A stretch of DNA of 64,000 nt from the NCBI RefSeq assembly GCF_000023905.1, contig NC_013192.1:310001-374000 (forward strand). Reading direction: 5' to 3'. Below are positions 1 to 64,000 of the stretch, piece after piece. This DNA is from Leptotrichia buccalis C-1013-b (lineage in GTDB: Bacteria > Fusobacteriota > Fusobacteriia > Fusobacteriales > Leptotrichiaceae). Both the position numbers and the translations under genes were made by a program. The notes under the pieces are model-generated. The model searched no databases and was not told where the DNA came from. It saw only the letters and a list, made by a program, of their open reading frames with translations. Position 1 is the first letter of the stretch. Every line of letters starts with the position of its first letter.

Positions 1-1
1 T

Positions 2-292
2 CTTTCAAATTCAAAACTAAAAAACTTTTTTGAAGAATTGAAAAAAGTATCAATTGAATTTATAAAAAAAAATATTGTTGAAAAATTTAACAAAATAAAT
101 GGAAATAAGTATAATTTGGAAATTATATCCGAATTTGTATATTTGGCGATAGAAGAATTTTTATACAATGAGTTTGTTTTGAAAAATTTTAAAAATTTAG
201 AAAGTAGCGACTTTATAAATATTGAAAATACTGATGAATTTGAAAATTCATTGAAGGAAGTAATAAAATTTATAAATAATGCATTCAAATAA
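2..292 (+). CDS. C-terminal part of a probable TetR-family regulator (truncated by window edge)
   Basis: The reading frame is open from base 2 and ends at 292, so only the last ~96 residues are visible and the start lies outside the window. The peptide is short, acidic/lysine-rich and helical-looking, with a pattern such as YLAIEEFLYNEF that would fit the ligand-binding half of a TetR-type repressor. The main argument is position: it lies 22 bp upstream of a TolC/adaptor/RND efflux operon, a usual place for such a regulator. No DNA-binding domain is visible, so the family is an inference. Confidence 0.5.
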   Translation, partial: LSNSKLKNFFEELKKVSIEFIKKNIVEKFNKINGNKYNLEIISEFVYLAIEEFLYNEFVLKNFKNLESSDFINIENTDEFENSLKEVIKFINNAFK

Positions 293-314
293 ATTTAGGA
301 AGGAAAAACAAAAG

Positions 315-1601
315 ATGAACAAAAATAGAATAAAACTGCTAACGGCATTATTACTTTTACTATCTGGAATTTCCAGTTTTGCACAAAAAATTACGATACA
401 GGAAGCTGCAGAAATGGCAGTAAAAAACAATAAGGACATCAAGGTAGGAATGCTGGAAGTGGAACAGGGACAGATTGATGTGGACAGAAGCTGGAAAAAG
501 AAATTTTTTACAGTAAGCTACAATGCTTCGGCAAATGCGCATTTTAAAGATATTTTGACTAAAAATGTCTTGACCAAGACAGGAGAATCATATCAGCATT
601 ATGTATCGTTATCACAGCCAATTTATACAGGCGGAAAATTAAAATTGGGAAATGAAATAAGTAAGGATAATTTGAAATTAGCCGAGCTAAAATTGGATAA
701 AACTAAAAAAGATACGATTTTAAGTACAGTTCAAGCATATATTGATGTTTACGACGCAATCAGTACACTTGGAGTATTACAAAAATCGAAAGAAGCATTA
801 GATGAAAATTATAAAATTCAGACGGAAAAATATAATTTGAGAATGGTTACAAAACCTGAATACAGAGAAGCGGAACGTGGCGTAAAAGATATGGAAGCGC
901 AAATTGTACAGCAACAGGGAAATATTGAAATTGCAAAGGAATCTTTGGGAATATTAATTGGAATACCAGATTCAAAAAATATTGAAATAGTTCCATTTGG
1001 AGTAGAAGATAATTTTACTAAGACAGTTGACTTAAAACAAGACTTGGAAAAATTGCAAACTTTGAATACAGAATATAAGATTGCACAAAAGCAGATTGAC
1101 ATTACGAAAAAGAATGTAAAATTAGAAAAAGCTAGCTTTATGCCGACAATCAACGGAACAATAAACTATGGAGCATTAAATGCAAAAAATAAGCCAAAAA
1201 AATTATTTGAAACAAAAGAGTTTACATCAGTAGCAGGGGTAACATTCTCTTGGGATATTTTTGACTGGGGAAGAAGAAAGGACAATGTAAAATATGCCGA
1301 AAAAACTCAGGAGATTTCTGAAGTTAAGTCAGAACAGACACTAGATCTTGTTAAAGCAAATATGAGAAAAACATATTATCAGCTTCAGGCATTGGAAAAA
1401 AGTTTGGAAGCATTGAAAGTTGCAGTGGAAAAAGCTGAAGAGACTTATGAACTGGAAAAGGAAAGATACAAATATAACTTAATTACAATGAATAATTTGC
1501 TGGATGCAGAGGCAAAACTAAGATTAAGCCGAGTAAATTATGCAAACTCCAAATTAAAATACTACTATCTAGTATCACAGTATGGGGCATTTTTAGATTA
1601 A
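315..1601 (+). CDS. TolC-like outer-membrane efflux protein
   Basis: A 428-residue outer-membrane channel of an RND tripartite pump. Residues 1-24 form a signal peptide (MNKNRIKLLTALLLLLSG, then SFAQ). The rest is the duplicated helical/beta-barrel organisation of the OEP family, with long heptad-like helices and a C-terminal stretch rich in Tyr/Leu. I chose ATG 315 rather than an in-frame ATG at 279 because AGGAAGG lies at 297-303 and the extra 12 residues would precede the signal peptide. It is the first gene of an operon with the adaptor (28 bp downstream) and the RND pump. The substrate cannot be read from the sequence. Confidence 0.88.
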   Translation: MNKNRIKLLTALLLLLSGISSFAQKITIQEAAEMAVKNNKDIKVGMLEVEQGQIDVDRSWKKKFFTVSYNASANAHFKDILTKNVLTKTGESYQHYVSLSQPIYTGGKLKLGNEISKDNLKLAELKLDKTKKDTILSTVQAYIDVYDAISTLGVLQKSKEALDENYKIQTEKYNLRMVTKPEYREAERGVKDMEAQIVQQQGNIEIAKESLGILIGIPDSKNIEIVPFGVEDNFTKTVDLKQDLEKLQTLNTEYKIAQKQIDITKKNVKLEKASFMPTINGTINYGALNAKNKPKKLFETKEFTSVAGVTFSWDIFDWGRRKDNVKYAEKTQEISEVKSEQTLDLVKANMRKTYYQLQALEKSLEALKVAVEKAEETYELEKERYKYNLITMNNLLDAEAKLRLSRVNYANSKLKYYYLVSQYGAFLD

Positions 1602-1629
1602 TTTAAAAAATAAAAGCAGGAGGAAAATA

Positions 1630-2751
1630 ATGAAAATGAAGTTATATAATAAAAAAATTATAGTAGGGCTGGCAATACTTGCGATGCTTGCAATATCTTG
1701 CGGAAAGAAAAAAACTCAGGCAATTGACAATTCAAGACCAGTAAAAGTACAAATTATTGGACAAAATTCAATTTCTTTGGGATATAAAGCGAGCGGAACT
1801 TTGAAAGGAATTGAAGAAGTCCCATATACAGCTACTTCTTCTGGAGAAATAGTTGTAATAAATGCAAAAAACGGTGATAATGTCAGAGCAGGGCAAGTCA
1901 TAGTTTCAATTGACAACCAGACTGCTAGATCAAATGTGAAAAGAGCAGCTTCAACTGTAAATACAGCTTCATCAAATATCAATTCATCATCGGCAGCATT
2001 GGAAGAAGCTAGAATTAATTATGAAAAATACGCTATGTTGTATGAAAAAAGACTTGTAACAGAAACTGAATATCTAAATGCAAAAACTCAGTATAATTCA
2101 GCAAAAGCCAACCTGAATGCTTCAAAAAATAATTTAAGTTCTGCACGTGCAGAACTGGATTCAGCAAACGACACAAATAGAAAAACGGTTGTAAAAACTA
2201 ATACAACAGGAACTATTGCACATATGAATTTGGAACTGCATCAGCAAACTTCAGCAGGAAATCAATTATTTACTGTAATAAATGAAGGGGAAATGCAGCT
2301 GGAAGTTGGAGTTTCACCTGAAATAATTAGCAAAATTCATGTTGGAACGCAAGCCAAAGTAAAAATTGATGAACTAAAAGGGGAAGAATTGACGGGAACT
2401 GTGTATGAAGTAGCTGCAGCAGCAAATTCATCAAGTAGACAATTTACAGTAAAAATCAAAATTCCTAATTCAAACAGAAGGCTAAAAAGTGGAATGTATG
2501 GAACTGCAAGTATAGATACAGGAGCTGAAGACGGATTAATTATTCCTAAAAAAGCTATTGTCGTAAAAGGTGTGGAACAAGTAGTTTACATTGTTAGAAA
2601 TGGGAAGGCAGTTGCAATTCCTATAAAAATAACTAATCAGAATGAAGAAATGGCAGCAGTTACTGGAAATGGATTAACAGCTGGAATAGAATTGATAGTT
2701 GATGGACAGAATGTTGTTCAGAATGATGAAAAAATAAGAAGAGTACAATAG
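1630..2751 (+). CDS. RND efflux periplasmic adaptor (membrane fusion lipoprotein)
   Basis: A 373-residue HlyD/AcrA-type adaptor that bridges the inner-membrane RND pump and the TolC channel. The N-terminus is a lipoprotein signal: hydrophobic LAILAMLAIS followed by the lipobox Cys (ISCGKKK). A lipoyl-like half (SGEIVVINAKNGDNVRAGQ) is followed by an alpha-hairpin rich in Ala/Ser/Asn (~95-180), the second lipoyl half, a beta-barrel and a membrane-proximal domain (GLIIPKKAIV). AGGAGG at 1618-1623 supports ATG 1630. The gene order outer membrane-adaptor-pump is typical. Confidence 0.9.
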   Translation: MKMKLYNKKIIVGLAILAMLAISCGKKKTQAIDNSRPVKVQIIGQNSISLGYKASGTLKGIEEVPYTATSSGEIVVINAKNGDNVRAGQVIVSIDNQTARSNVKRAASTVNTASSNINSSSAALEEARINYEKYAMLYEKRLVTETEYLNAKTQYNSAKANLNASKNNLSSARAELDSANDTNRKTVVKTNTTGTIAHMNLELHQQTSAGNQLFTVINEGEMQLEVGVSPEIISKIHVGTQAKVKIDELKGEELTGTVYEVAAAANSSSRQFTVKIKIPNSNRRLKSGMYGTASIDTGAEDGLIIPKKAIVVKGVEQVVYIVRNGKAVAIPIKITNQNEEMAAVTGNGLTAGIELIVDGQNVVQNDEKIRRVQ

Positions 2752-2789
2752 TTTTTTATTTAATTTTTAGAGTATAATGTTTTTTAAGT

Positions 2790-2837
2790 CAGTCAGATAA
2801 ATTTTGAAATTTTTTATTTTTCAAATTTATTTGGCTG
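2790..2837 (+). terminator. Intercistronic hairpin between adaptor and RND pump genes
   Basis: The 165-bp gap between the adaptor and pump genes holds a long inverted repeat. The left arm begins CAGTCAGATAAATTTTGAA at 2790 and the right arm TTCAAATTTATTTGGCTG ends at 2837, with a T-rich loop between. Pairing is imperfect (small bulges), and no clean U-tract follows the right arm. It could be an attenuating terminator or an mRNA-stabilising hairpin that sets the adaptor/pump ratio; the sequence does not decide. Confidence 0.4.
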
Positions 2838-2916
2838 TATTTTAGAAATTAAGTATAAAAAAATTAATTTAAAGATTCTATAAAAATTAAAGAAATAAAT
2901 TAAGGAGAAGCAAAAA

Positions 2917-5900
2917 ATGACAGTAGCAGAATTTGCGACGAAAAGAGTCGTTTCTACAACGATGATATTATTATTTATGATTTTTTCAGGATTCATGACT
3001 ATGCGTTCGATGAAGAAGGAATTGATACCTGATTTTAAGTTTCCAATGGTAGTTATCAGTACGAGCTGGACAGGAGCCGCTTCTGAAGATGTAAAAACTC
3101 AGATTTCTAAAAAAATAGAAGATGCGGCACTAAATGTTGATGGGATTAAGAATATTTCAACAAGTTCAACTTATGGAAATTCAAATGTTATAGTTGAGTT
3201 TAATTTTGGTACAGATACTGATATAAAGCAGGTGCAAATACAATCAGAAATTGATAAAATAAAAAGAGATTTACCAAGTGACGCAAACGATCCAGTTGTT
3301 TCAAAAATGAATATGGCTGGAGGAAATTCAGATATGGCACTAATGGTTGCAATAAGAGGCGGAGACGAGGCTACGATTACTTCTTTTATAGAGGAAACGT
3401 TAAAACCTAGACTTAAGAGAAACAGAGGTGTCGGTGATATATCAGTATTTGGAAATGCCACAAGGCAAATAAAAGTGAAACTGGATCCATACAGATTGCA
3501 GGCGTACAATTTGTCTCCAAGTGAAATATATGCAAAAATTCAAGCAGCTAATACAATTGTTCCAGGCGGAACGGTAAAAGATGGCAGCAAGGAATTTATA
3601 CTGAAAGTTGACGGTGAATTAAAAACGTTGGAACAAATACAGAATATTATTATTTCCAATAAAGATAATCAGGTAGTCAGATTGAATGATGTGGCGACGG
3701 TTGAATACGGAACAAAGGATAAAACGTCTTATTCTAAATATGATGGACAAGATATGATTTCAGTTATGATTCAGAAAAGTAAGGATGGAAATCTAGTTGA
3801 AATTGCAAGTATAGCAAGAAAAGCTCTAGAAGAAATGAAACCTTTATTTCCATCGGGAACAAGCTATGAAATAATAACTGATAACAGTATAAGAGTAAAA
3901 GAGGCAATATCTAATGTGACAAGTACGGGTCTTCAAGCGCTGGTCATAACAATAATAGTGCTGCTGGTCTTTTTGAAAGATTTAAGAGCGGCACTTGTTG
4001 TTGGAATGTCGATACCAATATCAGCGATGTTTACGTTCTTTCTACTAGGTACACAGGGAATTACGTTAAATATGATTTCGCTTATGGGGTTGGCACTTGC
4101 GATTGGATCGTTGGTGGATAATGCGGTAGTTACGTTAGACAATATATTTGATCATATTCAGTTAAATAAGGAACCGGCAATGGTGGCGGCTATTCGAGGG
4201 ACAAATGAGGTAATACTTCCAATGATAGCGTCAACAGCAACTTCAGTTTGTGTATTTTTACCAATAGTCTTATTTCCAGGATTTGCAAAGGAAGTCTTTT
4301 CAGGAATTTCTTTTTCAATGATGTTTGCACTATCTACTTCAATTGTTGTGGCAATGCTGTTTATCCCGATGGCTTCGAGTATATTTTTAAATATTGAGAA
4401 AATATCAGGGGCTGCAGGAAAAGCACATAGATTTAATGCGTTTAGAGACAAATACAAGGAGCTTGTAAAAAAAGCGTTGGAAAATAGAAAAGTTGTCATA
4501 ATTGGGATAGCAGTTCTATTTGTTGTGGTAGTTTTTGGACTTGGAAAAACTGTAAAAAGTGCATTTTTCCCGACGATTGACAATAATGAATATTCAGTGG
4601 TGGCATCACTTTCTACTGGACTGGATGTGGAAGTGGCACACGAAATTTCTAAACAAATGGAACAGATAGTAAAAGAAGACCCTGTAACTAAAAATTATAC
4701 AACGATAGTAAATGCTCAGGCGGCAATAGTAAATGTTGATGTAAAAAAAGATACGATGAAGGCTATGGAACGAGTGCGTCAAAAAATGAGCAATATTCCA
4801 AACGTTACAATTGCAGTGTCACCGCAGAAGGCTGGAGGACGTGCAGTTTCAAAGGATTATTCATTCCAAGTTGAAGGAGATAATGCTGAAGAAATCAATA
4901 GAATTGCCAATGCGATTATGGCAGATATGAAGCAGCAGAGCTGGTTCAAGGATGTAAAATCATCATCGGAAGGCGGATATCCACAGGCACAGCTGGAAGT
5001 AGACAGAGTAAAGGCAGAAAGTTATGGACTGAGTGTTACAGATATCACTAGAATGTTAAATCAGACAGTTTTAGGAGTAGATCCAATAGAAGTAACTCAA
5101 GATACTGAAACATTAAAAGTTTATATGGAATTTGAAGACGAGTATAAAAATTCGCTTGAAAAAATATTGAATATAATGATAAAAACTAGCACAGGACAAT
5201 TTGTAAGGCTGGGAGATATAGCGACAATGAAGGAAGTGGAAGGAGCGGCTTCAATTGAGACTTATAATGGAGCTCAAATCGTAACAGTCGGTGCAAATAT
5301 GGACAAATCCAAGGGACTGAATGACGCCGCTTCTTTTGTAAATGCTTCGTTCCAAAAAACTAATCCAGCGGCAGGATACAAAATAGCTCCAGCAGGAAAT
5401 GCACAAAGCCAGAAGGAAATGGGTGGAGAAATTATGAATGCGCTGGCATTGTCAATAGTTCTTATCTATATCGTGCTGGCAGTACAGCTGGAATCATTTG
5501 TATTACCGCTAATAATGATGTTGGCATTGCCATTGTCAATGATTGGAGTAATATTTGGACTGGCAGTAACAAGGATACAGCTCAGCATGTTCGTTATGAT
5601 CGGGATTCTTATGCTGTTTGGGATGGCGGTTAATAATGCCATCGTGCTGTTGGATTTCGTGTCGGGATTACGGCAAAAAGGCATGGAAATTCGAGAGGCT
5701 CTAGTGGAAGCAGCAGGTTCAAGACTTCGTCCAATACTTATGACAACACTTACAACGGTACTTGGATGGATTCCAATGGTATTTTCAAGTAAAGGAAGTT
5801 CAGGTTATTATCAAGGAATGGCGGTAGCAGTTATGTTTGGACTGTCGTTCTGTACACTCTTGACTTTATTCTTTATACCAGTAGCTTATTCAATTGTTGA

Positions 5901-5973
5901 AGAAAGAAAGGAAAAAAGACAGAAAGCGAAGGAAGAAAAAAGAAGAGCAAAAAAAATAAATGAAAGAAATTAA
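2917..5973 (+). CDS. RND family efflux transporter, inner-membrane pump (HAE1/AcrB-like)
   Basis: A 1018-residue proton-driven exporter with the standard duplicated architecture: TM1 near residues 10-28, a large periplasmic porter/docking loop (~30-330), a block of TM segments (~335-540), a second periplasmic loop (~560-850) and the last TM block (~855-995). Motifs include GITLNMISLMGLALAIGSLVDNAVV, containing the acidic TM4 residue, and GMAVNNAIVLLDF in the second half. The C-terminus is a lysine/arginine-rich tail. AAGGAG precedes ATG 2917. It is the pump of the operon starting at 315; drug, fatty acid or other lipid substrates are all possible. Confidence 0.92.
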   Translation: MTVAEFATKRVVSTTMILLFMIFSGFMTMRSMKKELIPDFKFPMVVISTSWTGAASEDVKTQISKKIEDAALNVDGIKNISTSSTYGNSNVIVEFNFGTDTDIKQVQIQSEIDKIKRDLPSDANDPVVSKMNMAGGNSDMALMVAIRGGDEATITSFIEETLKPRLKRNRGVGDISVFGNATRQIKVKLDPYRLQAYNLSPSEIYAKIQAANTIVPGGTVKDGSKEFILKVDGELKTLEQIQNIIISNKDNQVVRLNDVATVEYGTKDKTSYSKYDGQDMISVMIQKSKDGNLVEIASIARKALEEMKPLFPSGTSYEIITDNSIRVKEAISNVTSTGLQALVITIIVLLVFLKDLRAALVVGMSIPISAMFTFFLLGTQGITLNMISLMGLALAIGSLVDNAVVTLDNIFDHIQLNKEPAMVAAIRGTNEVILPMIASTATSVCVFLPIVLFPGFAKEVFSGISFSMMFALSTSIVVAMLFIPMASSIFLNIEKISGAAGKAHRFNAFRDKYKELVKKALENRKVVIIGIAVLFVVVVFGLGKTVKSAFFPTIDNNEYSVVASLSTGLDVEVAHEISKQMEQIVKEDPVTKNYTTIVNAQAAIVNVDVKKDTMKAMERVRQKMSNIPNVTIAVSPQKAGGRAVSKDYSFQVEGDNAEEINRIANAIMADMKQQSWFKDVKSSSEGGYPQAQLEVDRVKAESYGLSVTDITRMLNQTVLGVDPIEVTQDTETLKVYMEFEDEYKNSLEKILNIMIKTSTGQFVRLGDIATMKEVEGAASIETYNGAQIVTVGANMDKSKGLNDAASFVNASFQKTNPAAGYKIAPAGNAQSQKEMGGEIMNALALSIVLIYIVLAVQLESFVLPLIMMLALPLSMIGVIFGLAVTRIQLSMFVMIGILMLFGMAVNNAIVLLDFVSGLRQKGMEIREALVEAAGSRLRPILMTTLTTVLGWIPMVFSSKGSSGYYQGMAVAVMFGLSFCTLLTLFFIPVAYSIVEERKEKRQKAKEEKRRAKKINERN

Positions 5974-6012
5974 AAAATACAATTTTAAATAAAATAGAAA
6001 AGAGGTGCTTTT

Positions 6013-6309
6013 TTGAAAAGAGTTGAGATATACTTTGATTCTTACTTTATTGATAAAATAAAAGAAGAAATGAAAGAATATGGGATTGAGCAATATATTA
6101 TTATTCCACAAGTATACAGCCGCTGGAGCAGAACATTAAAACATTTTAACAATCACGTCTGGCCTGGAACTGACAGTGTTTTGATAACATATCTGGAGGA
6201 CAGGCAGGCAAAGGAAATTATGAGGCTTATAAAAATAATGAAAATAGATTTAGGAAAATCAATTTCAATGGGAGCAGCCATGTTACCAGTTGATGACATT
6301 ATTTTATAA
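6013..6309 (+). CDS. P-II-like transporter-associated protein (PG0541-type)
   Basis: A 98-residue soluble protein starting at TTG 6013, with GAGGTG at 6002-6007. Its size and beta-alpha-beta pattern (KRVEIYFDSYFIDKIKEEM ... SVLITYLEDRQAKEIMRLIKIM) resemble small P-II/GlnB-like ferredoxin-fold proteins found next to RND pumps (the family I know as PG0541 transporter-associated). It follows the RND gene by 39 bp and ends the operon before a terminator at 6357. By analogy with GlnB-AmtB and other P-II-like transporter partners it may gate the pump in response to a nucleotide or metabolite. That role is inferred, and no effector site is identified. Confidence 0.65.
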   Translation: MKRVEIYFDSYFIDKIKEEMKEYGIEQYIIIPQVYSRWSRTLKHFNNHVWPGTDSVLITYLEDRQAKEIMRLIKIMKIDLGKSISMGAAMLPVDDIIL

Positions 6310-6356
6310 TTTAACATCAGCTAGAAAAACTGTCCATATTTTCAAGTATAAGGGGT

Positions 6357-6388
6357 TGGGACACTTGATTACAGGTGTCCTGATTTTT
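6357..6388 (+). terminator. Rho-independent terminator of the RND operon
   Basis: GGACAC (6359-6364) pairs with GTGTCC (6375-6380), extended by weaker pairs on both sides. It is followed by TGATTTTT. It lies 50 bp after the P-II-like gene and before the FtsZ-like gene, so it separates the two transcription units. Confidence 0.75.
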
Positions 6389-6496
6389 AAAAAATTTGAA
6401 TCAAATTAAAAATTTTTAGTTTTTAATATCGTTCTTGAAAAAAATGTGTTAAAATATATAGTATTTTAAAATTGAATTTAAAAGGAGAAAGATGTA

Positions 6497-7321
6497 ATGA
6501 ATATTGAAAATGAAAAAAATGTTGAGATAAAAGTTGTAGGAATAGGTAAAACAGGGAACAGCGCCCTAAATGAAATAATAAAAGCTGTAGAAGCGGATTT
6601 TGTGGCAGTTAGTGAGAAACAGGAAAATTTGGACTTATCGGAGGCTGGGATAAAAATATTAGTAGCTGAAGATTTTGAGAAAAAAATTCAAAAAGCGCTG
6701 GAAAATACTGATATGCTATTTATTTTAGCAGAAACAGATGAAGTGGAAAATGTAAAAATATCTACAGCTGTTGCTAAAATAGCGCAATCACTTGATATAT
6801 TAACTATATCAATAATAGCCGCTCCTTCTGAAGCAGAATTTGCAAAAACTGGAAAAGCGGAATTAAAACAGTTTGCAGATATTGTAATTACAGTACCAAC
6901 TGAAAAAATATCTGAAGAAATAAATAAAATTTTTATAAAAAATATAAAAGTGATAGAGGATATAATACGAGAACGAGGAATTGTCAATCTTGATTTTGCA
7001 GATGTTAATAGTATGTTAAAAAATGGAGGAACAGCTGTATTAGGATATGGAATAGCTGCTGGAGAAAATAAAGAGGAAGTTGTTGTTAAACAGGTATTAA
7101 ATGAAATTTTAGAAAAGTCCATAAAAAACGCCAGAAAAATATTAATGAATATTCTAGCGGGACCAGAAATTGGATTAGATGAACTAAGTAAAATAACTAG
7201 AGCACTTGAAAAAGAGCTAGAAGCTGACGAAGCCTCTATAGTGTGGGCATATGCTATGAAACCTGATATGGAAGGAACAGTAAGTATAACATTAATAGCA
7301 ACAGATTTTAGTGATGAATAG
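6497..7321 (+). CDS. Divergent FtsZ-like protein lacking the GTP-binding G-box
   Basis: A 274-residue protein that can be aligned by eye with FtsZ, but shortened. The N-terminal strand VEIKVVGIGKTGNSALNEII matches the FtsZ start (IKVIGVGGGGxNA). ADFVAVSEKQENLDLS matches the 'FIAVNTDAQAL' segment. ADIVITVPTEKISEEI matches 'DxLIVIPNDKLL'. RGIVNLDFADVNSMLKNGGTAVLGYG matches the T7/synergy-loop region (G-INLDFADV--M--xGxAxMG). The C-terminus ILMNILAGPEIGLDEL ... ITLIATDF matches the FtsZ C-domain. The tubulin/FtsZ signature GGGTG(T/S)G is absent: the place reads LAETDEVENVKIST. GTP binding is therefore unlikely, while the longitudinal contact loop may be kept. RBS AAAAGGAG lies just before ATG. 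A broken sister copy is at 12637-13222. The function is unknown; modulation of FtsZ polymers is one possibility. Confidence 0.75.
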   Translation: MNIENEKNVEIKVVGIGKTGNSALNEIIKAVEADFVAVSEKQENLDLSEAGIKILVAEDFEKKIQKALENTDMLFILAETDEVENVKISTAVAKIAQSLDILTISIIAAPSEAEFAKTGKAELKQFADIVITVPTEKISEEINKIFIKNIKVIEDIIRERGIVNLDFADVNSMLKNGGTAVLGYGIAAGENKEEVVVKQVLNEILEKSIKNARKILMNILAGPEIGLDELSKITRALEKELEADEASIVWAYAMKPDMEGTVSITLIATDFSDE

Positions 7322-7353
7322 TAGTCTTTATAAAATAAAAAAGTATCAATTTC

Positions 7354-7401
7354 CCCTGCAGTTCTTTAATGAACAAAGCTACGGTTTATGCAGGGCTTTT
7401 T
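7354..7401 (+). terminator. Terminator after the FtsZ-like gene, with an inner hairpin
   Basis: CCCTGCA (7354-7360) pairs with TGCAGGG (7389-7395), and the second arm is followed by CTTTTTTATTT. Inside the loop a second hairpin, GTTC-tttaat-GAAC, spans 7361-7374. The structure lies between the FtsZ-like gene (plus) and the 3' end of the histidine kinase gene (minus). Confidence 0.7.
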
Positions 7402-7452
7402 TATTTCATAGATGTATATATATTGTGGCAAATTTTGGTATTTAGAACAACA

Positions 7453-9120
7453 TTATATTGATTTAAAAGGAATTTTTATAATTACTTCTGCTCCTTCGGT
7501 TTTGTTGTCTTTATTTATAAATACGCCATAATTTTTTCCGTAATAGAATTTTATTCTTTTATCGACGTTTTTGATTCCTACTCCTCCAGTCTTGCTTTTT
7601 TTGAACTGTTTAGCCTTTTCAAAGCCTATTCCGTTATCTTTGATTAAGATATTGATGGCGCTGTTTTCCCTATAAACATCTATTGTGATGATTCCGTTTT
7701 CAGAAAGGTTTTTTATTCCGTGATAGATAGAGTTTTCTACAATTGGCTGGATTATTATTTTTGGAACTTCGATGGAAAGAAGACTTTCGTCTTCTATGTT
7801 GAAAAAATAGGAAAGTTTGTCTTCGTATCGCTGCTTTTGTATGAATAAGTATTCTTTAGTGTGCATAATTTCATCTTTTAATGGTATTTTTTCGTGTCCG
7901 TTGCTAAGAGAAAGTCTGAAAAAGTTGGCAAGGGACTTTGTAATATTGATTACTTTTTCGTTATCTTTAAATTCTGCCATCCAAATAATTGTGTCCAGCG
8001 TGTTGTATAGAAAATGTGGATTAATCTGGCTGTGAAGAGCCTTTATTTCATATTCCCGCAAATATTTTATCTTTTCAACCATTATATTAAAATGTTCTAC
8101 AAGGTTCTGAATTTCATAGCCTGTTTTTTCACTCAAATGAAATTCCCGTAGATTATTTTCAAAATTTTGCATATGATTTTCCAGTTTTATTAAAGGTCTT
8201 AGAATCTTTGTTATTACGATAAATGTAATAATGGAAGAAAAAGCTAATGAAACTAGGAAAATGATAATAACTATGTGAGAAAAATTTTTCTTTAAGGTAA
8301 CTAAGTCATTTGTGTTTGCAAGGCTTCTTAAATTCCAGTTTGTATTTTCAATCTGTGTTTCGTATAAGTATGTATCTTTATTTTTATTCTTTTCTGAAAA
8401 TTTTGCAAGACACTTTTTATCAGCAAAGCATTTCACATCTTTGTAGTAAATAATATTGTTGTTTTTGTCTACTATAATATTGTCGATTTGTTTTCCAAAA
8501 GAAATGGAATTTAAATATCTTTCAAGAATTTCATATTTAATGTCAAAAACAATAACACCAAGATTTTCTCCCTTTGAATTTTTTATGTCACGGCTGATTG
8601 ACAGAAACCAGAGAGCTGAGTTCATAGAGGAGGTGGAATTTTTTCTGCTGGGATTAAAAACGGGCATATCTGAATTGTTTATAGCATCGACATACCATTT
8701 TTCCTTCATCATATTTTCTGATATTTTCATATCATTGTTTTTGTCACTGGATACAATGTTACCATTTTTCCCGATTACAGTAATATTTTTAATTCCTTTA
8801 TTACTATCAAGAATCGAATAAATCATTTTTTCAATGCTCTTTTTTGAATCTTCATTTCCTGATATTAAAAAATTTCTAACATCGGCATCAACAGACAAAA
8901 GATTAATCATATTTTTCAATTTATCAGCATAAAGAGTAATATAACGGGATGTACTTATAACATTTTTGTTAGTATATTCAATTTCCTTATTCATTATTAG
9001 ATATTTTGAAGTATAGTAGAAAATGCTGCTTAAAAACAGGATGAATAATAAGTTTCCAATCAGATAGTAAAAAAATAGCTGGAGTAACATTGAATTTTTC
9101 ATTGTTTTTTTAAATTTCAT
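7453..9120 (-). CDS. Membrane sensor histidine kinase, YesM/LytS-type (HisK family PF06580 style)
   Basis: A 555-residue kinase. There is a TM segment near residues 15-38, an extracytoplasmic sensor (~40-280, Cache-like pattern), a second TM (IVIIIFLVSLAFSSIITFIVI), a HAMP-like linker (RPLIKLENHMQNF), and then the phosphoacceptor block ALHSQINPHFLYNTLDTIIW with the His in SQINPHFLYN. The C-terminus is a GHKL ATPase: N-box IIQPIVENSIYHG, G1 IKDNGIGF, G2 GGVGIKNVDKRI. It overlaps the response regulator gene by four bases, so it is translationally coupled, and it is the last gene of the msrAB operon. The sensor probably detects extracytoplasmic oxidative damage; this is inferred from context. 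Confidence 0.88.
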   Translation of the reverse strand: MKFKKTMKNSMLLQLFFYYLIGNLLFILFLSSIFYYTSKYLIMNKEIEYTNKNVISTSRYITLYADKLKNMINLLSVDADVRNFLISGNEDSKKSIEKMIYSILDSNKGIKNITVIGKNGNIVSSDKNNDMKISENMMKEKWYVDAINNSDMPVFNPSRKNSTSSMNSALWFLSISRDIKNSKGENLGVIVFDIKYEILERYLNSISFGKQIDNIIVDKNNNIIYYKDVKCFADKKCLAKFSEKNKNKDTYLYETQIENTNWNLRSLANTNDLVTLKKNFSHIVIIIFLVSLAFSSIITFIVITKILRPLIKLENHMQNFENNLREFHLSEKTGYEIQNLVEHFNIMVEKIKYLREYEIKALHSQINPHFLYNTLDTIIWMAEFKDNEKVINITKSLANFFRLSLSNGHEKIPLKDEIMHTKEYLFIQKQRYEDKLSYFFNIEDESLLSIEVPKIIIQPIVENSIYHGIKNLSENGIITIDVYRENSAINILIKDNGIGFEKAKQFKKSKTGGVGIKNVDKRIKFYYGKNYGVFINKDNKTEGAEVIIKIPFKSI

Positions 9121-9899
9121 AATTTCTCCAATACACTTTTTTTAAACTCTTTCGGAGTCATTCCAAAAGTTTTTTTAAATTTTGAATTGAAGTAGTTAAA
9201 ATTTTCTATTCCCACAAGTTCTCCAATTTCATAATTTTTCAGATCCGTTGTCAAAAGTAGTAATTTTGCCTTTTCCATTCGCATATTATTTAAATAGTCC
9301 TGAAAAGGAATACCAAATAAATTTTTAAAAAGCGAACTTAAATATCCTGAGGATAAGTTCATTTCATCCGCCAGTGAATTTAAGTTAAAGGAAATTTCGC
9401 TGTATTTGTCTTCAATTTTTTTTGTTAAAATATCCTTATACTTGCTGTAGGAAACATCTTTGGCAGTTTTTTCAGTGTGACTGATTTTATTAATAATTTT
9501 TCTGGCTTCGTTGTATTTTCTAGTTTCTTCCAGTCTGTAAATCAGTTTTGAGATTATTTCATTTATATCAGTCTTTGAAACAGGTTTTAAAATATAATCT
9601 TCAACTCCGATTTTTAAAGCCTTTTGAGCGTATTCAAAGTAGTCATATCCTGAAATGATGGCTATTTTTACATCATTTTTCAGTTCCTTCATTTCCTGTG
9701 CAAGAGTAAGCCCATTTTTAAATGGAATATTTATATCAAGCAAGACAAGATCAGGCAAGACTTCTGAAAAAGTCTTAAAGGCAGAATTACCGTCTTCTGC
9801 CTCATAAACATCACTTATCTTATATTTTTCAAAATCAATAAAGGTTTTAATACCTCTTCTTATAATCGGTTCATCATCAATTATTAAAATACTATACAC
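9117..9899 (-). CDS. Response regulator with AraC-type DNA-binding domain (YesN-like)
   Basis: A 260-residue regulator. Receiver domain residues 1-120 show acidic pocket D8/D9, phosphoacceptor D55 in DLVLLDINIP and the Lys in YILKPVSK. A linker is followed by two AraC helix-turn-helix units (~165-260; SLADEMNLSSGYLSSLFKNLFG and YFNSKFKKTFGMTPKEFKK). It starts with GTG at 9899, directly after the stop codon of the thioredoxin-like gene, and an AAAGGAG within that gene's 3' end can serve as its RBS. It pairs with the kinase downstream. It likely controls its own operon, including msrAB. Confidence 0.88.
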   Translation of the reverse strand: MYSILIIDDEPIIRRGIKTFIDFEKYKISDVYEAEDGNSAFKTFSEVLPDLVLLDINIPFKNGLTLAQEMKELKNDVKIAIISGYDYFEYAQKALKIGVEDYILKPVSKTDINEIISKLIYRLEETRKYNEARKIINKISHTEKTAKDVSYSKYKDILTKKIEDKYSEISFNLNSLADEMNLSSGYLSSLFKNLFGIPFQDYLNNMRMEKAKLLLLTTDLKNYEIGELVGIENFNYFNSKFKKTFGMTPKEFKKSVLEKL

Positions 9900-10370
9900 T
9901 TATTTAACAGCTCCTTTGATTTGTGCAGCAGTCAGATGTCCCGGCAAAGTTTTAACAATATTCAAGTTCCCATCCAATATAATGTTTGAAGGATATCCCA
10001 AAACTTTTGCCCTTTTTAGCACTTCTCCCTTTTCGTCCAGCAAAACAGTAGTATTTTTGTAATTAAGCCCTTTATACCACTGAATAAATTTGGCTGTAGG
10101 TTTTTCTCCTTTTTGTCCTGGAGAAGCAATTGTTATAACTGTAAAATTCTTACTTTTATCTGCACTTAAAGAATTAATTTCGCTTAATCCCGAAAGACAG
10201 ATAGGACACCATGAAGCCCACATTTTAATATATATTTTCTTACCTTTGTACTTGTTAAGGGAAACAGGTTTATTATTAATGTCCTTTAACTGAACTCCTT
10301 GCAATGTATTTCCAAATGAAATCGATCCAAAACTCAACAAAGTTACAATTGTTACAATTAATTTTTTCAT
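9900..10370 (-). CDS. Secreted thioredoxin-like protein (TlpA/ResA type)
   Basis: A 156-residue protein with a signal peptide (residues 1-20, MKKLIVTIVTLLSFGSISFG) and one thioredoxin-fold domain. The redox motif WCPIC places the cysteines at C55 and C58. GYPSNIIL supplies the cis-Pro region. It would pass electrons from CcdA (next gene upstream in the operon) to extracytoplasmic substrates, here most plausibly MsrAB. Length and layout match TlpA/ResA proteins. Confidence 0.85.
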   Translation of the reverse strand: MKKLIVTIVTLLSFGSISFGNTLQGVQLKDINNKPVSLNKYKGKKIYIKMWASWCPICLSGLSEINSLSADKSKNFTVITIASPGQKGEKPTAKFIQWYKGLNYKNTTVLLDEKGEVLKRAKVLGYPSNIILDGNLNIVKTLPGHLTAAQIKGAVK

Positions 10371-10478
10371 AAAAATTACTTCCTTTCTGTATTATAGCAA
10401 ATTTAAAATATTTTTTGTAATTATTTTTTAAGTTATTTTGATTACTAATTGTTTTATAAAATTTAAAAAATAAAATTA

Positions 10479-11117
10479 TTAAAACTTATTCATTATTAGT
10501 AAAATTCCCATAAATATAATTAGAAATCCTCCAAAGATTTTAAAATAGTTTGTGTATTGATTTAAAGTTCGTACTTTTTTTAGCAATTCCTGAGAGAAAA
10601 AGGAAAATAGAACAAATGGAGTGGCAAGTCCTAAGACGTATATAAACATCATTAGCCCTCCATAGACTGCAGATCCTTTTTCGCCTGCAAGAGTAAGCAC
10701 CGAGGCAAGAATAGGGCCTACACACGGAGTCCACCCTAGACTAAATGTCAATCCTAGCAAAAAAGCCTGTAATGAAGAATTTTTCTCAATTAAATCCAAA
10801 TTTACAGATTTATTTTTTTCTAAAAAGTTAAATTTTAAGATACCTGTCTGATGTAATCCCAGTATTATTACAAGTATTCCTGCCAAAACTTTTATAGTGT
10901 CATTAAAGAAAATTCCCGTAAGAAAACTAAAACTAAAGCCAATGCTTACAAAAGTAAGTGAAAGACCTAAAATAAATAGAAAGGTATTAAGCACAGTTTT
11001 TTTTCCTTTGCTTAAAATTCCCAAATATACAGGAACAATGGGAAGAATACATGGAGATAGAAAACTTGCTACTCCTCCTAAAAATACGCTTCCTACCAGT
11101 AATGGCTGATTAAACAT
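10479..11117 (-). CDS. ccdA: CcdA-type transmembrane thiol-disulfide transporter
   Basis: A 212-residue membrane protein with about six TM segments, matching the CcdA/DsbD-beta family. Two conserved cysteine motifs are visible: LSPCILPIVPVYLG near residue 22 and GWTPCVGPILAS near residue 130. These cysteines shuttle electrons from cytoplasmic thioredoxin across the membrane. It lies between msrAB and the TlpA-like gene, and these three gene products make a complete reducing path. RBS GGAGAG lies just before the ATG on the minus strand. Confidence 0.88.
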   Translation of the reverse strand: MFNQPLLVGSVFLGGVASFLSPCILPIVPVYLGILSKGKKTVLNTFLFILGLSLTFVSIGFSFSFLTGIFFNDTIKVLAGILVIILGLHQTGILKFNFLEKNKSVNLDLIEKNSSLQAFLLGLTFSLGWTPCVGPILASVLTLAGEKGSAVYGGLMMFIYVLGLATPFVLFSFFSQELLKKVRTLNQYTNYFKIFGGFLIIFMGILLIMNKF

Positions 11118-11141
11118 AAATTCTCTCCTATCCTGTTCATT

Positions 11142-12221
11142 TTACTGAACTAATTTTATTAAATATCCATAATGCTCTTTTTCCATATCTTTTAATGGGA
11201 TAAATTTAATTGAAGCACTGTTTATGCAATAACGAAGCCCGCCTTTGTCTTTAGGCCCATCATCAAAAACATGTCCCAAGTGGGCTTTTCCGCTTCGACT
11301 AAGCACTTCTGTCCTTACCATATTAAAACTTGTATCATTTGCATAAGTTACAACATCTTTTGAAATAGGTTTTGTAAAACTTGGCCAGCCGCATCCTGAA
11401 TCGTATTTATCCTTTGAGGAAAATAATGGTTCCCCTGTTGTTATATCCACATAAATTCCAGCTTCATGATTATCCCAATACTCATTTGAAAAAGAATGTT
11501 CGGTATTTTTTTTCTGTGTAACACTGTATTGCAGTGGAGTAAGCCGTTTTTTCAATTCTTCATCACTTGGTTTTGGATAATCTTTTGGATCAATAATAAC
11601 TTCATCTGCTTTAGTAATATCAATGTGACAATATCCGTTAGGATTTTTTCTTAAATAGTCCTGATGGTATTCTTCTGCGAGTATATAATTTTTCAAAGGC
11701 TGAACTTCAACTTGAATTTTATCTGTATATTTTTTCTGCTCTTCTTCAATTTCCTGTAAAATAATTTCTTTATCTTTGGGATTAGTATAATAAATACCTG
11801 TTCTGTATTGTCTGCCTCTATCATTTCCCTGCTGATTAATGCTAGTAGGATCTACAACTTGAAAGTAATATTTAAGAAGCTTGCTCAAAGAAATTTTGTT
11901 TGCGTCATATTTTACGTGAACTGTTTCTGCGTGATCCGTTGATGCGACAATGTTGTAACTCGTTTTTTCAGTTTTACCGTTCGCATAGCCAACTGTAGCA
12001 TCCTTTACCCCGTCGATTCTTTCCATATATGCCTCAAGTCCCCAGAAACAGCCACCAGCAAGATAGATTTCCCTGATGTTTTCGTTTCCTGTCTGAATTA
12101 TATTTTCTTTTTTCGGTTTATTTTCATTTCTGTTCTTTCGATTTTTGTTTTTATTTGATAATACTACTGAAAATAAAGCTAAAGATAGTATTAAGAATAA
12201 TAGTAAACTTCTAGATTTCAT
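11142..12221 (-). CDS. msrAB: Fused methionine sulfoxide reductase A/B, membrane-anchored or exported
   Basis: A 359-residue two-domain enzyme. Residues 1-22 are a hydrophobic signal/anchor, followed by a Lys/Asn-rich linker. MsrA (~50-205) has the catalytic motif GGCFWG with C58 and reduces Met-S-sulfoxide. MsrB (~220-359) has [17 protein letters not shown] and catalytic RYCINSASI, and reduces Met-R-sulfoxide. Fused MsrAB with CcdA, a TlpA-like protein and a two-component system is a known fusobacterial arrangement for extracytoplasmic oxidative stress defence. GGGAGGCGG precedes the ATG. It is the first gene of the minus-strand operon. Confidence 0.93.
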
Positions 12222-12636
12222 AAAACCGCCTCCCGATTTATATTTAAATATTTTTTTGTATCTACAAGAATAGTATAGTCCAAAAATTCATAAAAAAAAA
12301 TGAAATATAATAATATTTTTCTATAATTTTATAATATTTGTCAATTTATTAATCAAATTTGATGCAATTAAAAAAATGTTAAGTTAAAATATAAAATTAA
12401 TATTGCAATTTATGATGATAAAAAAATAAAGGATTGTATAGGAATATTTATTATAAAAATAAAGAAGATATTTTAAATGTTATAAAAGGATATAAAGTGA
12501 AAAAACCATATGATTTTTTTATGTTTTCAATTTGGAGATAATTAATTGTATTTTTTGCTAAATATAAAAGATAATTCTCATGAGTAATTTTTGTAGTATT
12601 GTAAAATTTATAGAGAATATAGTATAATAGATGTAG
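12222..12636. other. Intergenic region with msrAB leader and a short coding remnant
   Basis: The first ~80 bases hold the msrAB RBS and probable minus-strand promoter (TATACT-like element around 12270-12276). From 12422 to 12541 a plus-strand frame without a start codon is open for ~39 codons (YRNIYYKNKEDILNVIKGYK ... FSIWR) and looks like a gene fragment, but I do not recognise the family. A TATAAT lies at about 12623, just before the FtsZ-like remnant. The rest is A/T-rich without recognisable structure. Confidence 0.35.
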
Positions 12637-13222
12637 ATGAAAACAGTTGCAAAAACAATGAAAATATTGACAGTGGTTGTAGCTGCTACATCAATTAATT
12701 CAAATGGAGAAAATGAGAAAATCAAGAAATTAGAAGAAGTTTCTGATACTTGTTATAGTTTTGCCTCTTAAAAAATTAGTAGAAGCGGATTCTAGTGCAA
12801 CTTTTGATAAATTATTTGAAAAAAGAGATGAAATTTTTATAAAACATGTAGAATTTATAACAAATCTAATAAAAAAATAAGGGATAGTGAATCTTGATCT
12901 TGATGATATTAAAATAATGCTAGAAAATTCAGGAGAAGGTATAACAGCATTTGGTAAAGGGGAAGGACAGGATAAGGTAAAACTTGTTACAAAACAAATA
13001 ATAAATAGCCCTTTTATAAAAAATCTTCCAAAAGCGAGAAAGATACTGTTAAGCATTATAGTAGGAGCAGATATTGGATTAACGGATTTACAGGAGGTAA
13101 CTATGATATTAAATGAAAAATTTGGAGCAGATCAAATAAATATGCTATGGGGATACATTATGGATGCTGAGCTTGAAGATAAAATTGAAGTGGAAATGCT
13201 GATAACGGATTTTTTCAAATAA
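12637..13222 (+). pseudogene. Decayed second copy of the FtsZ-like gene
   Basis: Three pieces in different states match the FtsZ-like protein at 6497 in order. Piece 1, frame of 12637: MKTVAKTMKILTVVVAATS then GENEKIKKLEEVSDT, matching its residues ~96-135. Piece 2, after a shift near 12740-12755: LILVIVLPLKKLVEADSS ... EFITNLIKK, ending at an in-frame TAA (12878-12880). Piece 3, directly after that stop: GIVNLDLDDIKIMLENSGEG ... VEMLITDFFK, to the stop at 13222. The third piece could be translated from GTG 12887 (111 residues), but it lacks a good RBS. The N-terminal domain up to the G-box position is missing. The frameshift, stop and lost 5' end mark it as a pseudogene. Confidence 0.72.
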
Positions 13223-13274
13223 GACAAAAAGTTGAATTATAATGTGAAATATAAGTAAGAAAAGGAGTATAATT

Positions 13275-13898
13275 ATGAAAGATGAAATAATGTCTGTGAT
13301 AGTAAATTTTGCTGAATGTACTTTAGATGATTTTATTTCAGATGGTTTTATAAAAAAGTTGCCTATTGTTGGTATTGCATTTTCTACGATAAAAATTGGT
13401 AAACAAATTCATGATAGAATTTTTATAGAAAAGTTGAAAAGTTTTATTAAGTACATAAATGAGAATCAGAAATGGAAAGAAAAATTTAGTGATGAAGAGG
13501 AATGTTATAAAATAGCTAAGCAACTTTTGTATATAATTGATTCATGCGATGATGATGATAAGTTGAAATTAATTGGATTGGCATTTAACTCTTTAGTAAA
13601 CGGGGAAGTGAGTAAGGATGAATATTTTTATATTGTGAGTTTAATTTCAAAATCATTTTATCCGTTTTTAAAAATATTATTAGATATTGATGAATCTGAT
13701 AAACGTTTCTTAAATGATGGCACAAAGTATGACCATACAGGTATAACACATCTATTAAATATAGGTGTACTTGATTTTGATGGTCAAACAATGACATTAT
13801 ATAATTCTCAAACGGGTGAAATAGAATCCCCTCTTTCTATAGTTACATTAAATAAGCATAGCGAATTTATAAAGAAATTATTAAGTAAATTGAATTAA
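13275..13898 (+). CDS. Hypothetical protein (207 aa)
   Basis: I do not recognise this family. It has an ATG with AAAGGAG a few bases upstream, a hydrophobic segment with Gly (KKLPIVGIAFSTIKIGKQIHD, about residues 27-47), then mostly helical, charged sequence and a C-terminal beta-like part (GVLDFDGQTMTLYNSQTGEI). The single hydrophobic segment may be a membrane-associated helix. It stands alone between the FtsZ-like pseudogene and a terminator, in a stretch that looks like accessory DNA. The closing terminator at 13964 argues that it is an expressed unit. Confidence 0.6.
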   Translation: MKDEIMSVIVNFAECTLDDFISDGFIKKLPIVGIAFSTIKIGKQIHDRIFIEKLKSFIKYINENQKWKEKFSDEEECYKIAKQLLYIIDSCDDDDKLKLIGLAFNSLVNGEVSKDEYFYIVSLISKSFYPFLKILLDIDESDKRFLNDGTKYDHTGITHLLNIGVLDFDGQTMTLYNSQTGEIESPLSIVTLNKHSEFIKKLLSKLN

Positions 13899-13963
13899 CA
13901 ACCTGATTAAGATAACAATAACTTTTAGTTTCTAAGATAATTGATAATTAGATTTAAAATTTT

Positions 13964-14002
13964 GGAAAAGTAAAGGCAATAGGCTGATACTTTTCTTTTT
14001 TT
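13964..14002 (+). terminator. Rho-independent terminator after the 207-aa gene
   Basis: GGAAAAGTA (13964-13972) pairs with TACTTTTC (13988-13995) and is followed by TTTTTTTG. It lies 66 bp after the stop codon of the hypothetical gene. Confidence 0.7.
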
Positions 14003-14187
14003 GTTTGTTAAAAAATTTAGAAAAATAAAAGTTGAAAAAAAATAGAAAAATTTTCTTTTTTTGGAAAAAATGTGGTATAATTTGATGTATGCTCAAACCT
14101 TTTTAAAATTAAATAAACTTAGGGATTGAGTAAATTATGAATTAAATACGTTATAATTATAAATAGATAAATATATTGGAGAGAAAA

Positions 14188-14682
14188 TTGGGAAAAAGTT
14201 TTAAGGATAATTTGCTGACTGCTGATAAAATGAGAGATGAAATAGTGAGATTTCAGAAGGCTGGGAAAAAGGTAGTTTTTACTAACGGAGTTTTTGATAT
14301 CCTGCATATTGGGCATTTGACTTATCTAGAAGAAGCCAGAAATTTAGGCGATATTTTGGTTGTTGGTGTAAATAGCGATGCTTCGGTTAAAGTGAACAAG
14401 GGAGATAAAAGACCTATAAATAGTGAAACAAATAGAGCTTTTGTGCTTTTGGGTACAAAATTTGTAGACTATACAGTAATTTTTAACGAAAAAACACCAG
14501 AAAAACTGTTGGATATTTTAAAGCCAGATATTCACGTAAAAGGTGGAGATTACAAAAAAGAAGACTTACCAGAAACAAAAGTTGTTGAAAAAAATGGCGG
14601 AGAAGTAAAGATTTTATCCTTTGTGGATAACATTTCCACAACGGAAATTATTAATAAGATTATTGAAGTGTATAAAAAATAA
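14188..14682 (+). CDS. RfaE2-like nucleotidyltransferase (heptose-1-phosphate adenylyltransferase family)
   Basis: A 164-residue cytidylyltransferase-like enzyme. The nucleotide-binding signature reads FTNGVFDILHIGHLTYLEEAR with the HxGH motif (HIGH). LVVGVNSDASVKVNKGDKRPI and DIHVKGGDY match the stand-alone second domain of RfaE/HldE, which activates heptose-1-phosphate to ADP-heptose for lipopolysaccharide core. Related enzymes use glycerol-3-phosphate, so the substrate is inferred. I prefer TTG 14188 because TTGGAGAG at 14176-14183 is then the RBS; a TTG at 14176 would lie inside that site. A TATAAT-like -10 (14074-14079) lies upstream. Confidence 0.82.
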   Translation: MGKSFKDNLLTADKMRDEIVRFQKAGKKVVFTNGVFDILHIGHLTYLEEARNLGDILVVGVNSDASVKVNKGDKRPINSETNRAFVLLGTKFVDYTVIFNEKTPEKLLDILKPDIHVKGGDYKKEDLPETKVVEKNGGEVKILSFVDNISTTEIINKIIEVYKK

Positions 14683-14894
14683 AAAATTTTAAAAATTATA
14701 GAAGAAATATTTGTTAATGAAATATATTTTTATTTAATACTAAATTTCATTTAAAAATAAAAATAAATTTTTATAATAAGATTGTTTAATAACTAGTTTA
14801 TAATCATTCAACTAAATTGTTTTTTATTATTTTTTAGATATTTTGAGTAATAAATATTTTTTCATATTACTATGTTTTTTCTTTTTTATTTTCG

Positions 14895-14999
14895 TAGGAT
14901 TGCTCATTGCCGCAAAACCTTATCTTGCATTAAAGGTTTATCCTGATAATTAAAATTGTGGCAAGATTGCTACGCAATAACCTATGGCTAGTCTACGAC
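14895..14999. repeat. Dispersed ~105-bp intergenic repeat, copy A
   Basis: This segment starts AGGATTGCTCATTGCCGC and ends CTACGAC. It matches 21513-21615 with about six differences, one of them a single-base indel. It contains internal complementarity (TTGCCGCAA with TTGTGGCAA; AAACCTT with AAGGTTT), so the transcript could fold. It has no open frame and is more G/C-rich than its surroundings. Confidence 0.75.
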
Positions 15000-15060
15000 A
15001 TTTTTCTGAACTGACAAAAAACTCGCTATGCTCAAACAGTTTTGCCAGCACAGAAAAATG
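14999..15060. repeat. Long hairpin with ACTCGCT...GCTCA core
   Basis: CATTTTTCTG (14999-15008) pairs perfectly with CAGAAAAATG (15051-15060). An inner pair, CTGACAAAAAACT (15011-15023) with AGTTTTGCCAG (15038-15048), closes on the core ACTCGCTATGCTCAAAC. The same core flanked by unrelated but complementary arms occurs near 33811-33890 and 56349-56466. Confidence 0.65.
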
Positions 15061-15234
15061 CTCCGACGGATTAGTTTATATTAGACTATATTAAAAAAAT
15101 GAAAATTATATTTTAATTATTTGGAAATATTAGGTTTATATCCTTTAATTAGAAAAGTTTGTAATAAATTCGTTATTTAAATGGACTTTAGTATAAAAAT
15201 AGAATTTAATTGATATTTAGAAGTGAGAAAAATT

Positions 15235-15687
15235 ATGAAAAATAAAATATTAACATTTGATAAGATAGATAAATTAGCAAAAAAATTAGCAGAAAAATTA
15301 AGAAATGGAGGCTGTCTAGGGCTTATTGGAGATTTGGGAGCGGGGAAGACTACGTTTACTAAGAAGATTTGTGAATGTTACAATGTTACAGAGAATGTAA
15401 AAAGTCCAACATTTACTTATGTGATTGAGTATAGTTCTGGAGATGTGCCTGTGTATCATTTTGATGTTTATAGAATTAATGATTCTGAGGAAATTTATGA
15501 GATTGGGTTTGAGGATTATATTGGGGAAGAGGGGAGTGTTGTGATTATTGAATGGGCGGACAAGATTTTGGAGGAAATGCCTGAAGATGCGGTGTTTGTT
15601 GAGATAAATCATTATTCGGATACGGCTCGTGAAGTTTCTGTTTATACACTTAAAAATGGAGAAAAAATAGATTTTGAAATAGAATAA
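15235..15687 (+). CDS. tsaE: tRNA threonylcarbamoyladenosine biosynthesis ATPase TsaE
   Basis: A 150-residue ATPase that works with TsaB/TsaD to form t6A37 in tRNAs reading ANN codons. The Walker A motif is GDLGAGKTTFTKK. SPTFTYVIEY, the VYHFDVYRI block and VVIIEWADKI follow the family pattern. I use ATG 15235; a GTG at 15223 falls inside the likely RBS (AGAAGTGAG). It is followed by tsaB after 41 bp, as in many genomes. Confidence 0.9.
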   Translation: MKNKILTFDKIDKLAKKLAEKLRNGGCLGLIGDLGAGKTTFTKKICECYNVTENVKSPTFTYVIEYSSGDVPVYHFDVYRINDSEEIYEIGFEDYIGEEGSVVIIEWADKILEEMPEDAVFVEINHYSDTAREVSVYTLKNGEKIDFEIE

Positions 15688-15728
15688 ATTTGTTTATTAA
15701 TAAAGAAAATTGAAAAATGGAGAAAAAT

Positions 15729-16505
15729 ATGTTGATATTTGGGATAACGACTACGACTAAGCTGGCTGGATTGTCGCTTTATGAGAATGATAAACTGCTA
15801 GGGGAAATGCATGTGGAAATGGCAAAAACACATTCTACTACGATTTTAGAGCAGATTGATAGCCTTTTGAAATGGACAGGGAAAAAGCTGGATGAAATTG
15901 AAAATGTAATTGTTTCGATAGGACCGGGTTCGTTTACGGGTGTTCGGATAGCAATTTCGGTTGTTAAGGGATTGTTTTTTGGACGGAATGTGAATTTTTA
16001 TGAAGTGAATGAGCTGGATGCACTTGGATTTCAAGCTTATTATAATTTGGAAAAAAATTCTGAAAATAATGAGAATGTGAAAATATATTCATTGATTGAT
16101 TCCCGAAAAGAAAAAGTTTATTATGCTGTTTATGAGATTTTGCAAAAAAAAGGAAATTTTGAAAATGAAAATGGAAAAAATAAATTAAAATTAGAAATGG
16201 TAAAAAGTTATGAAGTTTCCAAACTTGACAAAATTATTGAAGAAATAATTGAAAATAGTAAAATAAATAATAAAGTGTATATGGTTGGCGATGCGATTTT
16301 TAATTATAAGGAAAAAATATTGGATAAATTAGGAAATTATATAAAAATATTTGAAGATAAAAATTTAAAAATTAATACAATGACATTTGTACAGATGTTT
16401 TTAGATGAAAATTTGAAAAATGCCGATGTGATGAGAAAAACTGATATTTTTAATCTGAAGCCAGATTATTTGGAAAAATCACAGGCGGAAAGGGATAAGA
16501 AATAA
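15729..16505 (+). CDS. tsaB: tRNA threonylcarbamoyladenosine biosynthesis protein TsaB
   Basis: A 258-residue ASKHA-fold partner of TsaD in t6A synthesis. The N-terminus MLIFGITTTTKLAGLSLYEN corresponds to the usual 'MLILAIDTSTxxAS' start, and SIGPGSFTGVRIAISVVKGL is the family hallmark. I prefer ATG 15729, since the GGAG of the upstream in-frame ATG at 15717 is placed as its RBS. The usual Asp of the first motif is replaced here (GITTTT instead of AIDTST). The stop overlaps the ftsY start by one base, so the genes are coupled. Confidence 0.88.
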   Translation: MLIFGITTTTKLAGLSLYENDKLLGEMHVEMAKTHSTTILEQIDSLLKWTGKKLDEIENVIVSIGPGSFTGVRIAISVVKGLFFGRNVNFYEVNELDALGFQAYYNLEKNSENNENVKIYSLIDSRKEKVYYAVYEILQKKGNFENENGKNKLKLEMVKSYEVSKLDKIIEEIIENSKINNKVYMVGDAIFNYKEKILDKLGNYIKIFEDKNLKINTMTFVQMFLDENLKNADVMRKTDIFNLKPDYLEKSQAERDKK

Positions 16506-17695
16506 TGCTGAAAAATTTTTTTAAATTTGGAAAAAAGAAAAAAGATGAAAAACAGAAAGAGACTTTGGAAAATCAGATAGAAAAAGAAATTGAGGACAGT
16601 CAAAGTGAAATAGATAAAATTAAAGCTGAAACTGAAAAGGAAATAAAAGAAACAGCAGAAGAAATTTTAGGAAAAAATCATAAAAAAGCTGAATACAAAG
16701 AAAAAAATTTGAAAACAGAAAAAATTGAAAATGAAATGGAAAAAATAGAAGAAACATCAAATGAAAAAACAAAAAGTAAACCTAAATTAAAGCCTTTAAA
16801 AGATAGACTGGCAACTCCGAAAAAAGGATTTTTTGGGAAATTAAAAGAGATGCTTTTAGGAAAAACAATAAATGATGATTTATATGAAGAATTGGAAGAA
16901 TTGCTGATTCAGTCGGATATTGGAATGAATATGACGATGCAGCTGGTGGAAGAGCTGGAAAGTTCAGTTTCACGAAAAAAACTTAAAACATCGGAACAAA
17001 TTTACGATGAGTTAAAAGAACTTTTAAAAGCTAAATTGATTTACAATGATGAAGAAAATACTAAGTTAAAATTAAAAAATGGAAAGCTGAATATTCTTTT
17101 AGTTGTGGGTGTAAACGGTGTTGGAAAAACTACGTCAATTGGTAAAATTGCAAAAAAATTGAAAGATAGCGGAAAAAAGGTCATTATTGGGGCTGGAGAT
17201 ACTTTTAGGGCGGCTGCTATTGAGCAAGTTGAGGAATGGGGAAAAAGAACAGGTGTGGAAGTTGTAAAACAGGCACATGGAAGTGATCCTGCAGCTGTAA
17301 TTTTTGATACGGTGAAAACAGCCAAAAATCGTGGATTTGATGTGGCAATACTGGATACGGCTGGAAGGCTTCACAATAAGCGTGATTTGATGAAAGAACT
17401 TGAAAAAATAAATAAAATTATACGTGAACAGTCAGGAGAAACTGACTTTGAAACATTGCTTGTAATTGACAGTACGACTGGACAGAATGGATTGGAGCAG
17501 GCTAGAATATTTAATGAAATTGTAGATTTGACAGGAATTATACTCACAAAGTTTGATGGAACGGCAAAAGGTGGAATTATTTTCCCAATAACATCGGAAC
17601 TGAAAAAGCCAATTAAATTTATTGGAGTTGGAGAAGGAATTGAAGACTTGCGTGAATTTGATAAAAAAGAATTTGTAGAAGCTATGTTTGATTAA
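16505..17695 (+). CDS. ftsY: Signal recognition particle receptor FtsY
   Basis: A 396-residue SRP receptor GTPase. The first ~95 residues are a Lys/Glu-rich acidic A-domain. The NG domain follows: N-domain helices (~105-170), then G motifs GVNGVGKTTSIGKIAKKL, DTFRAAAIEQVEEW, DTAGRLHNKRDLM and TKFDGTAKGG, ending with the conserved PIKFIGVGEGIEDL. It docks ribosome-nascent chain complexes at the membrane. It is co-transcribed with tsaE-tsaB. Confidence 0.96.
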   Translation: MLKNFFKFGKKKKDEKQKETLENQIEKEIEDSQSEIDKIKAETEKEIKETAEEILGKNHKKAEYKEKNLKTEKIENEMEKIEETSNEKTKSKPKLKPLKDRLATPKKGFFGKLKEMLLGKTINDDLYEELEELLIQSDIGMNMTMQLVEELESSVSRKKLKTSEQIYDELKELLKAKLIYNDEENTKLKLKNGKLNILLVVGVNGVGKTTSIGKIAKKLKDSGKKVIIGAGDTFRAAAIEQVEEWGKRTGVEVVKQAHGSDPAAVIFDTVKTAKNRGFDVAILDTAGRLHNKRDLMKELEKINKIIREQSGETDFETLLVIDSTTGQNGLEQARIFNEIVDLTGIILTKFDGTAKGGIIFPITSELKKPIKFIGVGEGIEDLREFDKKEFVEAMFD

Positions 17696-17730
17696 AAATA
17701 AAATAATAAATAAAGGAGATAAGAATTGTT

Positions 17731-18735
17731 ATGAACACATTAACAGAAAAGTTAAAAGAAAAAGCAAAAAAATTGAACAAAACGATTATTTTGCCAGAAT
17801 CAGAAGACGAAAGAATATTAAAAGCAACTGAAAAAATTATTGCAGAAGGAATCGCAAAAATAGCTTTGGTTGGAAATGAAAAAACATTGAAGGAAAAAGC
17901 GGAAAAAATCGGAGTTTCATTGGAAGGAGCGATATTTTACAATCCTAATTCATGTGCTACAATTGATGCAATGTCAGAACTTTTGAAAAAAAGAAGGGAA
18001 AAGAAAGGTATGACATTTGAGACAGCAAAGGCGATACTTATGTCAGATCCAAGATACTTTGCATCGATGTTGGTTCATCAGGGAAGAGTAGATGGAATGG
18101 TGGCAGGTTCAAATTCACCCACAGCACATGTTTTAAGAGCTGCAATTCACGTAATTGGACCTAGACCAGGATTAAAAACTGTATCAAGTTCGTTTGTTAT
18201 GATAACGAATACACCTGAATTTGGAGATAACGGAACATTTATTTTCTCAGACGGTGGAGTAATTCCTGATCCTACAGCTATGCAGCTTGCGGATATTGCC
18301 ATTTCTGCAGCTGAAAAAGCTAAATTTACTGCTGGAATAAAAGAGCCAAAAGTGGCATTCTTGTCGTTTTCTACAAAAGGAAGTGCCGATGGAGTGTCTG
18401 TAAGCAAAGTAAGGGAAGCTATAGAAATTTTAAAAGTCAGAAATGTTGATTTTGATTTTGATGGGGAATTACAGCTGGATGCGGCAATTATTCCTGAAGT
18501 AGCGGCTTCAAAAGCACCTAATTCTAAGGTAGCAGGACAAGCGAATGTATTGATTTTTCCTGATTTGGATTCTGGGAATATTGGATATAAATTGACACAG
18601 AGATTGGCAAAGGCAAAAGCATTAGGACCATTAATTCAAGGATTGGCAAGACCAGTTCATGATTTATCGAGAGGCTGCAGTGTGGAAGATATTGTTGAAG
18701 TTGTAGCAATCACAGCTGTAGAATCTGAAATGTAA
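17731..18735 (+). CDS. pta: Phosphate acetyltransferase
   Basis: A 334-residue enzyme converting acetyl-CoA and phosphate to acetyl phosphate. The short form without an N-terminal regulatory domain is seen. Typical segments are ILPESEDERILKAT, MLVHQGRVDGMVAGSNSPT, GDNGTFIFSDGGVIPDPTA and ANVLIFPDLDSGNIGYKLTQR. AAGGAG lies upstream of ATG 17731. It is followed by ackA, giving the two-step acetate pathway that yields ATP. Confidence 0.96.
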   Translation: MNTLTEKLKEKAKKLNKTIILPESEDERILKATEKIIAEGIAKIALVGNEKTLKEKAEKIGVSLEGAIFYNPNSCATIDAMSELLKKRREKKGMTFETAKAILMSDPRYFASMLVHQGRVDGMVAGSNSPTAHVLRAAIHVIGPRPGLKTVSSSFVMITNTPEFGDNGTFIFSDGGVIPDPTAMQLADIAISAAEKAKFTAGIKEPKVAFLSFSTKGSADGVSVSKVREAIEILKVRNVDFDFDGELQLDAAIIPEVAASKAPNSKVAGQANVLIFPDLDSGNIGYKLTQRLAKAKALGPLIQGLARPVHDLSRGCSVEDIVEVVAITAVESEM

Positions 18736-18874
18736 TTTTTGGTGTAAAAACTACTTTAAAGTTGAACGAGAAAAGTAGAATAGTCTTGCTCAAATATTAG
18801 AAATATTTAAAAGTTTGATATTAAAAGCGTTCGGGAATTTTAAAAATAAGAATATAAAATTTGGAGGGAAAATT

Positions 18875-20071
18875 ATGAAAGTTTTAGTAATAAATTGTGG
18901 GAGTTCATCAGCAAAGTTTGAACTTATTGACATGACAAATGAGCAATCATTAGCTAAGGGGAATTGTGAGAGGATAGGAATTGCCAATCCTATTTTTAGC
19001 TATAAAAATCTGCTTACTGGCGAAAAAATTGATAAAATGGAAGTTCCTATGGAAAACCATACTGTTGCAGTAGAACTGATTTTAAAAACGCTTCAAGATG
19101 AAAAAATAGGAGTAATTTCAACTGTGGATGAAATTGATTCGATAGGACATAGAATTGTCCATGGGGGAGAATATTATGAAAAATCTGTAATTGTAGACGA
19201 TGAAGTTATAAAAAATCTTGAAGAAATTGCGCCGCTTGCTCCTTTGCACAACCCAGCACACATAATGGGAATAAAGGTTATTCAAAAATTACTTCCTGGT
19301 AAAAAGAATGTAGTTGTATTTGACACAGCTTTCCATCAGACAATGCCAGCAAAGGCGTACATGTATCCTTATCCTTACGAAGACTATACTGATTTGAAAG
19401 TAAGAAAATATGGATTTCATGGAACTTCTCACAGATATGTAAGTGAAGTGGCAAGAGAAATGTTAGGAAAAGAGGACTCAAAAATTATAGTTTGCCATCT
19501 TGGGAATGGAGCGAGCATTTCAGCAGTTCAAAATGGTAAAGTTGTAGATACATCAATGGGAATGACACCGCTTGCAGGAGTTATGATGGGAACTAGAACA
19601 GGAGATGTAGATCCTGCTTCTGTTATTTATATTATGAGAAAAAGAGGACTATCTTTGGATGAAATGAATAACAGAATGAACAAGAAGTCTGGAATTTTGG
19701 GAATAATAGGAACAAGTTCAGATTTTCGTGATTTAGATACAGCTAAAAAAGCTGGGGATGAAAAAGCTATTTTAGCTTATGAAATGTTCTGCTACAGAAT
19801 ACAGCTTTATATTGGAGCTTACGTTGCAGCAATGAACGGTATTGACGCAATCGCCTTTACAGGTGGAATTGGGGAAAATTCAGTTGGAGCGAAACAGTAT
19901 ATCTGTGATGCGCTTTCATATTTTGGAATTGAACTGGACAAAGAAAAGAATGCACAGAGATTGCCAGGAAACGTGGAATTATCAACAAAAAATTCAAAAG
20001 TTAAAATTTACAAGATTGAAACGGCAGAAGAGCTTGTAATAGCAAGAGACACTTACAAATTAACGAAATAA
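18875..20071 (+). CDS. ackA: Acetate kinase
   Basis: A 398-residue ASKHA-fold kinase making ATP and acetate from acetyl phosphate. The N-terminal signature VLVINCGSSSAKFELID and the second signature FDTAFHQTMP ... YGFHGTSHRYV are intact, and FTGGIGENS lies near the C-terminus. I start at ATG 18875, where GGAGGG lies 8 bp upstream; an in-frame ATG at 18815 would add 20 residues not found in the family. It lies 140 bp after pta. Confidence 0.96.
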   Translation: MKVLVINCGSSSAKFELIDMTNEQSLAKGNCERIGIANPIFSYKNLLTGEKIDKMEVPMENHTVAVELILKTLQDEKIGVISTVDEIDSIGHRIVHGGEYYEKSVIVDDEVIKNLEEIAPLAPLHNPAHIMGIKVIQKLLPGKKNVVVFDTAFHQTMPAKAYMYPYPYEDYTDLKVRKYGFHGTSHRYVSEVAREMLGKEDSKIIVCHLGNGASISAVQNGKVVDTSMGMTPLAGVMMGTRTGDVDPASVIYIMRKRGLSLDEMNNRMNKKSGILGIIGTSSDFRDLDTAKKAGDEKAILAYEMFCYRIQLYIGAYVAAMNGIDAIAFTGGIGENSVGAKQYICDALSYFGIELDKEKNAQRLPGNVELSTKNSKVKIYKIETAEELVIARDTYKLTK

Positions 20072-20077
20072 GAAAAT

Positions 20078-20113
20078 AGCCAGACTTTAGAGTTTGGCTT
20101 TAAATAATTTTTT
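20078..20113 (+). terminator. Terminator after ackA
   Basis: AGCCAGACT (20078-20086) pairs with AGTTTGGCT (20091-20099, one G-U pair) across a 4-nt loop and is followed by TTAAATAATTTTTT. It separates ackA from the flavodoxin gene. Confidence 0.75.
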
Positions 20114-20138
20114 AAATTATAAAGAAAAGAGGGAAATA

Positions 20139-20561
20139 ATGGCAACATTAAATATAATTTATTACACAGGTACTGGAAATACTGCAGATATGGCAAAATA
20201 CATTGGCGAAGGTGCAGAAAATGCTGGAGCCGCTGTAAGACTGATAAATGTGGAAGAAGCTGATGAAAGTGCAGTTAATGCTGATTTTGTAGCATTCGGA
20301 TCGCCTGCTGGAGGAGCAGAAGAAGTTGCACCTGAAATGGTAGAATTTATTGAAGGGATAAAAGACAAGATTCTTGGAAAAACAGTTGGGCTTTTTGGCT
20401 CCTATGACTGGGGACAAGGCGGATGGATGGAGACTTGGCGTGAAGAAATGATAAATGAAGGATTTTCTATTGTAAATGACGGACTTATCATTCATCTGGC
20501 TGTTGATGATGATGAAAAAGTTGAGAAATGCAAGGAATACGGAAGAGTAATAGTTGGTTAG
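20139..20561 (+). CDS. Flavodoxin
   Basis: A 140-residue short-chain flavodoxin, an FMN electron carrier in the cytoplasm. The phosphate-binding loop is YYTGTGNTADMAKYI. The FMN-ring loops are AFGSPAGGAEEV and GSYDWGQGGWMETW, the latter characteristic of clostridial-type flavodoxins. I chose ATG 20139 with AGAGGGAAATA in front; an in-frame ATG at 20094 overlaps the ackA terminator and adds 15 extra residues. Confidence 0.92.
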   Translation: MATLNIIYYTGTGNTADMAKYIGEGAENAGAAVRLINVEEADESAVNADFVAFGSPAGGAEEVAPEMVEFIEGIKDKILGKTVGLFGSYDWGQGGWMETWREEMINEGFSIVNDGLIIHLAVDDDEKVEKCKEYGRVIVG

Positions 20562-20705
20562 TATACATATATTTTTTATAAAATAAACTGATAAAATTAG
20601 GAAATATAAAATTTGAATAAAAGTCATAATTTTTAAGTTTAATTTTAAATAGACTTGTTCGAAAACTATATGTATTTAGAATTTGATAAAACAAATGTTC
20701 TGAAG

Positions 20706-20725
20706 CAAGGGGTCTTGACCCCTTG
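20706..20725. repeat. Perfect 9-bp G/C-rich palindrome
   Basis: CAAGGGGTC (20706-20714) and GACCCCTTG (20717-20725) form a perfect hairpin with a 2-nt spacer, preceded by TGAAG. A related one (TGAAGCAAAGGGG ... CCCCTTTGC) lies at 56295-56331. It sits in the 243-bp leader of the DUF445 gene, without a following U-tract. Confidence 0.6.
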
Positions 20726-20804
20726 TGGAAAAAAACTTAGGTTGTCAAACAGGTCTAATGATTCACTACAAGATTGCTCATTTAATATAAATATGGAGGA
20801 AAAA

Positions 20805-21431
20805 TTGGGAAATTTATTAATACAGCTTGCCATAATGGTTTTTGTCGGAATACTTATAGGATGGTTTACAAATTATCTGGCAATAAAGCTGCTATTCAGG
20901 CCTTATAAGGAAATAAACCTGCTATTTTTTAAAATACAGGGACTAATCCCTAAAAATCGGGACAGAATTTCAGTAAACATTGCTGAAACAATAGAAAAGG
21001 AACTTATCTCAGTGGAATACATTACTGAAAAGCTAAAAAATGGCAATGCTTTTAACGATGATATTCTGGATAAACTGCTTGACAAAATTATAGGCGAAAA
21101 GCTGAAAAATAGTGTATTAGAAAAAAATCCGCTATTAAAAATGTTTTTAAATGATTCATTAATAGAAAAAATAAAATCATATTTTAAAAAGTCAATTTTG
21201 GAAAACAAAGAGGAAATAGTGGAAGAGATAATAAAAATCGCAAAAGATAAAATAAACTTTAAAGAAATAATGTTGGAAAAAATGAAAAACTTTTCACTGG
21301 AAGAAATGGAACAAATTATTTTATCCGTATCTAAAAATGAATTAAAGCATATTGAAATTATTGGCGGAGTATTGGGAGGAGTAATTGCATTATTTCAGTT
21401 TTTTATAATGCTATTACTAAAACAGATATAA
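20805..21431 (+). CDS. DUF445 family membrane protein
   Basis: A 208-residue protein of the DUF445 family, function unknown. TTG 20805 is the likely start because GGAGG (20795-20799) lies before it and the family begins right there: NLLIQLAIMVFVGILIGWFTNYLAIKLLFRPYKEI. The N-terminal TM helix plus the NYLAIKLLFRPY motif are diagnostic. The middle is a charged helical region, and a second TM helix lies at the C-terminus (GGVLGGVIALFQFFIMLLL). It stands alone between two repeat-bearing intergenic regions. Confidence 0.82.
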   Translation: MGNLLIQLAIMVFVGILIGWFTNYLAIKLLFRPYKEINLLFFKIQGLIPKNRDRISVNIAETIEKELISVEYITEKLKNGNAFNDDILDKLLDKIIGEKLKNSVLEKNPLLKMFLNDSLIEKIKSYFKKSILENKEEIVEEIIKIAKDKINFKEIMLEKMKNFSLEEMEQIILSVSKNELKHIEIIGGVLGGVIALFQFFIMLLLKQI

Positions 21432-21799
21432 AAAATATTTTAAAATTTTATTTTAGATTATGTTGTTTATAGATATTTTTCTATAATTTTTAATTTTTTT
21501 ATTTATTTTTGCAGGATTGCTCATTGCCGCAAATCCTTATCTTGCAGTAAAGATTTATACTGATAATTAAAATTGTGGCAAGATTGCTACGCAATACCTA
21601 TGGCTAGACTACGACTTTTATTTGTCCAACTCCGAAACTCCTCCTTACAGTCGTCAAACAATCGTAGTTGAACAACTAAAAGCTCCGTCAATTTATTAAA
21701 ACTAAAAAAAATTATTATTAATAAAAATATCTTAAAATAAAAACTATTATCTAATTTAGAAAATTTGGAAAATAAGAAATAAAAAAATATTGAGGAGAA
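21432..21799. other. Intergenic region carrying repeat copy B and a hairpin
   Basis: The 368-bp gap holds the second copy of the dispersed repeat (21513-21615). A long hairpin follows directly: CTTTTATTTGTCCAACT (21615-21631) pairs with AGTTGAACAACTAAAAG (21666-21682) at 15 of 17 positions. The end of the gap, before ruvB, is A/T-rich without visible signals except GAGGAG before the start codon. Confidence 0.6.
21513..21615. repeat. Dispersed ~105-bp intergenic repeat, copy B
   Basis: It is about 94% identical by eye to 14895-14999, in the same orientation. As in copy A it is followed at once by a long hairpin, though the hairpin arms differ in sequence between the copies. Confidence 0.75.
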
Positions 21800-22816
21800 A
21801 TGATGAATGAGGAAAGAATATTGGAACCTAAGGAATTAGGGGAAGACAATATTCAAAGAAGTTTACGGCCAAGAACTTTTAAGGAATATATTGGCCAGCA
21901 GGATTTGAAAGAGAAAATGAATATATTTATAAAGGCTGCTAAAATGAGGAATGAATCGCTTGATCACATTTTGCTATATGGGCCTCCAGGACTGGGGAAA
22001 ACTACCCTTGCGGGAGTTATTGCCACAGAAATGGGAGTGAACTTGAAGATAACAACTGGGCCTGTACTGGAGAAAGCGGGAGATTTAGCGGCTATTTTGA
22101 CGTCTTTGGAGGAAAATGATATTTTGTTTATTGATGAGATTCATAGATTGAATACATCGGTGGAGGAAATTTTATATCCTGCAATGGAAGACGGGGAACT
22201 GGATATTCTTATTGGGAAAGGACCGTCTGCGAGAAGTATTCGTGTGGAATTGCCACGATTTACGCTAATTGGGGCGACTACGAGGGCAGGACAGCTAAGT
22301 ACACCGCTTCGTGATAGATTTGGAGTTACTCATAGGATGGAATACTATCAATTAGAAGAATTGAAGGAAATTATACGACGAGGGGCAAATATTCTTAATA
22401 TTTCATATGACGAGGACGGAATTACGGAAATTGCCAAAAGAAGCCGAGGAACACCTAGAATTGCAAATAGGCTATTGAAAAGGGCAAGGGACTTTGCACT
22501 GGTGGAAGGTTCAGGTGTTTTGGAAAAGGAAAGTGTTGATGGTATTCTAAGGCTTCTGGGAGTGGATGATAATGGACTTGATGAATTAGACAGGAATATT
22601 TTGCTTTCAATTATAAATGTGTACAATGGTGGGCCTGTCGGAATCGAAACATTGTCGCTTTTACTCGGGGAAGACAGACGGACGATAGAGGAAGTTTATG
22701 AGCCGTATTTAGTGAAAATAGGGTTTATAAAAAGAACTCCACGTGGAAGAGTTGTAACGGAGTTTGGATATAGACATTTGGGAATTGAAAAAATATTTGG
22801 TGAAAAAGGAAAATAA
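21800..22816 (+). CDS. ruvB: Holliday junction branch migration ATPase RuvB
   Basis: A 338-residue AAA+ motor that drives branch migration with RuvA. It has the typical N-terminus ([20 protein letters not shown]), Walker [12 protein letters not shown], Walker [10 protein letters not shown], sensor 1 [19 protein letters not shown], arginine finger region [12 protein letters not shown] and a C-terminal winged helix ([17 protein letters not shown]). GAGGAG precedes the start; ATG 21803 is an equally possible start. Confidence 0.97.
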
Positions 22817-22853
22817 TGTAAAAATTTAAATAAAAAAATGAGGTGAAAAGCTA

Positions 22854-23567
22854 TTGTTGACTGTAATAGCGGAAAAAGAAAATATTGATGAAAATAATGG
22901 GAAAATTTTGATAAAGGAAAAGTCAGATTGTAATCACATTCAGAATGTTTATCGTCTAAATATAGGCGATGAATTGCGGATAATTGATGGAGAATATGAA
23001 TATTTTACGAAAATTATTGAAATTTCAAAAAAGGAAGTTGCTGTAAAAATATTGGAAAAAAATGAAGATAGTTATTCTTTAAATATAAATATTGATGTTG
23101 CGATGGGAATTTTAAAAAATGATAAAATGAACTTGGCAATTCAAAAATTGACAGAAATTGGTGTAAAAAGCATAATTCCTTTAAAAACTGAACGTGTTGT
23201 CGTAAGAATTAACGAAAAGAAAGAAAAATGGGATACAGTTGCAAGAGAAACTTTGAAACAATGTAGAGGAGTAAAATTTACTGAAATATTACCTGTAAAA
23301 AAACTTGCGGAAATTGACTATAAAAAATATGACAAAATAATTTTTGCATATGAAAATAGCAATGAGTCAAAATCTTTATCAGAAATAATAAAACAGAAAG
23401 ATAAAAATATTTTATATATAATTGGTCCAGAAGGTGGAATCGCACAAGAGGAAGTTGATTTTTTAAAAAATAATAAGGCAATAGAAATCAGTTTGGGAAA
23501 ACGTATTTTAAGGGCAGAAACTGCCGCAATTGTGGTGTGTGGTATTATTGCCAATTTTTATATGTAA
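22854..23567 (+). CDS. rsmE: 16S rRNA (uracil-1498-N3)-methyltransferase RsmE
   Basis: A 237-residue SPOUT-class methyltransferase modifying U1498 of 16S rRNA. The N-terminal PUA-like domain is followed by the SPOUT fold with LAIQKLTEIGVKSIIPLKTERVV and the knotted SAM site YIIGPEGGIAQEEVDFL ... ISLGKRILRAETAAI. Two adjacent TTG codons (22854, 22857) can start it, with GAGGTG upstream; no nearby ATG fits. It follows ruvB by 37 bp. Confidence 0.93.
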   Translation: MLTVIAEKENIDENNGKILIKEKSDCNHIQNVYRLNIGDELRIIDGEYEYFTKIIEISKKEVAVKILEKNEDSYSLNINIDVAMGILKNDKMNLAIQKLTEIGVKSIIPLKTERVVVRINEKKEKWDTVARETLKQCRGVKFTEILPVKKLAEIDYKKYDKIIFAYENSNESKSLSEIIKQKDKNILYIIGPEGGIAQEEVDFLKNNKAIEISLGKRILRAETAAIVVCGIIANFYM

Positions 23568-23729
23568 TTTTTTATTTTGATAAAATGTAAGAAATAAATT
23601 GAAAATTAGTGAAATATATAATATAATATACCTTGATAGTGGTATTTGTAGTAATTTTGTTAAATAAAAATAAACTTGTGAAATAGATTAAAAAAAAATA
23701 ATATAATTTAAAGAAAGGAAATTTAGAGG

Positions 23730-24086
23730 ATGAGTGAAATAAATAACAGTTATGAAAAGCAAGTTCAAGAGATAATTGCTATTATGGAGGATAAGAAGGC
23801 ACAGGATATAAAGGTGTATGATATGAGAGGAAAATCACCATTTTTTGATTATTCAATCTTGTGTACGGGAAGTTCTTCGAGAAATATTGAAGCAATAGCG
23901 ACAGATATAAAAAAAAGTTTGGATAATGTAAGAAATGTGGAAGGGCTTGATGAAGCGAACTGGGTACTTATTGATGCGGGAGATATGGTTATTAGTGTGT
24001 TTAGTAAGGATGCTAGGGATTATTACAGGCTAGATGATTTTTATAATGGTGTAAATGCAGAAGAAAATAAAGAAGAAATTGAATAA
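23730..24086 (+). CDS. rsfS: Ribosome silencing factor RsfS
   Basis: A 118-residue RsfS/Iojap protein that binds L14 on the 50S subunit and blocks subunit joining. Diagnostic segments are DIKVYDMRGKSPFFDYSILCTGSSSRNIEAIA and EGLDEANWVLIDAGDMVISVFSKDARDYYRLDDFY. An AAAGGA run and GAGG lie before ATG 23730. The 160-bp gap upstream probably holds its promoter. Confidence 0.94.
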   Translation: MSEINNSYEKQVQEIIAIMEDKKAQDIKVYDMRGKSPFFDYSILCTGSSSRNIEAIATDIKKSLDNVRNVEGLDEANWVLIDAGDMVISVFSKDARDYYRLDDFYNGVNAEENKEEIE

Positions 24087-24147
24087 ATTTTAATTTTAAA
24101 GTTAAAATGCAAATTATAGATTGTAATAGAATTTGAAGAGGAAAATT

Positions 24148-26115
24148 ATGAGAGAATTAGATAAAGAAGAGAAAAATGTTCGGCTTATTGCCTTTATTGT
24201 TTTTGTAGGAGTTGTTTTTTTTATTTTAATTGCACGGCTATTTGTATTACAGATATTAAATGCTTCAGAATATGCTGAACAGGCATTGCAAAATAGAATC
24301 AGAACAAATGTGATAAAGGCCACACGTGGAGAAATTTATGATAGAGAAGGGAAACTACTTGCCAAAAATACGACTGGTTATCAGTTGATGCATTCACATA
24401 CACAGTCTTTGGAAGTTAAAGATGTAGCTTTATTAAAAGAAATAAAAAATATGACGGCAGAACAAATTGATGCCAGACTTTCAAAAGAGCGTAAAATGAC
24501 GGCTCAGCGTATAAAAGAAACAATATTCGATATAAGACAAATAAGTCAGCTTACAAATTATCCAATTGATTATTTGATAGATAGATTTTTTAAACAGCAA
24601 AGAATAGGGACAGATAAAAAAATTCTTGTTATTGAAGATCTGGATAAGGAAACAGCGGCAAGAGCAATTGAAAAAATCGATAATGACAGAATTGATATTG
24701 TGGAGTATAATAAAAGATTTTATCCTGAAGATCCTATTGCTTCCCATGTTATTGGATATGTAAAACCAATTAGTGAAAAAGAATTTAAGGAATTGGAAAA
24801 GGAAGGGTATAGAAATAGTGACCTGATTGGTAAAAAAGGTGTTGAACGTTCCTATGATAAAGAAATGAAGGGACAGGATGGAAAAGAAAATGTGGAAGTT
24901 GATGCTAAAGGAAATGTTATAAGACAGATGGAAACAACAGAAAGTGTTGCTGGAAAAAATGTTTATCTATCTATTGATTTAGAATTGCAAAAAGATATGA
25001 CAGATGCTTTTGCAGGTAAAAGTGGAGCATTTATCGCAATGGAAGCAAAAACAGGTAAGATTATTACATTTGTTAGTAACCCTGAAATCAGTTTAAATTT
25101 ATTAAGTTCTAGAATACCTGATAATCAATGGATGGAATTAGTAAACTCAAAATCAAAACCACTTGTAAATAAAGGAATTGCAGGTCTTTATCCACCAGGT
25201 TCAACTTTTAAGGCAATAACTGGAATGGGTATTTTGGAATCTGGAATTTCGCCTTCTGCCACTGTAACTTCAACAGGACAATATAGATTTGGTCATATGA
25301 TATTCAGAGATTCGCATAAATCAGGACATGGAGTTACCAACTTCTTAAAATCTATTGAGCAGTCAGTAAATACCTATTATTATGTTTTTTCTCAAAAAGT
25401 AGGAATAAAAAATATAGTAAAATATGCTAAAGAATTTGGAATTGGTTCTAAAACTGGCATTGATATTCCAGGGGAAATGTCAGGAACATTACCAAGCCCA
25501 GAATGGAAAAAACGTAGATTTAAGAAAAAAGAGGACCAAAAATGGCTACCTGGAGATTTGATAAATATGTCGATTGGGCAAGGTTATGTACTTGTAACTC
25601 CAATTCAAATAGCTTCAGCTTATCAAGCTATCGCAAATAATGGACTGCAATTAAAGCCAACTGTTGTAGATAGATTTGTATCTTATACAGGAAAAGTTGA
25701 AAATAATGGTCCAAAAGTAGTAAGAAAATTAAAAGTAAGCGACAAAAATTTAAAATTATTACAAAATGCCTTGAAATTACCTGTAAGTGGACCAGGAGGT
25801 ACAGCAAAAATACTTAAAATAGCAAATTATCCAGTTTCAGCAAAAACAGGAACCGCACAAAATTCAGGATTTGGTGACCATCACTCGTGGATTGCAGGAT
25901 ATTTTCCATCGGATAATCCTCAAATTGTTTTTGTATCAATTGTAGAAGGTGGAGGATACGGGGGAGTAGCTTCTGGAAATATGGCACTTAGATTTATATT
26001 AAAATATAGAGATAAATATGTATTGAAAAAACCGCAACAGGAAATGAAAAAACAAGAGGAAGAAAAGAAAAAAGCTCAGGAAGCAAATAATAATAAAAAA
26101 TTAGCTAAAAGATAA
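24148..26115 (+). CDS. mrdA: Penicillin-binding protein 2 (elongasome transpeptidase)
   Basis: A 655-residue class B PBP that crosslinks lateral-wall peptidoglycan with RodA. It has an N-terminal TM helix (LIAFIVFVGVVFFILIARLFVL), a pedestal domain (~50-280) and the transpeptidase domain with SxxK GSTFKAITGM, SxN SVN and KTGTAQ motifs. The C-terminal tail is Lys/Gln/Glu-rich. I use ATG 24148, preceded by GAAGAGGAAAA; a TTG at 24133 is an alternative. A role in rod shape fits the long-rod form of Leptotrichia. Confidence 0.93.
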   Translation: MRELDKEEKNVRLIAFIVFVGVVFFILIARLFVLQILNASEYAEQALQNRIRTNVIKATRGEIYDREGKLLAKNTTGYQLMHSHTQSLEVKDVALLKEIKNMTAEQIDARLSKERKMTAQRIKETIFDIRQISQLTNYPIDYLIDRFFKQQRIGTDKKILVIEDLDKETAARAIEKIDNDRIDIVEYNKRFYPEDPIASHVIGYVKPISEKEFKELEKEGYRNSDLIGKKGVERSYDKEMKGQDGKENVEVDAKGNVIRQMETTESVAGKNVYLSIDLELQKDMTDAFAGKSGAFIAMEAKTGKIITFVSNPEISLNLLSSRIPDNQWMELVNSKSKPLVNKGIAGLYPPGSTFKAITGMGILESGISPSATVTSTGQYRFGHMIFRDSHKSGHGVTNFLKSIEQSVNTYYYVFSQKVGIKNIVKYAKEFGIGSKTGIDIPGEMSGTLPSPEWKKRRFKKKEDQKWLPGDLINMSIGQGYVLVTPIQIASAYQAIANNGLQLKPTVVDRFVSYTGKVENNGPKVVRKLKVSDKNLKLLQNALKLPVSGPGGTAKILKIANYPVSAKTGTAQNSGFGDHHSWIAGYFPSDNPQIVFVSIVEGGGYGGVASGNMALRFILKYRDKYVLKKPQQEMKKQEEEKKKAQEANNNKKLAKR

Positions 26116-26171
26116 AGTATAAAAGTAAAGAAATATAAAAAAATAAAAAGAAAGAAGGAGGTGTCTACTAA

Positions 26172-28043
26172 ATGTCAGAAAAAGAAAAAAATGATATTGG
26201 TAATCAAATCTTAAAAAGAAATTTTTCAAAAAAAGAAGATATTAATAAAATAAAATCTTCCATGAAGAGATTTAGAAGAAAAAATACCAATAGAAGACAT
26301 TTAGATGAAAAAAACGAGATACGTTATATTCCAAGAGTAAACGACAGGAACAGACACGTAGACAGAGAAGTGGATGGAAAAGAAGAAAAGATGTACGTAA
26401 TTCCACTTGGAGGAATTGAGGAAGTCGGAAAAAATATGACAGCATTTCAATATAAAGATGAGATTATTGTTGTGGATGCCGGATTGACTTTTCCAGAAGA
26501 TGAGCATTTAGGAATAGATGTTATTATTCCAGATTTTTCATATCTGGAATCAAATAAACACAAAATAAAAGGATTACTTTTAACGCATGGACACGAAGAC
26601 CATATTGGAGCAATACCTTATTTTTATCAAAAATTAGGTTCGGAAAATATTCCAATGTATGGTGGAAGATTGACGCTTGCATTAGCAAGAGCAAAATTTG
26701 AAAAAAAAGATGCAAAATTGCCAAAAGAAAAAGTTATTAGCGGAAGAACTATCTTAAAAGTATCAAAATACTTTACAGTAGAATTTATAAGTGTAACTCA
26801 CAGTATTGCTGACTGTTATGCAATCTGTATAAAAACTCCAGCAGCAACAATTTTACATTCTGGAGATTTTAAAGTGGATTTGACACCAGTTGATGGAGAA
26901 GGATTTGATTTTGGAAGATTGGCTCAGCTGGGAGAAGAAGGTGTGGATTTATTGCTTTCAGACAGTACAAATGCACAAATTCCAGGATTTACACCATCAG
27001 AACGAACAGTTGGAGAAAGTTTGAAAGACGAATTTTCAAAAGCCGAAGGAAGAATTATTTTAGCTGCATTTGCTTCACACGTGCATAGATTACAACAAAT
27101 CGTAAATATTGCAACAAAACACGGAAGAAAAATCGCAATTGACGGAAGAAGCATGGTAAAAATCTTTGAAATTTGTTCAAATCTTGGATATTTGAAAATA
27201 CCAAAGGATATAATGATTGATATTGATAAAGTTGAAACATATCCAGCTGATAGAGTGCTTATCTTATGTACCGGAACACAAGGTGAACCGCTTGCAGCAC
27301 TTTCAAGAATTGCAAATGGAACGCATAAGTATATTTCGTTAAGGGAAGGAGATACAGTTGTAATTTCAGCAACACCGATTCCAGGAAATGAGAAGGCTGC
27401 GACTAAAAATATTAATCAGTTAATGAAACGTGATGCAAATGTAGTTTTTGAAAAAGGAATAGGAATCCATGTATCAGGACACGGTTGTCAAGAAGAACAG
27501 AAATTAATGATAAACCTTGTAAAACCAAAATTTTTCCTACCAGTACATGGAGAATATGCAATGATTAAAAAACATAAGGAACTGGCAATAGCGGTAGGAG
27601 TTCCTGAAAAAAATATTCTTTTATCAGAAAATGGGGCAAAATTAGAATTGACTAAAAGTAATTTTAGAAGTGTTGGAAAAGTTCCTAGTGGAGCTGTATT
27701 TATTGATGGATTTGGAATCGGAGACATTGGAAATGCTGTATTAAAAGATAGACAAAATCTGGCAGATGATGGAATTGTTATTATTTCAATTTCACAATAT
27801 AGAAATGGAAAATTCAATAAGCAAGTAGAACTTGTAACACGTGGATTTGTGTATAATAAAGATGCAGAAAGCTTGCTTTCTGAAACAAAGGAAATTGTTA
27901 AAGCAGAACTTAACAGCATGGAAAATGAAGGAATAAAAGAAATTGGTAAGATTAAGCAAAAATTAAGAGCAAAAGTAGGAGAGTTTTTAAATAAGGAAAC
28001 AGACAGGGAGCCAATAATTTTGCCAATCATAATGGAGGTTTAG
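26172..28043 (+). CDS. rnj: Ribonuclease J
   Basis: A 623-residue metallo-beta-lactamase/beta-CASP ribonuclease with 5'-exo and endo activity in mRNA turnover. About 70 basic residues (KRFRRKNTNRRH) precede the catalytic core. Zinc ligands are seen in LLLTHGHEDHIGAIPYF, SVTHSIADCYA and HSGDFKVD. The beta-CASP motif region includes ASHVHRLQQIV, and VSGHGCQEEQKLM and FLPVHGEYAMI follow. The C-terminal domain ends at 623. AAGGAGGTG precedes ATG. The yhbY start follows two bases after the stop. Confidence 0.95.
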   Translation: MSEKEKNDIGNQILKRNFSKKEDINKIKSSMKRFRRKNTNRRHLDEKNEIRYIPRVNDRNRHVDREVDGKEEKMYVIPLGGIEEVGKNMTAFQYKDEIIVVDAGLTFPEDEHLGIDVIIPDFSYLESNKHKIKGLLLTHGHEDHIGAIPYFYQKLGSENIPMYGGRLTLALARAKFEKKDAKLPKEKVISGRTILKVSKYFTVEFISVTHSIADCYAICIKTPAATILHSGDFKVDLTPVDGEGFDFGRLAQLGEEGVDLLLSDSTNAQIPGFTPSERTVGESLKDEFSKAEGRIILAAFASHVHRLQQIVNIATKHGRKIAIDGRSMVKIFEICSNLGYLKIPKDIMIDIDKVETYPADRVLILCTGTQGEPLAALSRIANGTHKYISLREGDTVVISATPIPGNEKAATKNINQLMKRDANVVFEKGIGIHVSGHGCQEEQKLMINLVKPKFFLPVHGEYAMIKKHKELAIAVGVPEKNILLSENGAKLELTKSNFRSVGKVPSGAVFIDGFGIGDIGNAVLKDRQNLADDGIVIISISQYRNGKFNKQVELVTRGFVYNKDAESLLSETKEIVKAELNSMENEGIKEIGKIKQKLRAKVGEFLNKETDREPIILPIIMEV

Positions 28044-28044
28044 G

Positions 28045-28383
28045 ATGATACAGCTTTCAAGTAAAGAGAGAGCTTTTTTAAGAAAATTGGCACATAACTT
28101 AGAGCCAATTGTAAGAATTGGGAAAGATGGAATTGATGAAAATGTATTGAAATCCATCGCAGAAGTCGTTAAAAAAAGAGAATTAATAAAAGTAAAGATT
28201 TTACAAAATTCGTCAGTTGAAATTGATAGAGAAATGGCAGACGAAATTGCTCGAGATACAAAATCAGTTTTTGTAGATAGAATTGGAAAGATATTAATAT
28301 TTTTTAAACCAAAAACTACAAAAGATGCAAAAATTACACCTGAATTTAATGAATTTAGAAAAAGCAGAAAAAATAAAAGATAG
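28045..28383 (+). CDS. yhbY: YhbY-type CRM domain RNA-binding protein
   Basis: A 112-residue protein with a single CRM domain, thought to act in 50S assembly. LSSKERAFLRKLAHNLEPIVRIGKDGIDENVLKSI carries the GKxG loop of the family, and IARDTKSVFVDRIGKILIFFK closes the domain. The tail is basic. It is translationally coupled to rnj (stop and start separated by one base; GGAGG lies in the rnj end). Confidence 0.92.
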   Translation: MIQLSSKERAFLRKLAHNLEPIVRIGKDGIDENVLKSIAEVVKKRELIKVKILQNSSVEIDREMADEIARDTKSVFVDRIGKILIFFKPKTTKDAKITPEFNEFRKSRKNKR

Positions 28384-28409
28384 AAATTTAAAAAGAGAGG
28401 AAAAAATAA

Positions 28410-28871
28410 ATGAGTGGAGGAATATTATTTGGAAACAGACTTCTTGATGTAGCAGCGATTTCGTGTTTTTCAGCACAATTTTACAAAGTTTTTTTTCCTG
28501 TGTTCAAGGGTCAAAAACCTCAATGGGCAAGACTTGTCCAAACTGGTGGAATGCCAAGTTCCCACGCTTCAACAGTTGTTTCCCTTGTAACAGGTGTATT
28601 TTTGCTAAAAGGACTTAGTTCAATTGAATTTGCAATTTCCATGGTCTTTGCCGGAATTGTGCTGTACGATGCAACAGGAGTCAGACAGCAGGCTGGGAAA
28701 CATGCAAGAGCTTTAAATACCTTAATAGATGCTATAGAACATCACGAAGGAATAGAGATAATTAATGAAAAATTTAAAGAATTGCTTGGACATACACCAG
28801 TAGAAGTATTTTGGGGAAGTGTTCTGGGAATTGTTATAGGACTTTTATTTAAAGGGTATATATTAGGATAA
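28410..28871 (+). CDS. DUF212 / divergent PAP2 family membrane protein (YuiD-like)
   Basis: A 153-residue membrane protein of the divergent PAP2 family. The motif ARLVQTGGMPSSHASTVVSLVTGVFLLKG and the second block IVLYDATGVRQQAGKHARALN with EHHEG carry the residues that form the phosphatase-like site. Three or four TM helices are seen. Substrates are unknown. It ends an operon with rnj-yhbY, before a terminator. Confidence 0.85.
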   Translation: MSGGILFGNRLLDVAAISCFSAQFYKVFFPVFKGQKPQWARLVQTGGMPSSHASTVVSLVTGVFLLKGLSSIEFAISMVFAGIVLYDATGVRQQAGKHARALNTLIDAIEHHEGIEIINEKFKELLGHTPVEVFWGSVLGIVIGLLFKGYILG

Positions 28872-28877
28872 AAATTT

Positions 28878-28908
28878 AATCACAGTTAGAATTTAGCTGT
28901 GATTTTTT
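28878..28908 (+). terminator. Terminator after the DUF212 gene
   Basis: AATCACAGTTA (28878-28888) pairs with TAGCTGTGATT (28894-28904, one G-U pair), followed by a T run (28903-28908). It closes the rnj operon about 50 bp before the inserted IS. Confidence 0.8.
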
Positions 28909-28959
28909 ACTTTCAAATTTAGTTTTGAAGTGTTTTTTCCATTATTAATTTTTATATTC

Positions 28960-30485
28960 GACAGAGTAAAAAATATAGGGGCAGTCATTAAATACCACAA
29001 CAAATCTTTTTTGACTGCTTTTTTTAAAATATTTTACTTTGTGATATTTCTTTCAAAACTTCCCTAATCGGACATTCTCCTCCTCTCAAATATGGCAGAT
29101 TTGTGCTTTTCCCTGTTTCATTAACAATTTCTGGCAAGCATTCCATCTCTATTACCTTTTCTAGTGAACTCGTTCTTTTTCTGCTAAAGTACAATTCATA
29201 CGCCTTTTCCCTATTTTTTCCATAGTTTGCAAAGAAAGTGTGGTATAACGCTCTTGCCTTTATCTTTCTTCTTGAAAATGCTTTTCTTTTGGCCTACTTG
29301 ATAGAAATCTTGAGCATTCGTGGGACACTAGGGCTTCCGTCCTTGAGCCTATGTAATCCTCTTCAGTATATATCCTTCTTATCTTCTCATACTGGTTAAA
29401 CAGCATCTTCGTCTGGTCTTTTCTTCTCTGACTTACATTCTCCTTTTCCTTAAAATTTTCATAAAAGTTTTCAAGTTCTTTAAAATCGTCTCCCTTTAGC
29501 CATTTGTAAAGATTTTTTGATATTTCCTTGTCCCTTTTAGAAATTTCAGCTATGGCTTTTACTAAATGGAACTTGTCATAAATGTGTATTGGCTTGTAAA
29601 TTCCAAGTTCTCTTACAAAGCTGTCTATCCATATTCCTCCATCAGAGTTCACAATTAGTTTCTTTTTGTCCATATTGTATCTTTTTTCAAGATAGTTAAG
29701 TACATACTCCGACACTTCCTCAAGCGATACGGATGTAGGAAACATTATTGTGTGCTTGTCAATGAGTTTGTTCCTGTCTCTGGAGATTTCCTCAATTCCA
29801 CGATGTATTACAACCATCCTCATATATGTATTTTTACTTCTTCTACACTTCATATGATCTTCATCAATCTCCATATATACTGGCGAATTGTCATCTCTTT
29901 CAAATCTTTCAATATTAAGTTTTGGCATTTGAAAAGAATTGACAAGATTATACACGGTAGCCCTTGAAATACCGTAAGTTTTTGCAAGAAATGAAGCTGT
30001 AGTATGCTGATATTCAAAAAGTATAGTAAAAATCATCTCTTCAGAAAGCTGTCTATACCGCTTAAGTCCAATTTTTTCATCAATATAGTAGTGAATGCCT
30101 GTTTTTTTGTTTACATATTTTCGACGTTCAAAAGTTACATCCCCGAAGGCAGTGGTAACAGTTCTTTTAACAAATCCTTTGCTTTTAAACTTATCTTTTC
30201 TTTCGTTGGAATGAAAGAAGTAATCATCAACTCTTTTGACATAAACTCTAAACAGCGTTTCAAAAAGCTTTTGTGACAAACAGCTTAAACTGCTGCTCAA
30301 ACGGAAGTCTGAAAGAAAAAATATTTTTAAAAAAAGTCTTTACAAGTGAAGAAAAATTTGATATTCTAATCATAGAGGGAACCACCTTTCAATAGGATTT
30401 AGCGATTATATTGTAACTGGTTTCCTCTTTTTTGTTAATTCGAAATTTAATTAAATTTATTTGCCCCTATTTTTTTTACTCTGTC
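28960..30485 (-). mobile_element. ISLre2-family insertion sequence (1526 bp)
   Basis: The element is bounded by terminal inverted repeats of about 24 bp. The left end begins GACAGAGTAAAAAATATAGG (28960) and the right end closes ...TTTACTCTGTC (30485), with one mismatch over the repeat. A 10-bp direct repeat TTTTATATTC flanks it exactly (28950-28959 and 30486-30495), the mark of a transposition event. It carries one minus-strand transposase gene, now frameshifted. It landed in the gap between the DUF212 gene's terminator and the promoter in front of tlyA. Confidence 0.9.
29024..30373 (-). pseudogene. ISLre2-type transposase, two frameshifts
   Basis: The full reading begins at ATG 30373 with an excellent RBS (AAGGTGG at 30382-30388 on the minus strand): MIRISNFSSLVKTFFKNIFS ... 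FKLFVTKAF. Near 30255-30268, at a run of T, the frame shifts into the long central frame ETLFRVYVKRVDDYFFHSNE. The centre holds EIDEDHMKCRR and NSDGGIWIDSF, with the acidic residues expected of a DDE-like transposase, and IYDKFHLVKAIAEIS. Near 29275-29290 the frame shifts again at an AAAAG run into AFSRRKIKARALYHTFFANY ... REVLKEISQSKIF, stop at 29024-29026. Only the middle (29260-30300, 346 aa) remains as one open frame. A programmed shift at one site is possible; two make loss of function more likely. Confidence 0.82.
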
Positions 30486-30792
30486 TTTTATATTCCAGTA
30501 ATTTGAAAAAAGTCTTAAAATATGATAGAATAAACAAGTTTATAGGATATTTTTGAATTAACTGGATATATGAAAAATTTAGTTGGATTAAGGAAAATCC
30601 GTTTAAAACGGTGCTAATTTTTGACTATGCTATATGATATTAGTAATCAAAAATAAATAGAAAAATAAGAGATATGTTTTATTATATACTAAAACTTTTA
30701 AAATAGAGCTAAAAAAAGATATATGTGAAATTTTCGTAACTTCTAAATTTAGCTTTATATTGTTAAGTTTGAGAAATTGGAAAGAGAAGATA
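30486..30792 (+). promoter_or_regulatory. Promoter region of the tlyA operon
   Basis: TTGAAA (30503-30508) and TAGAAT (30526-30531) are separated by 17 bp, a good housekeeping-type promoter. It begins only 17 bp after the IS right end, so the insertion spared it. The ~250-nt leader to tlyA shows no recognisable riboswitch or ORF with a good RBS. Confidence 0.5.
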
Positions 30793-31530
30793 ATGAAGAA
30801 AAGATTAGATTTAATCCTTGTCGAGCGAGAATTTTTTGAAACAAGAGAAAAAGCCAAGCGGGAAATAATGGCAGGAAATGTTATCGTAAATGAACAAGTT
30901 GTTATAAAAGCTGGTACAATGTTTAAAGATAACGATGAATTAAATATCCGTGTGAAAGATAAATTGAAGTATGTCAGTCGTGGCGGATTAAAATTAGAAA
31001 AGGCTATAAAGGCTTGGGACTTGGATTTTTCAGATAAACTGGTTTTAGATATTGGAGCATCTACAGGGGGATTTACAGACTGTGCATTGCAAAATGGGGC
31101 AAGGCGTGTGTATAGTGTTGACGTTGGTAAAAATCAGCTTGACTGGAAATTAAGAAATGATGAGAAAGTCGTTTCGCTGGAAGAAATGCACATAAAAGAT
31201 TTGAAGGAAGAGGATATTGAAAATAAAAAAGTTGATTTTATTGTAATAGATGTTTCTTTTATTTCTTTAACAAAAGTTATTCCATATTTTAAAAAATTTC
31301 TTGCACAATCTGGAAAAATTGTAATGCTAGTTAAACCTCAATTTGAAGTTGGAAGGGAGAAAATTGGAAGAAATGGTGTTGTTGAAAATGAAGAATATCA
31401 TAATGAAGCAATAAAAAAAATTATTTCTTTTTCAAAAGAAGAAGGGTATGAATTAATTGGCGTGGAAGATTCTCCAATAAAAGGAGCAAAGGGGAATAAA
31501 GAATTTTTAATGTTAATAAAATCAAATTAA
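30793..31530 (+). CDS. tlyA: TlyA-family rRNA (cytidine-2'-O)-methyltransferase
   Basis: A 245-residue TlyA/hemolysin A-type enzyme. The N-terminal S4 RNA-binding domain (RLDLILVEREFFETREKAKREIMAGNVIVNEQ) is followed by an FtsJ-like Rossmann methyltransferase with VLDIGASTGGFTDCALQNGA, VDFIVIDVSFIS and KPQFEVGREKIG. Family members 2'-O-methylate rRNA; the hemolysin label is historical. ATG 30793 follows GAAAGAGAAG; an in-frame TTG at 30760 is less likely. Confidence 0.9.
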   Translation: MKKRLDLILVEREFFETREKAKREIMAGNVIVNEQVVIKAGTMFKDNDELNIRVKDKLKYVSRGGLKLEKAIKAWDLDFSDKLVLDIGASTGGFTDCALQNGARRVYSVDVGKNQLDWKLRNDEKVVSLEEMHIKDLKEEDIENKKVDFIVIDVSFISLTKVIPYFKKFLAQSGKIVMLVKPQFEVGREKIGRNGVVENEEYHNEAIKKIISFSKEEGYELIGVEDSPIKGAKGNKEFLMLIKSN

Positions 31531-31584
31531 GTAGATAATACAAAATACTTAAAGGTTTTACATAAGTATAATTTAGGAGGGAAA

Positions 31585-32886
31585 ATGAAAAAAAACAAAA
31601 TTTTACAGGCGGTATTAGGACTGGTATTGGTGAGTATGCCTTTATTTGCGGCAACTACTATAATAAAAACATCAAGAAATGACAAAAATACAAGTGCTGG
31701 ATATACCAAAGATTCAACAGAGCTAAACAGAATTGTAGATGTAATTAATATTATTGAAAATAATTTTGTTGGAAAAGAAGCAACACCAAGTAAAAAAGAA
31801 CTTTATGAAGGAGCTGTTGCAGGAGTAGTAAGCAGATTAAAGGATCCTTACTCGGAATATTTGTCCAAGGCTGATTTAGCAGACTTTTCTGAAGATATGG
31901 AAGGGGAATATGTTGGAGTCGGAATGAGCATTAACAAGAAAAAAGGAGAAGCTCTTGAAGTTGTTTCACCATTTATCGGAAGTCCAGCTGAAAAAGTTGG
32001 AATTAAAATAAAAGACAAAGTTACAAAAGTTGATGGAAAAGACATTTTACCGCTTACAGCAAATGAAACAGTAAAACTTTTGAAAGGTAAGGAAGGTACA
32101 AAAGTTGATGTGGAAGTAGTTAGGGAAGGTAAAAAAGAGCCAATGAAATTTACATTGACAAGAGCAAAAATTAAACTGGAAATGGTTGAAAGCAAAATGC
32201 TTGAAAATAACATTGGTTATGTGAGCTTGTTAAGATTTGGAAATCACGTTGGAGCTGAAGTTGAAAAAGCAATTAAAGATTTGCAAGGGAAAGGAATGAA
32301 AGGACTAATCTTAGATTTACGTTCTAATCCAGGAGGATCATTACAGGAAGCACAAGATATCGCTTCACTATTTGTAAAAGAAGATTTAATTGTTTATTTG
32401 AAATATAAAAATGGACAACAAAGAAATTATAATAGAACTTCAAAAAATCTAGGTAATTTCCCATTAATCGTGTTGACAAATAAAGCAAGTGCAAGTGCCT
32501 CAGAAATTGTTACAGGTGCGATTAAAGATTACAAACGTGGGACAATCATTGGAGAAAAAACTTTTGGAAAAGGAATTGTTCAGCAAGTTATACCTTTAAG
32601 AACTGAAGATGCAATAAAACTTACTATTGCTCAATATTTCACACCAAAAGGAAATTATATTCATGAAAAAGGAATTGAGCCAGATATAGAAGTTAAAATG
32701 GAAGAACTTCTTACATTAAAAGGATATGCTAATGATAGTGAACAAGCTAGAAAAAATAGAGAAAAAGAAATAGAAGATATTATTATAAAAGATAAAGGTA
32801 AGGAAGAAGCCGCTAAAATTATTTCGGCAGGAGATGTTCAACTTAAAAGAGCAATTCAGGAAATGAATAAAAAAATAAAAAAATAA
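31585..32886 (+). CDS. ctpA: S41 C-terminal processing peptidase (Ctp family), exported
   Basis: A 433-residue periplasmic protease. Signal peptide residues 1-22 (KKNKILQAVLGLVLVSMPLFA). The N-terminal cap YEGAVAGVVSRLKDPYSEYLSK is followed by a PDZ domain (~95-180, EGEYVGVGMSINKKKGE) and the S41 core with LRSNPGGSLQEAQDIAS. The catalytic Ser is in NKASASASEIVTGAI and the Lys in GEKTFGKGIVQ. It likely trims envelope proteins or peptidoglycan hydrolases. GGAGGG precedes ATG. Confidence 0.93.
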   Translation: MKKNKILQAVLGLVLVSMPLFAATTIIKTSRNDKNTSAGYTKDSTELNRIVDVINIIENNFVGKEATPSKKELYEGAVAGVVSRLKDPYSEYLSKADLADFSEDMEGEYVGVGMSINKKKGEALEVVSPFIGSPAEKVGIKIKDKVTKVDGKDILPLTANETVKLLKGKEGTKVDVEVVREGKKEPMKFTLTRAKIKLEMVESKMLENNIGYVSLLRFGNHVGAEVEKAIKDLQGKGMKGLILDLRSNPGGSLQEAQDIASLFVKEDLIVYLKYKNGQQRNYNRTSKNLGNFPLIVLTNKASASASEIVTGAIKDYKRGTIIGEKTFGKGIVQQVIPLRTEDAIKLTIAQYFTPKGNYIHEKGIEPDIEVKMEELLTLKGYANDSEQARKNREKEIEDIIIKDKGKEEAAKIISAGDVQLKRAIQEMNKKIKK

Positions 32887-32914
32887 GAGAAATTAAAATT
32901 TAGGAGAAAAATAT

Positions 32915-33613
32915 ATGTTTTATGTTGTTGGTACACCAATTGGGAATTTAGAAGATATAACTTTTAGAGCGATAAAAGTTTTGAAGGAAGTTGATTATAT
33001 CTTTGCAGAAGATACAAGAGTTACAAAAAAACTTCTCTCTCACTATGAAATCGAAAAAACGGTGTACCAATACCATGAACATAACAAACTTCATCAAATT
33101 ACAAACATCATTAATCTTCTAAAAGATGAAAAAAAAATCGCACTTGTAACAGACGCTGGAACGCCGTGTATTTCAGATCCAGGCTTTGAGCTAGTAAATG
33201 AAATTTTAAAAGCTGGAATAAAAGTCGTTGGAATACCAGGAGCCTCATCAATTGTAACAGGTGCAAGCATTTCAGGACTGGATATGCGAAGAATGGCATA
33301 CGAAGGTTTTTTACCAAAGAAAAAAGGTAGACAGACGCTTTTCAACAAATTAAAGGAAGAAGAGAGAACAATCGTAATTTTAGAATCTCCAAACAGAATT
33401 TTAAAAACTCTAAAAGATATAAAGGACTATCTGGGAGAACGTTACGTTGTAATTACAAGAGAACTTACCAAAATTTATGAAGAAATAATCCGTGGAACTG
33501 TTTCTGAAATTATAGAGAAGCTGGAAGAAAAGCCAATTAAGGGAGAAATTGTTTTATTTATAAGGGCAATAAATGATGATGGTGTTTATTTAAAAACAAT
33601 AAAAACAGAGTGA
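32915..33613 (+). CDS. rsmI: 16S rRNA (cytidine-1402-2'-O)-methyltransferase RsmI
   Basis: A 232-residue tetrapyrrole-methylase-fold enzyme. FYVVGTPIGNLEDITFRAIKVLKEVDYIFAEDTRVTKKLL is the family N-terminus. VTDAGTPCISDPG and GIPGASSIVTGASISGLDM form the SAM pocket. YEGFLPKKKGRQ and ITRELTKIYEEIIRG follow. It lies 28 bp after ctpA with its own AGGAG. Confidence 0.95.
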   Translation: MFYVVGTPIGNLEDITFRAIKVLKEVDYIFAEDTRVTKKLLSHYEIEKTVYQYHEHNKLHQITNIINLLKDEKKIALVTDAGTPCISDPGFELVNEILKAGIKVVGIPGASSIVTGASISGLDMRRMAYEGFLPKKKGRQTLFNKLKEEERTIVILESPNRILKTLKDIKDYLGERYVVITRELTKIYEEIIRGTVSEIIEKLEEKPIKGEIVLFIRAINDDGVYLKTIKTE

Positions 33614-34383
33614 TTTTAATTTAAGATATACTGATTAATAATTTTTATTTCTTATTTTTTATATTAGTTTTTTTTATGCAGAGGTATCAGATGCCATACC
33701 TCTTATTTCGTAATAACGCTTATTTTAACATTTTAACTGGTTATCACTTAATAGTTGAGGCGAAAGTCCTATGAACTATTCCCGCTTTACGGAAAACTTT
33801 CTTATAAAAGAAAAATAGAACTCGCTTTTGAATATAGGTTATTTTAAAATAAATAAATATATGCTATTTTTAGAGAATTCCAAAAGCTCATCTTCACAAT
33901 AAAAAGTTAAAATAAATCAAATAGCTGGTATTTGATACAAAAGTTATGGTGAAAGAAACATATTCGTATTTAGTTATTTTTTTCTAACGAAATTTTGCTT
34001 ATTAAATTTGTAAAATTTTTTAAGAAATTATAATTTTTAACTAGGGCATGTCTGAAAACTCTCAAAATGATGAATTTTTAATAAATTCTTAGACGAGCGG
34101 ATAGTGCGTAGCACTTTCGCTATTATCTTGAGTATACCATTATTTAAGTATGTTAAAATAACTAATATTGCGAAATAAAGAGAAATGGCGATTGATTTCC
34201 CTTGCTTTAATAAAAAAGAAAAGACCTAAAAAATATAAGAAAAATTTGGTTTATAGATTTTAAATATGAATAAATTGTGAGTTTTTATCTTTAATTTTAA
34301 AATTAATCTTGATTTTAAGATTAAAAATAAAAATTTAGATAGATTTTTTTATAAAATAGATAGAAAATGGAGAGAATGAAAGA
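33614..34383. other. 770-bp intergenic region with hairpins and possible IS remnant
   Basis: No credible gene is visible. Contents: a hairpin AGAGGTAT...ATACCTCT (33680-33703) followed by TATTTCGTAAT, a sequence that also follows the hairpin at 35282. Then a stem AATAGTT/AACTATT near 33750-33780, and an ACTCGCTTTTG...CAAAAGCTCA palindrome (33811-33890). Finally a stretch at 34040-34140 (GGGCATGTCTGAAAACTC, then AGCGGATAGTGC...GCACTTTCGCT) that looks like the end of a transposable element. The final ~150 bases before rbgA are A/T-rich. Confidence 0.5.
33811..33890. repeat. Intergenic palindrome with ACTCGCTTTT...AAAAGCTCA core
   Basis: AAAAATAG (33811-33818) pairs with CTATTTTT (33864-33871), and GCTTTTG (33824-33830) pairs with CAAAAGC (33881-33887). 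The two pairings are interleaved, so only one can form at a time. The core ACTCGCTTTT ... AAAAGCTCA is shared with the element at 56349-56466. Confidence 0.5.
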
Positions 34384-35259
34384 ATGAATATAAACTGGTA
34401 TCCAGGGCATATGAAGAAAACGAAGGATTTGATTGTGGAAAATCTTAAGATAATTGATATTGTAATTGAGATTTTGGATGCAAGGATTCCACTTTCGAGT
34501 AAAAATCCTGATATTTCAAAGCTGGCGAACAATAAGAAAAAGATTATTGTGCTGAATAAGGTGGATTTGGTTGACAGTAAAGAATTGAAAGTCTGGGAAG
34601 ATTATTTTTTGGAAAATAAATTTTCTGATTATTTTGTGGCTTTGAGCGTGGAAAAAGGGACGAATTTTAATGAATTACGGAAAATTACTGATAAAATTTA
34701 TGCTGAGAAATTGGAAAAGATGAAGAAAAAGGGGCTTCGTAAAACTGAAGTAAGAGCGATGATTGTTGGGATTCCTAATGTTGGGAAGTCTAAATTTATA
34801 AATAAATTTGTGAATAAAAATAAGGCAAGAGTTGGGAATACTCCAGGATTTACACGTGGTAAACAGTGGATAAAGATTGATGAAAAATTAGAACTGCTGG
34901 ATACTCCAGGGGTTTTGTGGCCCAAATTTGAAGATGATGAAGTGGCTTATAACTTGGCAATTACTGGTTCGATAAAGGATAATGTATTGCCGTTGGAACA
35001 AATTGCAATGAAATTTTTGGATAAGTTAAAAGATTTAGGAAAAATTGATAATTTGATAAAAGTGTATAATTTGCAAGAGAATATAAATACTGAAGAAATT
35101 TTAAAAATGGAAAATCATAAAATTTTAGAAGTTCTGGAAAAAAGATTAGGAATTTCTAAAAATGATGAGCATAACTATGAAATCATTTCGAGAAGACTAA
35201 TAAGAGATTACAGGATAGGAAAAATTGGAAAATTCTTTTTAGAATATCCAAAAAAGTAA
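34384..35259 (+). CDS. rbgA: Ribosome biogenesis GTPase RbgA (YlqF), circularly permuted
   Basis: A 291-residue GTPase required for late 50S assembly. It begins with the family signature NINWYPGHMKKTKDLI. The G motifs appear in permuted order: G4 VLNKVDLVD (~57), G5 VALSVEKG (~85), G1 GIPNVGKSKFINKF (~125), G2 TPGFTRGKQ and G3 LLDTPGVLWPKF. The C-terminal ~100 residues form the RNA-binding helical domain. It has no close partner upstream (770-bp gap). Confidence 0.95.
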   Translation: MNINWYPGHMKKTKDLIVENLKIIDIVIEILDARIPLSSKNPDISKLANNKKKIIVLNKVDLVDSKELKVWEDYFLENKFSDYFVALSVEKGTNFNELRKITDKIYAEKLEKMKKKGLRKTEVRAMIVGIPNVGKSKFINKFVNKNKARVGNTPGFTRGKQWIKIDEKLELLDTPGVLWPKFEDDEVAYNLAITGSIKDNVLPLEQIAMKFLDKLKDLGKIDNLIKVYNLQENINTEEILKMENHKILEVLEKRLGISKNDEHNYEIISRRLIRDYRIGKIGKFFLEYPKK

Positions 35260-35281
35260 ATTAATTTTTATACTTTAAAGA

Positions 35282-35301
35282 AAGGAGCTATTGCTCCTAT
35301 T
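35282..35301 (+). terminator. Small hairpin after rbgA
   Basis: AGGAGC (35283-35288) pairs with GCTCCT (35293-35298... loop TATT), followed by ATTTCGTAAT rather than a U-tract. The same downstream motif follows the hairpin at 33680, so this may be a repeated element rather than a terminator. Confidence 0.4.
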
Positions 35302-35352
35302 TCGTAATGTAAGTTATTTTACTGATAAATAATTTCAAAAGGAGAAATATCA

Positions 35353-36609
35353 ATGAGAATCGGAATATTTACAGATACATACAGACCACAGGTTAACGGA
35401 GTTGTAAGTTCGATTATGACTCTTGAGAAGGAACTTAGGAAATTAGGACATAAAGTGTACATTATTACTACAACTGATCCTGATGCACCAAAAGTAGAGC
35501 CAAATGTTCTTAGACTTCCAAGTATGGAATTTAAACCATTACCACAGTATAGGCTGGGAATGGTTTATTCTTCAAGAATAATAAAAAAAATAAAAAAATT
35601 AGAATTGGACATTATTCATTCTCAAACAGAATGGGGAGTAGGGACATTTTCGAGATTTGCGGCAATCAATTTGGAAATACCGCTTGTTCATACTTATCAT
35701 ACGTTATACGAGTACTATACGCATTATATTTTTGGTTCGAGATTTGTTTCGGCTGGTAAAAAAATTGCGGCGGCGATTAGTAAGTTTTATTGTGAAAAAT
35801 GTAATGCATTGATTGTGCCAACACGTAAAGTTGAGGATATTTTGTATTCTTACGGAGTTGACCAGACAATGAATATTATTCCGACTGGATTGGAGCTGGA
35901 TAAGTTTTATCGTGGAAATTATTCGGATGAAGATTTGGAATTTATGAGAGAAAGTTTTGGGATAGAAAAAAATGATTTTCTTTGTGTCTACATTGGACGG
36001 ATTGCTGAAGAAAAAAGTATTGATATGTTAATTGATATGTTTTCTAAAATAAAAGATAAGAACTTTAAATTTATGATTGTCGGACGTGGAAGAATTTTGG
36101 ACGATTTGAAGGCACAAGCTGGAAAACTAGGAATTTTAGACAGGGTTATTTTTACTGGAGAAGTGCCGCACGATAAAGTTGCTGCTTATTATCAAATGGG
36201 AGATGTATTTTTGAATGCGAGCATATCGGAAACACAAGGGCTTACATTTGTTGAAGCTATGGCAGCTAAAGTTCCTGTCGTAGCAAGATATGACTTAAAT
36301 TTGGAAGACTTACTTGTGAAAAATGAGGCAGGGCTTGTTTATAAGACTGAAAAAGAATTTATTGATTCTATAATGCTTTTAAAGGAAGACAAGGAATTTA
36401 GAGAAAAAATTATCAAAAATGCTTTTGCTGCTTCGCAAGATTATACGGCACAAAAATTTGGGGAACGAGTGGAAGCAGTTTATAAAAAAACAATAGAGGA
36501 GTATGATAGTCGTGAAAGTTTTACTATATTCAGAGGGGAAAAGTTCCTTCAGCAAATCCGGCGTTGGACAAGCATTAAATCATCAGGTAGAAGCCCTTGG
36601 AGCAAATAA
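35353..36609 (+). CDS. GT4 glycosyltransferase, probable diacylglycerol glucosyltransferase
   Basis: A 418-residue family GT4 enzyme. The start RIGIFTDTYRPQVNGVVSSIMTLEKELRKLGHKVYIITTTDPD is typical of 1,2-diacylglycerol 3-glucosyltransferases. The acceptor half is followed by the nucleotide-sugar half with YIGRIAEEKSIDMLI, FTGEVPHDKVAAYYQMGDVFLNASISETQGLTFVEAMAAKVPVV (EX7E motif). It would make monoglycosyl diacylglycerol at the inner membrane. Its 3' end overlaps the next gene by ~98 bp, and the last ~30 residues (RESFTIFRGEKFLQQIRRW ...) look like read-through of the neighbour's start in another frame. Confidence 0.83.
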   Translation: MRIGIFTDTYRPQVNGVVSSIMTLEKELRKLGHKVYIITTTDPDAPKVEPNVLRLPSMEFKPLPQYRLGMVYSSRIIKKIKKLELDIIHSQTEWGVGTFSRFAAINLEIPLVHTYHTLYEYYTHYIFGSRFVSAGKKIAAAISKFYCEKCNALIVPTRKVEDILYSYGVDQTMNIIPTGLELDKFYRGNYSDEDLEFMRESFGIEKNDFLCVYIGRIAEEKSIDMLIDMFSKIKDKNFKFMIVGRGRILDDLKAQAGKLGILDRVIFTGEVPHDKVAAYYQMGDVFLNASISETQGLTFVEAMAAKVPVVARYDLNLEDLLVKNEAGLVYKTEKEFIDSIMLLKEDKEFREKIIKNAFAASQDYTAQKFGERVEAVYKKTIEEYDSRESFTIFRGEKFLQQIRRWTSIKSSGRSPWSK

Positions 36610-37543
36610 TATTGAAGTTACGCAGGATCCTGAAGATGATTACGATTTAGCACATATAAATACTGTTGCACTAAAATCTTATGAAGTGTTAAAACAGGCA
36701 AAGAAAAAAGGAAAGCCTGTAATTTACCATACACATACAACTTATGAAGATTTTCGTGGAAGTATAAAAGGAAGCTACGTTTTGTCGCCAATTATAAAAT
36801 TTTGGACAAAAAAATTGTACAATGAGGCAGATTATTTAATTTCTCCATCAGAGTACACAAAAAATCTTATAAAATCAAAATATTTGGAAAAAGAAAAGGA
36901 AATCAGAGTAATTTCCAATGGTGTAAATATAAATAAATTTAATAAAAATGAAATTTTAAAGGAAAAATTTTTGAATGAATATAAATCAGTGTATGATATA
37001 AGTAAACCATTAATTATAACGGCTGGACTGCCTTTTGAGAGAAAAGGCATAAAGGATTTTGTAAAAGTAACTGAAAAATGTAGCGACTACCAGTTTCTCT
37101 GGTTCGGTTCATCAAGCGTGAAATCAATGCTGCCTGAAAAAATTCAAAAAATCATTGAAAATCCACCTAAAAATCTTATTTTTCCAGGATATGTGGACAA
37201 AGATATTTTAATTGGAGCATTTAGTGCCGCCAAAGCCTTTCTTTTTATGACTTATGAGGAAAATGAAGGAATTGTGGTGCTAGAGGCACTTTCAGCGAAA
37301 TTGCCGCTTGTAGTGAGAGATATTCCAGTGTATGAAGACTGGCTGGAAGATGGGAAAACGTGTTTTAAAGCTAGGACTAATGAAGAATTTTGTGAAAAAA
37401 TTAGAAATATCGTGGAAAACAATGTGGAAAATTTGGATGAAATTACAGAAACAGCATATAATATTGCTGCAGAAAGAGATTTATTAAATATAGGAAAAAA
37501 ATATAAGGAATATTATGAGTATATATTAAATCAAAAAAAATAA
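36512..37543 (+). CDS. GT4 glycosyltransferase, CpoA-like second glycolipid transferase
   Basis: A 343-residue GT4 enzyme resembling the CpoA/DGDG-synthase type that adds a second sugar to monoglycosyl diacylglycerol. KVLLYSEGKSSFSKSGVGQALNHQVEAL, DYDLAHINTVALKSYEVLKQAKKKGKPVIYHTHTTYEDFRGS and the EX7E motif EENEGIVVLEALSAKLP are visible. I prefer GTG 36512 with AGAGGAG at 36495-36501; ATG 36503 is too close to that site. It lies inside the 3' end of the first transferase gene, so expression is coupled. The sugar donor is not readable. Confidence 0.83.
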   Translation: MKVLLYSEGKSSFSKSGVGQALNHQVEALGANNIEVTQDPEDDYDLAHINTVALKSYEVLKQAKKKGKPVIYHTHTTYEDFRGSIKGSYVLSPIIKFWTKKLYNEADYLISPSEYTKNLIKSKYLEKEKEIRVISNGVNINKFNKNEILKEKFLNEYKSVYDISKPLIITAGLPFERKGIKDFVKVTEKCSDYQFLWFGSSSVKSMLPEKIQKIIENPPKNLIFPGYVDKDILIGAFSAAKAFLFMTYEENEGIVVLEALSAKLPLVVRDIPVYEDWLEDGKTCFKARTNEEFCEKIRNIVENNVENLDEITETAYNIAAERDLLNIGKKYKEYYEYILNQKK

Positions 37544-37577
37544 ATAACTTTTCGTAAAAAATCAATAAATTCAAAAG

Positions 37578-37617
37578 AGAAAACCGCTAGAATAAATAAA
37601 AATGGTTTTCTTTTTTA
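37578..37617 (+). terminator. Terminator after the glycosyltransferase pair
   Basis: AGAAAACC (37578-37585) pairs with GGTTTTCT (37604-37611), with a T-run from 37611 (TTTTTTATTTT). It closes the rbgA/glycosyltransferase region 35 bp after the stop codon. Confidence 0.78.
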
Positions 37618-37960
37618 TTTTGGGTATTTCAATTTACATCTATTAGCCTTTATCTCAATTTGTTTTTTATGTGATTCTCTATTTAATACTAATTCTCTTT
37701 TAAAAATAGTAATAAATTTTTATAATAGGATTGTTCAATAGCTAATACTATAGTAAAACTAGTTTAAAACAGAACTCAAAAATTATGACTATTTTACTCA
37801 AACCCTAAATTATATAATTTCTATCAGTTCAATTTTAAACGGGTTCAAGTATATTTTCATTAAATAGTGAATGTTTAATAAATTACACTATTTTCTAATG
37901 AGAAATTAGTATTATATAAGAAAAATTTTATAATCATTGTGACTTTTAAAAAAATTTTGC

Positions 37961-37989
37961 TTTACAAAATATTTGAATAGGAGTATAAT
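37961..37989 (+). promoter_or_regulatory. Promoter of the cupin gene
   Basis: TTTACA (37961-37966), 17-bp spacer, TATAAT (37984-37989) followed by ATTTGTATA. This is close to consensus and very similar to the promoters at 38328 and 42453. Confidence 0.72.
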
Positions 37990-38043
37990 ATTTGTATAGC
38001 TAAAAGATATTAGTTAATTTAAAATATAGAGGAGATGATTGAA

Positions 38044-38325
38044 ATGGCTGGAATAGTAAAAAATCAAGGTGGATTAGCTTTTAGTGGGGATAATTATAAA
38101 GTGGTGAAGGAAATTTTAGATTCAGGAGAAAAAATTCCTTTGCATAATCATGAAGGAGAAGATGTCGTAATTTCAGTTCTGAAAGGAAAATTGGAAATAC
38201 ATTTGAATGATGATGAAATACATACTTTAGTGCCTGGTGATATCATTGGTTTTGATGGGAAGAATCTTGTTAAAGGTACTGCATTGGAGTATACTGAATT
38301 TAACGAAACACTTATAAAAAAATAA
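38044..38325 (+). CDS. Small cupin-domain protein
   Basis: A 93-residue single-cupin protein. Metal-binding pattern: IPLHNHEGEDVVISVLKGKLEIHLNDDE (His-x-His...Glu) and LVPGDIIGFDG in the second motif. It may bind a metal or small ligand; no partner reveals the substrate. ATG 38044 is chosen because GAGGAG at 38029-38034 abuts the earlier ATG 38035. It sits upstream of two amino-acid transporter operons and shares their promoter type. Confidence 0.8.
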   Translation: MAGIVKNQGGLAFSGDNYKVVKEILDSGEKIPLHNHEGEDVVISVLKGKLEIHLNDDEIHTLVPGDIIGFDGKNLVKGTALEYTEFNETLIKK

Positions 38326-38327
38326 TC

Positions 38328-38356
38328 TTTACAAAATTAAAAAAATATAGTATAAT
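38328..38356 (+). promoter_or_regulatory. Promoter of the first amino-acid ABC operon
   Basis: TTTACA (38328-38333), 17-bp spacer, TATAAT (38351-38356), followed by ATTTTCATATACAAAT. The stretch from TATAG before the -10 to ACAAAT after it matches the promoter at 42453-42481 nearly base for base. Confidence 0.75.
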
Positions 38357-38491
38357 ATTTTCATATACAAATTAAAAGATTAATAACTATGAATATTTTA
38401 CTATATAATAAAAAAATGCATTTTAATATAATAATATGTATGAATTTGTAGAGTTTATTTTAGAATTAATTGAAAAAATTTTATATGTAAG

Positions 38492-38565
38492 CTCATTTTA
38501 AAGTAAATAAATTGAAAAAATGAGATTACATGCTAGAAAGTCGAATAATCTTATTCGGCTTTTTT
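38492..38565 (+). terminator. Leader hairpins ending in a terminator before the transporter genes
   Basis: CTCATTTT (about 38492-38499) can pair with AAAATGAG (about 38517-38524). Directly after, AGTCGAATAA (38539-38548) pairs with TTATTCGGCT (38551-38560) followed by TTTTTT. The second is a terminator located ~35 bp before the first transporter gene and ~185 bp after its promoter. It would act as an attenuator if transcription comes from 38328. Confidence 0.6.
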
Positions 38566-38598
38566 CTTTAAAAAATATTTATTTTTGGAGGTCTTGGA

Positions 38599-39381
38599 AT
38601 GAAAAAAATTAAATTATTGCTAGGAGTCTTGTTATTACTCATTTTAGCAGTATCTTGTGGAAATAAAGCAAATGCTAGGAAAAAAAGGGTTATAAAAGTA
38701 GGGACAGATGGAGTTTATGCACCATTTTCGTTTAAGGATGAAAGTAGCGGGAAATTGACAGGATATGATGTTGAGGTTATTCAGGAAGTTGGAAAAAGGA
38801 TAAATGCAGATATTGAATTTACAACTGTTCCTTGGGATAGCATATTTTTGGGGCTGGAATCAAAAAGATATGATATTATTGCCAATGAGATTGAAAAAAC
38901 TAAGGAAAGAGAAGAAAAATATATTTTTTCTGATAAATATTTAGTTTCAGCTGCTCAGATTATTGTAAAAGAGGGAGAGAATAATATAAAGACTTTAAAG
39001 GATCTGGAAGGTAAAAGAGTAATTTCAGCAGTTGGAAGCAATTATTCAAAAACTGTTGAGGAGTATAATAAAACAGCTTCTAAAAAGATAGATCTTAATT
39101 ATTTTGACGGTGGGATTACTTTGACATTGGTAGAAATAGCACAAGGAAAAGCGGATGCAACATTGAGCGACAGACTTGTGGTAAGTTACTATAAAAAACA
39201 GCAAGGGGATAAAGTTCAGCTAGTAGGGGAGCCTTTGAGTACAACACCGACATTTTTCCTGTTTAGAAAAGATAGCGAAGAATTAAGAAATGAAGTGAAC
39301 AAAGCACTTGCTGAAATGAGGGCTGACGGAACACTTGCTAAAATATCAGAAAAATGGTTTGGCGGAGATTATACGAAATAG
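38599..39381 (+). CDS. Amino-acid ABC transporter substrate-binding lipoprotein (first paralogue)
   Basis: A 260-residue SBP family 3 protein. Lipoprotein signal with lipobox LAVSCGNK. Typical segments: KVGTDGVYAPFSFKDESSGKLTGYDVEVIQEVGKR, TVPWDSIFLGLESKRYDIIANEI, and the C-terminal ADGTLAKISEKWFGGDYTK. The pattern is that of polar amino-acid (cystine/glutamine-like) binders. It is directly followed by a close paralogue with an almost identical C-terminus, so the pair arose by tandem duplication. GGAGG precedes ATG. Confidence 0.9.
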   Translation: MKKIKLLLGVLLLLILAVSCGNKANARKKRVIKVGTDGVYAPFSFKDESSGKLTGYDVEVIQEVGKRINADIEFTTVPWDSIFLGLESKRYDIIANEIEKTKEREEKYIFSDKYLVSAAQIIVKEGENNIKTLKDLEGKRVISAVGSNYSKTVEEYNKTASKKIDLNYFDGGITLTLVEIAQGKADATLSDRLVVSYYKKQQGDKVQLVGEPLSTTPTFFLFRKDSEELRNEVNKALAEMRADGTLAKISEKWFGGDYTK

Positions 39382-39441
39382 TTAAAAGATTAGTTTTACT
39401 ATAATATAAATAAAAAATATAAAAATTTTGGGAGGAAAATC

Positions 39442-40233
39442 ATGAAAAATATTTTGAAAATAACAGGGATTTTATTGATAGGACTATTTCTTATCAGTTG
39501 TGGAGGGAAACAAGAAAATAGTAAAAGTGGGAGTAGTGAAGGAAAACAAAAAGTGAAAGTTGGAACAGAAGGAGTTTATGCACCATTTACGTTTACTGAT
39601 GGAAGTGGGAAATTAACTGGGTATGATGTGGAAGTTGTTGAAGAAATTGGGAAAAGAGCAAATTTAGATATAGAGTTTGTGCCTACACCTTGGGATAGTA
39701 TGTTTTTAGGGCTGGAATCGAAAAAATTTGACTTTATTGCAAATGAGATTGCTAAAAATCCTGAAAGAGAGAAAAAATATACTTTTTCTGATGATTATTT
39801 AGTATCAGCTGCTCAAATTATTGTTAAAAAAGGAAGAACTGATATTAAGACACTTGAGGACTTAAAAGGTAAAAGGGTTATGACAGGAGTAGGAAGTAAT
39901 TATAACAAGACTTTGACTGATTTTGACAAAAATAAGGAAATAAATTATGCTTATTTTGATGGAAATGTTTCAATTGCACTAGAAGAAATTGCACAAGGAA
40001 AGGCAGATGCTACTTTAAATGACAGATTGACAGTAGGATATTTCACAAAGCAAAGAGGAAATCTTGTAGAAATCGTGGGAGAGCCTGTAACAAAAACACC
40101 TGTATACTTCACATTTAGAAAAGATAGCGAAGAATTGAAAAATAAAATAAATAAAGCACTAGCTGAAATGAAAGCTGATGGAACGCTTGCCAAAATATCA
40201 GAAAAATGGTTTGGTGGAGATTATACGAAATAA
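39442..40233 (+). CDS. Amino-acid ABC transporter substrate-binding lipoprotein (second paralogue)
   Basis: A 263-residue SBP family 3 lipoprotein (lipobox LISCGGKQ) with the same fold as its neighbour: KVGTEGVYAPFTFTDGSGKLTGYDVEVVEEIGKR and PWDSMFLGLESKKFDFIANEI. The last ~19 residues equal those of the first paralogue. Differences around the binding cleft (for example TTVPWD against VPTPWD) may give different ligand preference or affinity. GGGAGG precedes ATG. Confidence 0.9.
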   Translation: MKNILKITGILLIGLFLISCGGKQENSKSGSSEGKQKVKVGTEGVYAPFTFTDGSGKLTGYDVEVVEEIGKRANLDIEFVPTPWDSMFLGLESKKFDFIANEIAKNPEREKKYTFSDDYLVSAAQIIVKKGRTDIKTLEDLKGKRVMTGVGSNYNKTLTDFDKNKEINYAYFDGNVSIALEEIAQGKADATLNDRLTVGYFTKQRGNLVEIVGEPVTKTPVYFTFRKDSEELKNKINKALAEMKADGTLAKISEKWFGGDYTK

Positions 40234-40254
40234 TTTATAAACAGGAGAAAAGTA

Positions 40255-40968
40255 ATGAATAATAATGTACCTTTTTTAAACTGGGGATTTATGGTAAGAG
40301 CGATTCCAGAAATACTGAAAGCATTGCCAATGACTTTGAATATTGCGATTGTTACGATGATATTTTCGCTGATACTTAGTTTTTTTATCGCACTTGTGAG
40401 AATAAATAAAATTCCTGTGCTGACAAGGCTTGCTACAATTTATGTGTCCTTTATAAGAGGGACACCTCTTTTAGTTCAAATTTACCTTGCCTATTATGGA
40501 TTGCCTAAAATATTGGATTATATACATTTAAAGTATGGGTTTAATATAGATGTGAATAATATTCCTGCTATTATCTTTGTTTACGTAGCATTTATTTTAA
40601 ATGTATCAGGTTATCTGTCGGAAACATTTAGGGCAGCAATTCAGTCGGTGGATAAAGGGCAAGTTGAAGCTGCATTGTCTATTGGAATGACAAAATGGCA
40701 GGCAATGAGAAGAATTGTACTTCCACAGGCGATTATAATAACTTTTCCTAATTTTGGAAATACTTTTATAAGTCTGATAAAGGATTCCTCGCTCGCTTTT
40801 ACAGTTTCAATTGTGGAAATGATGGGAAAAGCAAAAATAATATCAGCTTCGGGGCTGGATATTTTTGAGGCATATATTGTTGTTGCTGGAATTTACTGGG
40901 TTGTTTGTATAATTGTGGAAAAAGTCATGGGAATTGTGGAAAAGAAATTGAGAGTAGGTGGACTGTAG
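40255..40968 (+). CDS. Amino-acid ABC transporter permease (HisM/GlnP type)
   Basis: A 237-residue permease with about five TM helices. The His/Glu/Gln/Arg-type signature and the EAA loop are seen in SVDKGQVEAALSIGMTKWQAMRRIVLPQAIIITFP. YVSFIRGTPLLVQIYLAYYGLP is a family marker. It is in one operon with the two binding proteins and the ATPase. Confidence 0.93.
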   Translation: MNNNVPFLNWGFMVRAIPEILKALPMTLNIAIVTMIFSLILSFFIALVRINKIPVLTRLATIYVSFIRGTPLLVQIYLAYYGLPKILDYIHLKYGFNIDVNNIPAIIFVYVAFILNVSGYLSETFRAAIQSVDKGQVEAALSIGMTKWQAMRRIVLPQAIIITFPNFGNTFISLIKDSSLAFTVSIVEMMGKAKIISASGLDIFEAYIVVAGIYWVVCIIVEKVMGIVEKKLRVGGL

Positions 40969-40969
40969 A

Positions 40970-41728
40970 ATGATAAAGGTTGAAAATCTAAAATTGTCTT
41001 TTGGAAAAAACGAAGTTTTGAAAGGAATAAACTTTAAAATAGAAAGAGGACAGGTAATAAGCATCATAGGACCGAGTGGATCTGGAAAATCAACATTTTT
41101 ACGAAGCCTTAATTTTCTTGAAACAGCTTCATCAGGAACAATAACTTTTGGAAACGAAACTTTTGACTTGAGCAAAATAAATAAAAAAGATATAAACAGA
41201 CTTAGAAAAAATACGACAATGGTTTTTCAGAATTATAATTTATTCAAAAACAAAACTGCTCTGGAAAATGTAATTGAAGGGCTTTTAATTGTAAAAAAAA
41301 TGAATAGGAACGAAGCAACAGAAATCGGATTGAAAATGCTCGAAAAAGTGGGATTAAAAGATAAAGCCGAATTTTATCCAAATCAGCTTTCTGGAGGGCA
41401 GCAGCAAAGAGTAGGAATCGCAAGAGCGGTTGCAATGAGTCCAGATGTAATTTTGCTTGATGAGCCAACTTCGGCACTTGATCCTGAACTTATAGGAGAA
41501 GTTCTGAAAGTTATAAAGGATATGGTAAAAGAAAATATGACAATGATAATTGTTACCCATGAAATGCAGTTTGCAAGGGAGGTTTCAGATTATATAGTAT
41601 TTGTTGATGGTGGAACAATTATAGCAGAAGGTAAGCCAGAAGAAATTTTTGTCAATTCTCAAAATCAGAGGTTACAAAATTTTTTGAAAAGGTATTCTGA
41701 GAGTGAAACAGATATTTACTCAATATAG
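40970..41728 (+). CDS. Amino-acid ABC transporter ATP-binding protein (GlnQ type)
   Basis: A 252-residue ATPase. Walker A GPSGSGKSTFLRSLNFLE, Q-loop MVFQNYNLF, signature LSGGQQQRVGIARAVA, Walker B VILLDEPTSALDPE, H-loop IVTHEMQFA. ATG 40970 follows the permease stop by one base, with AGGTGG at 40955-40960; a GTG at 40958 is not needed. It ends the operon before a terminator. Confidence 0.95.
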   Translation: MIKVENLKLSFGKNEVLKGINFKIERGQVISIIGPSGSGKSTFLRSLNFLETASSGTITFGNETFDLSKINKKDINRLRKNTTMVFQNYNLFKNKTALENVIEGLLIVKKMNRNEATEIGLKMLEKVGLKDKAEFYPNQLSGGQQQRVGIARAVAMSPDVILLDEPTSALDPELIGEVLKVIKDMVKENMTMIIVTHEMQFAREVSDYIVFVDGGTIIAEGKPEEIFVNSQNQRLQNFLKRYSESETDIYSI

Positions 41729-41754
41729 CAAAGTAAAAAAAAATCATAAAAAAA

Positions 41755-41787
41755 GCCTCTAAATAAAAATATTTGGAGGTTTTTTTT
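41755..41787 (+). terminator. Terminator of the first amino-acid ABC operon
   Basis: CCTCTAAAT (41756-41764) pairs with ATTTGGAGG (41770-41778... one G-U pair), followed by TTTTTTTTT. Confidence 0.85.
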
Positions 41788-41789
41788 TC

Positions 41790-42400
41790 ACATGTATAAA
41801 ATAATGGACATGAGCTTTCGCTCTACATTTGTAATAACTGATTTATTTAGCTAATATCAGCCTAAGTCTGAGCATAAAGGAGCTACCTTTATACTTCTTA
41901 AACTCTATCAAATGATAGTTAAGATATACTGGAATTTCACCAATAACAACAACAAAGCATTCAGAATTTGGTATTCATAATTTAATCTGGTGGATTTTTG
42001 CAGTTGTAACTTTAACAATCAATTATAGTGACTTATTCAGTTCACATCAACCACCTAACAGATTTTGATTATTCCTTATAGTTTCTTGAGCTATCACCCT
42101 CAAGTCTTTTAAGGTTATTTTCCACAGGAACGTCTATTGAATCTGCCTAATCCAATTAAAGTGCTTTAATCTTCTATCATTACAAATATGCTTATAACTT
42201 AATCTTGTGAATGTATACACTCGTTGATTAATGTCGCCACTTTATCAAAAGCCTACATATTCAGTATCCCGAATAATTCAACTCATTTTCCGCTATAACC
42301 TCAGCAACTATGCTCTTAGTTTCTTCACTGAGTTATGTCATAAATAAATTATACCCTATAAAACTATTGTTTTCAAATATTATATTTTAAATTTAAAAAA
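41790..42400. other. Unexplained ~600-bp block between the two transporter operons
   Basis: This stretch is more G/C-rich than the other intergenic DNA here, yet all six frames are broken by stops. On the minus strand short coding-like pieces in different frames can be read, e.g. INQRVYTFTRLSYKHICNDR near 42230 and FKKYKGSSFMLRLRLILAK near 41850-41900, which suggests a decayed gene, perhaps a transposase, on that strand. A small hairpin ATAAAGG-agcta-CCTTTAT lies near 41875-41895. I do not recognise the family. Confidence 0.35.
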
Positions 42401-42452
42401 AATTTTTTATAGTTTTTTAAATAAAAAATATATGTATATACAAAAATAATTC

Positions 42453-42481
42453 TTTACAAATAAAATTTTTTATAGTATAAT
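42453..42481 (+). promoter_or_regulatory. Promoter of the second amino-acid transport operon
   Basis: TTTACA (42453-42458), 17-bp spacer, TATAAT (42476-42481) followed by ATTTTCACATACAAAT. It matches the promoter of the first amino-acid operon (38328-38356) and its initial transcribed bases. Confidence 0.78.
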
Positions 42482-42552
42482 ATTTTCACATACAAATATA
42501 AGGAGTAAAAAAATAGAATATATAATAACATTCTTAGAAAGGAAAGACAAAA

Positions 42553-43212
42553 ATGGACTTTAATTTTATAATAGAGAATATTCCTAAATATTTAGAAGCA
42601 ATGAAATTAACTGTATCTATTGGAATTATGGGAATAATATTTTCAATATTAATTGGAATAATATGTGCATTGATTTTATATTATAAAGTTCCTGTGATAA
42701 AGCAGGTTGTAGAAATTTATATTGAACTTTCGAGAAATACGCCACTTGTGATACAGCTGTTCTTTCTGTATTTTGGGCTTCCAAAAATTGGGATTACATT
42801 TAATTCGTATATCTGTGCTGTGCTTGGATTATCTTTCCTAGGCGGAAGTTACATGTGCGAGGCATTTCGGAGCGGATTGGAGTCGGTTACAAAAGGGCAG
42901 CGGGAATCTGGGTTAAGCATTGGACTTACAGAATCACAGCTTATAACTAACGTAATATTGCCACAGGCATTTACGGTTTCGTTTCCAGCGATAGCGGCAA
43001 ATATAATATTTCTTTTGAAAGAAACTTCAGTAATAGGGATTTTGGCTTTAATGGAACTGATGTATCTGACACGGGATTTGATAGGGCTTTATTATAAAAC
43101 GAATGAAAGTCTGTTTATGCTTGTTGCAGCATATTTGATTATTATTTTACCGGTTTCGTTTATTTTAACAGTAATTGAAAGGAGAATAAGATATGCAACT
43201 GTCGGGAATTGA
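42553..43212 (+). CDS. Amino-acid ABC transporter permease
   Basis: A 219-residue permease of the polar amino-acid family. Marker segments are YIELSRNTPLVIQLFFLYFGLP and the EAA loop SGLESVTKGQRESGLSIGLTESQLITNVILPQAF. About five TM helices. GAAAGGAAAG lies before ATG. Its last 20 bp overlap the next permease gene, so the two are co-translated and probably form a heterodimer. Confidence 0.92.
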   Translation: MDFNFIIENIPKYLEAMKLTVSIGIMGIIFSILIGIICALILYYKVPVIKQVVEIYIELSRNTPLVIQLFFLYFGLPKIGITFNSYICAVLGLSFLGGSYMCEAFRSGLESVTKGQRESGLSIGLTESQLITNVILPQAFTVSFPAIAANIIFLLKETSVIGILALMELMYLTRDLIGLYYKTNESLFMLVAAYLIIILPVSFILTVIERRIRYATVGN

Positions 43213-43870
43213 TGTTATTTTTAAAGGAGTCAATTTGCAAAGGCTTATGGGTGGACTTGTTGTAACAGGACAAATTGCTCTTGTTTCCATAGTATTTTCA
43301 ATATTGCTTGGATTAATTCTAGGAATAGTTATGACTTCAAAAAATAAAATTATTTATGGAGTATTGAAATTTTATCTGGAAAGTATGAGAATCATTCCCT
43401 TGCTTGTGTGGCTGTTCATAATCTATTTTGGAGTTGCAAAAGGCTTTGATTTGCATATTGATTCAGAAACTACGACAATAATAGTATTTGTGATATGGGG
43501 AACGGCTGAAATGATGGATATTGTGAGGGGAGCTATTATTTCTCTTCCAAAAATTCAAGGAGAAAGTGCAAAGGCTTTGGGGCTTGATACAATTCAGGTT
43601 TATAGATATGTGCTGCTTCCGCAGGCAGTAAGAAGAATTGCACCTGCAGCGGTAAACCTTATAACAAGAATGATTAAGACAACTTCACTTGCGATTTTTA
43701 TAGAAGTTGCAGAAGTTCTAAAAATAGGACGGCAAATTATAGAATTTTCAAGCAGGAAAAATCCGATGGCACCATTCTGGGTGTATCTGTTCATATTTTT
43801 TCTATATTTCATAATTTGTTATCCAATTACATTATTATCAAAAAAAATGGAGAAAAAATGGGCTGTTTAA
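43193..43870 (+). CDS. Amino-acid ABC transporter permease, second subunit
   Basis: A 225-residue permease, with YLESMRIIPLLVWLFIIYFGVAKG and EAA loop ISLPKIQGESAKALGLDTIQVYRYVLLPQAVRRI. GAAAGGAG lies inside the end of the upstream gene. Five TM helices. Together with the previous subunit and the ATPase it makes the membrane part of the second transporter. Confidence 0.92.
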   Translation: MQLSGIDVIFKGVNLQRLMGGLVVTGQIALVSIVFSILLGLILGIVMTSKNKIIYGVLKFYLESMRIIPLLVWLFIIYFGVAKGFDLHIDSETTTIIVFVIWGTAEMMDIVRGAIISLPKIQGESAKALGLDTIQVYRYVLLPQAVRRIAPAAVNLITRMIKTTSLAIFIEVAEVLKIGRQIIEFSSRKNPMAPFWVYLFIFFLYFIICYPITLLSKKMEKKWAV

Positions 43871-43897
43871 AAAATAAAGGAAACGGAGGTAAGCAAA

Positions 43898-44680
43898 ATG
43901 GCAGATTCGGAAGTTTTATTGGAACTTTCTGATATAAAAAAAGAATACAAAAAAGGCGTACTCGCATTAAAAGGAGTTTCACTTTCAGTAAATAAAAGCG
44001 AAGTTGTAGTAATACTGGGGCCTTCTGGATGTGGGAAAAGTACACTTTTAAGATGTGTAAACGGACTTGAAGAAATTCAGTCTGGAGAAATAAAATTACA
44101 AGGAAATGTTATCAATAAAGATAAGACAAAATGGCACTTAATACGTCAGAGAATAGGAATGGTGTTTCAAAGTTACGAATTATTTGACCACATGACAGTT
44201 ATGCAAAATCTTCTGTTAGGACCGCTTAAAGTACAGAAAAGGGATAAAAAGGAAGTTACAGAGCAAGCAGAAAAATTACTTGAAAGAGTAGGGCTTCTGG
44301 ATAAAAAGAACTCATATCCAAGAGAACTGTCGGGAGGACAAAAACAAAGAATAGCAATTATAAGATCGCTATGTATGAATCCAGAAATAATGCTGTTTGA
44401 CGAAGTTACAGCGGCACTTGATCCTGAAATGGTAAGGGAAGTACTGGATGTAATGCTGGAACTGGCAAAGGAAGGAATGACAATGATAATCGTTACTCAT
44501 GAAATGGAATTTGCTAAAGCAGTTGCAGATAGAATAGTCTTTATGGATTCTGGAGAAATCGTTGAAACAAATTATCCGCTGGAATTTTTTAGAAATCCAA
44601 AAACTGAAAGGGCTAAGAAATTCTTAAATATATTTAATTTTGAAAAGAAAGATAAGATGGAATCAGCTTTGTTGATATAA
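43898..44680 (+). CDS. Amino-acid ABC transporter ATP-binding protein
   Basis: A 260-residue ATPase. Walker [20 protein letters not shown]-loop [12 protein letters not shown], signature [16 protein letters not shown], Walker [15 protein letters not shown] (the usual DEPTSALD reads DEVTAALD), H-loop [15 protein letters not shown] lies upstream of ATG. Confidence 0.94.
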
Positions 44681-44738
44681 ATAAAAAATTTAGTAAAACA
44701 ATTTAGTGAATGCTAATTGTTGAAGGGAGAATGAAAGT

Positions 44739-46004
44739 ATGAAAAAATTATTAGGATTTAGAAAATTGAATTTATTGGCACAGATATTGATTGGTGCGTT
44801 ATTAGGGATTTTGGTTGGGCAGTTATTTCCATCATTTGCTAAAGAGTTAAAAATACTGGGAGTGCTGTTTACAAGTTTAGTTCAGATGGTTATTGTGCCA
44901 CTTGTATTCCCGCTAGTTGTTTTATCAATAGTTACAATGAAAAATACTAAAAAGTTTGGAAATCTTGCATTTAAGACATTTTTACACTTTTTCTCAATTA
45001 CAACGTTAGTAATCACGCTTAGCCTTATTTTAGGGAAAGTGACAGGAATCGATGCAAATATAAAAGCTGGAAGCATTTCTACAGAAGCTATTAAAGATGT
45101 TGCTTCTAACATTAATTTGAGCGATTTCTTAACATCAATTGTACCTAAAAATGTATTTACAGCATTTGCAGACGGAAATCTTTTACCAGTTATATTTTTT
45201 GCAGTATTTTTGGGAATTGCCTTAATTGCTGTTGGAGATGACAATAAACCTGTGATAGCATTCTTTGAATCTTGGATAAAGGCTATGTATAAGATTGTAG
45301 ATTATGCCATTGCATTTGCACCTGTGGGAGTGTTTGGACTGATTGCAAGCAATGTGGCGAAAACTGGGCTTGGAGATTTGTACTTGCTAGGACAGTTTGT
45401 ACTGCTTCTTTATGTTGGATACTTGGCAGCTCTATTAGTTGTATTTCCGATTATTGCATACATATTCAAAGTTCCTTATTTAAAATTATTATCAAATATT
45501 AAGGATTTGGTACTGATAGCCTTTACAACAGGAGGTTCTGCAGTAGTTTTACCGACACTTCTTGAACGTAGTGAAGAAAATGGAATATCTGAATCAGTTT
45601 CAGCTTTTGCTACACCACTTGGATATTCATTTAATCTTATTGGAGCCTGCATATATATAAGTTTATCAGTAACATTTATAACAAACTTGTACTCAACTCC
45701 GCTTACATGGGGGCAATTAATACCGTTAATATTGTTTTTGACAATAATTACAAAGGGAATTGCAGCAGTTCCGTCTGGAGCATTGGTTGTACTGCTTGCA
45801 ACTGCGGCACAGCTTAATTTACCTGCAGAAGGCATTGCCCTGATTGTATCAGTTGACTTTTTGGCAAATGCTGGACGTACAGCGGTAAATGTAGTTGGAA
45901 ACACGCTTGTTCCTGCGATTATTGAAAAAACTGCAGAATATGAAGTTGTGGAAACAGAGGAAGTGTATGCTGGACTTCGAGAAAATGCGGCTGTAGTTGA
46001 ATAA
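44739..46004 (+). CDS. Dicarboxylate/amino-acid:cation symporter (DAACS family)
   Basis: A 421-residue secondary transporter of the glutamate/aspartate/serine type, about eight TM helices with two hairpin loops. Segments ILIGALLGILVGQLFPSF, FTTGGSAVVLPTLLERSEENGIS (HP1 serine-rich loop and TM7 region) and LANAGRTAVNVVGNTLVPAIIEK (TM8 motif, normally NxxGRTxVNVxGD) are visible. It lies in an ABC operon, so the operon encodes two uptake routes. The sodium or proton coupling and the amino acid are not readable. Confidence 0.9.
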   Translation: MKKLLGFRKLNLLAQILIGALLGILVGQLFPSFAKELKILGVLFTSLVQMVIVPLVFPLVVLSIVTMKNTKKFGNLAFKTFLHFFSITTLVITLSLILGKVTGIDANIKAGSISTEAIKDVASNINLSDFLTSIVPKNVFTAFADGNLLPVIFFAVFLGIALIAVGDDNKPVIAFFESWIKAMYKIVDYAIAFAPVGVFGLIASNVAKTGLGDLYLLGQFVLLLYVGYLAALLVVFPIIAYIFKVPYLKLLSNIKDLVLIAFTTGGSAVVLPTLLERSEENGISESVSAFATPLGYSFNLIGACIYISLSVTFITNLYSTPLTWGQLIPLILFLTIITKGIAAVPSGALVVLLATAAQLNLPAEGIALIVSVDFLANAGRTAVNVVGNTLVPAIIEKTAEYEVVETEEVYAGLRENAAVVE

Positions 46005-46036
46005 ACTTAAAAAATAAAAATAGAAAGGATGAAAAT

Positions 46037-46984
46037 ATGTCAAAAGTATATATAATTCATGAAAATATGGATTGGACAAGACATCTGACTGCAAGGCTGG
46101 AGGAATTGTCAGTTCCTTATGAAGAACTGGATTTGTCAGAAGGAATATTAAATATAGGGAAAGAGCCTGAAAAAGGCGTGTATTATAATAGAATGAGTGC
46201 TTCTTCACATACAAGAGGGCACAGATATGCACCAGAATTAACGGAGCAAGTCTTAACATGGCTGGAAAACAAAGGAACAGAAGCAGTCCGTGTAATTAAT
46301 GGGACATCTGCTATAAATCTTGAAGTAAGCAAGCTGAAACAATACATCTTACTGCAAAAGGCAGGGATAAATACTCCAAAAACATTGGGAGCTGTGGGAA
46401 AAGATCAAATTTTAAATGCCGCAAAGGAACTTGACACATATCCTTTTATCATAAAGCACAACAGAGCTGGAAAAGGGCTTGGGGTAAGGCTTATAAGAAG
46501 TTATGAAGAACTTGACAATTATGTAAATGGAAATGATTTTGAAGATTCTGTTGATGGAATAAGTTTGATTCAGGAATATGTGAAGCCTGTGGATGGACAT
46601 ATCATAAGAGCTGAATTTATAGGTGGAAAATATCTTTATGCCGTAAAAGTTGACTCAAGCGATGGATTTGAACTATGTCCAGCAGATTCGTGCCAGATAA
46701 ATGATAAATTCTGTCCTGTAGGAGAAGAAGCAGCGGAAAAATCAAAATTTAGAATTATCGAAAGATTGCCAGAAAATCAAATTGAAGAATATGAGAAATT
46801 TTTGAAAGAAAACCACATAGATGTGGCTGCAATAGAGTTTATCATAAATGAAAACAACGAAGTTTTTGTTTATGACATAAATACAAATACTAACTACAAC
46901 GCCGATGCTGAAAAAATAGCTGGGAAATATGCTATGTTGGAACTAGCTAAATATTTAAAAGATGAATTGAAAAAATTAGGATAA
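46037..46984 (+). CDS. ATP-grasp ligase (RimK-like), in an amino-acid transport operon
   Basis: A 315-residue ATP-grasp protein. N-terminal domain (~1-90, KVYIIHENMDWTRHLTARLEEL ... YYNRMSASSHTRGHRYAP) followed by the ATP-grasp fold: LKQYILLQKAGINTPKTLGAV, PFIIKHNRAGKGLGVRLIRSYEEL (nucleotide-binding Lys and Gly-rich loop), LIQEYVKPVDGHIIRAEFIGG and metal site VAAIEFIINENNEVFVYDINTNTNYN. It would form a carboxylate-amine or similar bond via an acyl phosphate. It sits between the symporter and the binding-protein gene, so it probably acts on the imported compound. Its substrate is unknown. Confidence 0.8.
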   Translation: MSKVYIIHENMDWTRHLTARLEELSVPYEELDLSEGILNIGKEPEKGVYYNRMSASSHTRGHRYAPELTEQVLTWLENKGTEAVRVINGTSAINLEVSKLKQYILLQKAGINTPKTLGAVGKDQILNAAKELDTYPFIIKHNRAGKGLGVRLIRSYEELDNYVNGNDFEDSVDGISLIQEYVKPVDGHIIRAEFIGGKYLYAVKVDSSDGFELCPADSCQINDKFCPVGEEAAEKSKFRIIERLPENQIEEYEKFLKENHIDVAAIEFIINENNEVFVYDINTNTNYNADAEKIAGKYAMLELAKYLKDELKKLG

Positions 46985-47021
46985 GAAATAACAAAAACAT
47001 TAAATAAACTTGGAGGTAATT

Positions 47022-47870
47022 ATGAAAAAGAATTTTGAAAGGCTTGTAAAAATTATTGCAATCTTAGTTTTAGGAGTATTTGCGATAAGCTGTGGAAAAG
47101 GTGGAAAGGGAAGTGCTGAACCTGGTTCAATTGAAGCAATAAAAAAAGCAGGGAAAATTAGGATAGGAGTATTCGGAGATAAGCCGCCATTCGGATTTGT
47201 TGATGAAAATGGGAAAAATCAAGGGTATGATATTTATTTGGCAAAAAGACTTGCTAAAGATTTATTAGGCGACGAAAACAAAATAGAATTTGTCACATTA
47301 GAAGCTGCAAACAGAGTAGAATATTTATTATCAAATAAAGTTGACATTATTCTAGCAAACTTTACAGTAACAGACGAAAGAAAACAAAAAGTTGATTTTG
47401 CAAAACCTTATATGAAGGTATCACTAGGGATTGTTTCACCAGAAGGTGCTCCAATAAAAGATGTGAAGGAGCTGAAAGGTAAAAAATTAATAGTTAACAA
47501 AGGAACAACAGCTGAAATTTACTTTACTAAGAATTATCCAGATATAGAATTATTGAAGTATGATCAAAACACAGAAACATTTAACGCATTGTTAGATAAA
47601 AGAGGAGCTGCACTTGCACACGATAATACTCTAGTATTCGCATGGGCAACAGAAAATCCAGGATTTGTTGTGGATATTAAACAGCTAGGGGAACAGGATT
47701 ATATTGCTCCAGCTGTAAGAAAAGGGAATAAGGAACTGTTAGACTGGCTAAATACTGAAATAGATGCTCTTACTAAGGAAGGCTTCTTTGAAAAAGCATA
47801 TAAAGCGACTCTTGAGCCTGTTTACGGAAATAAAGTTGATCCTAAAACAGTAATTATTGAAAATAAATAA
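47022..47870 (+). CDS. Amino-acid ABC transporter substrate-binding lipoprotein (second operon)
   Basis: A 282-residue SBP family 3 lipoprotein. Signal LVKIIAILVLGVFAISCGKG with lipobox Cys. IRIGVFGDKPPFGFVDENGKNQGYDIYLAKRLAKDLLG, LILANFTVTDERKQKVDFAKPYM and WLNTEIDALTKEGFFEKAYKATLEP are typical of cysteine/glutamate-type binders. ATG 47022 follows GGAGG at 47012-47016. It closes the operon of permeases, ATPase, symporter and ATP-grasp protein. Confidence 0.9.
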   Translation: MKKNFERLVKIIAILVLGVFAISCGKGGKGSAEPGSIEAIKKAGKIRIGVFGDKPPFGFVDENGKNQGYDIYLAKRLAKDLLGDENKIEFVTLEAANRVEYLLSNKVDIILANFTVTDERKQKVDFAKPYMKVSLGIVSPEGAPIKDVKELKGKKLIVNKGTTAEIYFTKNYPDIELLKYDQNTETFNALLDKRGAALAHDNTLVFAWATENPGFVVDIKQLGEQDYIAPAVRKGNKELLDWLNTEIDALTKEGFFEKAYKATLEPVYGNKVDPKTVIIENK

Positions 47871-47884
47871 ACTAAGTAAGTAAT

Positions 47885-47917
47885 AAAAAAACTGCTTCAG
47901 AATATTGAGGCAGTTTT
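47885..47917 (+). terminator. Bidirectional terminator at the end of the second amino-acid operon
   Basis: AAAACTGCTTCA (47887-47898) pairs with TGAGGCAGTTTT (47906-47917, one G-U pair). A-rich before and T-rich after, so it can serve both the plus-strand operon and the convergent minus-strand gene at 47957. Confidence 0.8.
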
Positions 47918-47956
47918 ACCATATAAACAATTTTTATGATTCAAATTTCTAATATT

Positions 47957-48421
47957 TTAATCGACTACAAACATTATTTTATAGTTGTTATATGGATTTA
48001 TAATTACTACTTTTTTAAGTTTTGTATCGTAAGCATAGGCATAATCCGCGTCATCAGCTATTTCTTTAAGAAATACGTTCTTTTCTAGTTTTAATCTTAT
48101 TTTTTCTTCTTTTATTGGACCAGAACCATCGTGTTCAGGTGACGCATCAATATATTGTGTTATAAAGTATCCTTTACTATCTTTCTGAATTTTGAAACTA
48201 TCTGACGTATCTGGATAACTAAATGTCTTGTTCAAAAATTTTTCAGCATGCAATTTTCCATCCGTTGTAAATTTTTGATCTATCCCTTTTGCTAATCCAC
48301 CTGGAAATTCCTGGTCTTGTTGAACATTTTGAGTGTTAGTTTCGGCAGCTGTACTTCCTTTTGCATAAGATACAGCACTTATTGCTAATACTGTCATTAG
48401 CATACATAATTTCTTTTTCAT
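47957..48421 (-). CDS. Secreted hypothetical protein (154 aa)
   Basis: I do not recognise this family. Signal peptide residues 1-20 (MKKKLCMLMTVLAISAVSYA) is clear, followed by a Thr/Gln/Asn-rich linker and a ~110-residue domain of probable beta structure (KDSKGYFITQYIDASPEHDG, KKVVIINPYNNYKIMFVV). No Cys in the mature part, no TM helix. AAGGAG lies before the ATG on the minus strand. It is monocistronic. A periplasmic or surface role is inferred from the signal peptide alone. Confidence 0.78.
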   Translation of the reverse strand: MKKKLCMLMTVLAISAVSYAKGSTAAETNTQNVQQDQEFPGGLAKGIDQKFTTDGKLHAEKFLNKTFSYPDTSDSFKIQKDSKGYFITQYIDASPEHDGSGPIKEEKIRLKLEKNVFLKEIADDADYAYAYDTKLKKVVIINPYNNYKIMFVVD

Positions 48422-48760
48422 GACAAATTCTCCTTTTTAGTTGATTTCAAAATAATGATTTTTTTATACTGTTCTTTGATTAAAATAATTATATAATATA
48501 ATTTACCGTAAGTCAATATATTTTTTTGAAATTTTTTGATAGCTAACCCAAAAGTGTTATAACATAAAAAATACTCCATTCAATAAAGAACAGAGTACTT
48601 TTTTCGCTTTTTTTATTTACACAGATTTATCCTGTTTTTTTACACATTCATTATATTGCAAACGATAAAATTATTCAACTGGTCATTTTTTATAAATTGT
48701 GCTAAAATAACTTTGAGAAAATTAAATAAAAAAATTAAATTTTTAAATGGAGGAAAAACA
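48422..48760. other. Divergent intergenic region with hairpin
   Basis: The 339-bp gap lies between divergent genes. An imperfect hairpin, AAATACTC (about 48569-48576) with GAGTACTTT (about 48592-48600), is followed by TTTTTT and preceded by an A-run, so it could stop transcription in either direction. Nothing else is seen apart from the RBS sites. Confidence 0.4.
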
Positions 48761-50926
48761 TTGGATATTGTAGGTAGTGTGGCAAAAGAACTGAATTTTA
48801 AAGTTCCACAAGTGGAAAATACGATAAAACTTTTTGATGAAGGGGCGACTGTGCCGTTTATTGCTAGGTATAGAAAAGAAGTTACAGGGAATCTGGATGA
48901 GGAACAAATTCGGGATGTAATTGAGAAAATTACGTATTACAGGAATTTGGAAAAGAGAAAAGAGGAAGTTATAAGGCTGATTGAGGAGCAGGGGAAACTG
49001 ACGGAGGAATTGCAGAAAAGTATTGTTAATGCGATGAAATTGCAGGAAGTGGAAGATTTATACTTGCCTTATAAGAAAAAGAAAAAAACGAAAGCGGATA
49101 TTGCAAAAGAACAAGGATTGGAGCCTCTTTCAGAGTTTGCATTAGCCAAAGGAACTACGATGGAGCAGCTAGAAAAAGAAGCTGAGAAATATGTTACGGA
49201 AGAAGTGGCGGATGTTAAGGCTGCAATTGAAGGAGTTCACTTAATTATTGCTCAGGATATTTCAGAAAATATTAAAATCAGGGAGTTTTTAAGAGATAAA
49301 ATTGCAAAATTTGGAATTCTGACTTCCAAAGTTATTGAGAAAAATAAGGAAAATGATGAAAAAGGAGTTTATCAGGATTATTATGAATATTCGGAGCAGA
49401 TTGGGAGAAGTGCTTCAAATAGGATTCTTGCTTTAAATCGTGGGGAAAAGGAAAAAATCCTGAAAGTTGATATTGACATTGATGAAAAAAACGAAGAAAC
49501 CATAATAAACTTTATTTTGAATACTTTTGAAAATAAGAATTTAACTGAATTTTTTAGGGGAGTTATAAAGGACTCACTGGATAGATTGGCTTATCCGTCT
49601 ATAAAAAATGAAGTGAGAAATATTTATACAGAAAAAGCGGAAGAAGAAGCAATTAATATTTTTTCTGAAAATTTAGAAAAACTGCTATTACAACCGCCTT
49701 TAGCCAAAAAAACGCTTATGGGACTGGATCCAGGATACAGAACGGGCTGCAAGATGGTTATTATTAATAAAGACGGATTTTATGAAACAAATGACGTACT
49801 TTTCCTTGTAGATGGAGTGCATAACGAAAGACAGCTTGCGACTGCGAAGAAAAAAATACTGGATTATGTTGCAAAATATGATGTGGATATTATTGCAATT
49901 GGGAATGGGACAGCTTCGAGAGAAACGGAGGCTTTTGTTGCAGATTTGATAAAGGAAATGAAGAAAAAAGTTTCATATTTGATTGTAAATGAGGCTGGAG
50001 CGTCAATTTATTCGGCTTCAAAACTGGCAATCGAAGAATTTCCTGATTTAGATGTTACAGCTAGGGGAGCTATTTCCATTGCTAGAAGAATTCAGGATCC
50101 GATGGCAGAACTTGTAAAAATTGATCCAAAATCAATTGGAGTGGGAATGTATCAGCACGATGTAAACCAGAAAAAGTTAAATGAAACTCTGGAACAGACA
50201 ATTGAACACGTGGTAAATAACGTAGGAGTCAATATTAATACAGCTTCATGGGCATTATTAAGTTTTGTTTCTGGAATCAAGAAGAATGTAGCAAAAAATC
50301 TTGTGGATTATAGACATGAAAATGGTGATTTTAAGGACAGAAAACAGCTTAAAAAAGTAAAAGGACTGGGAGATAAGGCGTTTGAGCAGATGGCAGGATT
50401 TGTGGTTGTGCCTGACAGTGAAAATCCGCTTGATAACACGATTATTCATCCAGAGTCATATCACGTTGCAGAAATCATCTTAAAGGAAGCTGGCTGTAAA
50501 GTTGAGGATTTAAAGGCTGACTTGGATGCTGTAAGGCAAAAATTGCAGAAAATAGACTTGGAAAAAATTATTAAGGAAAATGATTTTGGAAGGGAAACTG
50601 CAAAGGATGTGTATGAGGCGCTGTTAAAAGATAGACGTGATCCTCGTGATGAATTTGAAAAACCGCTTTTACGTTCGGATATTTTAAATATGGATGACTT
50701 GACAGAAGGAATGGTTCTGGAAGGGACTGTGAGAAATGTGGCAAAATTTGGGGCATTTGTTGACATAGGACTAAAAAATGATGCTTTAATTCATATTTCT
50801 GAAATAGCAGAAAAATTTGTTTCAGACGCTACAAAGGAACTTTCTGTGGGACAAATTATAAAAGTTAAAATATTGTCGCTGGATAAGGAAAGAGGAAGAG
50901 TGGGACTTACTAGAAAAGGAATTTAA
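48761..50926 (+). CDS. tex: Tex-family RNA-binding transcription accessory protein
   Basis: A 721-residue Tex/Spt6-like protein. Helical N-terminal domain (VPFIARYRKEVTGNLDEEQIRDV, DLYLPYKKKKKTKADIAKEQGLEPL), YqgF-like RNase-H fold (LMGLDPGYRTGCKMVII), helix-hairpin-helix repeats (GVNINTASWALLSFVSGIKKNVAKNLVDYR) and a C-terminal S1 domain (GMVLEGTVRNVAKFGAFVDIGLKNDALIHISEI). TTG 48761 is the likely start, with GGAGG at 48749-48753; an in-frame start at 48656 would add 35 residues foreign to the family. Confidence 0.94.
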   Translation: MDIVGSVAKELNFKVPQVENTIKLFDEGATVPFIARYRKEVTGNLDEEQIRDVIEKITYYRNLEKRKEEVIRLIEEQGKLTEELQKSIVNAMKLQEVEDLYLPYKKKKKTKADIAKEQGLEPLSEFALAKGTTMEQLEKEAEKYVTEEVADVKAAIEGVHLIIAQDISENIKIREFLRDKIAKFGILTSKVIEKNKENDEKGVYQDYYEYSEQIGRSASNRILALNRGEKEKILKVDIDIDEKNEETIINFILNTFENKNLTEFFRGVIKDSLDRLAYPSIKNEVRNIYTEKAEEEAINIFSENLEKLLLQPPLAKKTLMGLDPGYRTGCKMVIINKDGFYETNDVLFLVDGVHNERQLATAKKKILDYVAKYDVDIIAIGNGTASRETEAFVADLIKEMKKKVSYLIVNEAGASIYSASKLAIEEFPDLDVTARGAISIARRIQDPMAELVKIDPKSIGVGMYQHDVNQKKLNETLEQTIEHVVNNVGVNINTASWALLSFVSGIKKNVAKNLVDYRHENGDFKDRKQLKKVKGLGDKAFEQMAGFVVVPDSENPLDNTIIHPESYHVAEIILKEAGCKVEDLKADLDAVRQKLQKIDLEKIIKENDFGRETAKDVYEALLKDRRDPRDEFEKPLLRSDILNMDDLTEGMVLEGTVRNVAKFGAFVDIGLKNDALIHISEIAEKFVSDATKELSVGQIIKVKILSLDKERGRVGLTRKGI

Positions 50927-50979
50927 CATTAAAGAAATATAAAAATTAACAAAATAAGAATAAAAATATAGAAAAACGT

Positions 50980-51008
50980 TTGTACTTTTGTAAAAAATTT
51001 GATAATAT
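50980..51008 (+). promoter_or_regulatory. Probable promoter of lctP
   Basis: TTGTAC (50980-50985), 17-bp spacer, TAATAT (51003-51008), 53 bp before the lctP start. Moderate match to consensus. Confidence 0.45.
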
Positions 51009-51060
51009 ATAGTATAAGATGTTAATTATTTTAATAAATTATAGAAAGAAGGTTAGGAAA

Positions 51061-52638
51061 ATGGAATTTTTAGTGGGTTTAATACCAATAATTTTGTTTT
51101 TAATTTTGTTAGCAGTTTTAAAAAAATCTGCGTTGTTTAGTACTTATGCGAGCTTGATTGTAGCGATTATTTTGAACTTTGTCATGTCAAGCTGGCGAAT
51201 TCCAGTTCAAGGGATTATTGCTTCACTTTTTGAAGGATTCGCAGTGGCTTGGATGCCAATTGGATTTGTAATAATAGCGGCGATTTTTGCTTATGATTTA
51301 TCAGTAAAAAATGGTAAAATTGAAATTATCAAAACGATGTTAGGAAATATTACATCAGATAGACGTGCACAAGCTTTAATACTTGCCTGGGGATTTGGTG
51401 GATTTATAGAAGGTATTGCAGGATATGGGACAGCGGTTGCAATTCCAGCGGCAATTATGATTTCTTTAGGATTTTCTCCTATGACAGCGGCGATGATTTG
51501 TTTACTTGCAAATTCGACACCGACAGCATTTGGAACAGTAGGGCTTCCTGTTACAACAATGATTTCAAACTTTGGATTAAATGCTCAACAGACAGCATTA
51601 TTTACATCATTGTTATTGTTACTATTAACTTGTGTTATTCCTTTTATTTTAGTAGTTTTTGCAAATAAAGAAATAGATGGCGGAAAAAATCCAGCTTTTG
51701 GAAAAGGAATTTTACCAGTAATTATTGCATCAATTATTGGATATATGGTACAGCCGTTAATAGCTATGGCAACTGGGGCTGAACTTCCTACAATTATTTC
51801 AAGTTTAATAGCAATGATTTTAATGATTGTTGCGACAAAAATGTTTGTTAAGGCGGAAGAAGGATTTGAAACTGTGGCAGTTTCTACTAAAGATGCAATT
51901 TTAGCTTGGCTTCCATATATTTTAATGGTAGTTTTAATCGTAGGAACAAGTCCAGTTGTTAAAGTTATAAATGAGCCTTTACACGAGCATACAATTTCAA
52001 CAATTGATTTTTCATTTGGACATTGGGCAACTTGGTTTAGAGATGCAAAAAGTGCAAAAGATGCTGGAGTTGCGTTTAAATGGATTTTGGCACCAGCCGC
52101 ACCTTTATTTGTAGCAACAGTTATTGCAGGATTTATTCAAAAAGTAAAAGTAAAAGACATGGTTGAAGTACTAGGTCATACAATTTATCATAAATTAGAT
52201 AAAATGTTAGTAATCATGGGAATTGTAGCACTTTCAGTAGTTATGAAACACAGCGGAATGACAGCAAGTATTGCTAGTGGTCTTAAAACATTGACTGGAT
52301 CAGGATTCCCATTCATTGCACCATTCTTAGGTACAATTGGAACATTTGTTACAGGAAGTGATTTATCATCTAACTTGTTATTTGGTGGAATTCAAGTAGG
52401 AGTAGCGAAAGGATTATCACAAAATCCAGCACTGCAATCATTGTTAATTGCTGCCAATACCGCTGGAGCAACAGGTGGTAAAATGATTTCACCGCAAAAT
52501 ATCGCAATTGTAACATCAGTTTCTGCAGCATTAAATGGAAAAGACGGAGAACTTTTAGGAAAAACTATTAAATATTCTGTACTGTATGGACTTGTTTTAG
52601 GTGTTTTGACATTTGTTGGAGCAGGAATGATACATTAG
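51061..52638 (+). CDS. lctP: L-lactate permease (LctP family)
   Basis: A 525-residue transporter with about 13 TM helices. Markers are AWGFGGFIEGIAGYGTAVAIPAAIMISLGFSP, NSTPTAFGTVGLPVTT and GTFVTGSDLSSNLLFGGIQVGVA, with ANTAGATGGKMISPQNIAI near the C-terminus, all typical of LctP/LldP. It takes up or exports lactate, fitting a lactic-acid-producing fermenter. ATG 51061 (after AAGGTTAGGA) is chosen over an upstream in-frame ATG at 51019. Confidence 0.95.
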   Translation: MEFLVGLIPIILFLILLAVLKKSALFSTYASLIVAIILNFVMSSWRIPVQGIIASLFEGFAVAWMPIGFVIIAAIFAYDLSVKNGKIEIIKTMLGNITSDRRAQALILAWGFGGFIEGIAGYGTAVAIPAAIMISLGFSPMTAAMICLLANSTPTAFGTVGLPVTTMISNFGLNAQQTALFTSLLLLLLTCVIPFILVVFANKEIDGGKNPAFGKGILPVIIASIIGYMVQPLIAMATGAELPTIISSLIAMILMIVATKMFVKAEEGFETVAVSTKDAILAWLPYILMVVLIVGTSPVVKVINEPLHEHTISTIDFSFGHWATWFRDAKSAKDAGVAFKWILAPAAPLFVATVIAGFIQKVKVKDMVEVLGHTIYHKLDKMLVIMGIVALSVVMKHSGMTASIASGLKTLTGSGFPFIAPFLGTIGTFVTGSDLSSNLLFGGIQVGVAKGLSQNPALQSLLIAANTAGATGGKMISPQNIAIVTSVSAALNGKDGELLGKTIKYSVLYGLVLGVLTFVGAGMIH

Positions 52639-52689
52639 TAACTAAAAATTTGAATAAAATTTAAAAATTTAGATATAATAATTAAAGAA

Positions 52690-52722
52690 AAAGGAGAATA
52701 CTAAAAATTTGGTATCTCCTTA
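52690..52722 (+). terminator. Probable terminator after lctP
   Basis: AAGGAGA (52690...) and TCTCCTT (…52721) pair around a second short pairing (ATAC with GGTAT) and a loop AAAAATTT; TATTTGTAT follows. The U-tract is weak. Confidence 0.5.
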
Positions 52723-52855
52723 TTTGTATATTTAAGGACAATAACTAAGAAAAAAATAATATATAAAGCTGAGTTATTTTAAAATGTATAAAATTGTGAT
52801 ATAATAAAAAACATAAATAAAGAGAATAATTTAAAAGAAAAAAATGGGAGGAAAA

Positions 52856-55648
52856 ATGTCGGAAAATAATAATGTGGAAGACAAGGTAGATTATGCAAAA
52901 ACGCTAAATTTACCAAAGACGAGCTTTAAAATGAAAGCTAATCTGGCTCAAAAAGAACCTTTAACGTTAAGGGACTGGAAAAAAGCTGAAATTTATGAAA
53001 AATCATTGAATGAAGGGGCACCATTTTTTGTACTGCACGATGGACCTCCGTATGCAAATGGAGATATTCACATCGGGCATGCGTTAAATAAAATATTGAA
53101 GGATATTATTTTAAAATATAAAAGATTAAGAGGTTATAACGCACCATATATTCCAGGATGGGATACGCATGGTCTTCCTATCGAATGGAAAATAATGGAA
53201 GAACTTGGAGAAAAGGCAAAAAATATGACTCCCTTGCAAATTAGGCAAGAATGTAAAAAATATGCTTTGAAATGGGTAGAAAAACAAAAAGAAGGATTCA
53301 AAAGGCTTGGAATTTTAGGAAACTGGGATAATCCTTATATCACTTTAAGACCTGAATACGAAGCAGAACAGTTAAAAGTATTCAAGGAAATTTACGAAAA
53401 TGGTTATGTTTACAAAGGGCTAAAACCTGTTTACTGGTCGCCTACGACTGAAACAGCACTGGCTGAAGCGGAAATTGAGTACAAGGATGTAGAATCTCAT
53501 TCAATTTATGTGAAATTTGAAGGAACTCAGGATTTATTGGATAAATTAGGAGTGGAAGAGGCAAGTATTCTTATTTGGACAACAACACCTTGGACATTGC
53601 CTGCAAACTTGGGAGTATTTTTACATCCTGAATTTGACTATGGATTATACAAAACAGAAAAAGGCAATATTGTAGTTGCAAAAGAATTGGCTGAAACTGT
53701 ATTTAAGACACTTGGAATTTCTTATGAATTATTGAAGGAATTTAAAGGTACTGAACTTGAGAAAACTCATTATAGACATCCGTTCTTGGATAGAGAAGGG
53801 CTAGTAATGCTTGGAGATTATGTTACGGTTGATGCAGGGACTGGAGCGGTACATTCGGCACCTGGACACGGGGCGGACGATTACAATTATTCACGAAAAT
53901 ATGAACTTGGAGTATTGTCGCCAGTTGACGACAGAGGGCATATGACAAAGGAAGCTGGAAAATACGAAGGAATGTTTTATGCAAAAGCTAGCAATGTAAT
54001 TGTGCAGGACTTGACAGAAAGCGGACATTTATTGCATCACAGTAAGTTTGTTCACTCGTATCCGCATGACTGGAGAAGTAAAAAACCTGTAATTTTCAGA
54101 GCGACTGAGCAATGGTTCATTAGCGTTGATGAAAGCGATATTAGGGAAAATGCGATAAAAGCATTAGATGATGTGGAATTTGTACCATCTTGGGGTAAAA
54201 ATAGAATTGGTTCAATGTTAGAAACTCGTCCTGACTGGACTATTTCAAGACAAAGAGTATGGGGAGTACCAATACCATTGTTCTACAACAGAGCGACTGA
54301 TGAAGTTATTTATGAGCCAGAAATTATGGACAGAGTAATTGAAATGGTAAAAAAAGAAGGAACTGACATTTGGTGGAAATATGAAGCCAAAGAAATTATC
54401 GGAGATGAACTTTTGGAAAAATATAACTTGAAAGATGTGGATATTAGAAAAGAAAGAAGTATAATGGACGTCTGGTTTGATTCAGGAGTTTCCCATAGAA
54501 GTGTGTTAGTGCCAAGAAATTTACCAAGACCAGCAGACTTGTACCTTGAAGGAAGTGATCAGCATAGAGGTTGGTTCCAGTCTTCATTATTGACATCAAT
54601 CGCAAGTACAAAAGATGCACCTTACAAGAGAATCCTAACTCACGGATTCACAATGGACGGTCAAGGAAGAAAAATGTCTAAATCACTTGGAAACACAATA
54701 CTTCCAAAAGATATTACAGAAAAATACGGAGCAGATATTTTAAGATTGTGGGTATCTTCAGTAGATTATAGAGAAGATGTTAGAATTTCAGAAAATATTT
54801 TACAGCAAATGTCTGACGCTTATAGAAGAATCAGAAATACAGCCAGATTTTTGATGGGTAACTTAAATGATTTTGATTATGCAAATGATAAAGTTGACTA
54901 CAATGATATGTTTGAAATTGACAAGTGGGCAATGCACAAACTGGAAGAATTGAAGGCTAAAACGACAGAATTTTACGATAAATACGAATTTTACAGTCTA
55001 TTTCAGGAAATTACATATTTCTGCTCAATGGAAATGTCTTCATTCTATCTGGACATAGTAAAAGACAGACTTTACTGCGAAGGGACAACTTCAATTGAAA
55101 GAAGAAGCACACAGACTGTATTGACAGAAGTTCTGAAAGTGCTAGTAAGAATAATTGCCCCAGTATTGTCGTTTACGGCTGATGAAATCTGGGAAAGAAT
55201 ACCAGAAACGTTAAAAGAAGAAGAAAGTGTACATTTATCAAAATGGATTGAAGCAAGACCTGAATATTTGAATGAAGAATTAGCACAAAAATGGGATAAA
55301 ATCGCACGATTAAGAAGAGAAGTGAACAAAAAGCTGGAAGCAGAAAGACAAAATGGATTAATAGGACATTCTCTTGATGCAAGAGTTATTTTAAACATTG
55401 CCAATGATGAATATTCATTTATAAAAGATTACACAGAAAATGAAGTTTCTGACTTGTTTATCGTATCTCAAGTTAAATTTGTAAATGATAATTTAGCAGA
55501 AAGCGAAATCGAAGGAATTAACATCGCTGTGGAAAAAGCGTCTGGAGAAAAATGTGAAAGATGCTGGAAATACGATGAGGAAGTTGGACACAATCACAAT
55601 CATCCAGATGTATGTCCAAGATGTGCAGGCGTTTTGGAAGAAATGTAA
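52856..55648 (+). CDS. ileS: Isoleucyl-tRNA synthetase
   Basis: A 930-residue class I synthetase. HIGH motif [20 protein letters not shown], editing domain (~180-390; [16 protein letters not shown]), KMSKS motif [12 protein letters not shown]. The anticodon-binding domain and C-terminal zinc finger CERCWKY ... CPRCAGVL are intact. It is the bacterial-type form. ATG 52856 follows GGGAGG; an ATG at 52844 precedes that site and is unlikely. No T-box leader was recognised in front. lspA follows. Confidence 0.97.
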
Positions 55649-55755
55649 CGTAAAATTTATTTTGTAAAATAGGACTAAATACAGCTAAATTAAAAATAAC
55701 TTATTTAGTTTGTTTTTTACAAATATGTGTTAATAAAAAATGTGAGGAGAAAAGA

Positions 55756-56223
55756 ATGCCTTATATAATTATTATTTTGGTTTTAGCTGCATTAGATCAG
55801 ATTACAAAGCAGTTAATGTACAACGTATCAGGTGGAGTACAAGGTTTTTCTATACCAATAATAGATAAATTTTTTCACTTGACATATGTTGAAAATCACG
55901 GCGGAGTTTTCGGTCTATTGCAAGGAAAAATCAATTTATTTACAATAGCAAGTGCAGTTCTAATTATATACGTAATCGCTGTAGAGTACAAAAACTTTAA
56001 GAATTACAGCAAATGGACAAAAATAGGAGTAGTAGTAATTGCCGCTGGAGCCACAGGAAATATGATTGACAGAATTCTTCGTGGATACGTAATTGACATG
56101 ATAGATTTTCGAGGAATCTGGGCTTTCGTATTCAATGTGGCAGATATGTATGTACATATTGGTATTTATATTATTGTAATTGATTATTTGACGAGAAAAT
56201 ATTTTAAAAATAGTAAAAAGTAG
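55756..56223 (+). CDS. lspA: Signal peptidase II
   Basis: A 155-residue four-TM aspartyl protease that removes lipoprotein signal peptides. Conserved regions are LAALDQITKQ, LTYVENHGGVFGLL, AGATGNMIDRILRGYVIDMIDF (first catalytic Asp) and FNVADMYVHIGI (second catalytic Asp). It would process the several lipoproteins in this window. GAGGAG precedes ATG. Confidence 0.95.
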   Translation: MPYIIIILVLAALDQITKQLMYNVSGGVQGFSIPIIDKFFHLTYVENHGGVFGLLQGKINLFTIASAVLIIYVIAVEYKNFKNYSKWTKIGVVVIAAGATGNMIDRILRGYVIDMIDFRGIWAFVFNVADMYVHIGIYIIVIDYLTRKYFKNSKK

Positions 56224-56626
56224 TTACGAATATCTAAATTAAACTTTATTGATTAACAATACTTTTTTATGTAATTATATGTTTTTTCTTTTTTATGAAG
56301 CAAAGGGGAACAGTCGCCATCCCCTTTGCAAACCCGGCTTGTCTAAGCATTTTTTTGAAATGAAATTGAAACTCGCTTTTTAATAAAGATTATTATCAAC
56401 TCTTAAATTGATTATGATTTAAAAGTTTTGAAAAAGCTCAGACAGTCAATTTCATTCCAAAAAAATCACGACAGTTTTAGTTTAGTTACACAAGATAATT
56501 TAATTAAATATGAAAAAGAAAAATATTTAATAAATTTGATGAATATAAAGTTGTTATGTTATTCATAGATTTTATTTAGTAAAGATATTTTAGATAGAAA
56601 AATAGAGAAAGAAAGGATAGAGATAA
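56224..56626. other. Intergenic region with mosaic hairpins before glyQ
   Basis: It carries the T-rich head TATGTTTTTTCTTTTTTAT (56278-56296, same as 14871-14889), a G/C hairpin GCAAAGGGG...CCCCTTTGC (56299-56331) and the long inverted repeat at 56349-56466. There is no credible gene. The ~150 bases just before glyQ are A/T-rich; no T-box motif was found. Confidence 0.6.
56349..56466. repeat. Long inverted repeat enclosing ACTCGCTTTTT...AAAAAGCTCA
   Basis: The 21-base left arm begins ATTTTTTTGAAATGAAATTG at 56349 and ends at 56369; the right arm (56446-56466) is its complement at 20 of 21 positions. Between them, GCTTTTT (about 56374) pairs with AAAAAGC (about 56431), so two nested or alternative hairpins can form. 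Confidence 0.72.
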
Positions 56627-57502
56627 ATGACTTTTCAGGAAATTATATTAACTCTTCAAAAGTTCTGGGGAGATAAAGGGTGTATAATATCAAATCCGTA
56701 TGATATTGAAACAGGTGCGGGAACTTTTAATCCAGATACTTTTTTAATGTCGTTAGGTCCTGAGCCTTGGAATGTTGCCTATGTTGAGCCATCACGTCGT
56801 CCAAAAGATGGAAGATACGGTGAAAATCCCAACAGAGTGTACCAACATCATCAGTTTCAGGTAATTATGAAACCATCACCAGAAAATATCCAGGAACTTT
56901 ACTTAGAAAGCTTAGTTGCATTAGGAATTAATCCTAAGGAACACGATATAAGATTTGTGGAAGATAACTGGGAAAGTCCTACACTTGGAGCGTGGGGATT
57001 AGGATGGGAAGTTTGGCTGGATGGAATGGAAATTACACAGTTTACATACTTCCAGCAAGTTGGAGGACTGGAAGTTGACATTGTTCCATCTGAAATAACT
57101 TACGGACTTGAAAGAATAGCACTTTATTTGCAAAATAAGGACGATGTAAAAGATTTAGAATGGACAAAAGGCGTAAAATACGGAGAAAGAAGATTCCAGT
57201 TTGAATACGAATTATCAAAATACAGCTTTGAAGTAGCAGACGTTCCAATGCACTTCCAACTTTTTGATATGTACGAAAAAGAAGCCCAAAACTGTCTAAA
57301 CAACGACTTAGTATTCCCCGCCTACGAATACGTTCTAAAATGTTCACACACATTCAATAACCTTGACGCAAGAGGAGCAATCAGTACAACAGAAAGAATG
57401 TCCTACATTTTAAGAATCAGGGATTTGGCTAAGAAATGTGCAGAGAAATTTGTGGAGGCAAGGGAGAGATTGGGATTCCCATTGTTGAATAAAAATAATT
57501 AG
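56627..57502 (+). CDS. glyQ: Glycyl-tRNA synthetase alpha subunit
   Basis: A 291-residue class II catalytic subunit of the alpha2beta2 enzyme. [75 protein letters not shown] and [25 protein letters not shown] are all diagnostic. AAAGGATAGAG precedes ATG. The beta subunit gene is not adjacent as usual but 1.9 kb downstream, behind two inserted genes. Confidence 0.97.
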
Positions 57503-57545
57503 ACATAAAAGAGGGGGATTCTTCTTTTGAAAGGAGGACTGTGGA

Positions 57546-58829
57546 ATAAAATTATCAATAAAGAATGTTGGAAGATTAAAGGAAGCTGATGTTGAGATAA
57601 ATGGGATAACTGTTATTGCGGGAGAGAATAATACAGGAAAAAGTACCGTTGGTAAAGTTTTGTGGAGTATATTCAGCAGTTTTTATAAAATTAATGAACA
57701 AATAGCTATAGAGAAACAAGAAAGTATTGAAAAAGTAATATTTAATAGTTTTTTAGATTCTATGTATCAAGATAATATGGGATACTTAGATCCTTTTTAT
57801 AATGAAGAGAAAGAAAAAGAAAATATAAAAAAAGTATCAAAAAAAATAGTAAATACTTTTGAAAATATAAAAGATGATACAGAATTAAAATATTATTTAA
57901 TAAATACATTGAATAAGATTATTTACTCTGATGTAAATGCTTCAAATTATAAAATAGATGAAATAGTGAAAATTTTGCGAATAACAAATGATAGAATTGG
58001 AGAAATTGCAATTTTAAAGAGATTGTTAAAAGAATTTAATAATCAAATAAATAATATTTATTCAGAAGCAGAAGCAGAAATGGAGTTAATAATAAAAGAT
58101 AAATCCTTAAAAATTGTAATTGAAGATAATAAAATTAAAGATTTAAGAGAAGATATATATGTAAATACAGAAGTTTTTTATATAGATGATCCACATATTG
58201 TAGATGAATTAGAGGAAATTTCAATGGAAAAAATTAAATTTTCTCATAGAGGACAACTGATAGAAAATTTATTAAATGTGGAAAAAGAAAGTGTAATTAA
58301 TGAGTTGCTAGCTGAAGATAGGTGGGAAAAGATAAATGATAAATTAAATGATATTATTCAAGGGAAATTTACAAGAAAGAAAAATGGGCGAAGTTTTTTT
58401 TATGAGGAAAAAAACGGTTATGAAAAAATAAATGTAAAAAATTTATCAATGGGTTTAAAAGTATTCACTATTATAAAGTTACTGATTCAGAATAATTCTT
58501 TGAAAGAAAATGGAACAATAATTCTAGATGAACCTGAAATTCATTTACATCCTGAGTGGCAAATAAAATTTGCAGAATTAATTGTGTTGTTACAAAAAGA
58601 ATTTGGAATGCATATTTTACTTACAACACATAGTCCTTACTTTCTCAAAGCTATCCAAGTTTATTCAAAAAAGTATGAAATATCAGACAAATGTAAATAT
58701 TATATGAGTGAATTGGATGGAGAACAAGCAATTTTAGTTGACAAGACTAGCAAAACAGATGATTTGTTTTATAAGTTAGCTATTTCTTTTGAAAATTTGA
58801 TGAATGAGGAAGAATTGTATGAAGATTAG
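57546..58829 (+). CDS. AAA/OLD-like ATPase inserted between glyQ and glyS, probable AUA start
   Basis: A 427-residue ABC/SMC-type ATPase of the OLD-like group without a TOPRIM nuclease domain. Walker A GENNTGKST lies at residues 26-34 (57621-57647). The central part (~50-290) is helical. Signature-like NLSMGLKVFTIIKLL, Walker B TIILDEPEIHLHPEW and H-loop LLTTHSPYFLKAI follow. The first in-frame standard start codon is TTG 57660, which removes Walker A. The frame is open back to TGA 57528; AAGGAGG (57531-57537) sits 8 bp before ATA 57546, exactly where the family's 'MKLSIKN' begins (here IKLSIKNVGRLKEADVEING). So either an AUA start is used or the start codon has been lost by mutation. It is coupled to the next gene (11-base overlap). 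Confidence 0.78.
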   Translation: MKLSIKNVGRLKEADVEINGITVIAGENNTGKSTVGKVLWSIFSSFYKINEQIAIEKQESIEKVIFNSFLDSMYQDNMGYLDPFYNEEKEKENIKKVSKKIVNTFENIKDDTELKYYLINTLNKIIYSDVNASNYKIDEIVKILRITNDRIGEIAILKRLLKEFNNQINNIYSEAEAEMELIIKDKSLKIVIEDNKIKDLREDIYVNTEVFYIDDPHIVDELEEISMEKIKFSHRGQLIENLLNVEKESVINELLAEDRWEKINDKLNDIIQGKFTRKKNGRSFFYEEKNGYEKINVKNLSMGLKVFTIIKLLIQNNSLKENGTIILDEPEIHLHPEWQIKFAELIVLLQKEFGMHILLTTHSPYFLKAIQVYSKKYEISDKCKYYMSELDGEQAILVDKTSKTDDLFYKLAISFENLMNEEELYED

Positions 58830-59349
58830 TGATTTGAGAATAGAATGTAAGTCAACTTTGAAGAAAACTTCAAAGGATGATAGCAATAATTATATGACGA
58901 ATTCTGATTTGCAGGTAATTGATTTTGATTGTTTAAAAGATAAATATATAGGGAAGATCGAATTTAATGGATTAGGTGTTAAATCAAATGATGCTTTGTT
59001 TATCAAAGGTAAAAATTATGTTTTTATTGAATTTAAAAACGGAGAAATGAAAAATATTAAAGAATTTGAACTTCATAAGAAGATATATGACAGTGTACTT
59101 ATATTTTGTGATATTTTTGATAAAACGTTGAAAGATACTAGAAAAGAATTGGATTATATTTTAGTTGCTAATTTTTCAAATTCTGAAAGAAATGATAAAA
59201 AATTGTTAGATAACTTGTTAAAAACTGTAAAAATTGAGGAAAGGCTGAGAGCTGGGCTAAGAAATTTTAAAGATTATTGCTTCAAAAATGTACACACTTA
59301 CTCAAAAGAAGAATTTGAGGAAAAATTTGTAAAAAAGATGGAAAATTAA
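58819..59349 (+). CDS. Small partner protein of the ATPase, PD-(D/E)XK-like pattern
   Basis: A 176-residue protein I cannot assign to a named family. SNDALFIKGKNYVFIEFKNGEMK contains Asp, then a beta strand, then E-x-K, the spacing of PD-(D/E)XK nuclease folds. A helix with Lys/His (EFELHKKIYDSVLIFCDIF) and a strand (DYILVANFS) follow as in that fold. ATG 58819 lies within the ATPase gene's end and is preceded by GAGGAAGA, so the pair is co-translated. ATPase plus nuclease pairs are common in anti-phage defence; that function is inferred here. Confidence 0.7.
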   Translation: MKISDLRIECKSTLKKTSKDDSNNYMTNSDLQVIDFDCLKDKYIGKIEFNGLGVKSNDALFIKGKNYVFIEFKNGEMKNIKEFELHKKIYDSVLIFCDIFDKTLKDTRKELDYILVANFSNSERNDKKLLDNLLKTVKIEERLRAGLRNFKDYCFKNVHTYSKEEFEEKFVKKMEN

Positions 59350-59405
59350 AAATATTGTTTAGAAAAATAGTTAAAAAAAATGTAAATTTGTAAAGGAGAG
59401 CAACT

Positions 59406-61442
59406 ATGAATTTTCTTTTTGAAATAGGATTGGAAGAATTGCCTGCACAATATGTGGATAAGGCGGAAAAAGATCTGAAAAAAATAATAGAAAATGAATT
59501 AAAGGCTGAAAGAATCAAGTTTTCAGGGATTGAATCGTTTAGTACGCCTAGAAGGGTTACTGCGATTATAAAGGATTTGGCTGAAAAACAGGATGATTTA
59601 GATAAAAAAAGCGTAGGGCCTTCGGTTGAGATTGCTTATAAGGATGGGCAACTTACGAAAGCTGGAGAAGGATTTGTAAAGTCTCAAGGTGCTACAGCTG
59701 ATGATATAAAGATTATTGAAAATGAAAAAGGGAAATATATTTCGATTGAAAAATTTATTGCAGGAAAAAATACTAGGGAAATTTTGCCTGAAATATTGAA
59801 AAATGCGATAAAGAAAATAGAGTTTGAAAAGTCAATGAAATGGGCGGACAGAACATTTAGATTTGTAAGACCGATTAAATGGTTTGTAACTTTGTTTGAT
59901 AATGGAGAAATTTTACCTTTTGAGTTTGAAGGGCTAAAAGGCGGGAATAAGACTCGTGGAATGAGATATTTTGCTTCTCAGGACATTGAGATTAATAATC
60001 CGCTTGACTATGAAAAAATATTGCTTGAAAATTTTGTTATCGTAGATGGTGAAAAAAGAAGAGAAGAAATTTTGAAAAGCATAAGGGAAAATGGGGAAAA
60101 TGATGGAGATACTGCGATAATCAATAAATATTTATTGGATGAAGTAGTTAATGTAGTAGAATATCCTTATGCAATAAAAGGTGAATTTAGCAAGGATTAT
60201 TTAGAGCTTCCTGAAGATATTATCACGATTACATTGGAAACTCACCAAAGATATTTTCCAGTAAAAGATAAGGACGGTAAATTATCAAATAAATTTATTG
60301 TTATAAGAAATGCACCTGAATATTCGGAAACTGTGAAAAAAGGGAATGAAAAGGTTGTAGAGCCAAGGCTTGCTGATGCGAAATTCTTCTTTGACGAGGA
60401 TTTGAAAAATAAATTTGCAGATAATGTGGAAAAACTGAAGGAAGTTACTTTCCAAAAGGATATGGGAACAATTTTTGAAAAAGTTAAAAGAAGTGAGAAA
60501 ATCGCTGAATATCTGATTTCAGAGTTAAATTTGACTGATAAGAAGGAAAATATTATAAGAACAGTAGATTTGGCAAAAGCCGATCTTGTTTCAAATGTAA
60601 TTGGAGAAAAGGAATTTACAAAATTACAAGGGTTTATGGGTTCAGTTTATGCTGAAAAGCAGGGAGAAGATAAAGATGTGGCGCTTGGAATTTTTGAACA
60701 TTACTTGCCTCGTTATCAAGGAGATGAACTACCTACAACTGTGGAAGGTGCCATTGCTGGAATAGCTGACAAAATGGATACAATAATCGGATGTTTTTCA
60801 GTTGGATTAAAACCGACAAGCTCTAAAGACCCTTACGCATTAAGACGTGCGACACAAGGAATTATCCAAGTTGTATTAAATTCAAAATTATCTTTTAACT
60901 ACAAAAAATTAATTGAAAAGGCTTATGAAATTTTTTCGGCTGATAAAAAAGTGCTAGAAAAAGATGTTGTGAAGGATGTAACAGAGTTTTTTAAGCAAAG
61001 AATAATTAACGTACTTTCTGAAAAATATAAAAAAGATCTTATAAACTATGAGATAAATCTTGAAAGCAATGTTGTGGAACTTGATAAAAAATTATCTGAA
61101 CTTCTGAAATTATCACAAACTGAAAACTTTGAAATTTTGATAAATCTTTTAAAACGTGTAAAAAATATTGTAAAAGATGAAAAAAATATAACTACAGATG
61201 TTATCTTTGAATTATTTGAATCAAAAGAAGAAAAAGCACTGCTTGATTTTGCAAACAAATTGGAAAGTATGGAAAATAATGAGTTTTCTAACTATATTGA
61301 AGAATTATTGAATAATGCTGATACAATAAATCAGTTTTTTGATAATGTAATTATTAATGTGGATAATGGAAAGCTAAGAACTAACAGAATAGCATTATTG
61401 AAAAAATTAGAACTTTCAATTGATAAAATGATAAATATATAA
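59406..61442 (+). CDS. glyS: Glycyl-tRNA synthetase beta subunit
   Basis: A 678-residue beta subunit that binds and recognises tRNA-Gly. NFLFEIGLEELPAQYVDKAEKDL, ETHQRYFPVKDKDGKLSNKFIVIRN, EPRLADAKFFFDEDLKNKF and ITGxADKMDTI-like GIADKMDTIIGCFSVGLKPTSSKDPYALRRAT are diagnostic, and the C-terminal DALR-like helical domain is present. AAAGGAG precedes ATG. It should be made together with glyQ; here transcription must cross the two inserted genes or start anew. Confidence 0.96.
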   Translation: MNFLFEIGLEELPAQYVDKAEKDLKKIIENELKAERIKFSGIESFSTPRRVTAIIKDLAEKQDDLDKKSVGPSVEIAYKDGQLTKAGEGFVKSQGATADDIKIIENEKGKYISIEKFIAGKNTREILPEILKNAIKKIEFEKSMKWADRTFRFVRPIKWFVTLFDNGEILPFEFEGLKGGNKTRGMRYFASQDIEINNPLDYEKILLENFVIVDGEKRREEILKSIRENGENDGDTAIINKYLLDEVVNVVEYPYAIKGEFSKDYLELPEDIITITLETHQRYFPVKDKDGKLSNKFIVIRNAPEYSETVKKGNEKVVEPRLADAKFFFDEDLKNKFADNVEKLKEVTFQKDMGTIFEKVKRSEKIAEYLISELNLTDKKENIIRTVDLAKADLVSNVIGEKEFTKLQGFMGSVYAEKQGEDKDVALGIFEHYLPRYQGDELPTTVEGAIAGIADKMDTIIGCFSVGLKPTSSKDPYALRRATQGIIQVVLNSKLSFNYKKLIEKAYEIFSADKKVLEKDVVKDVTEFFKQRIINVLSEKYKKDLINYEINLESNVVELDKKLSELLKLSQTENFEILINLLKRVKNIVKDEKNITTDVIFELFESKEEKALLDFANKLESMENNEFSNYIEELLNNADTINQFFDNVIINVDNGKLRTNRIALLKKLELSIDKMINI

Positions 61443-61812
61443 ATTTAATTTTTAAAATAAAATTGATTGATTTTACATAAAATTTTAAAAAAATATAGTT
61501 ATAAAAAAAGAAAAAATTTAATAAAAAAATTAAAATCAACAAATGACTAAAAAGTCAATAAAATTAATATGTTTAATTAAAAAATACACGATAAATATAA
61601 GGTTAATGAATAATTTTTACTATGATTTTTTTTGTTGACTTTTTACGGAAAAAATGATATTATTGATTGTAAATAGGAATCCTAATTAAAGAATATTATA
61701 AGTAAAGTATTGTTTTTTCCTTTAAAATATTGTATAATTACATTGAAAGGATTAGGAGAAAGCAGTACTAATTTATTAGAGAAAAATAAAATGAAATTCA
61801 GGAGGAATTAAA
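61443..61812 (+). promoter_or_regulatory. Promoter region of the OmpA-like gene, two promoters
   Basis: Two strong sigma70-type promoters are visible. P1: TTGACT (61635-61640), 17-bp spacer, TATTAT (61658-61663). P2: TTGTTT (61710-61715), 17-bp spacer, TATAAT (61733-61738). Both spacers are 17 bp. The leader from P2 to the ATG is about 70 nt and ends with AGGAGG. Strong dual promoters fit an abundant outer-membrane protein. Confidence 0.7.
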
Positions 61813-62913
61813 ATGAAAAAATTAGTTATTTTAGGAACAGCTTTATTAGCTTTAAATGCTGTAGCATCTGAAGTCCAAATTAAAAGTGGATATGATTTCT
61901 ACAGAAAATTTAAGAGTGGATCTGCTGAAGATTTTTCAGTAAAAAGAGGTCCAGTTGTTGGAGTGGAATACATCATTGATAACCAAGGTGAATTCGAATG
62001 GGGATTAGGAGCAGAATATAAATTCTCAAATACTTCAGGAAAATTAAAAGAAAAAGTAAACGATAACAAAATAGCAAGAAGTGCTCCAGTTTACGCTTTA
62101 GGTAAATTTAACTTGATTACTACAAATTCAGGAAATGATGCATTGTATGTATTAGGAAGAGCTGGATATAATTTTGCTCATGAATCAAAAGAATGGGATA
62201 AAAATATCTCAGGTGGATTATATGTAGCAGCTGGGTTAGGAACTGAATTTGGACCAGTTTCAGTAGAAGCTATTTATGAAAGATCTAGCCTTAAGGAAAA
62301 ATCAGCAGGACAAGGAACAAGAACTAGAGATCACGTTGATTCAGCAGGACTTAGATTAGGATATAGATTTGGGCAATTGAAAAACGATAGAGCACCAAAA
62401 GTTATAACTCAAATAGTAAATGTACCAGTGCCAACACCAGTGCCAACACCAGTACCAGAACCAACACCAGTACCAGAACCAACACCAACACCAATACCTA
62501 ATACAGCTGTGTTACCATTTAGCTGTTCAGCAAATGAAAGAAAATGTGTAATTAGAGGATTTAAAGTAGATGGTAGAATACCTAATGAACGTGAAGCAGG
62601 AGATTTAAGAGCTATCGCAGGTGTAATTAACCAATTTGCTGACGGTGGATCAATTGATTTCGTTGGACATACAGATTCAACTGGATCAGATGCTTATAAC
62701 CAAAAATTATCAGTAGCAAGAGCACAAAATGTTGCTAGATTGTTAAGAGAATACGGATTGAAGAACACAATTTCTTACGGAACAATTACTGGACAAGGAG
62801 AAAGTAATCCAGCAGATACTAATGATACTACTGATGGAAGATACAATAACAGAAGAGTTGAATTATTCTTCCAAAATGTTGACTTTAGTAATGTAAGATT
62901 TATTAATCAGTAA
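61813..62913 (+). CDS. OmpA-family outer-membrane protein with Pro-rich linker
   Basis: A 366-residue protein. Signal peptide residues 1-19 (MKKLVILGTALLALNAVAS). Residues ~20-195 form an eight-stranded OmpA-type barrel with alternating hydrophobic strands (GVEYIIDNQGEFEWGLGAEYKF, LRLGYRFGQ). A Pro-Thr-Val-rich linker (~205-232) is followed by an OmpA C-terminal peptidoglycan-binding domain: GGSIDFVGHTDSTGSDAYNQKLSVARAQNVARLL and DGRYNNRRVELFF. NERKCVIRGF contains one of two Cys. It tethers the outer membrane to peptidoglycan. Confidence 0.93.
   Translation: MKKLVILGTALLALNAVASEVQIKSGYDFYRKFKSGSAEDFSVKRGPVVGVEYIIDNQGEFEWGLGAEYKFSNTSGKLKEKVNDNKIARSAPVYALGKFNLITTNSGNDALYVLGRAGYNFAHESKEWDKNISGGLYVAAGLGTEFGPVSVEAIYERSSLKEKSAGQGTRTRDHVDSAGLRLGYRFGQLKNDRAPKVITQIVNVPVPTPVPTPVPEPTPVPEPTPTPIPNTAVLPFSCSANERKCVIRGFKVDGRIPNEREAGDLRAIAGVINQFADGGSIDFVGHTDSTGSDAYNQKLSVARAQNVARLLREYGLKNTISYGTITGQGESNPADTNDTTDGRYNNRRVELFFQNVDFSNVRFINQ
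62422..62498 (+). repeat. Imperfect tandem repeat coding the Pro-rich linker
   Basis: Short units close to CCAGTGCCAACA and CCAGTACCAGAACCAACA are repeated in tandem and encode PTPVP and PEPTPVP units. Such runs can change length by slipped-strand pairing in multiples of six or more bases without breaking the frame. Confidence 0.65.
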
Positions 62914-62956
62914 TCTAAAGGTTAATAATTTTAAAATAAAATTTTAATATTTAATT

Positions 62957-62987
62957 AGAGAATCATTTGATAATGGTTCTCTTTTTT
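62957..62987 (+). terminator. Terminator after the OmpA-like gene
   Basis: AGAGAATCATT (62957-62967) pairs with AATGGTTCTCT (62972-62982, one G-U pair), followed by TTTTTT (62982-62987). Confidence 0.85.
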
Positions 62988-63007
62988 ATAAAAAAAGGAT
63001 ATAAACA

Positions 63008-63036
63008 TTGATTTTTAATCTAATAAATGCTATTAT
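63008..63036 (+). promoter_or_regulatory. Promoter of the CGGC gene
   Basis: TTGATT (63008-63013), 17-bp spacer, TATTAT (63031-63036), 29 bp before ATG 63065; GAGGTG lies at 63053-63058. Confidence 0.65.
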
Positions 63037-63064
63037 TTAGATAGATTTATTTTGAGGTGATATT

Positions 63065-63502
63065 ATGGATTTGTCGAAAATTAAATTAGCTGTAATTATT
63101 CAATGTGAAATCGCAAAAAGACGTTGCAGCGGTTATCATTGCAGCCAGTGATTTTATGAGAGAAGTGGCGGATTTTCTGAATATCCGATAGATCAGGATA
63201 TGAGAGTTCTTATGTTTCAATGTGGAGGATGTAATGGAAAAGGAGTAAATTCTCTTTTAATGAATGTAAATAAATGTATAAAAAAGGAAGGTAAGATTAT
63301 ACCTGAAGAAGTGGCTATCCACTTTGCTTCCTGTATTACACTTGATAATCATCATTCTTCCAGATGTATGTTTTTAAATTATATGAAACAACAAGTTTCT
63401 AAAACTTCTTTTAAGAATTCACTTATTATGGAAGATACCTGGCATTCGAAAACTGCAACTAAAAGGCGGGCGGAAGGAATTTATAAGACAAATAAAAAAT
63501 AA
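63065..63502 (+). CDS. CGGC-domain protein with in-frame TGA (selenoprotein or broken gene)
   Basis: From ATG 63065 (RBS GAGGTG) the frame reads MDLSKIKLAVIIQCEIAKRR, then CSGYHCSQ, an in-frame TGA (63149-63151), FYERSGGFSEYPIDQDMRVL and MFQCGGCNGKGV to the stop at 63502. Sequence before and after the TGA belongs to one continuous domain: Cys-rich N-terminus, then the CGGC motif, as in the CGGC family of putative metal-binding proteins. Translation from ATG 63200 (100 aa) would lack the N-terminal cysteines. Three explanations are possible: selenocysteine at codon 29, read-through, or a recent nonsense mutation. A small hairpin (AGAGAA, 8-nt loop starting GU, TTTTCT) lies at 63159-63178. Confidence 0.6.
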
Positions 63503-63522
63503 AAACATCAGGAGAAGAAATT

Positions 63523-63816
63523 ATGAAGGAAATAATTGTGGAAATAAAGAATGAACAAGGACTTCATGCAAGACCAGCAGCTCTCATTGCTAATATTGCC
63601 AAAAAATATAATGTAAAACTGGAAATAGAAAAAATTGGGGAAAATGAAGTTATTGATGGAAAAAATGTAATGGGTATAATGATACTAGGTGCAGCTAAGG
63701 GAGAGAAATTAAAACTTAAAGCAGTTTCAGAAAATGAAAATAGTATTGAAGAAGAAAACAGATTACTAGAAGAATTAAGGCAGTTAATTGAAATTGATAA
63801 GTTTTTTGAAAAATAA
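63523..63816 (+). CDS. HPr-like phosphocarrier protein
   Basis: A 97-residue protein with the HPr fold. The phospho-acceptor site is intact: NEQGLHARPAALIANIAKKY (His in GLHARPA). The second conserved segment, normally KSIMGVMSLG, reads KNVMGIMILGAAKGE, so Ser46, the HPr kinase target, is replaced by Asn. The C-terminus is ~10 residues longer than typical HPr. It could be the general PTS carrier or a specialised HPr-like protein. GGAGAAG precedes ATG, and it follows the CGGC gene by 20 bp. Confidence 0.85.
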   Translation: MKEIIVEIKNEQGLHARPAALIANIAKKYNVKLEIEKIGENEVIDGKNVMGIMILGAAKGEKLKLKAVSENENSIEEENRLLEELRQLIEIDKFFEK

Positions 63817-64000
63817 TTATGAAAAGTTATTTTATAAATTGAAATTAAAATTGTCGGGAAATTATATTGTAGTAAGATAACGATACAATATTAAAATGTT
63901 AATAAACAGAGCAAAAAACAATCCTTTGAGTTTAATAGGTCATTTGTTTGTTGAAAACAAATAGTTTTCTAAAAATACTTATTTTGGCTTATAAGGATAA

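Follow-up and report, generated by a model that had tools for sequence, protein, structure and literature searches.

A pair of genes for an ABC/OLD-type ATPase and a small PD-(D/E)XK-like protein lies between glyQ and glyS in Leptotrichia buccalis C-1013-b, and judged by its architecture, it very probably belongs to the WonAB-type anti-phage systems. The whole stretch of DNA analyzed, called the window, is 64,000 nucleotides long and corresponds to positions 310001-374000 of the 2.47-Mb single-contig genome. The anatomy of the locus, the conserved motifs, the near-strict co-occurrence of the two genes, the glyQ-glyS hotspot, the transfer between lineages and the swap of an ATPase insert were computed directly. 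The model as a whole, in which an ATPase sensor with an exchangeable insert and a PD-(D/E)XK nuclease form a defence pair carried as a cassette at this hotspot, is considered highly likely.

An earlier note on this DNA reported an OLD-like ATPase gene and a coupled small gene between glyQ and glyS. Both are present there, taking up the 1.9 kb that separates glyQ from glyS, and all genes are on the same strand. The Walker A, Walker B and H-loop motifs noticed in the ATPase were located, and an ABC signature was found as well. The features are listed below; G071 and G079 are Leptotrichia genomes with homologous pairs.

56627..57502, + strand: glyQ, for the alpha subunit of glycyl-tRNA synthetase; borders the exchange site on the left.
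57529..57545, + strand: Shine-Dalgarno sequence (AAGGAGG) and spacer of the ATPase gene, from the sequence; the spacing to ATG is equal in G071 and G079.
57546..58829, + strand: ABC/OLD-type ATPase (proposed sensor/regulator), 427 aa, ATA start; supported by AAA_21, AAA_15, PADLOC and PDB matches and an AF2 model.
57546..57548, + strand: non-standard start codon ATA; ATG in the homologues of G071 and G079.
57621..57647, + strand: Walker A GENNTGKST (K32; residues 26-34); G26, N28, G31, K32, S33 and T34 are invariant.
57681..58040, + strand: first helical insert of the ATPase, residues 46-165; it is hypervariable and proposed as the sensor region, from the identity profile, the AF2 model and the swap.
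58443..58460, + strand: ABC signature LSMGLK (residues 300-305); S301, G303 and K305 are invariant.
58521..58538, + strand: Walker B ILDEPE (residues 326-331), from the translation and the family alignment.
58626..58643, + strand: H-loop THSPYF (residues 361-366), from the translation and the family alignment.
58819..59349, + strand: 176-aa PD-(D/E)XK-like nuclease, proposed as the effector, from the conserved motif and an AF2 model.
58990..59037, + strand: catalytic-type motif D(58)-x12-E(71)-F-K(73), followed by N-G; D58, E71, F72, K73, N74 and G75 are invariant in 22 sequences.
59406..61442, + strand: glyS, for the beta subunit of glycyl-tRNA synthetase; borders the exchange site on the right.

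The ATPase gene and the small gene overlap by 11 nt (58819-58829), and the genome contains one copy of the pair. A promoter scan found 19 promoter-like sites against 18.9 expected, which is the chance level, and a terminator scan found none on the + strand between glyQ and glyS. As no promoter or terminator signal exceeds chance, the pair is likely to be co-transcribed with glyQS.

In Pfam, the ATPase matched AAA_21 (4.7e-22) and AAA_15 (5.3e-17). The best PADLOC match was PD-T4-4_A (2.5e-27), followed by NsnB, HEC-02A and AriA, and defence ATPase profiles were matched by all 20 of the ATPase relatives. The AF2 model (pLDDT 86) matched PDB structures of PtuA (Septu, retron), Rad50 and SMC heads with E-values of about 1e-8 to 1e-7, the best being 1.9e-8. 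The conservation is uneven along the protein. Mean pairwise identity is 0.61 for residues 1-45 and 0.64 for residues 291-375, which make up the conserved core, against 0.18 for the helical insert (46-165) and 0.25 for residues 216-290.

The small protein, which the earlier note could not assign to a named family, showed no family match in Pfam, NCBIfam or PADLOC. Comparison with PDB sequences gave a single chance-level match (E = 1), and single-sequence scans of the genome and viral collections found nothing. Relatives were recovered only with an alignment-based query. They come from Firmicutes, Fibrobacter, Treponema, Desulfovibrio and others, from several phyla. Residues S18, D20, D37, D58, E71, F72, K73, N74, G75 and K88 are invariant in 22 of these relatives. 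The D...E-x-K pattern, now specified as D58 and E71-F-K73, is not a product of chance, because it is invariant across 22 relatives of several phyla. G071, taken to be Leptotrichia sp. oral taxon 879 F0557, encodes a relative of 200 residues.

In the AF2 model of the small protein (pLDDT 85.5), D58 and E71/K73 are placed on or beside adjacent strands, as in PD-(D/E)XK enzymes. The best PDB match of this model has an E-value of 0.057 and none is below 0.001; the list consists mostly of PD-(D/E)XK nucleases. These non-significant neighbours include the La Crosse cap-snatching endonuclease, Can2, HamA, N.BspD6I, Hjc and Avs3/Avs4. Structure prediction, proposed earlier as a check of the nuclease fold, pointed mostly to PD-(D/E)XK neighbours, so that the refuting outcome of no nuclease fold did not arise, albeit with a match below significance. 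Taking the motif and the predicted fold together, a PD-(D/E)XK nuclease is a very probable identity for the small protein.

The two genes are nearly always found together. At 24 of the 26 related loci from genomes and viral contigs, the ATPase gene is directly upstream of the small gene, mostly overlapping it. The ATPase is cut by the contig end at L074 and L092, and there is no ATPase match at L090 and L095, the latter of which starts at its contig end; the matches L082 and L083 in this set are identical. The ATPase gene is also present in three relatives at the level of Fusobacteriaceae (L111-L113).

The combination of an OLD-like ATPase with a PD-(D/E)XK-like partner is supported, and in view of the distribution described below, it is in all likelihood a defence module rather than a housekeeping set of glyQS. 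The suggestion that the module is undescribed was not supported. Its architecture is the one described as "OLD-ABC ATPase + novel REase" and as WonAB (PMC12137116), a likeness of architecture and motif. This architecture is known from an in silico description and from tests in Vibrio cholerae, whose WASA-1 prophage carries WonAB (PMC12137116). WonAB is necessary and sufficient for phage protection; neither gene can be dispensed with, nor can the motif residues of the ATPase or K71 of the nuclease, and infected cells stop growing without phage release (PMC12137116). In WonAB as in the window pair, two genes form an operon, in which the ABC/OLD-type ATPase comes first and the small PD-(D/E)xK nuclease second. 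By motif, K34, E300 and H333 of WonA and K71 of WonB correspond to K32, E329, H362 and K73 in the window. The distance from the Walker A lysine to the Walker B glutamate is 297 residues in the window ATPase and 266 in WonA, and the insert of the window ATPase is judged to be longer from this motif spacing. The location also differs: WonAB is in a prophage, whereas the window pair is in a chromosomal exchange site inside glyQS. The operons of OLD-ABC ATPase + Novel REase, with a model pair from Anaerovibrio lipolyticus, SHI83489.1 and SHI83462.1 (Krishnan et al. 2020, as cited in PMC12137116), have the same organization. They may be identical with the present family; a relative of the small protein with 44% identity is found in the congeneric Anaerovibrio sp. 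JC8 (L079).

Several systems resemble the pair in the ATPase. HEC-02A, of the PADLOC candidate HEC-02, is matched by 20 of 20 ATPases, while HEC-02B is matched by 3 of 22 small proteins (best 8.4e-7) and not by that of the window. No paper naming HEC-02 together with PADLOC was found in the literature searched. Vassallo et al. in 2022 reportedly described PD-T4-4 as a two-gene system of ATPase and nuclease, an organization shared by the window pair, whose ATPase has PD-T4-4_A as its best PADLOC match. Identity with PD-T4-4 is rejected, as none of the 22 small-protein members matches PD-T4-4_B. Septu (PtuAB) shares the ATPase head fold, but its partner PtuB is an HNH nuclease; the window partner shows the D-E-x-K pattern instead and does not match HNH, and Septu is also rejected. 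OLD, Gabija and PARIS are rejected since neither window protein has a TOPRIM match. The module is thus of a kind already known (WonAB; OLD-ABC ATPase + Novel REase) and related to PD-T4-4.

The region between glyQ and glyS is a defence hotspot in Leptotrichia. Among 13 Leptotrichia genomes, the pair occupies this site in seven (G000, G068, G071, G072, G076, G077 and G079), the site is empty in five and one contains other cargo. glyQ is present in 33 of 33 genomes of the family, in one of them only as a 33-residue fragment at a contig edge, and it is 98-100% identical in the nearest relatives. In another genus, G065 likewise has the pair between glyQ and glyS, so that all eight Leptotrichiaceae copies (8/8) are at this position; nearly all other family members outside Leptotrichia are without it. 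At the empty sites, glyQ and glyS are about 140 bp apart in four genomes (G070, G073, G075, G078) and about 20 bp apart in the fifth, G074. The other cargo, in G069 (L033:3303-6465), consists of an Eco57I-type methylase, a GmrSD_N/DUF262 protein that matches the NsnA and PD-T4-2_A profiles, and a HEPN_MAE_28990 protein. Hence the splitting of glyQS is real in the window but affects only a part of the genus, and the "stable home" proposed earlier is stable in position within the lineage while its content has turned over.

Neither a target-site duplication, which was looked for, nor an integrase was found at the glyQ-glyS insert. Homologous recombination in the glyQ and glyS flanks would be the simplest carrier of the cassette. 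Some empty alleles may be losses of the pair. Over about 30 nt, these alleles are similar to the small gene at its 3' end; against G000, 0 of 300 shuffles reached the score, and against two others 15 of 300 and 21 of 300 did. Core defence hotspots, such as those of Pseudomonas aeruginosa, likewise have a fixed position among conserved genes and alternative defence content (PMC10250203). The glyQ-glyS site differs from these in that it splits an operon, separating the genes for the two subunits of a single essential enzyme, and in containing a single module and no integrase. It shows that defence genes can be exchanged within an essential operon even where there is no integrase, a location that defence-island searches would overlook.

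Some details of this site are added here. The methylase in G069 seems to continue its C-terminal part in another frame, and the cassette resembles PD-T4-2 plus a methylase. The glyS of G069 (L029) matches residues 1-648 of 678 only, with one TAA, and its C-terminal end seems altered. Another genus of the family is represented by G085, in which glyQ is followed by three genes with no Pfam or PADLOC match (L100:2611-5092), where the contig ends, and by G084, whose 675-bp spacer contains no long frame.

The comparison of alleles revealed both transfer and internal exchange. Between G071 and G076, the pair is 96-97% identical in DNA over most of its length, while glyQ is 84% and glyS 79% identical. 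The pair is far more alike than its flanking genes, indicating that it crossed lineages. The two species G071 and G079 have nuclease genes of 98% DNA identity; their ATPase genes are about 96% identical at either end, against about 53% in the middle. The alignment of these alleles indicates that the middle region is exchanged as a block. The insert is the proposed sensor, a role suggested by its hypervariability and by its exchange between alleles. The hotspot and this block exchange look new, as no description of the glyQ-glyS exchange site or of the natural insert swap there was found in the papers searched. The Leptotrichia alleles, with nearly the same nuclease and ATPase ends and wholly different middles, constitute a natural experiment on the trigger of a WonAB-type sensor, and a comparison of their phage ranges would reveal directly if sensing is governed by the insert.

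The right border of G079 follows the G076 type as far as the start of glyS, the TTG start codon included. This TTG start with a different ribosome-binding site is seen in G069, G072, G074, G076, G079 and G065, and ATG elsewhere. The glyS start differs where the cargo or the clade differs, and the exchanged tract seems to reach into it.

The start of the window ATPase gene is unusual. Ahead of the Walker A motif, the frame contains no ATG, GTG or TTG; a standard start codon appears in frame for the first time at 57660 (TTG), and its use would remove Walker A. Because of the non-standard codon, automatic annotation would probably begin at this TTG, past Walker A, and hide the system. G071 and G079 have ATG in place of ATA behind the identical AAGGAGG sequence. 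The window ATPase may be weakly expressed from ATA, or the system may be inactive here. It is possible, though rather doubtful, that the window copy is a decaying remnant, in which ATA has ended the translation of the ATPase and the pair is on its way out. The replacement of the homologues' ATG fits such decay, and the 30-nt resemblance in empty alleles suggests that losses occur. However, both frames are otherwise open across 1.8 kb, every catalytic motif is intact in both proteins, and the Shine-Dalgarno sequence and its spacing are preserved. Decay would concern the window copy alone and would not conflict with a defence role of the family. When WonA loses its ATPase activity, WonB is removed rather than released (PMC12137116). 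By analogy, the likelier effect of a lesion in the window ATPase is that the system falls silent, not that a toxin is freed.

The mechanism proposed for the defence pair is drawn by analogy with WonAB (PMC12137116), as are the nuclease activation and the abortive outcome; the defence function itself is likewise inferred. The ATPase would form an ATP-dependent ABC dimer, in which the hypervariable helical insert senses a phage-related trigger. It would hold and stabilize the small nuclease, bound to its C-terminal part, and then activate it. The nuclease would then end the infection, and the cell would probably cease to grow (abortive infection). The pair moves among Leptotrichia species as a glyQ-glyS cassette, for which homologous recombination in the genes on either side is the simplest route, and the proposed sensor insert can be exchanged separately from the rest. 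A toxin-antitoxin or addiction cassette, in which the ATPase restrains a nuclease toxin and phage defence is incidental, is improbable. ATPase-controlled effectors can act in this way (AriA of PARIS is named an antitoxin in PDB), and the pair is mobile with overlapping genes, but the removal of WonB upon loss of WonA activity is opposite to the release of a toxin. The empty site in five close relatives is consistent with a dispensable pair, and the hypervariable insert fits sensing better than plain neutralization.

It is very unlikely that the placement itself is functional, that is, that the ATPase senses phage attack on tRNA charging or translation (e.g., loss of tRNA or glycyl-tRNA synthetase) and that the position within or beside synthetase and tRNA genes ties expression to the guarded target. 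A housekeeping or regulatory gene set tied to glycyl-tRNA synthetase or translation can hardly be maintained: all Leptotrichiaceae copies are between glyQ and glyS and two more are beside synthetase genes (L078 and L089), but the pair is absent from 6 of 13 genus genomes and nearly all other family members, it is elsewhere on plasmids, an ICE-like element and prophages and also beside unrelated genes, and an unrelated defence cassette occupies the same site in G069. The conservation with glyQS in all relatives that had been named as the sign of a housekeeping set is contradicted by the five empty genomes, the other cargo and the transfer between lineages.

Outside Leptotrichiaceae, the pair is hosted by an ICE-like element, prophages and chromosomes, and distant versions are on plasmids. 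An element deposited as "Bacteriophage sp." (MT835532) carries a pair with 34.5% ATPase identity; its relaxase-, VirD4- and conjugation-type genes, read from translations, make it ICE-like. The contigs L097 and L098 are prophages with the pair. On the Klebsiella plasmid NZ_CP103616 and the Acinetobacter plasmid NZ_CP113936, the ATPase is accompanied by a distant small protein that shares the motif and matches the small-protein family with a profile-profile probability of 96.4%. The neighbourhoods are mixed. The survey suggested earlier yielded some defence and mobile neighbours (type I restriction-modification, AbiEii, AbiLi, mobilization and phage genes) and also many housekeeping genes. A defence-rich neighbourhood is not general for the pair, and the survey is not used as main evidence.

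Three Lachnospiraceae genomes (L077, L080 and L093) have the pair just downstream of a tRNA-Tyr/tRNA-Leu cluster, which is a second recurrent insertion site. At L078 and L089, it is beside apparent aspartyl- or asparaginyl-tRNA synthetase genes, with a thiI-like gene upstream at L089. Together with glyQS, these make three synthetase contexts, an apparent excess that was spotted post hoc and is not counted. In an uncultured Treponema (L088), the pair is between an apparent type I specificity subunit gene and another AAA-type ATPase gene.
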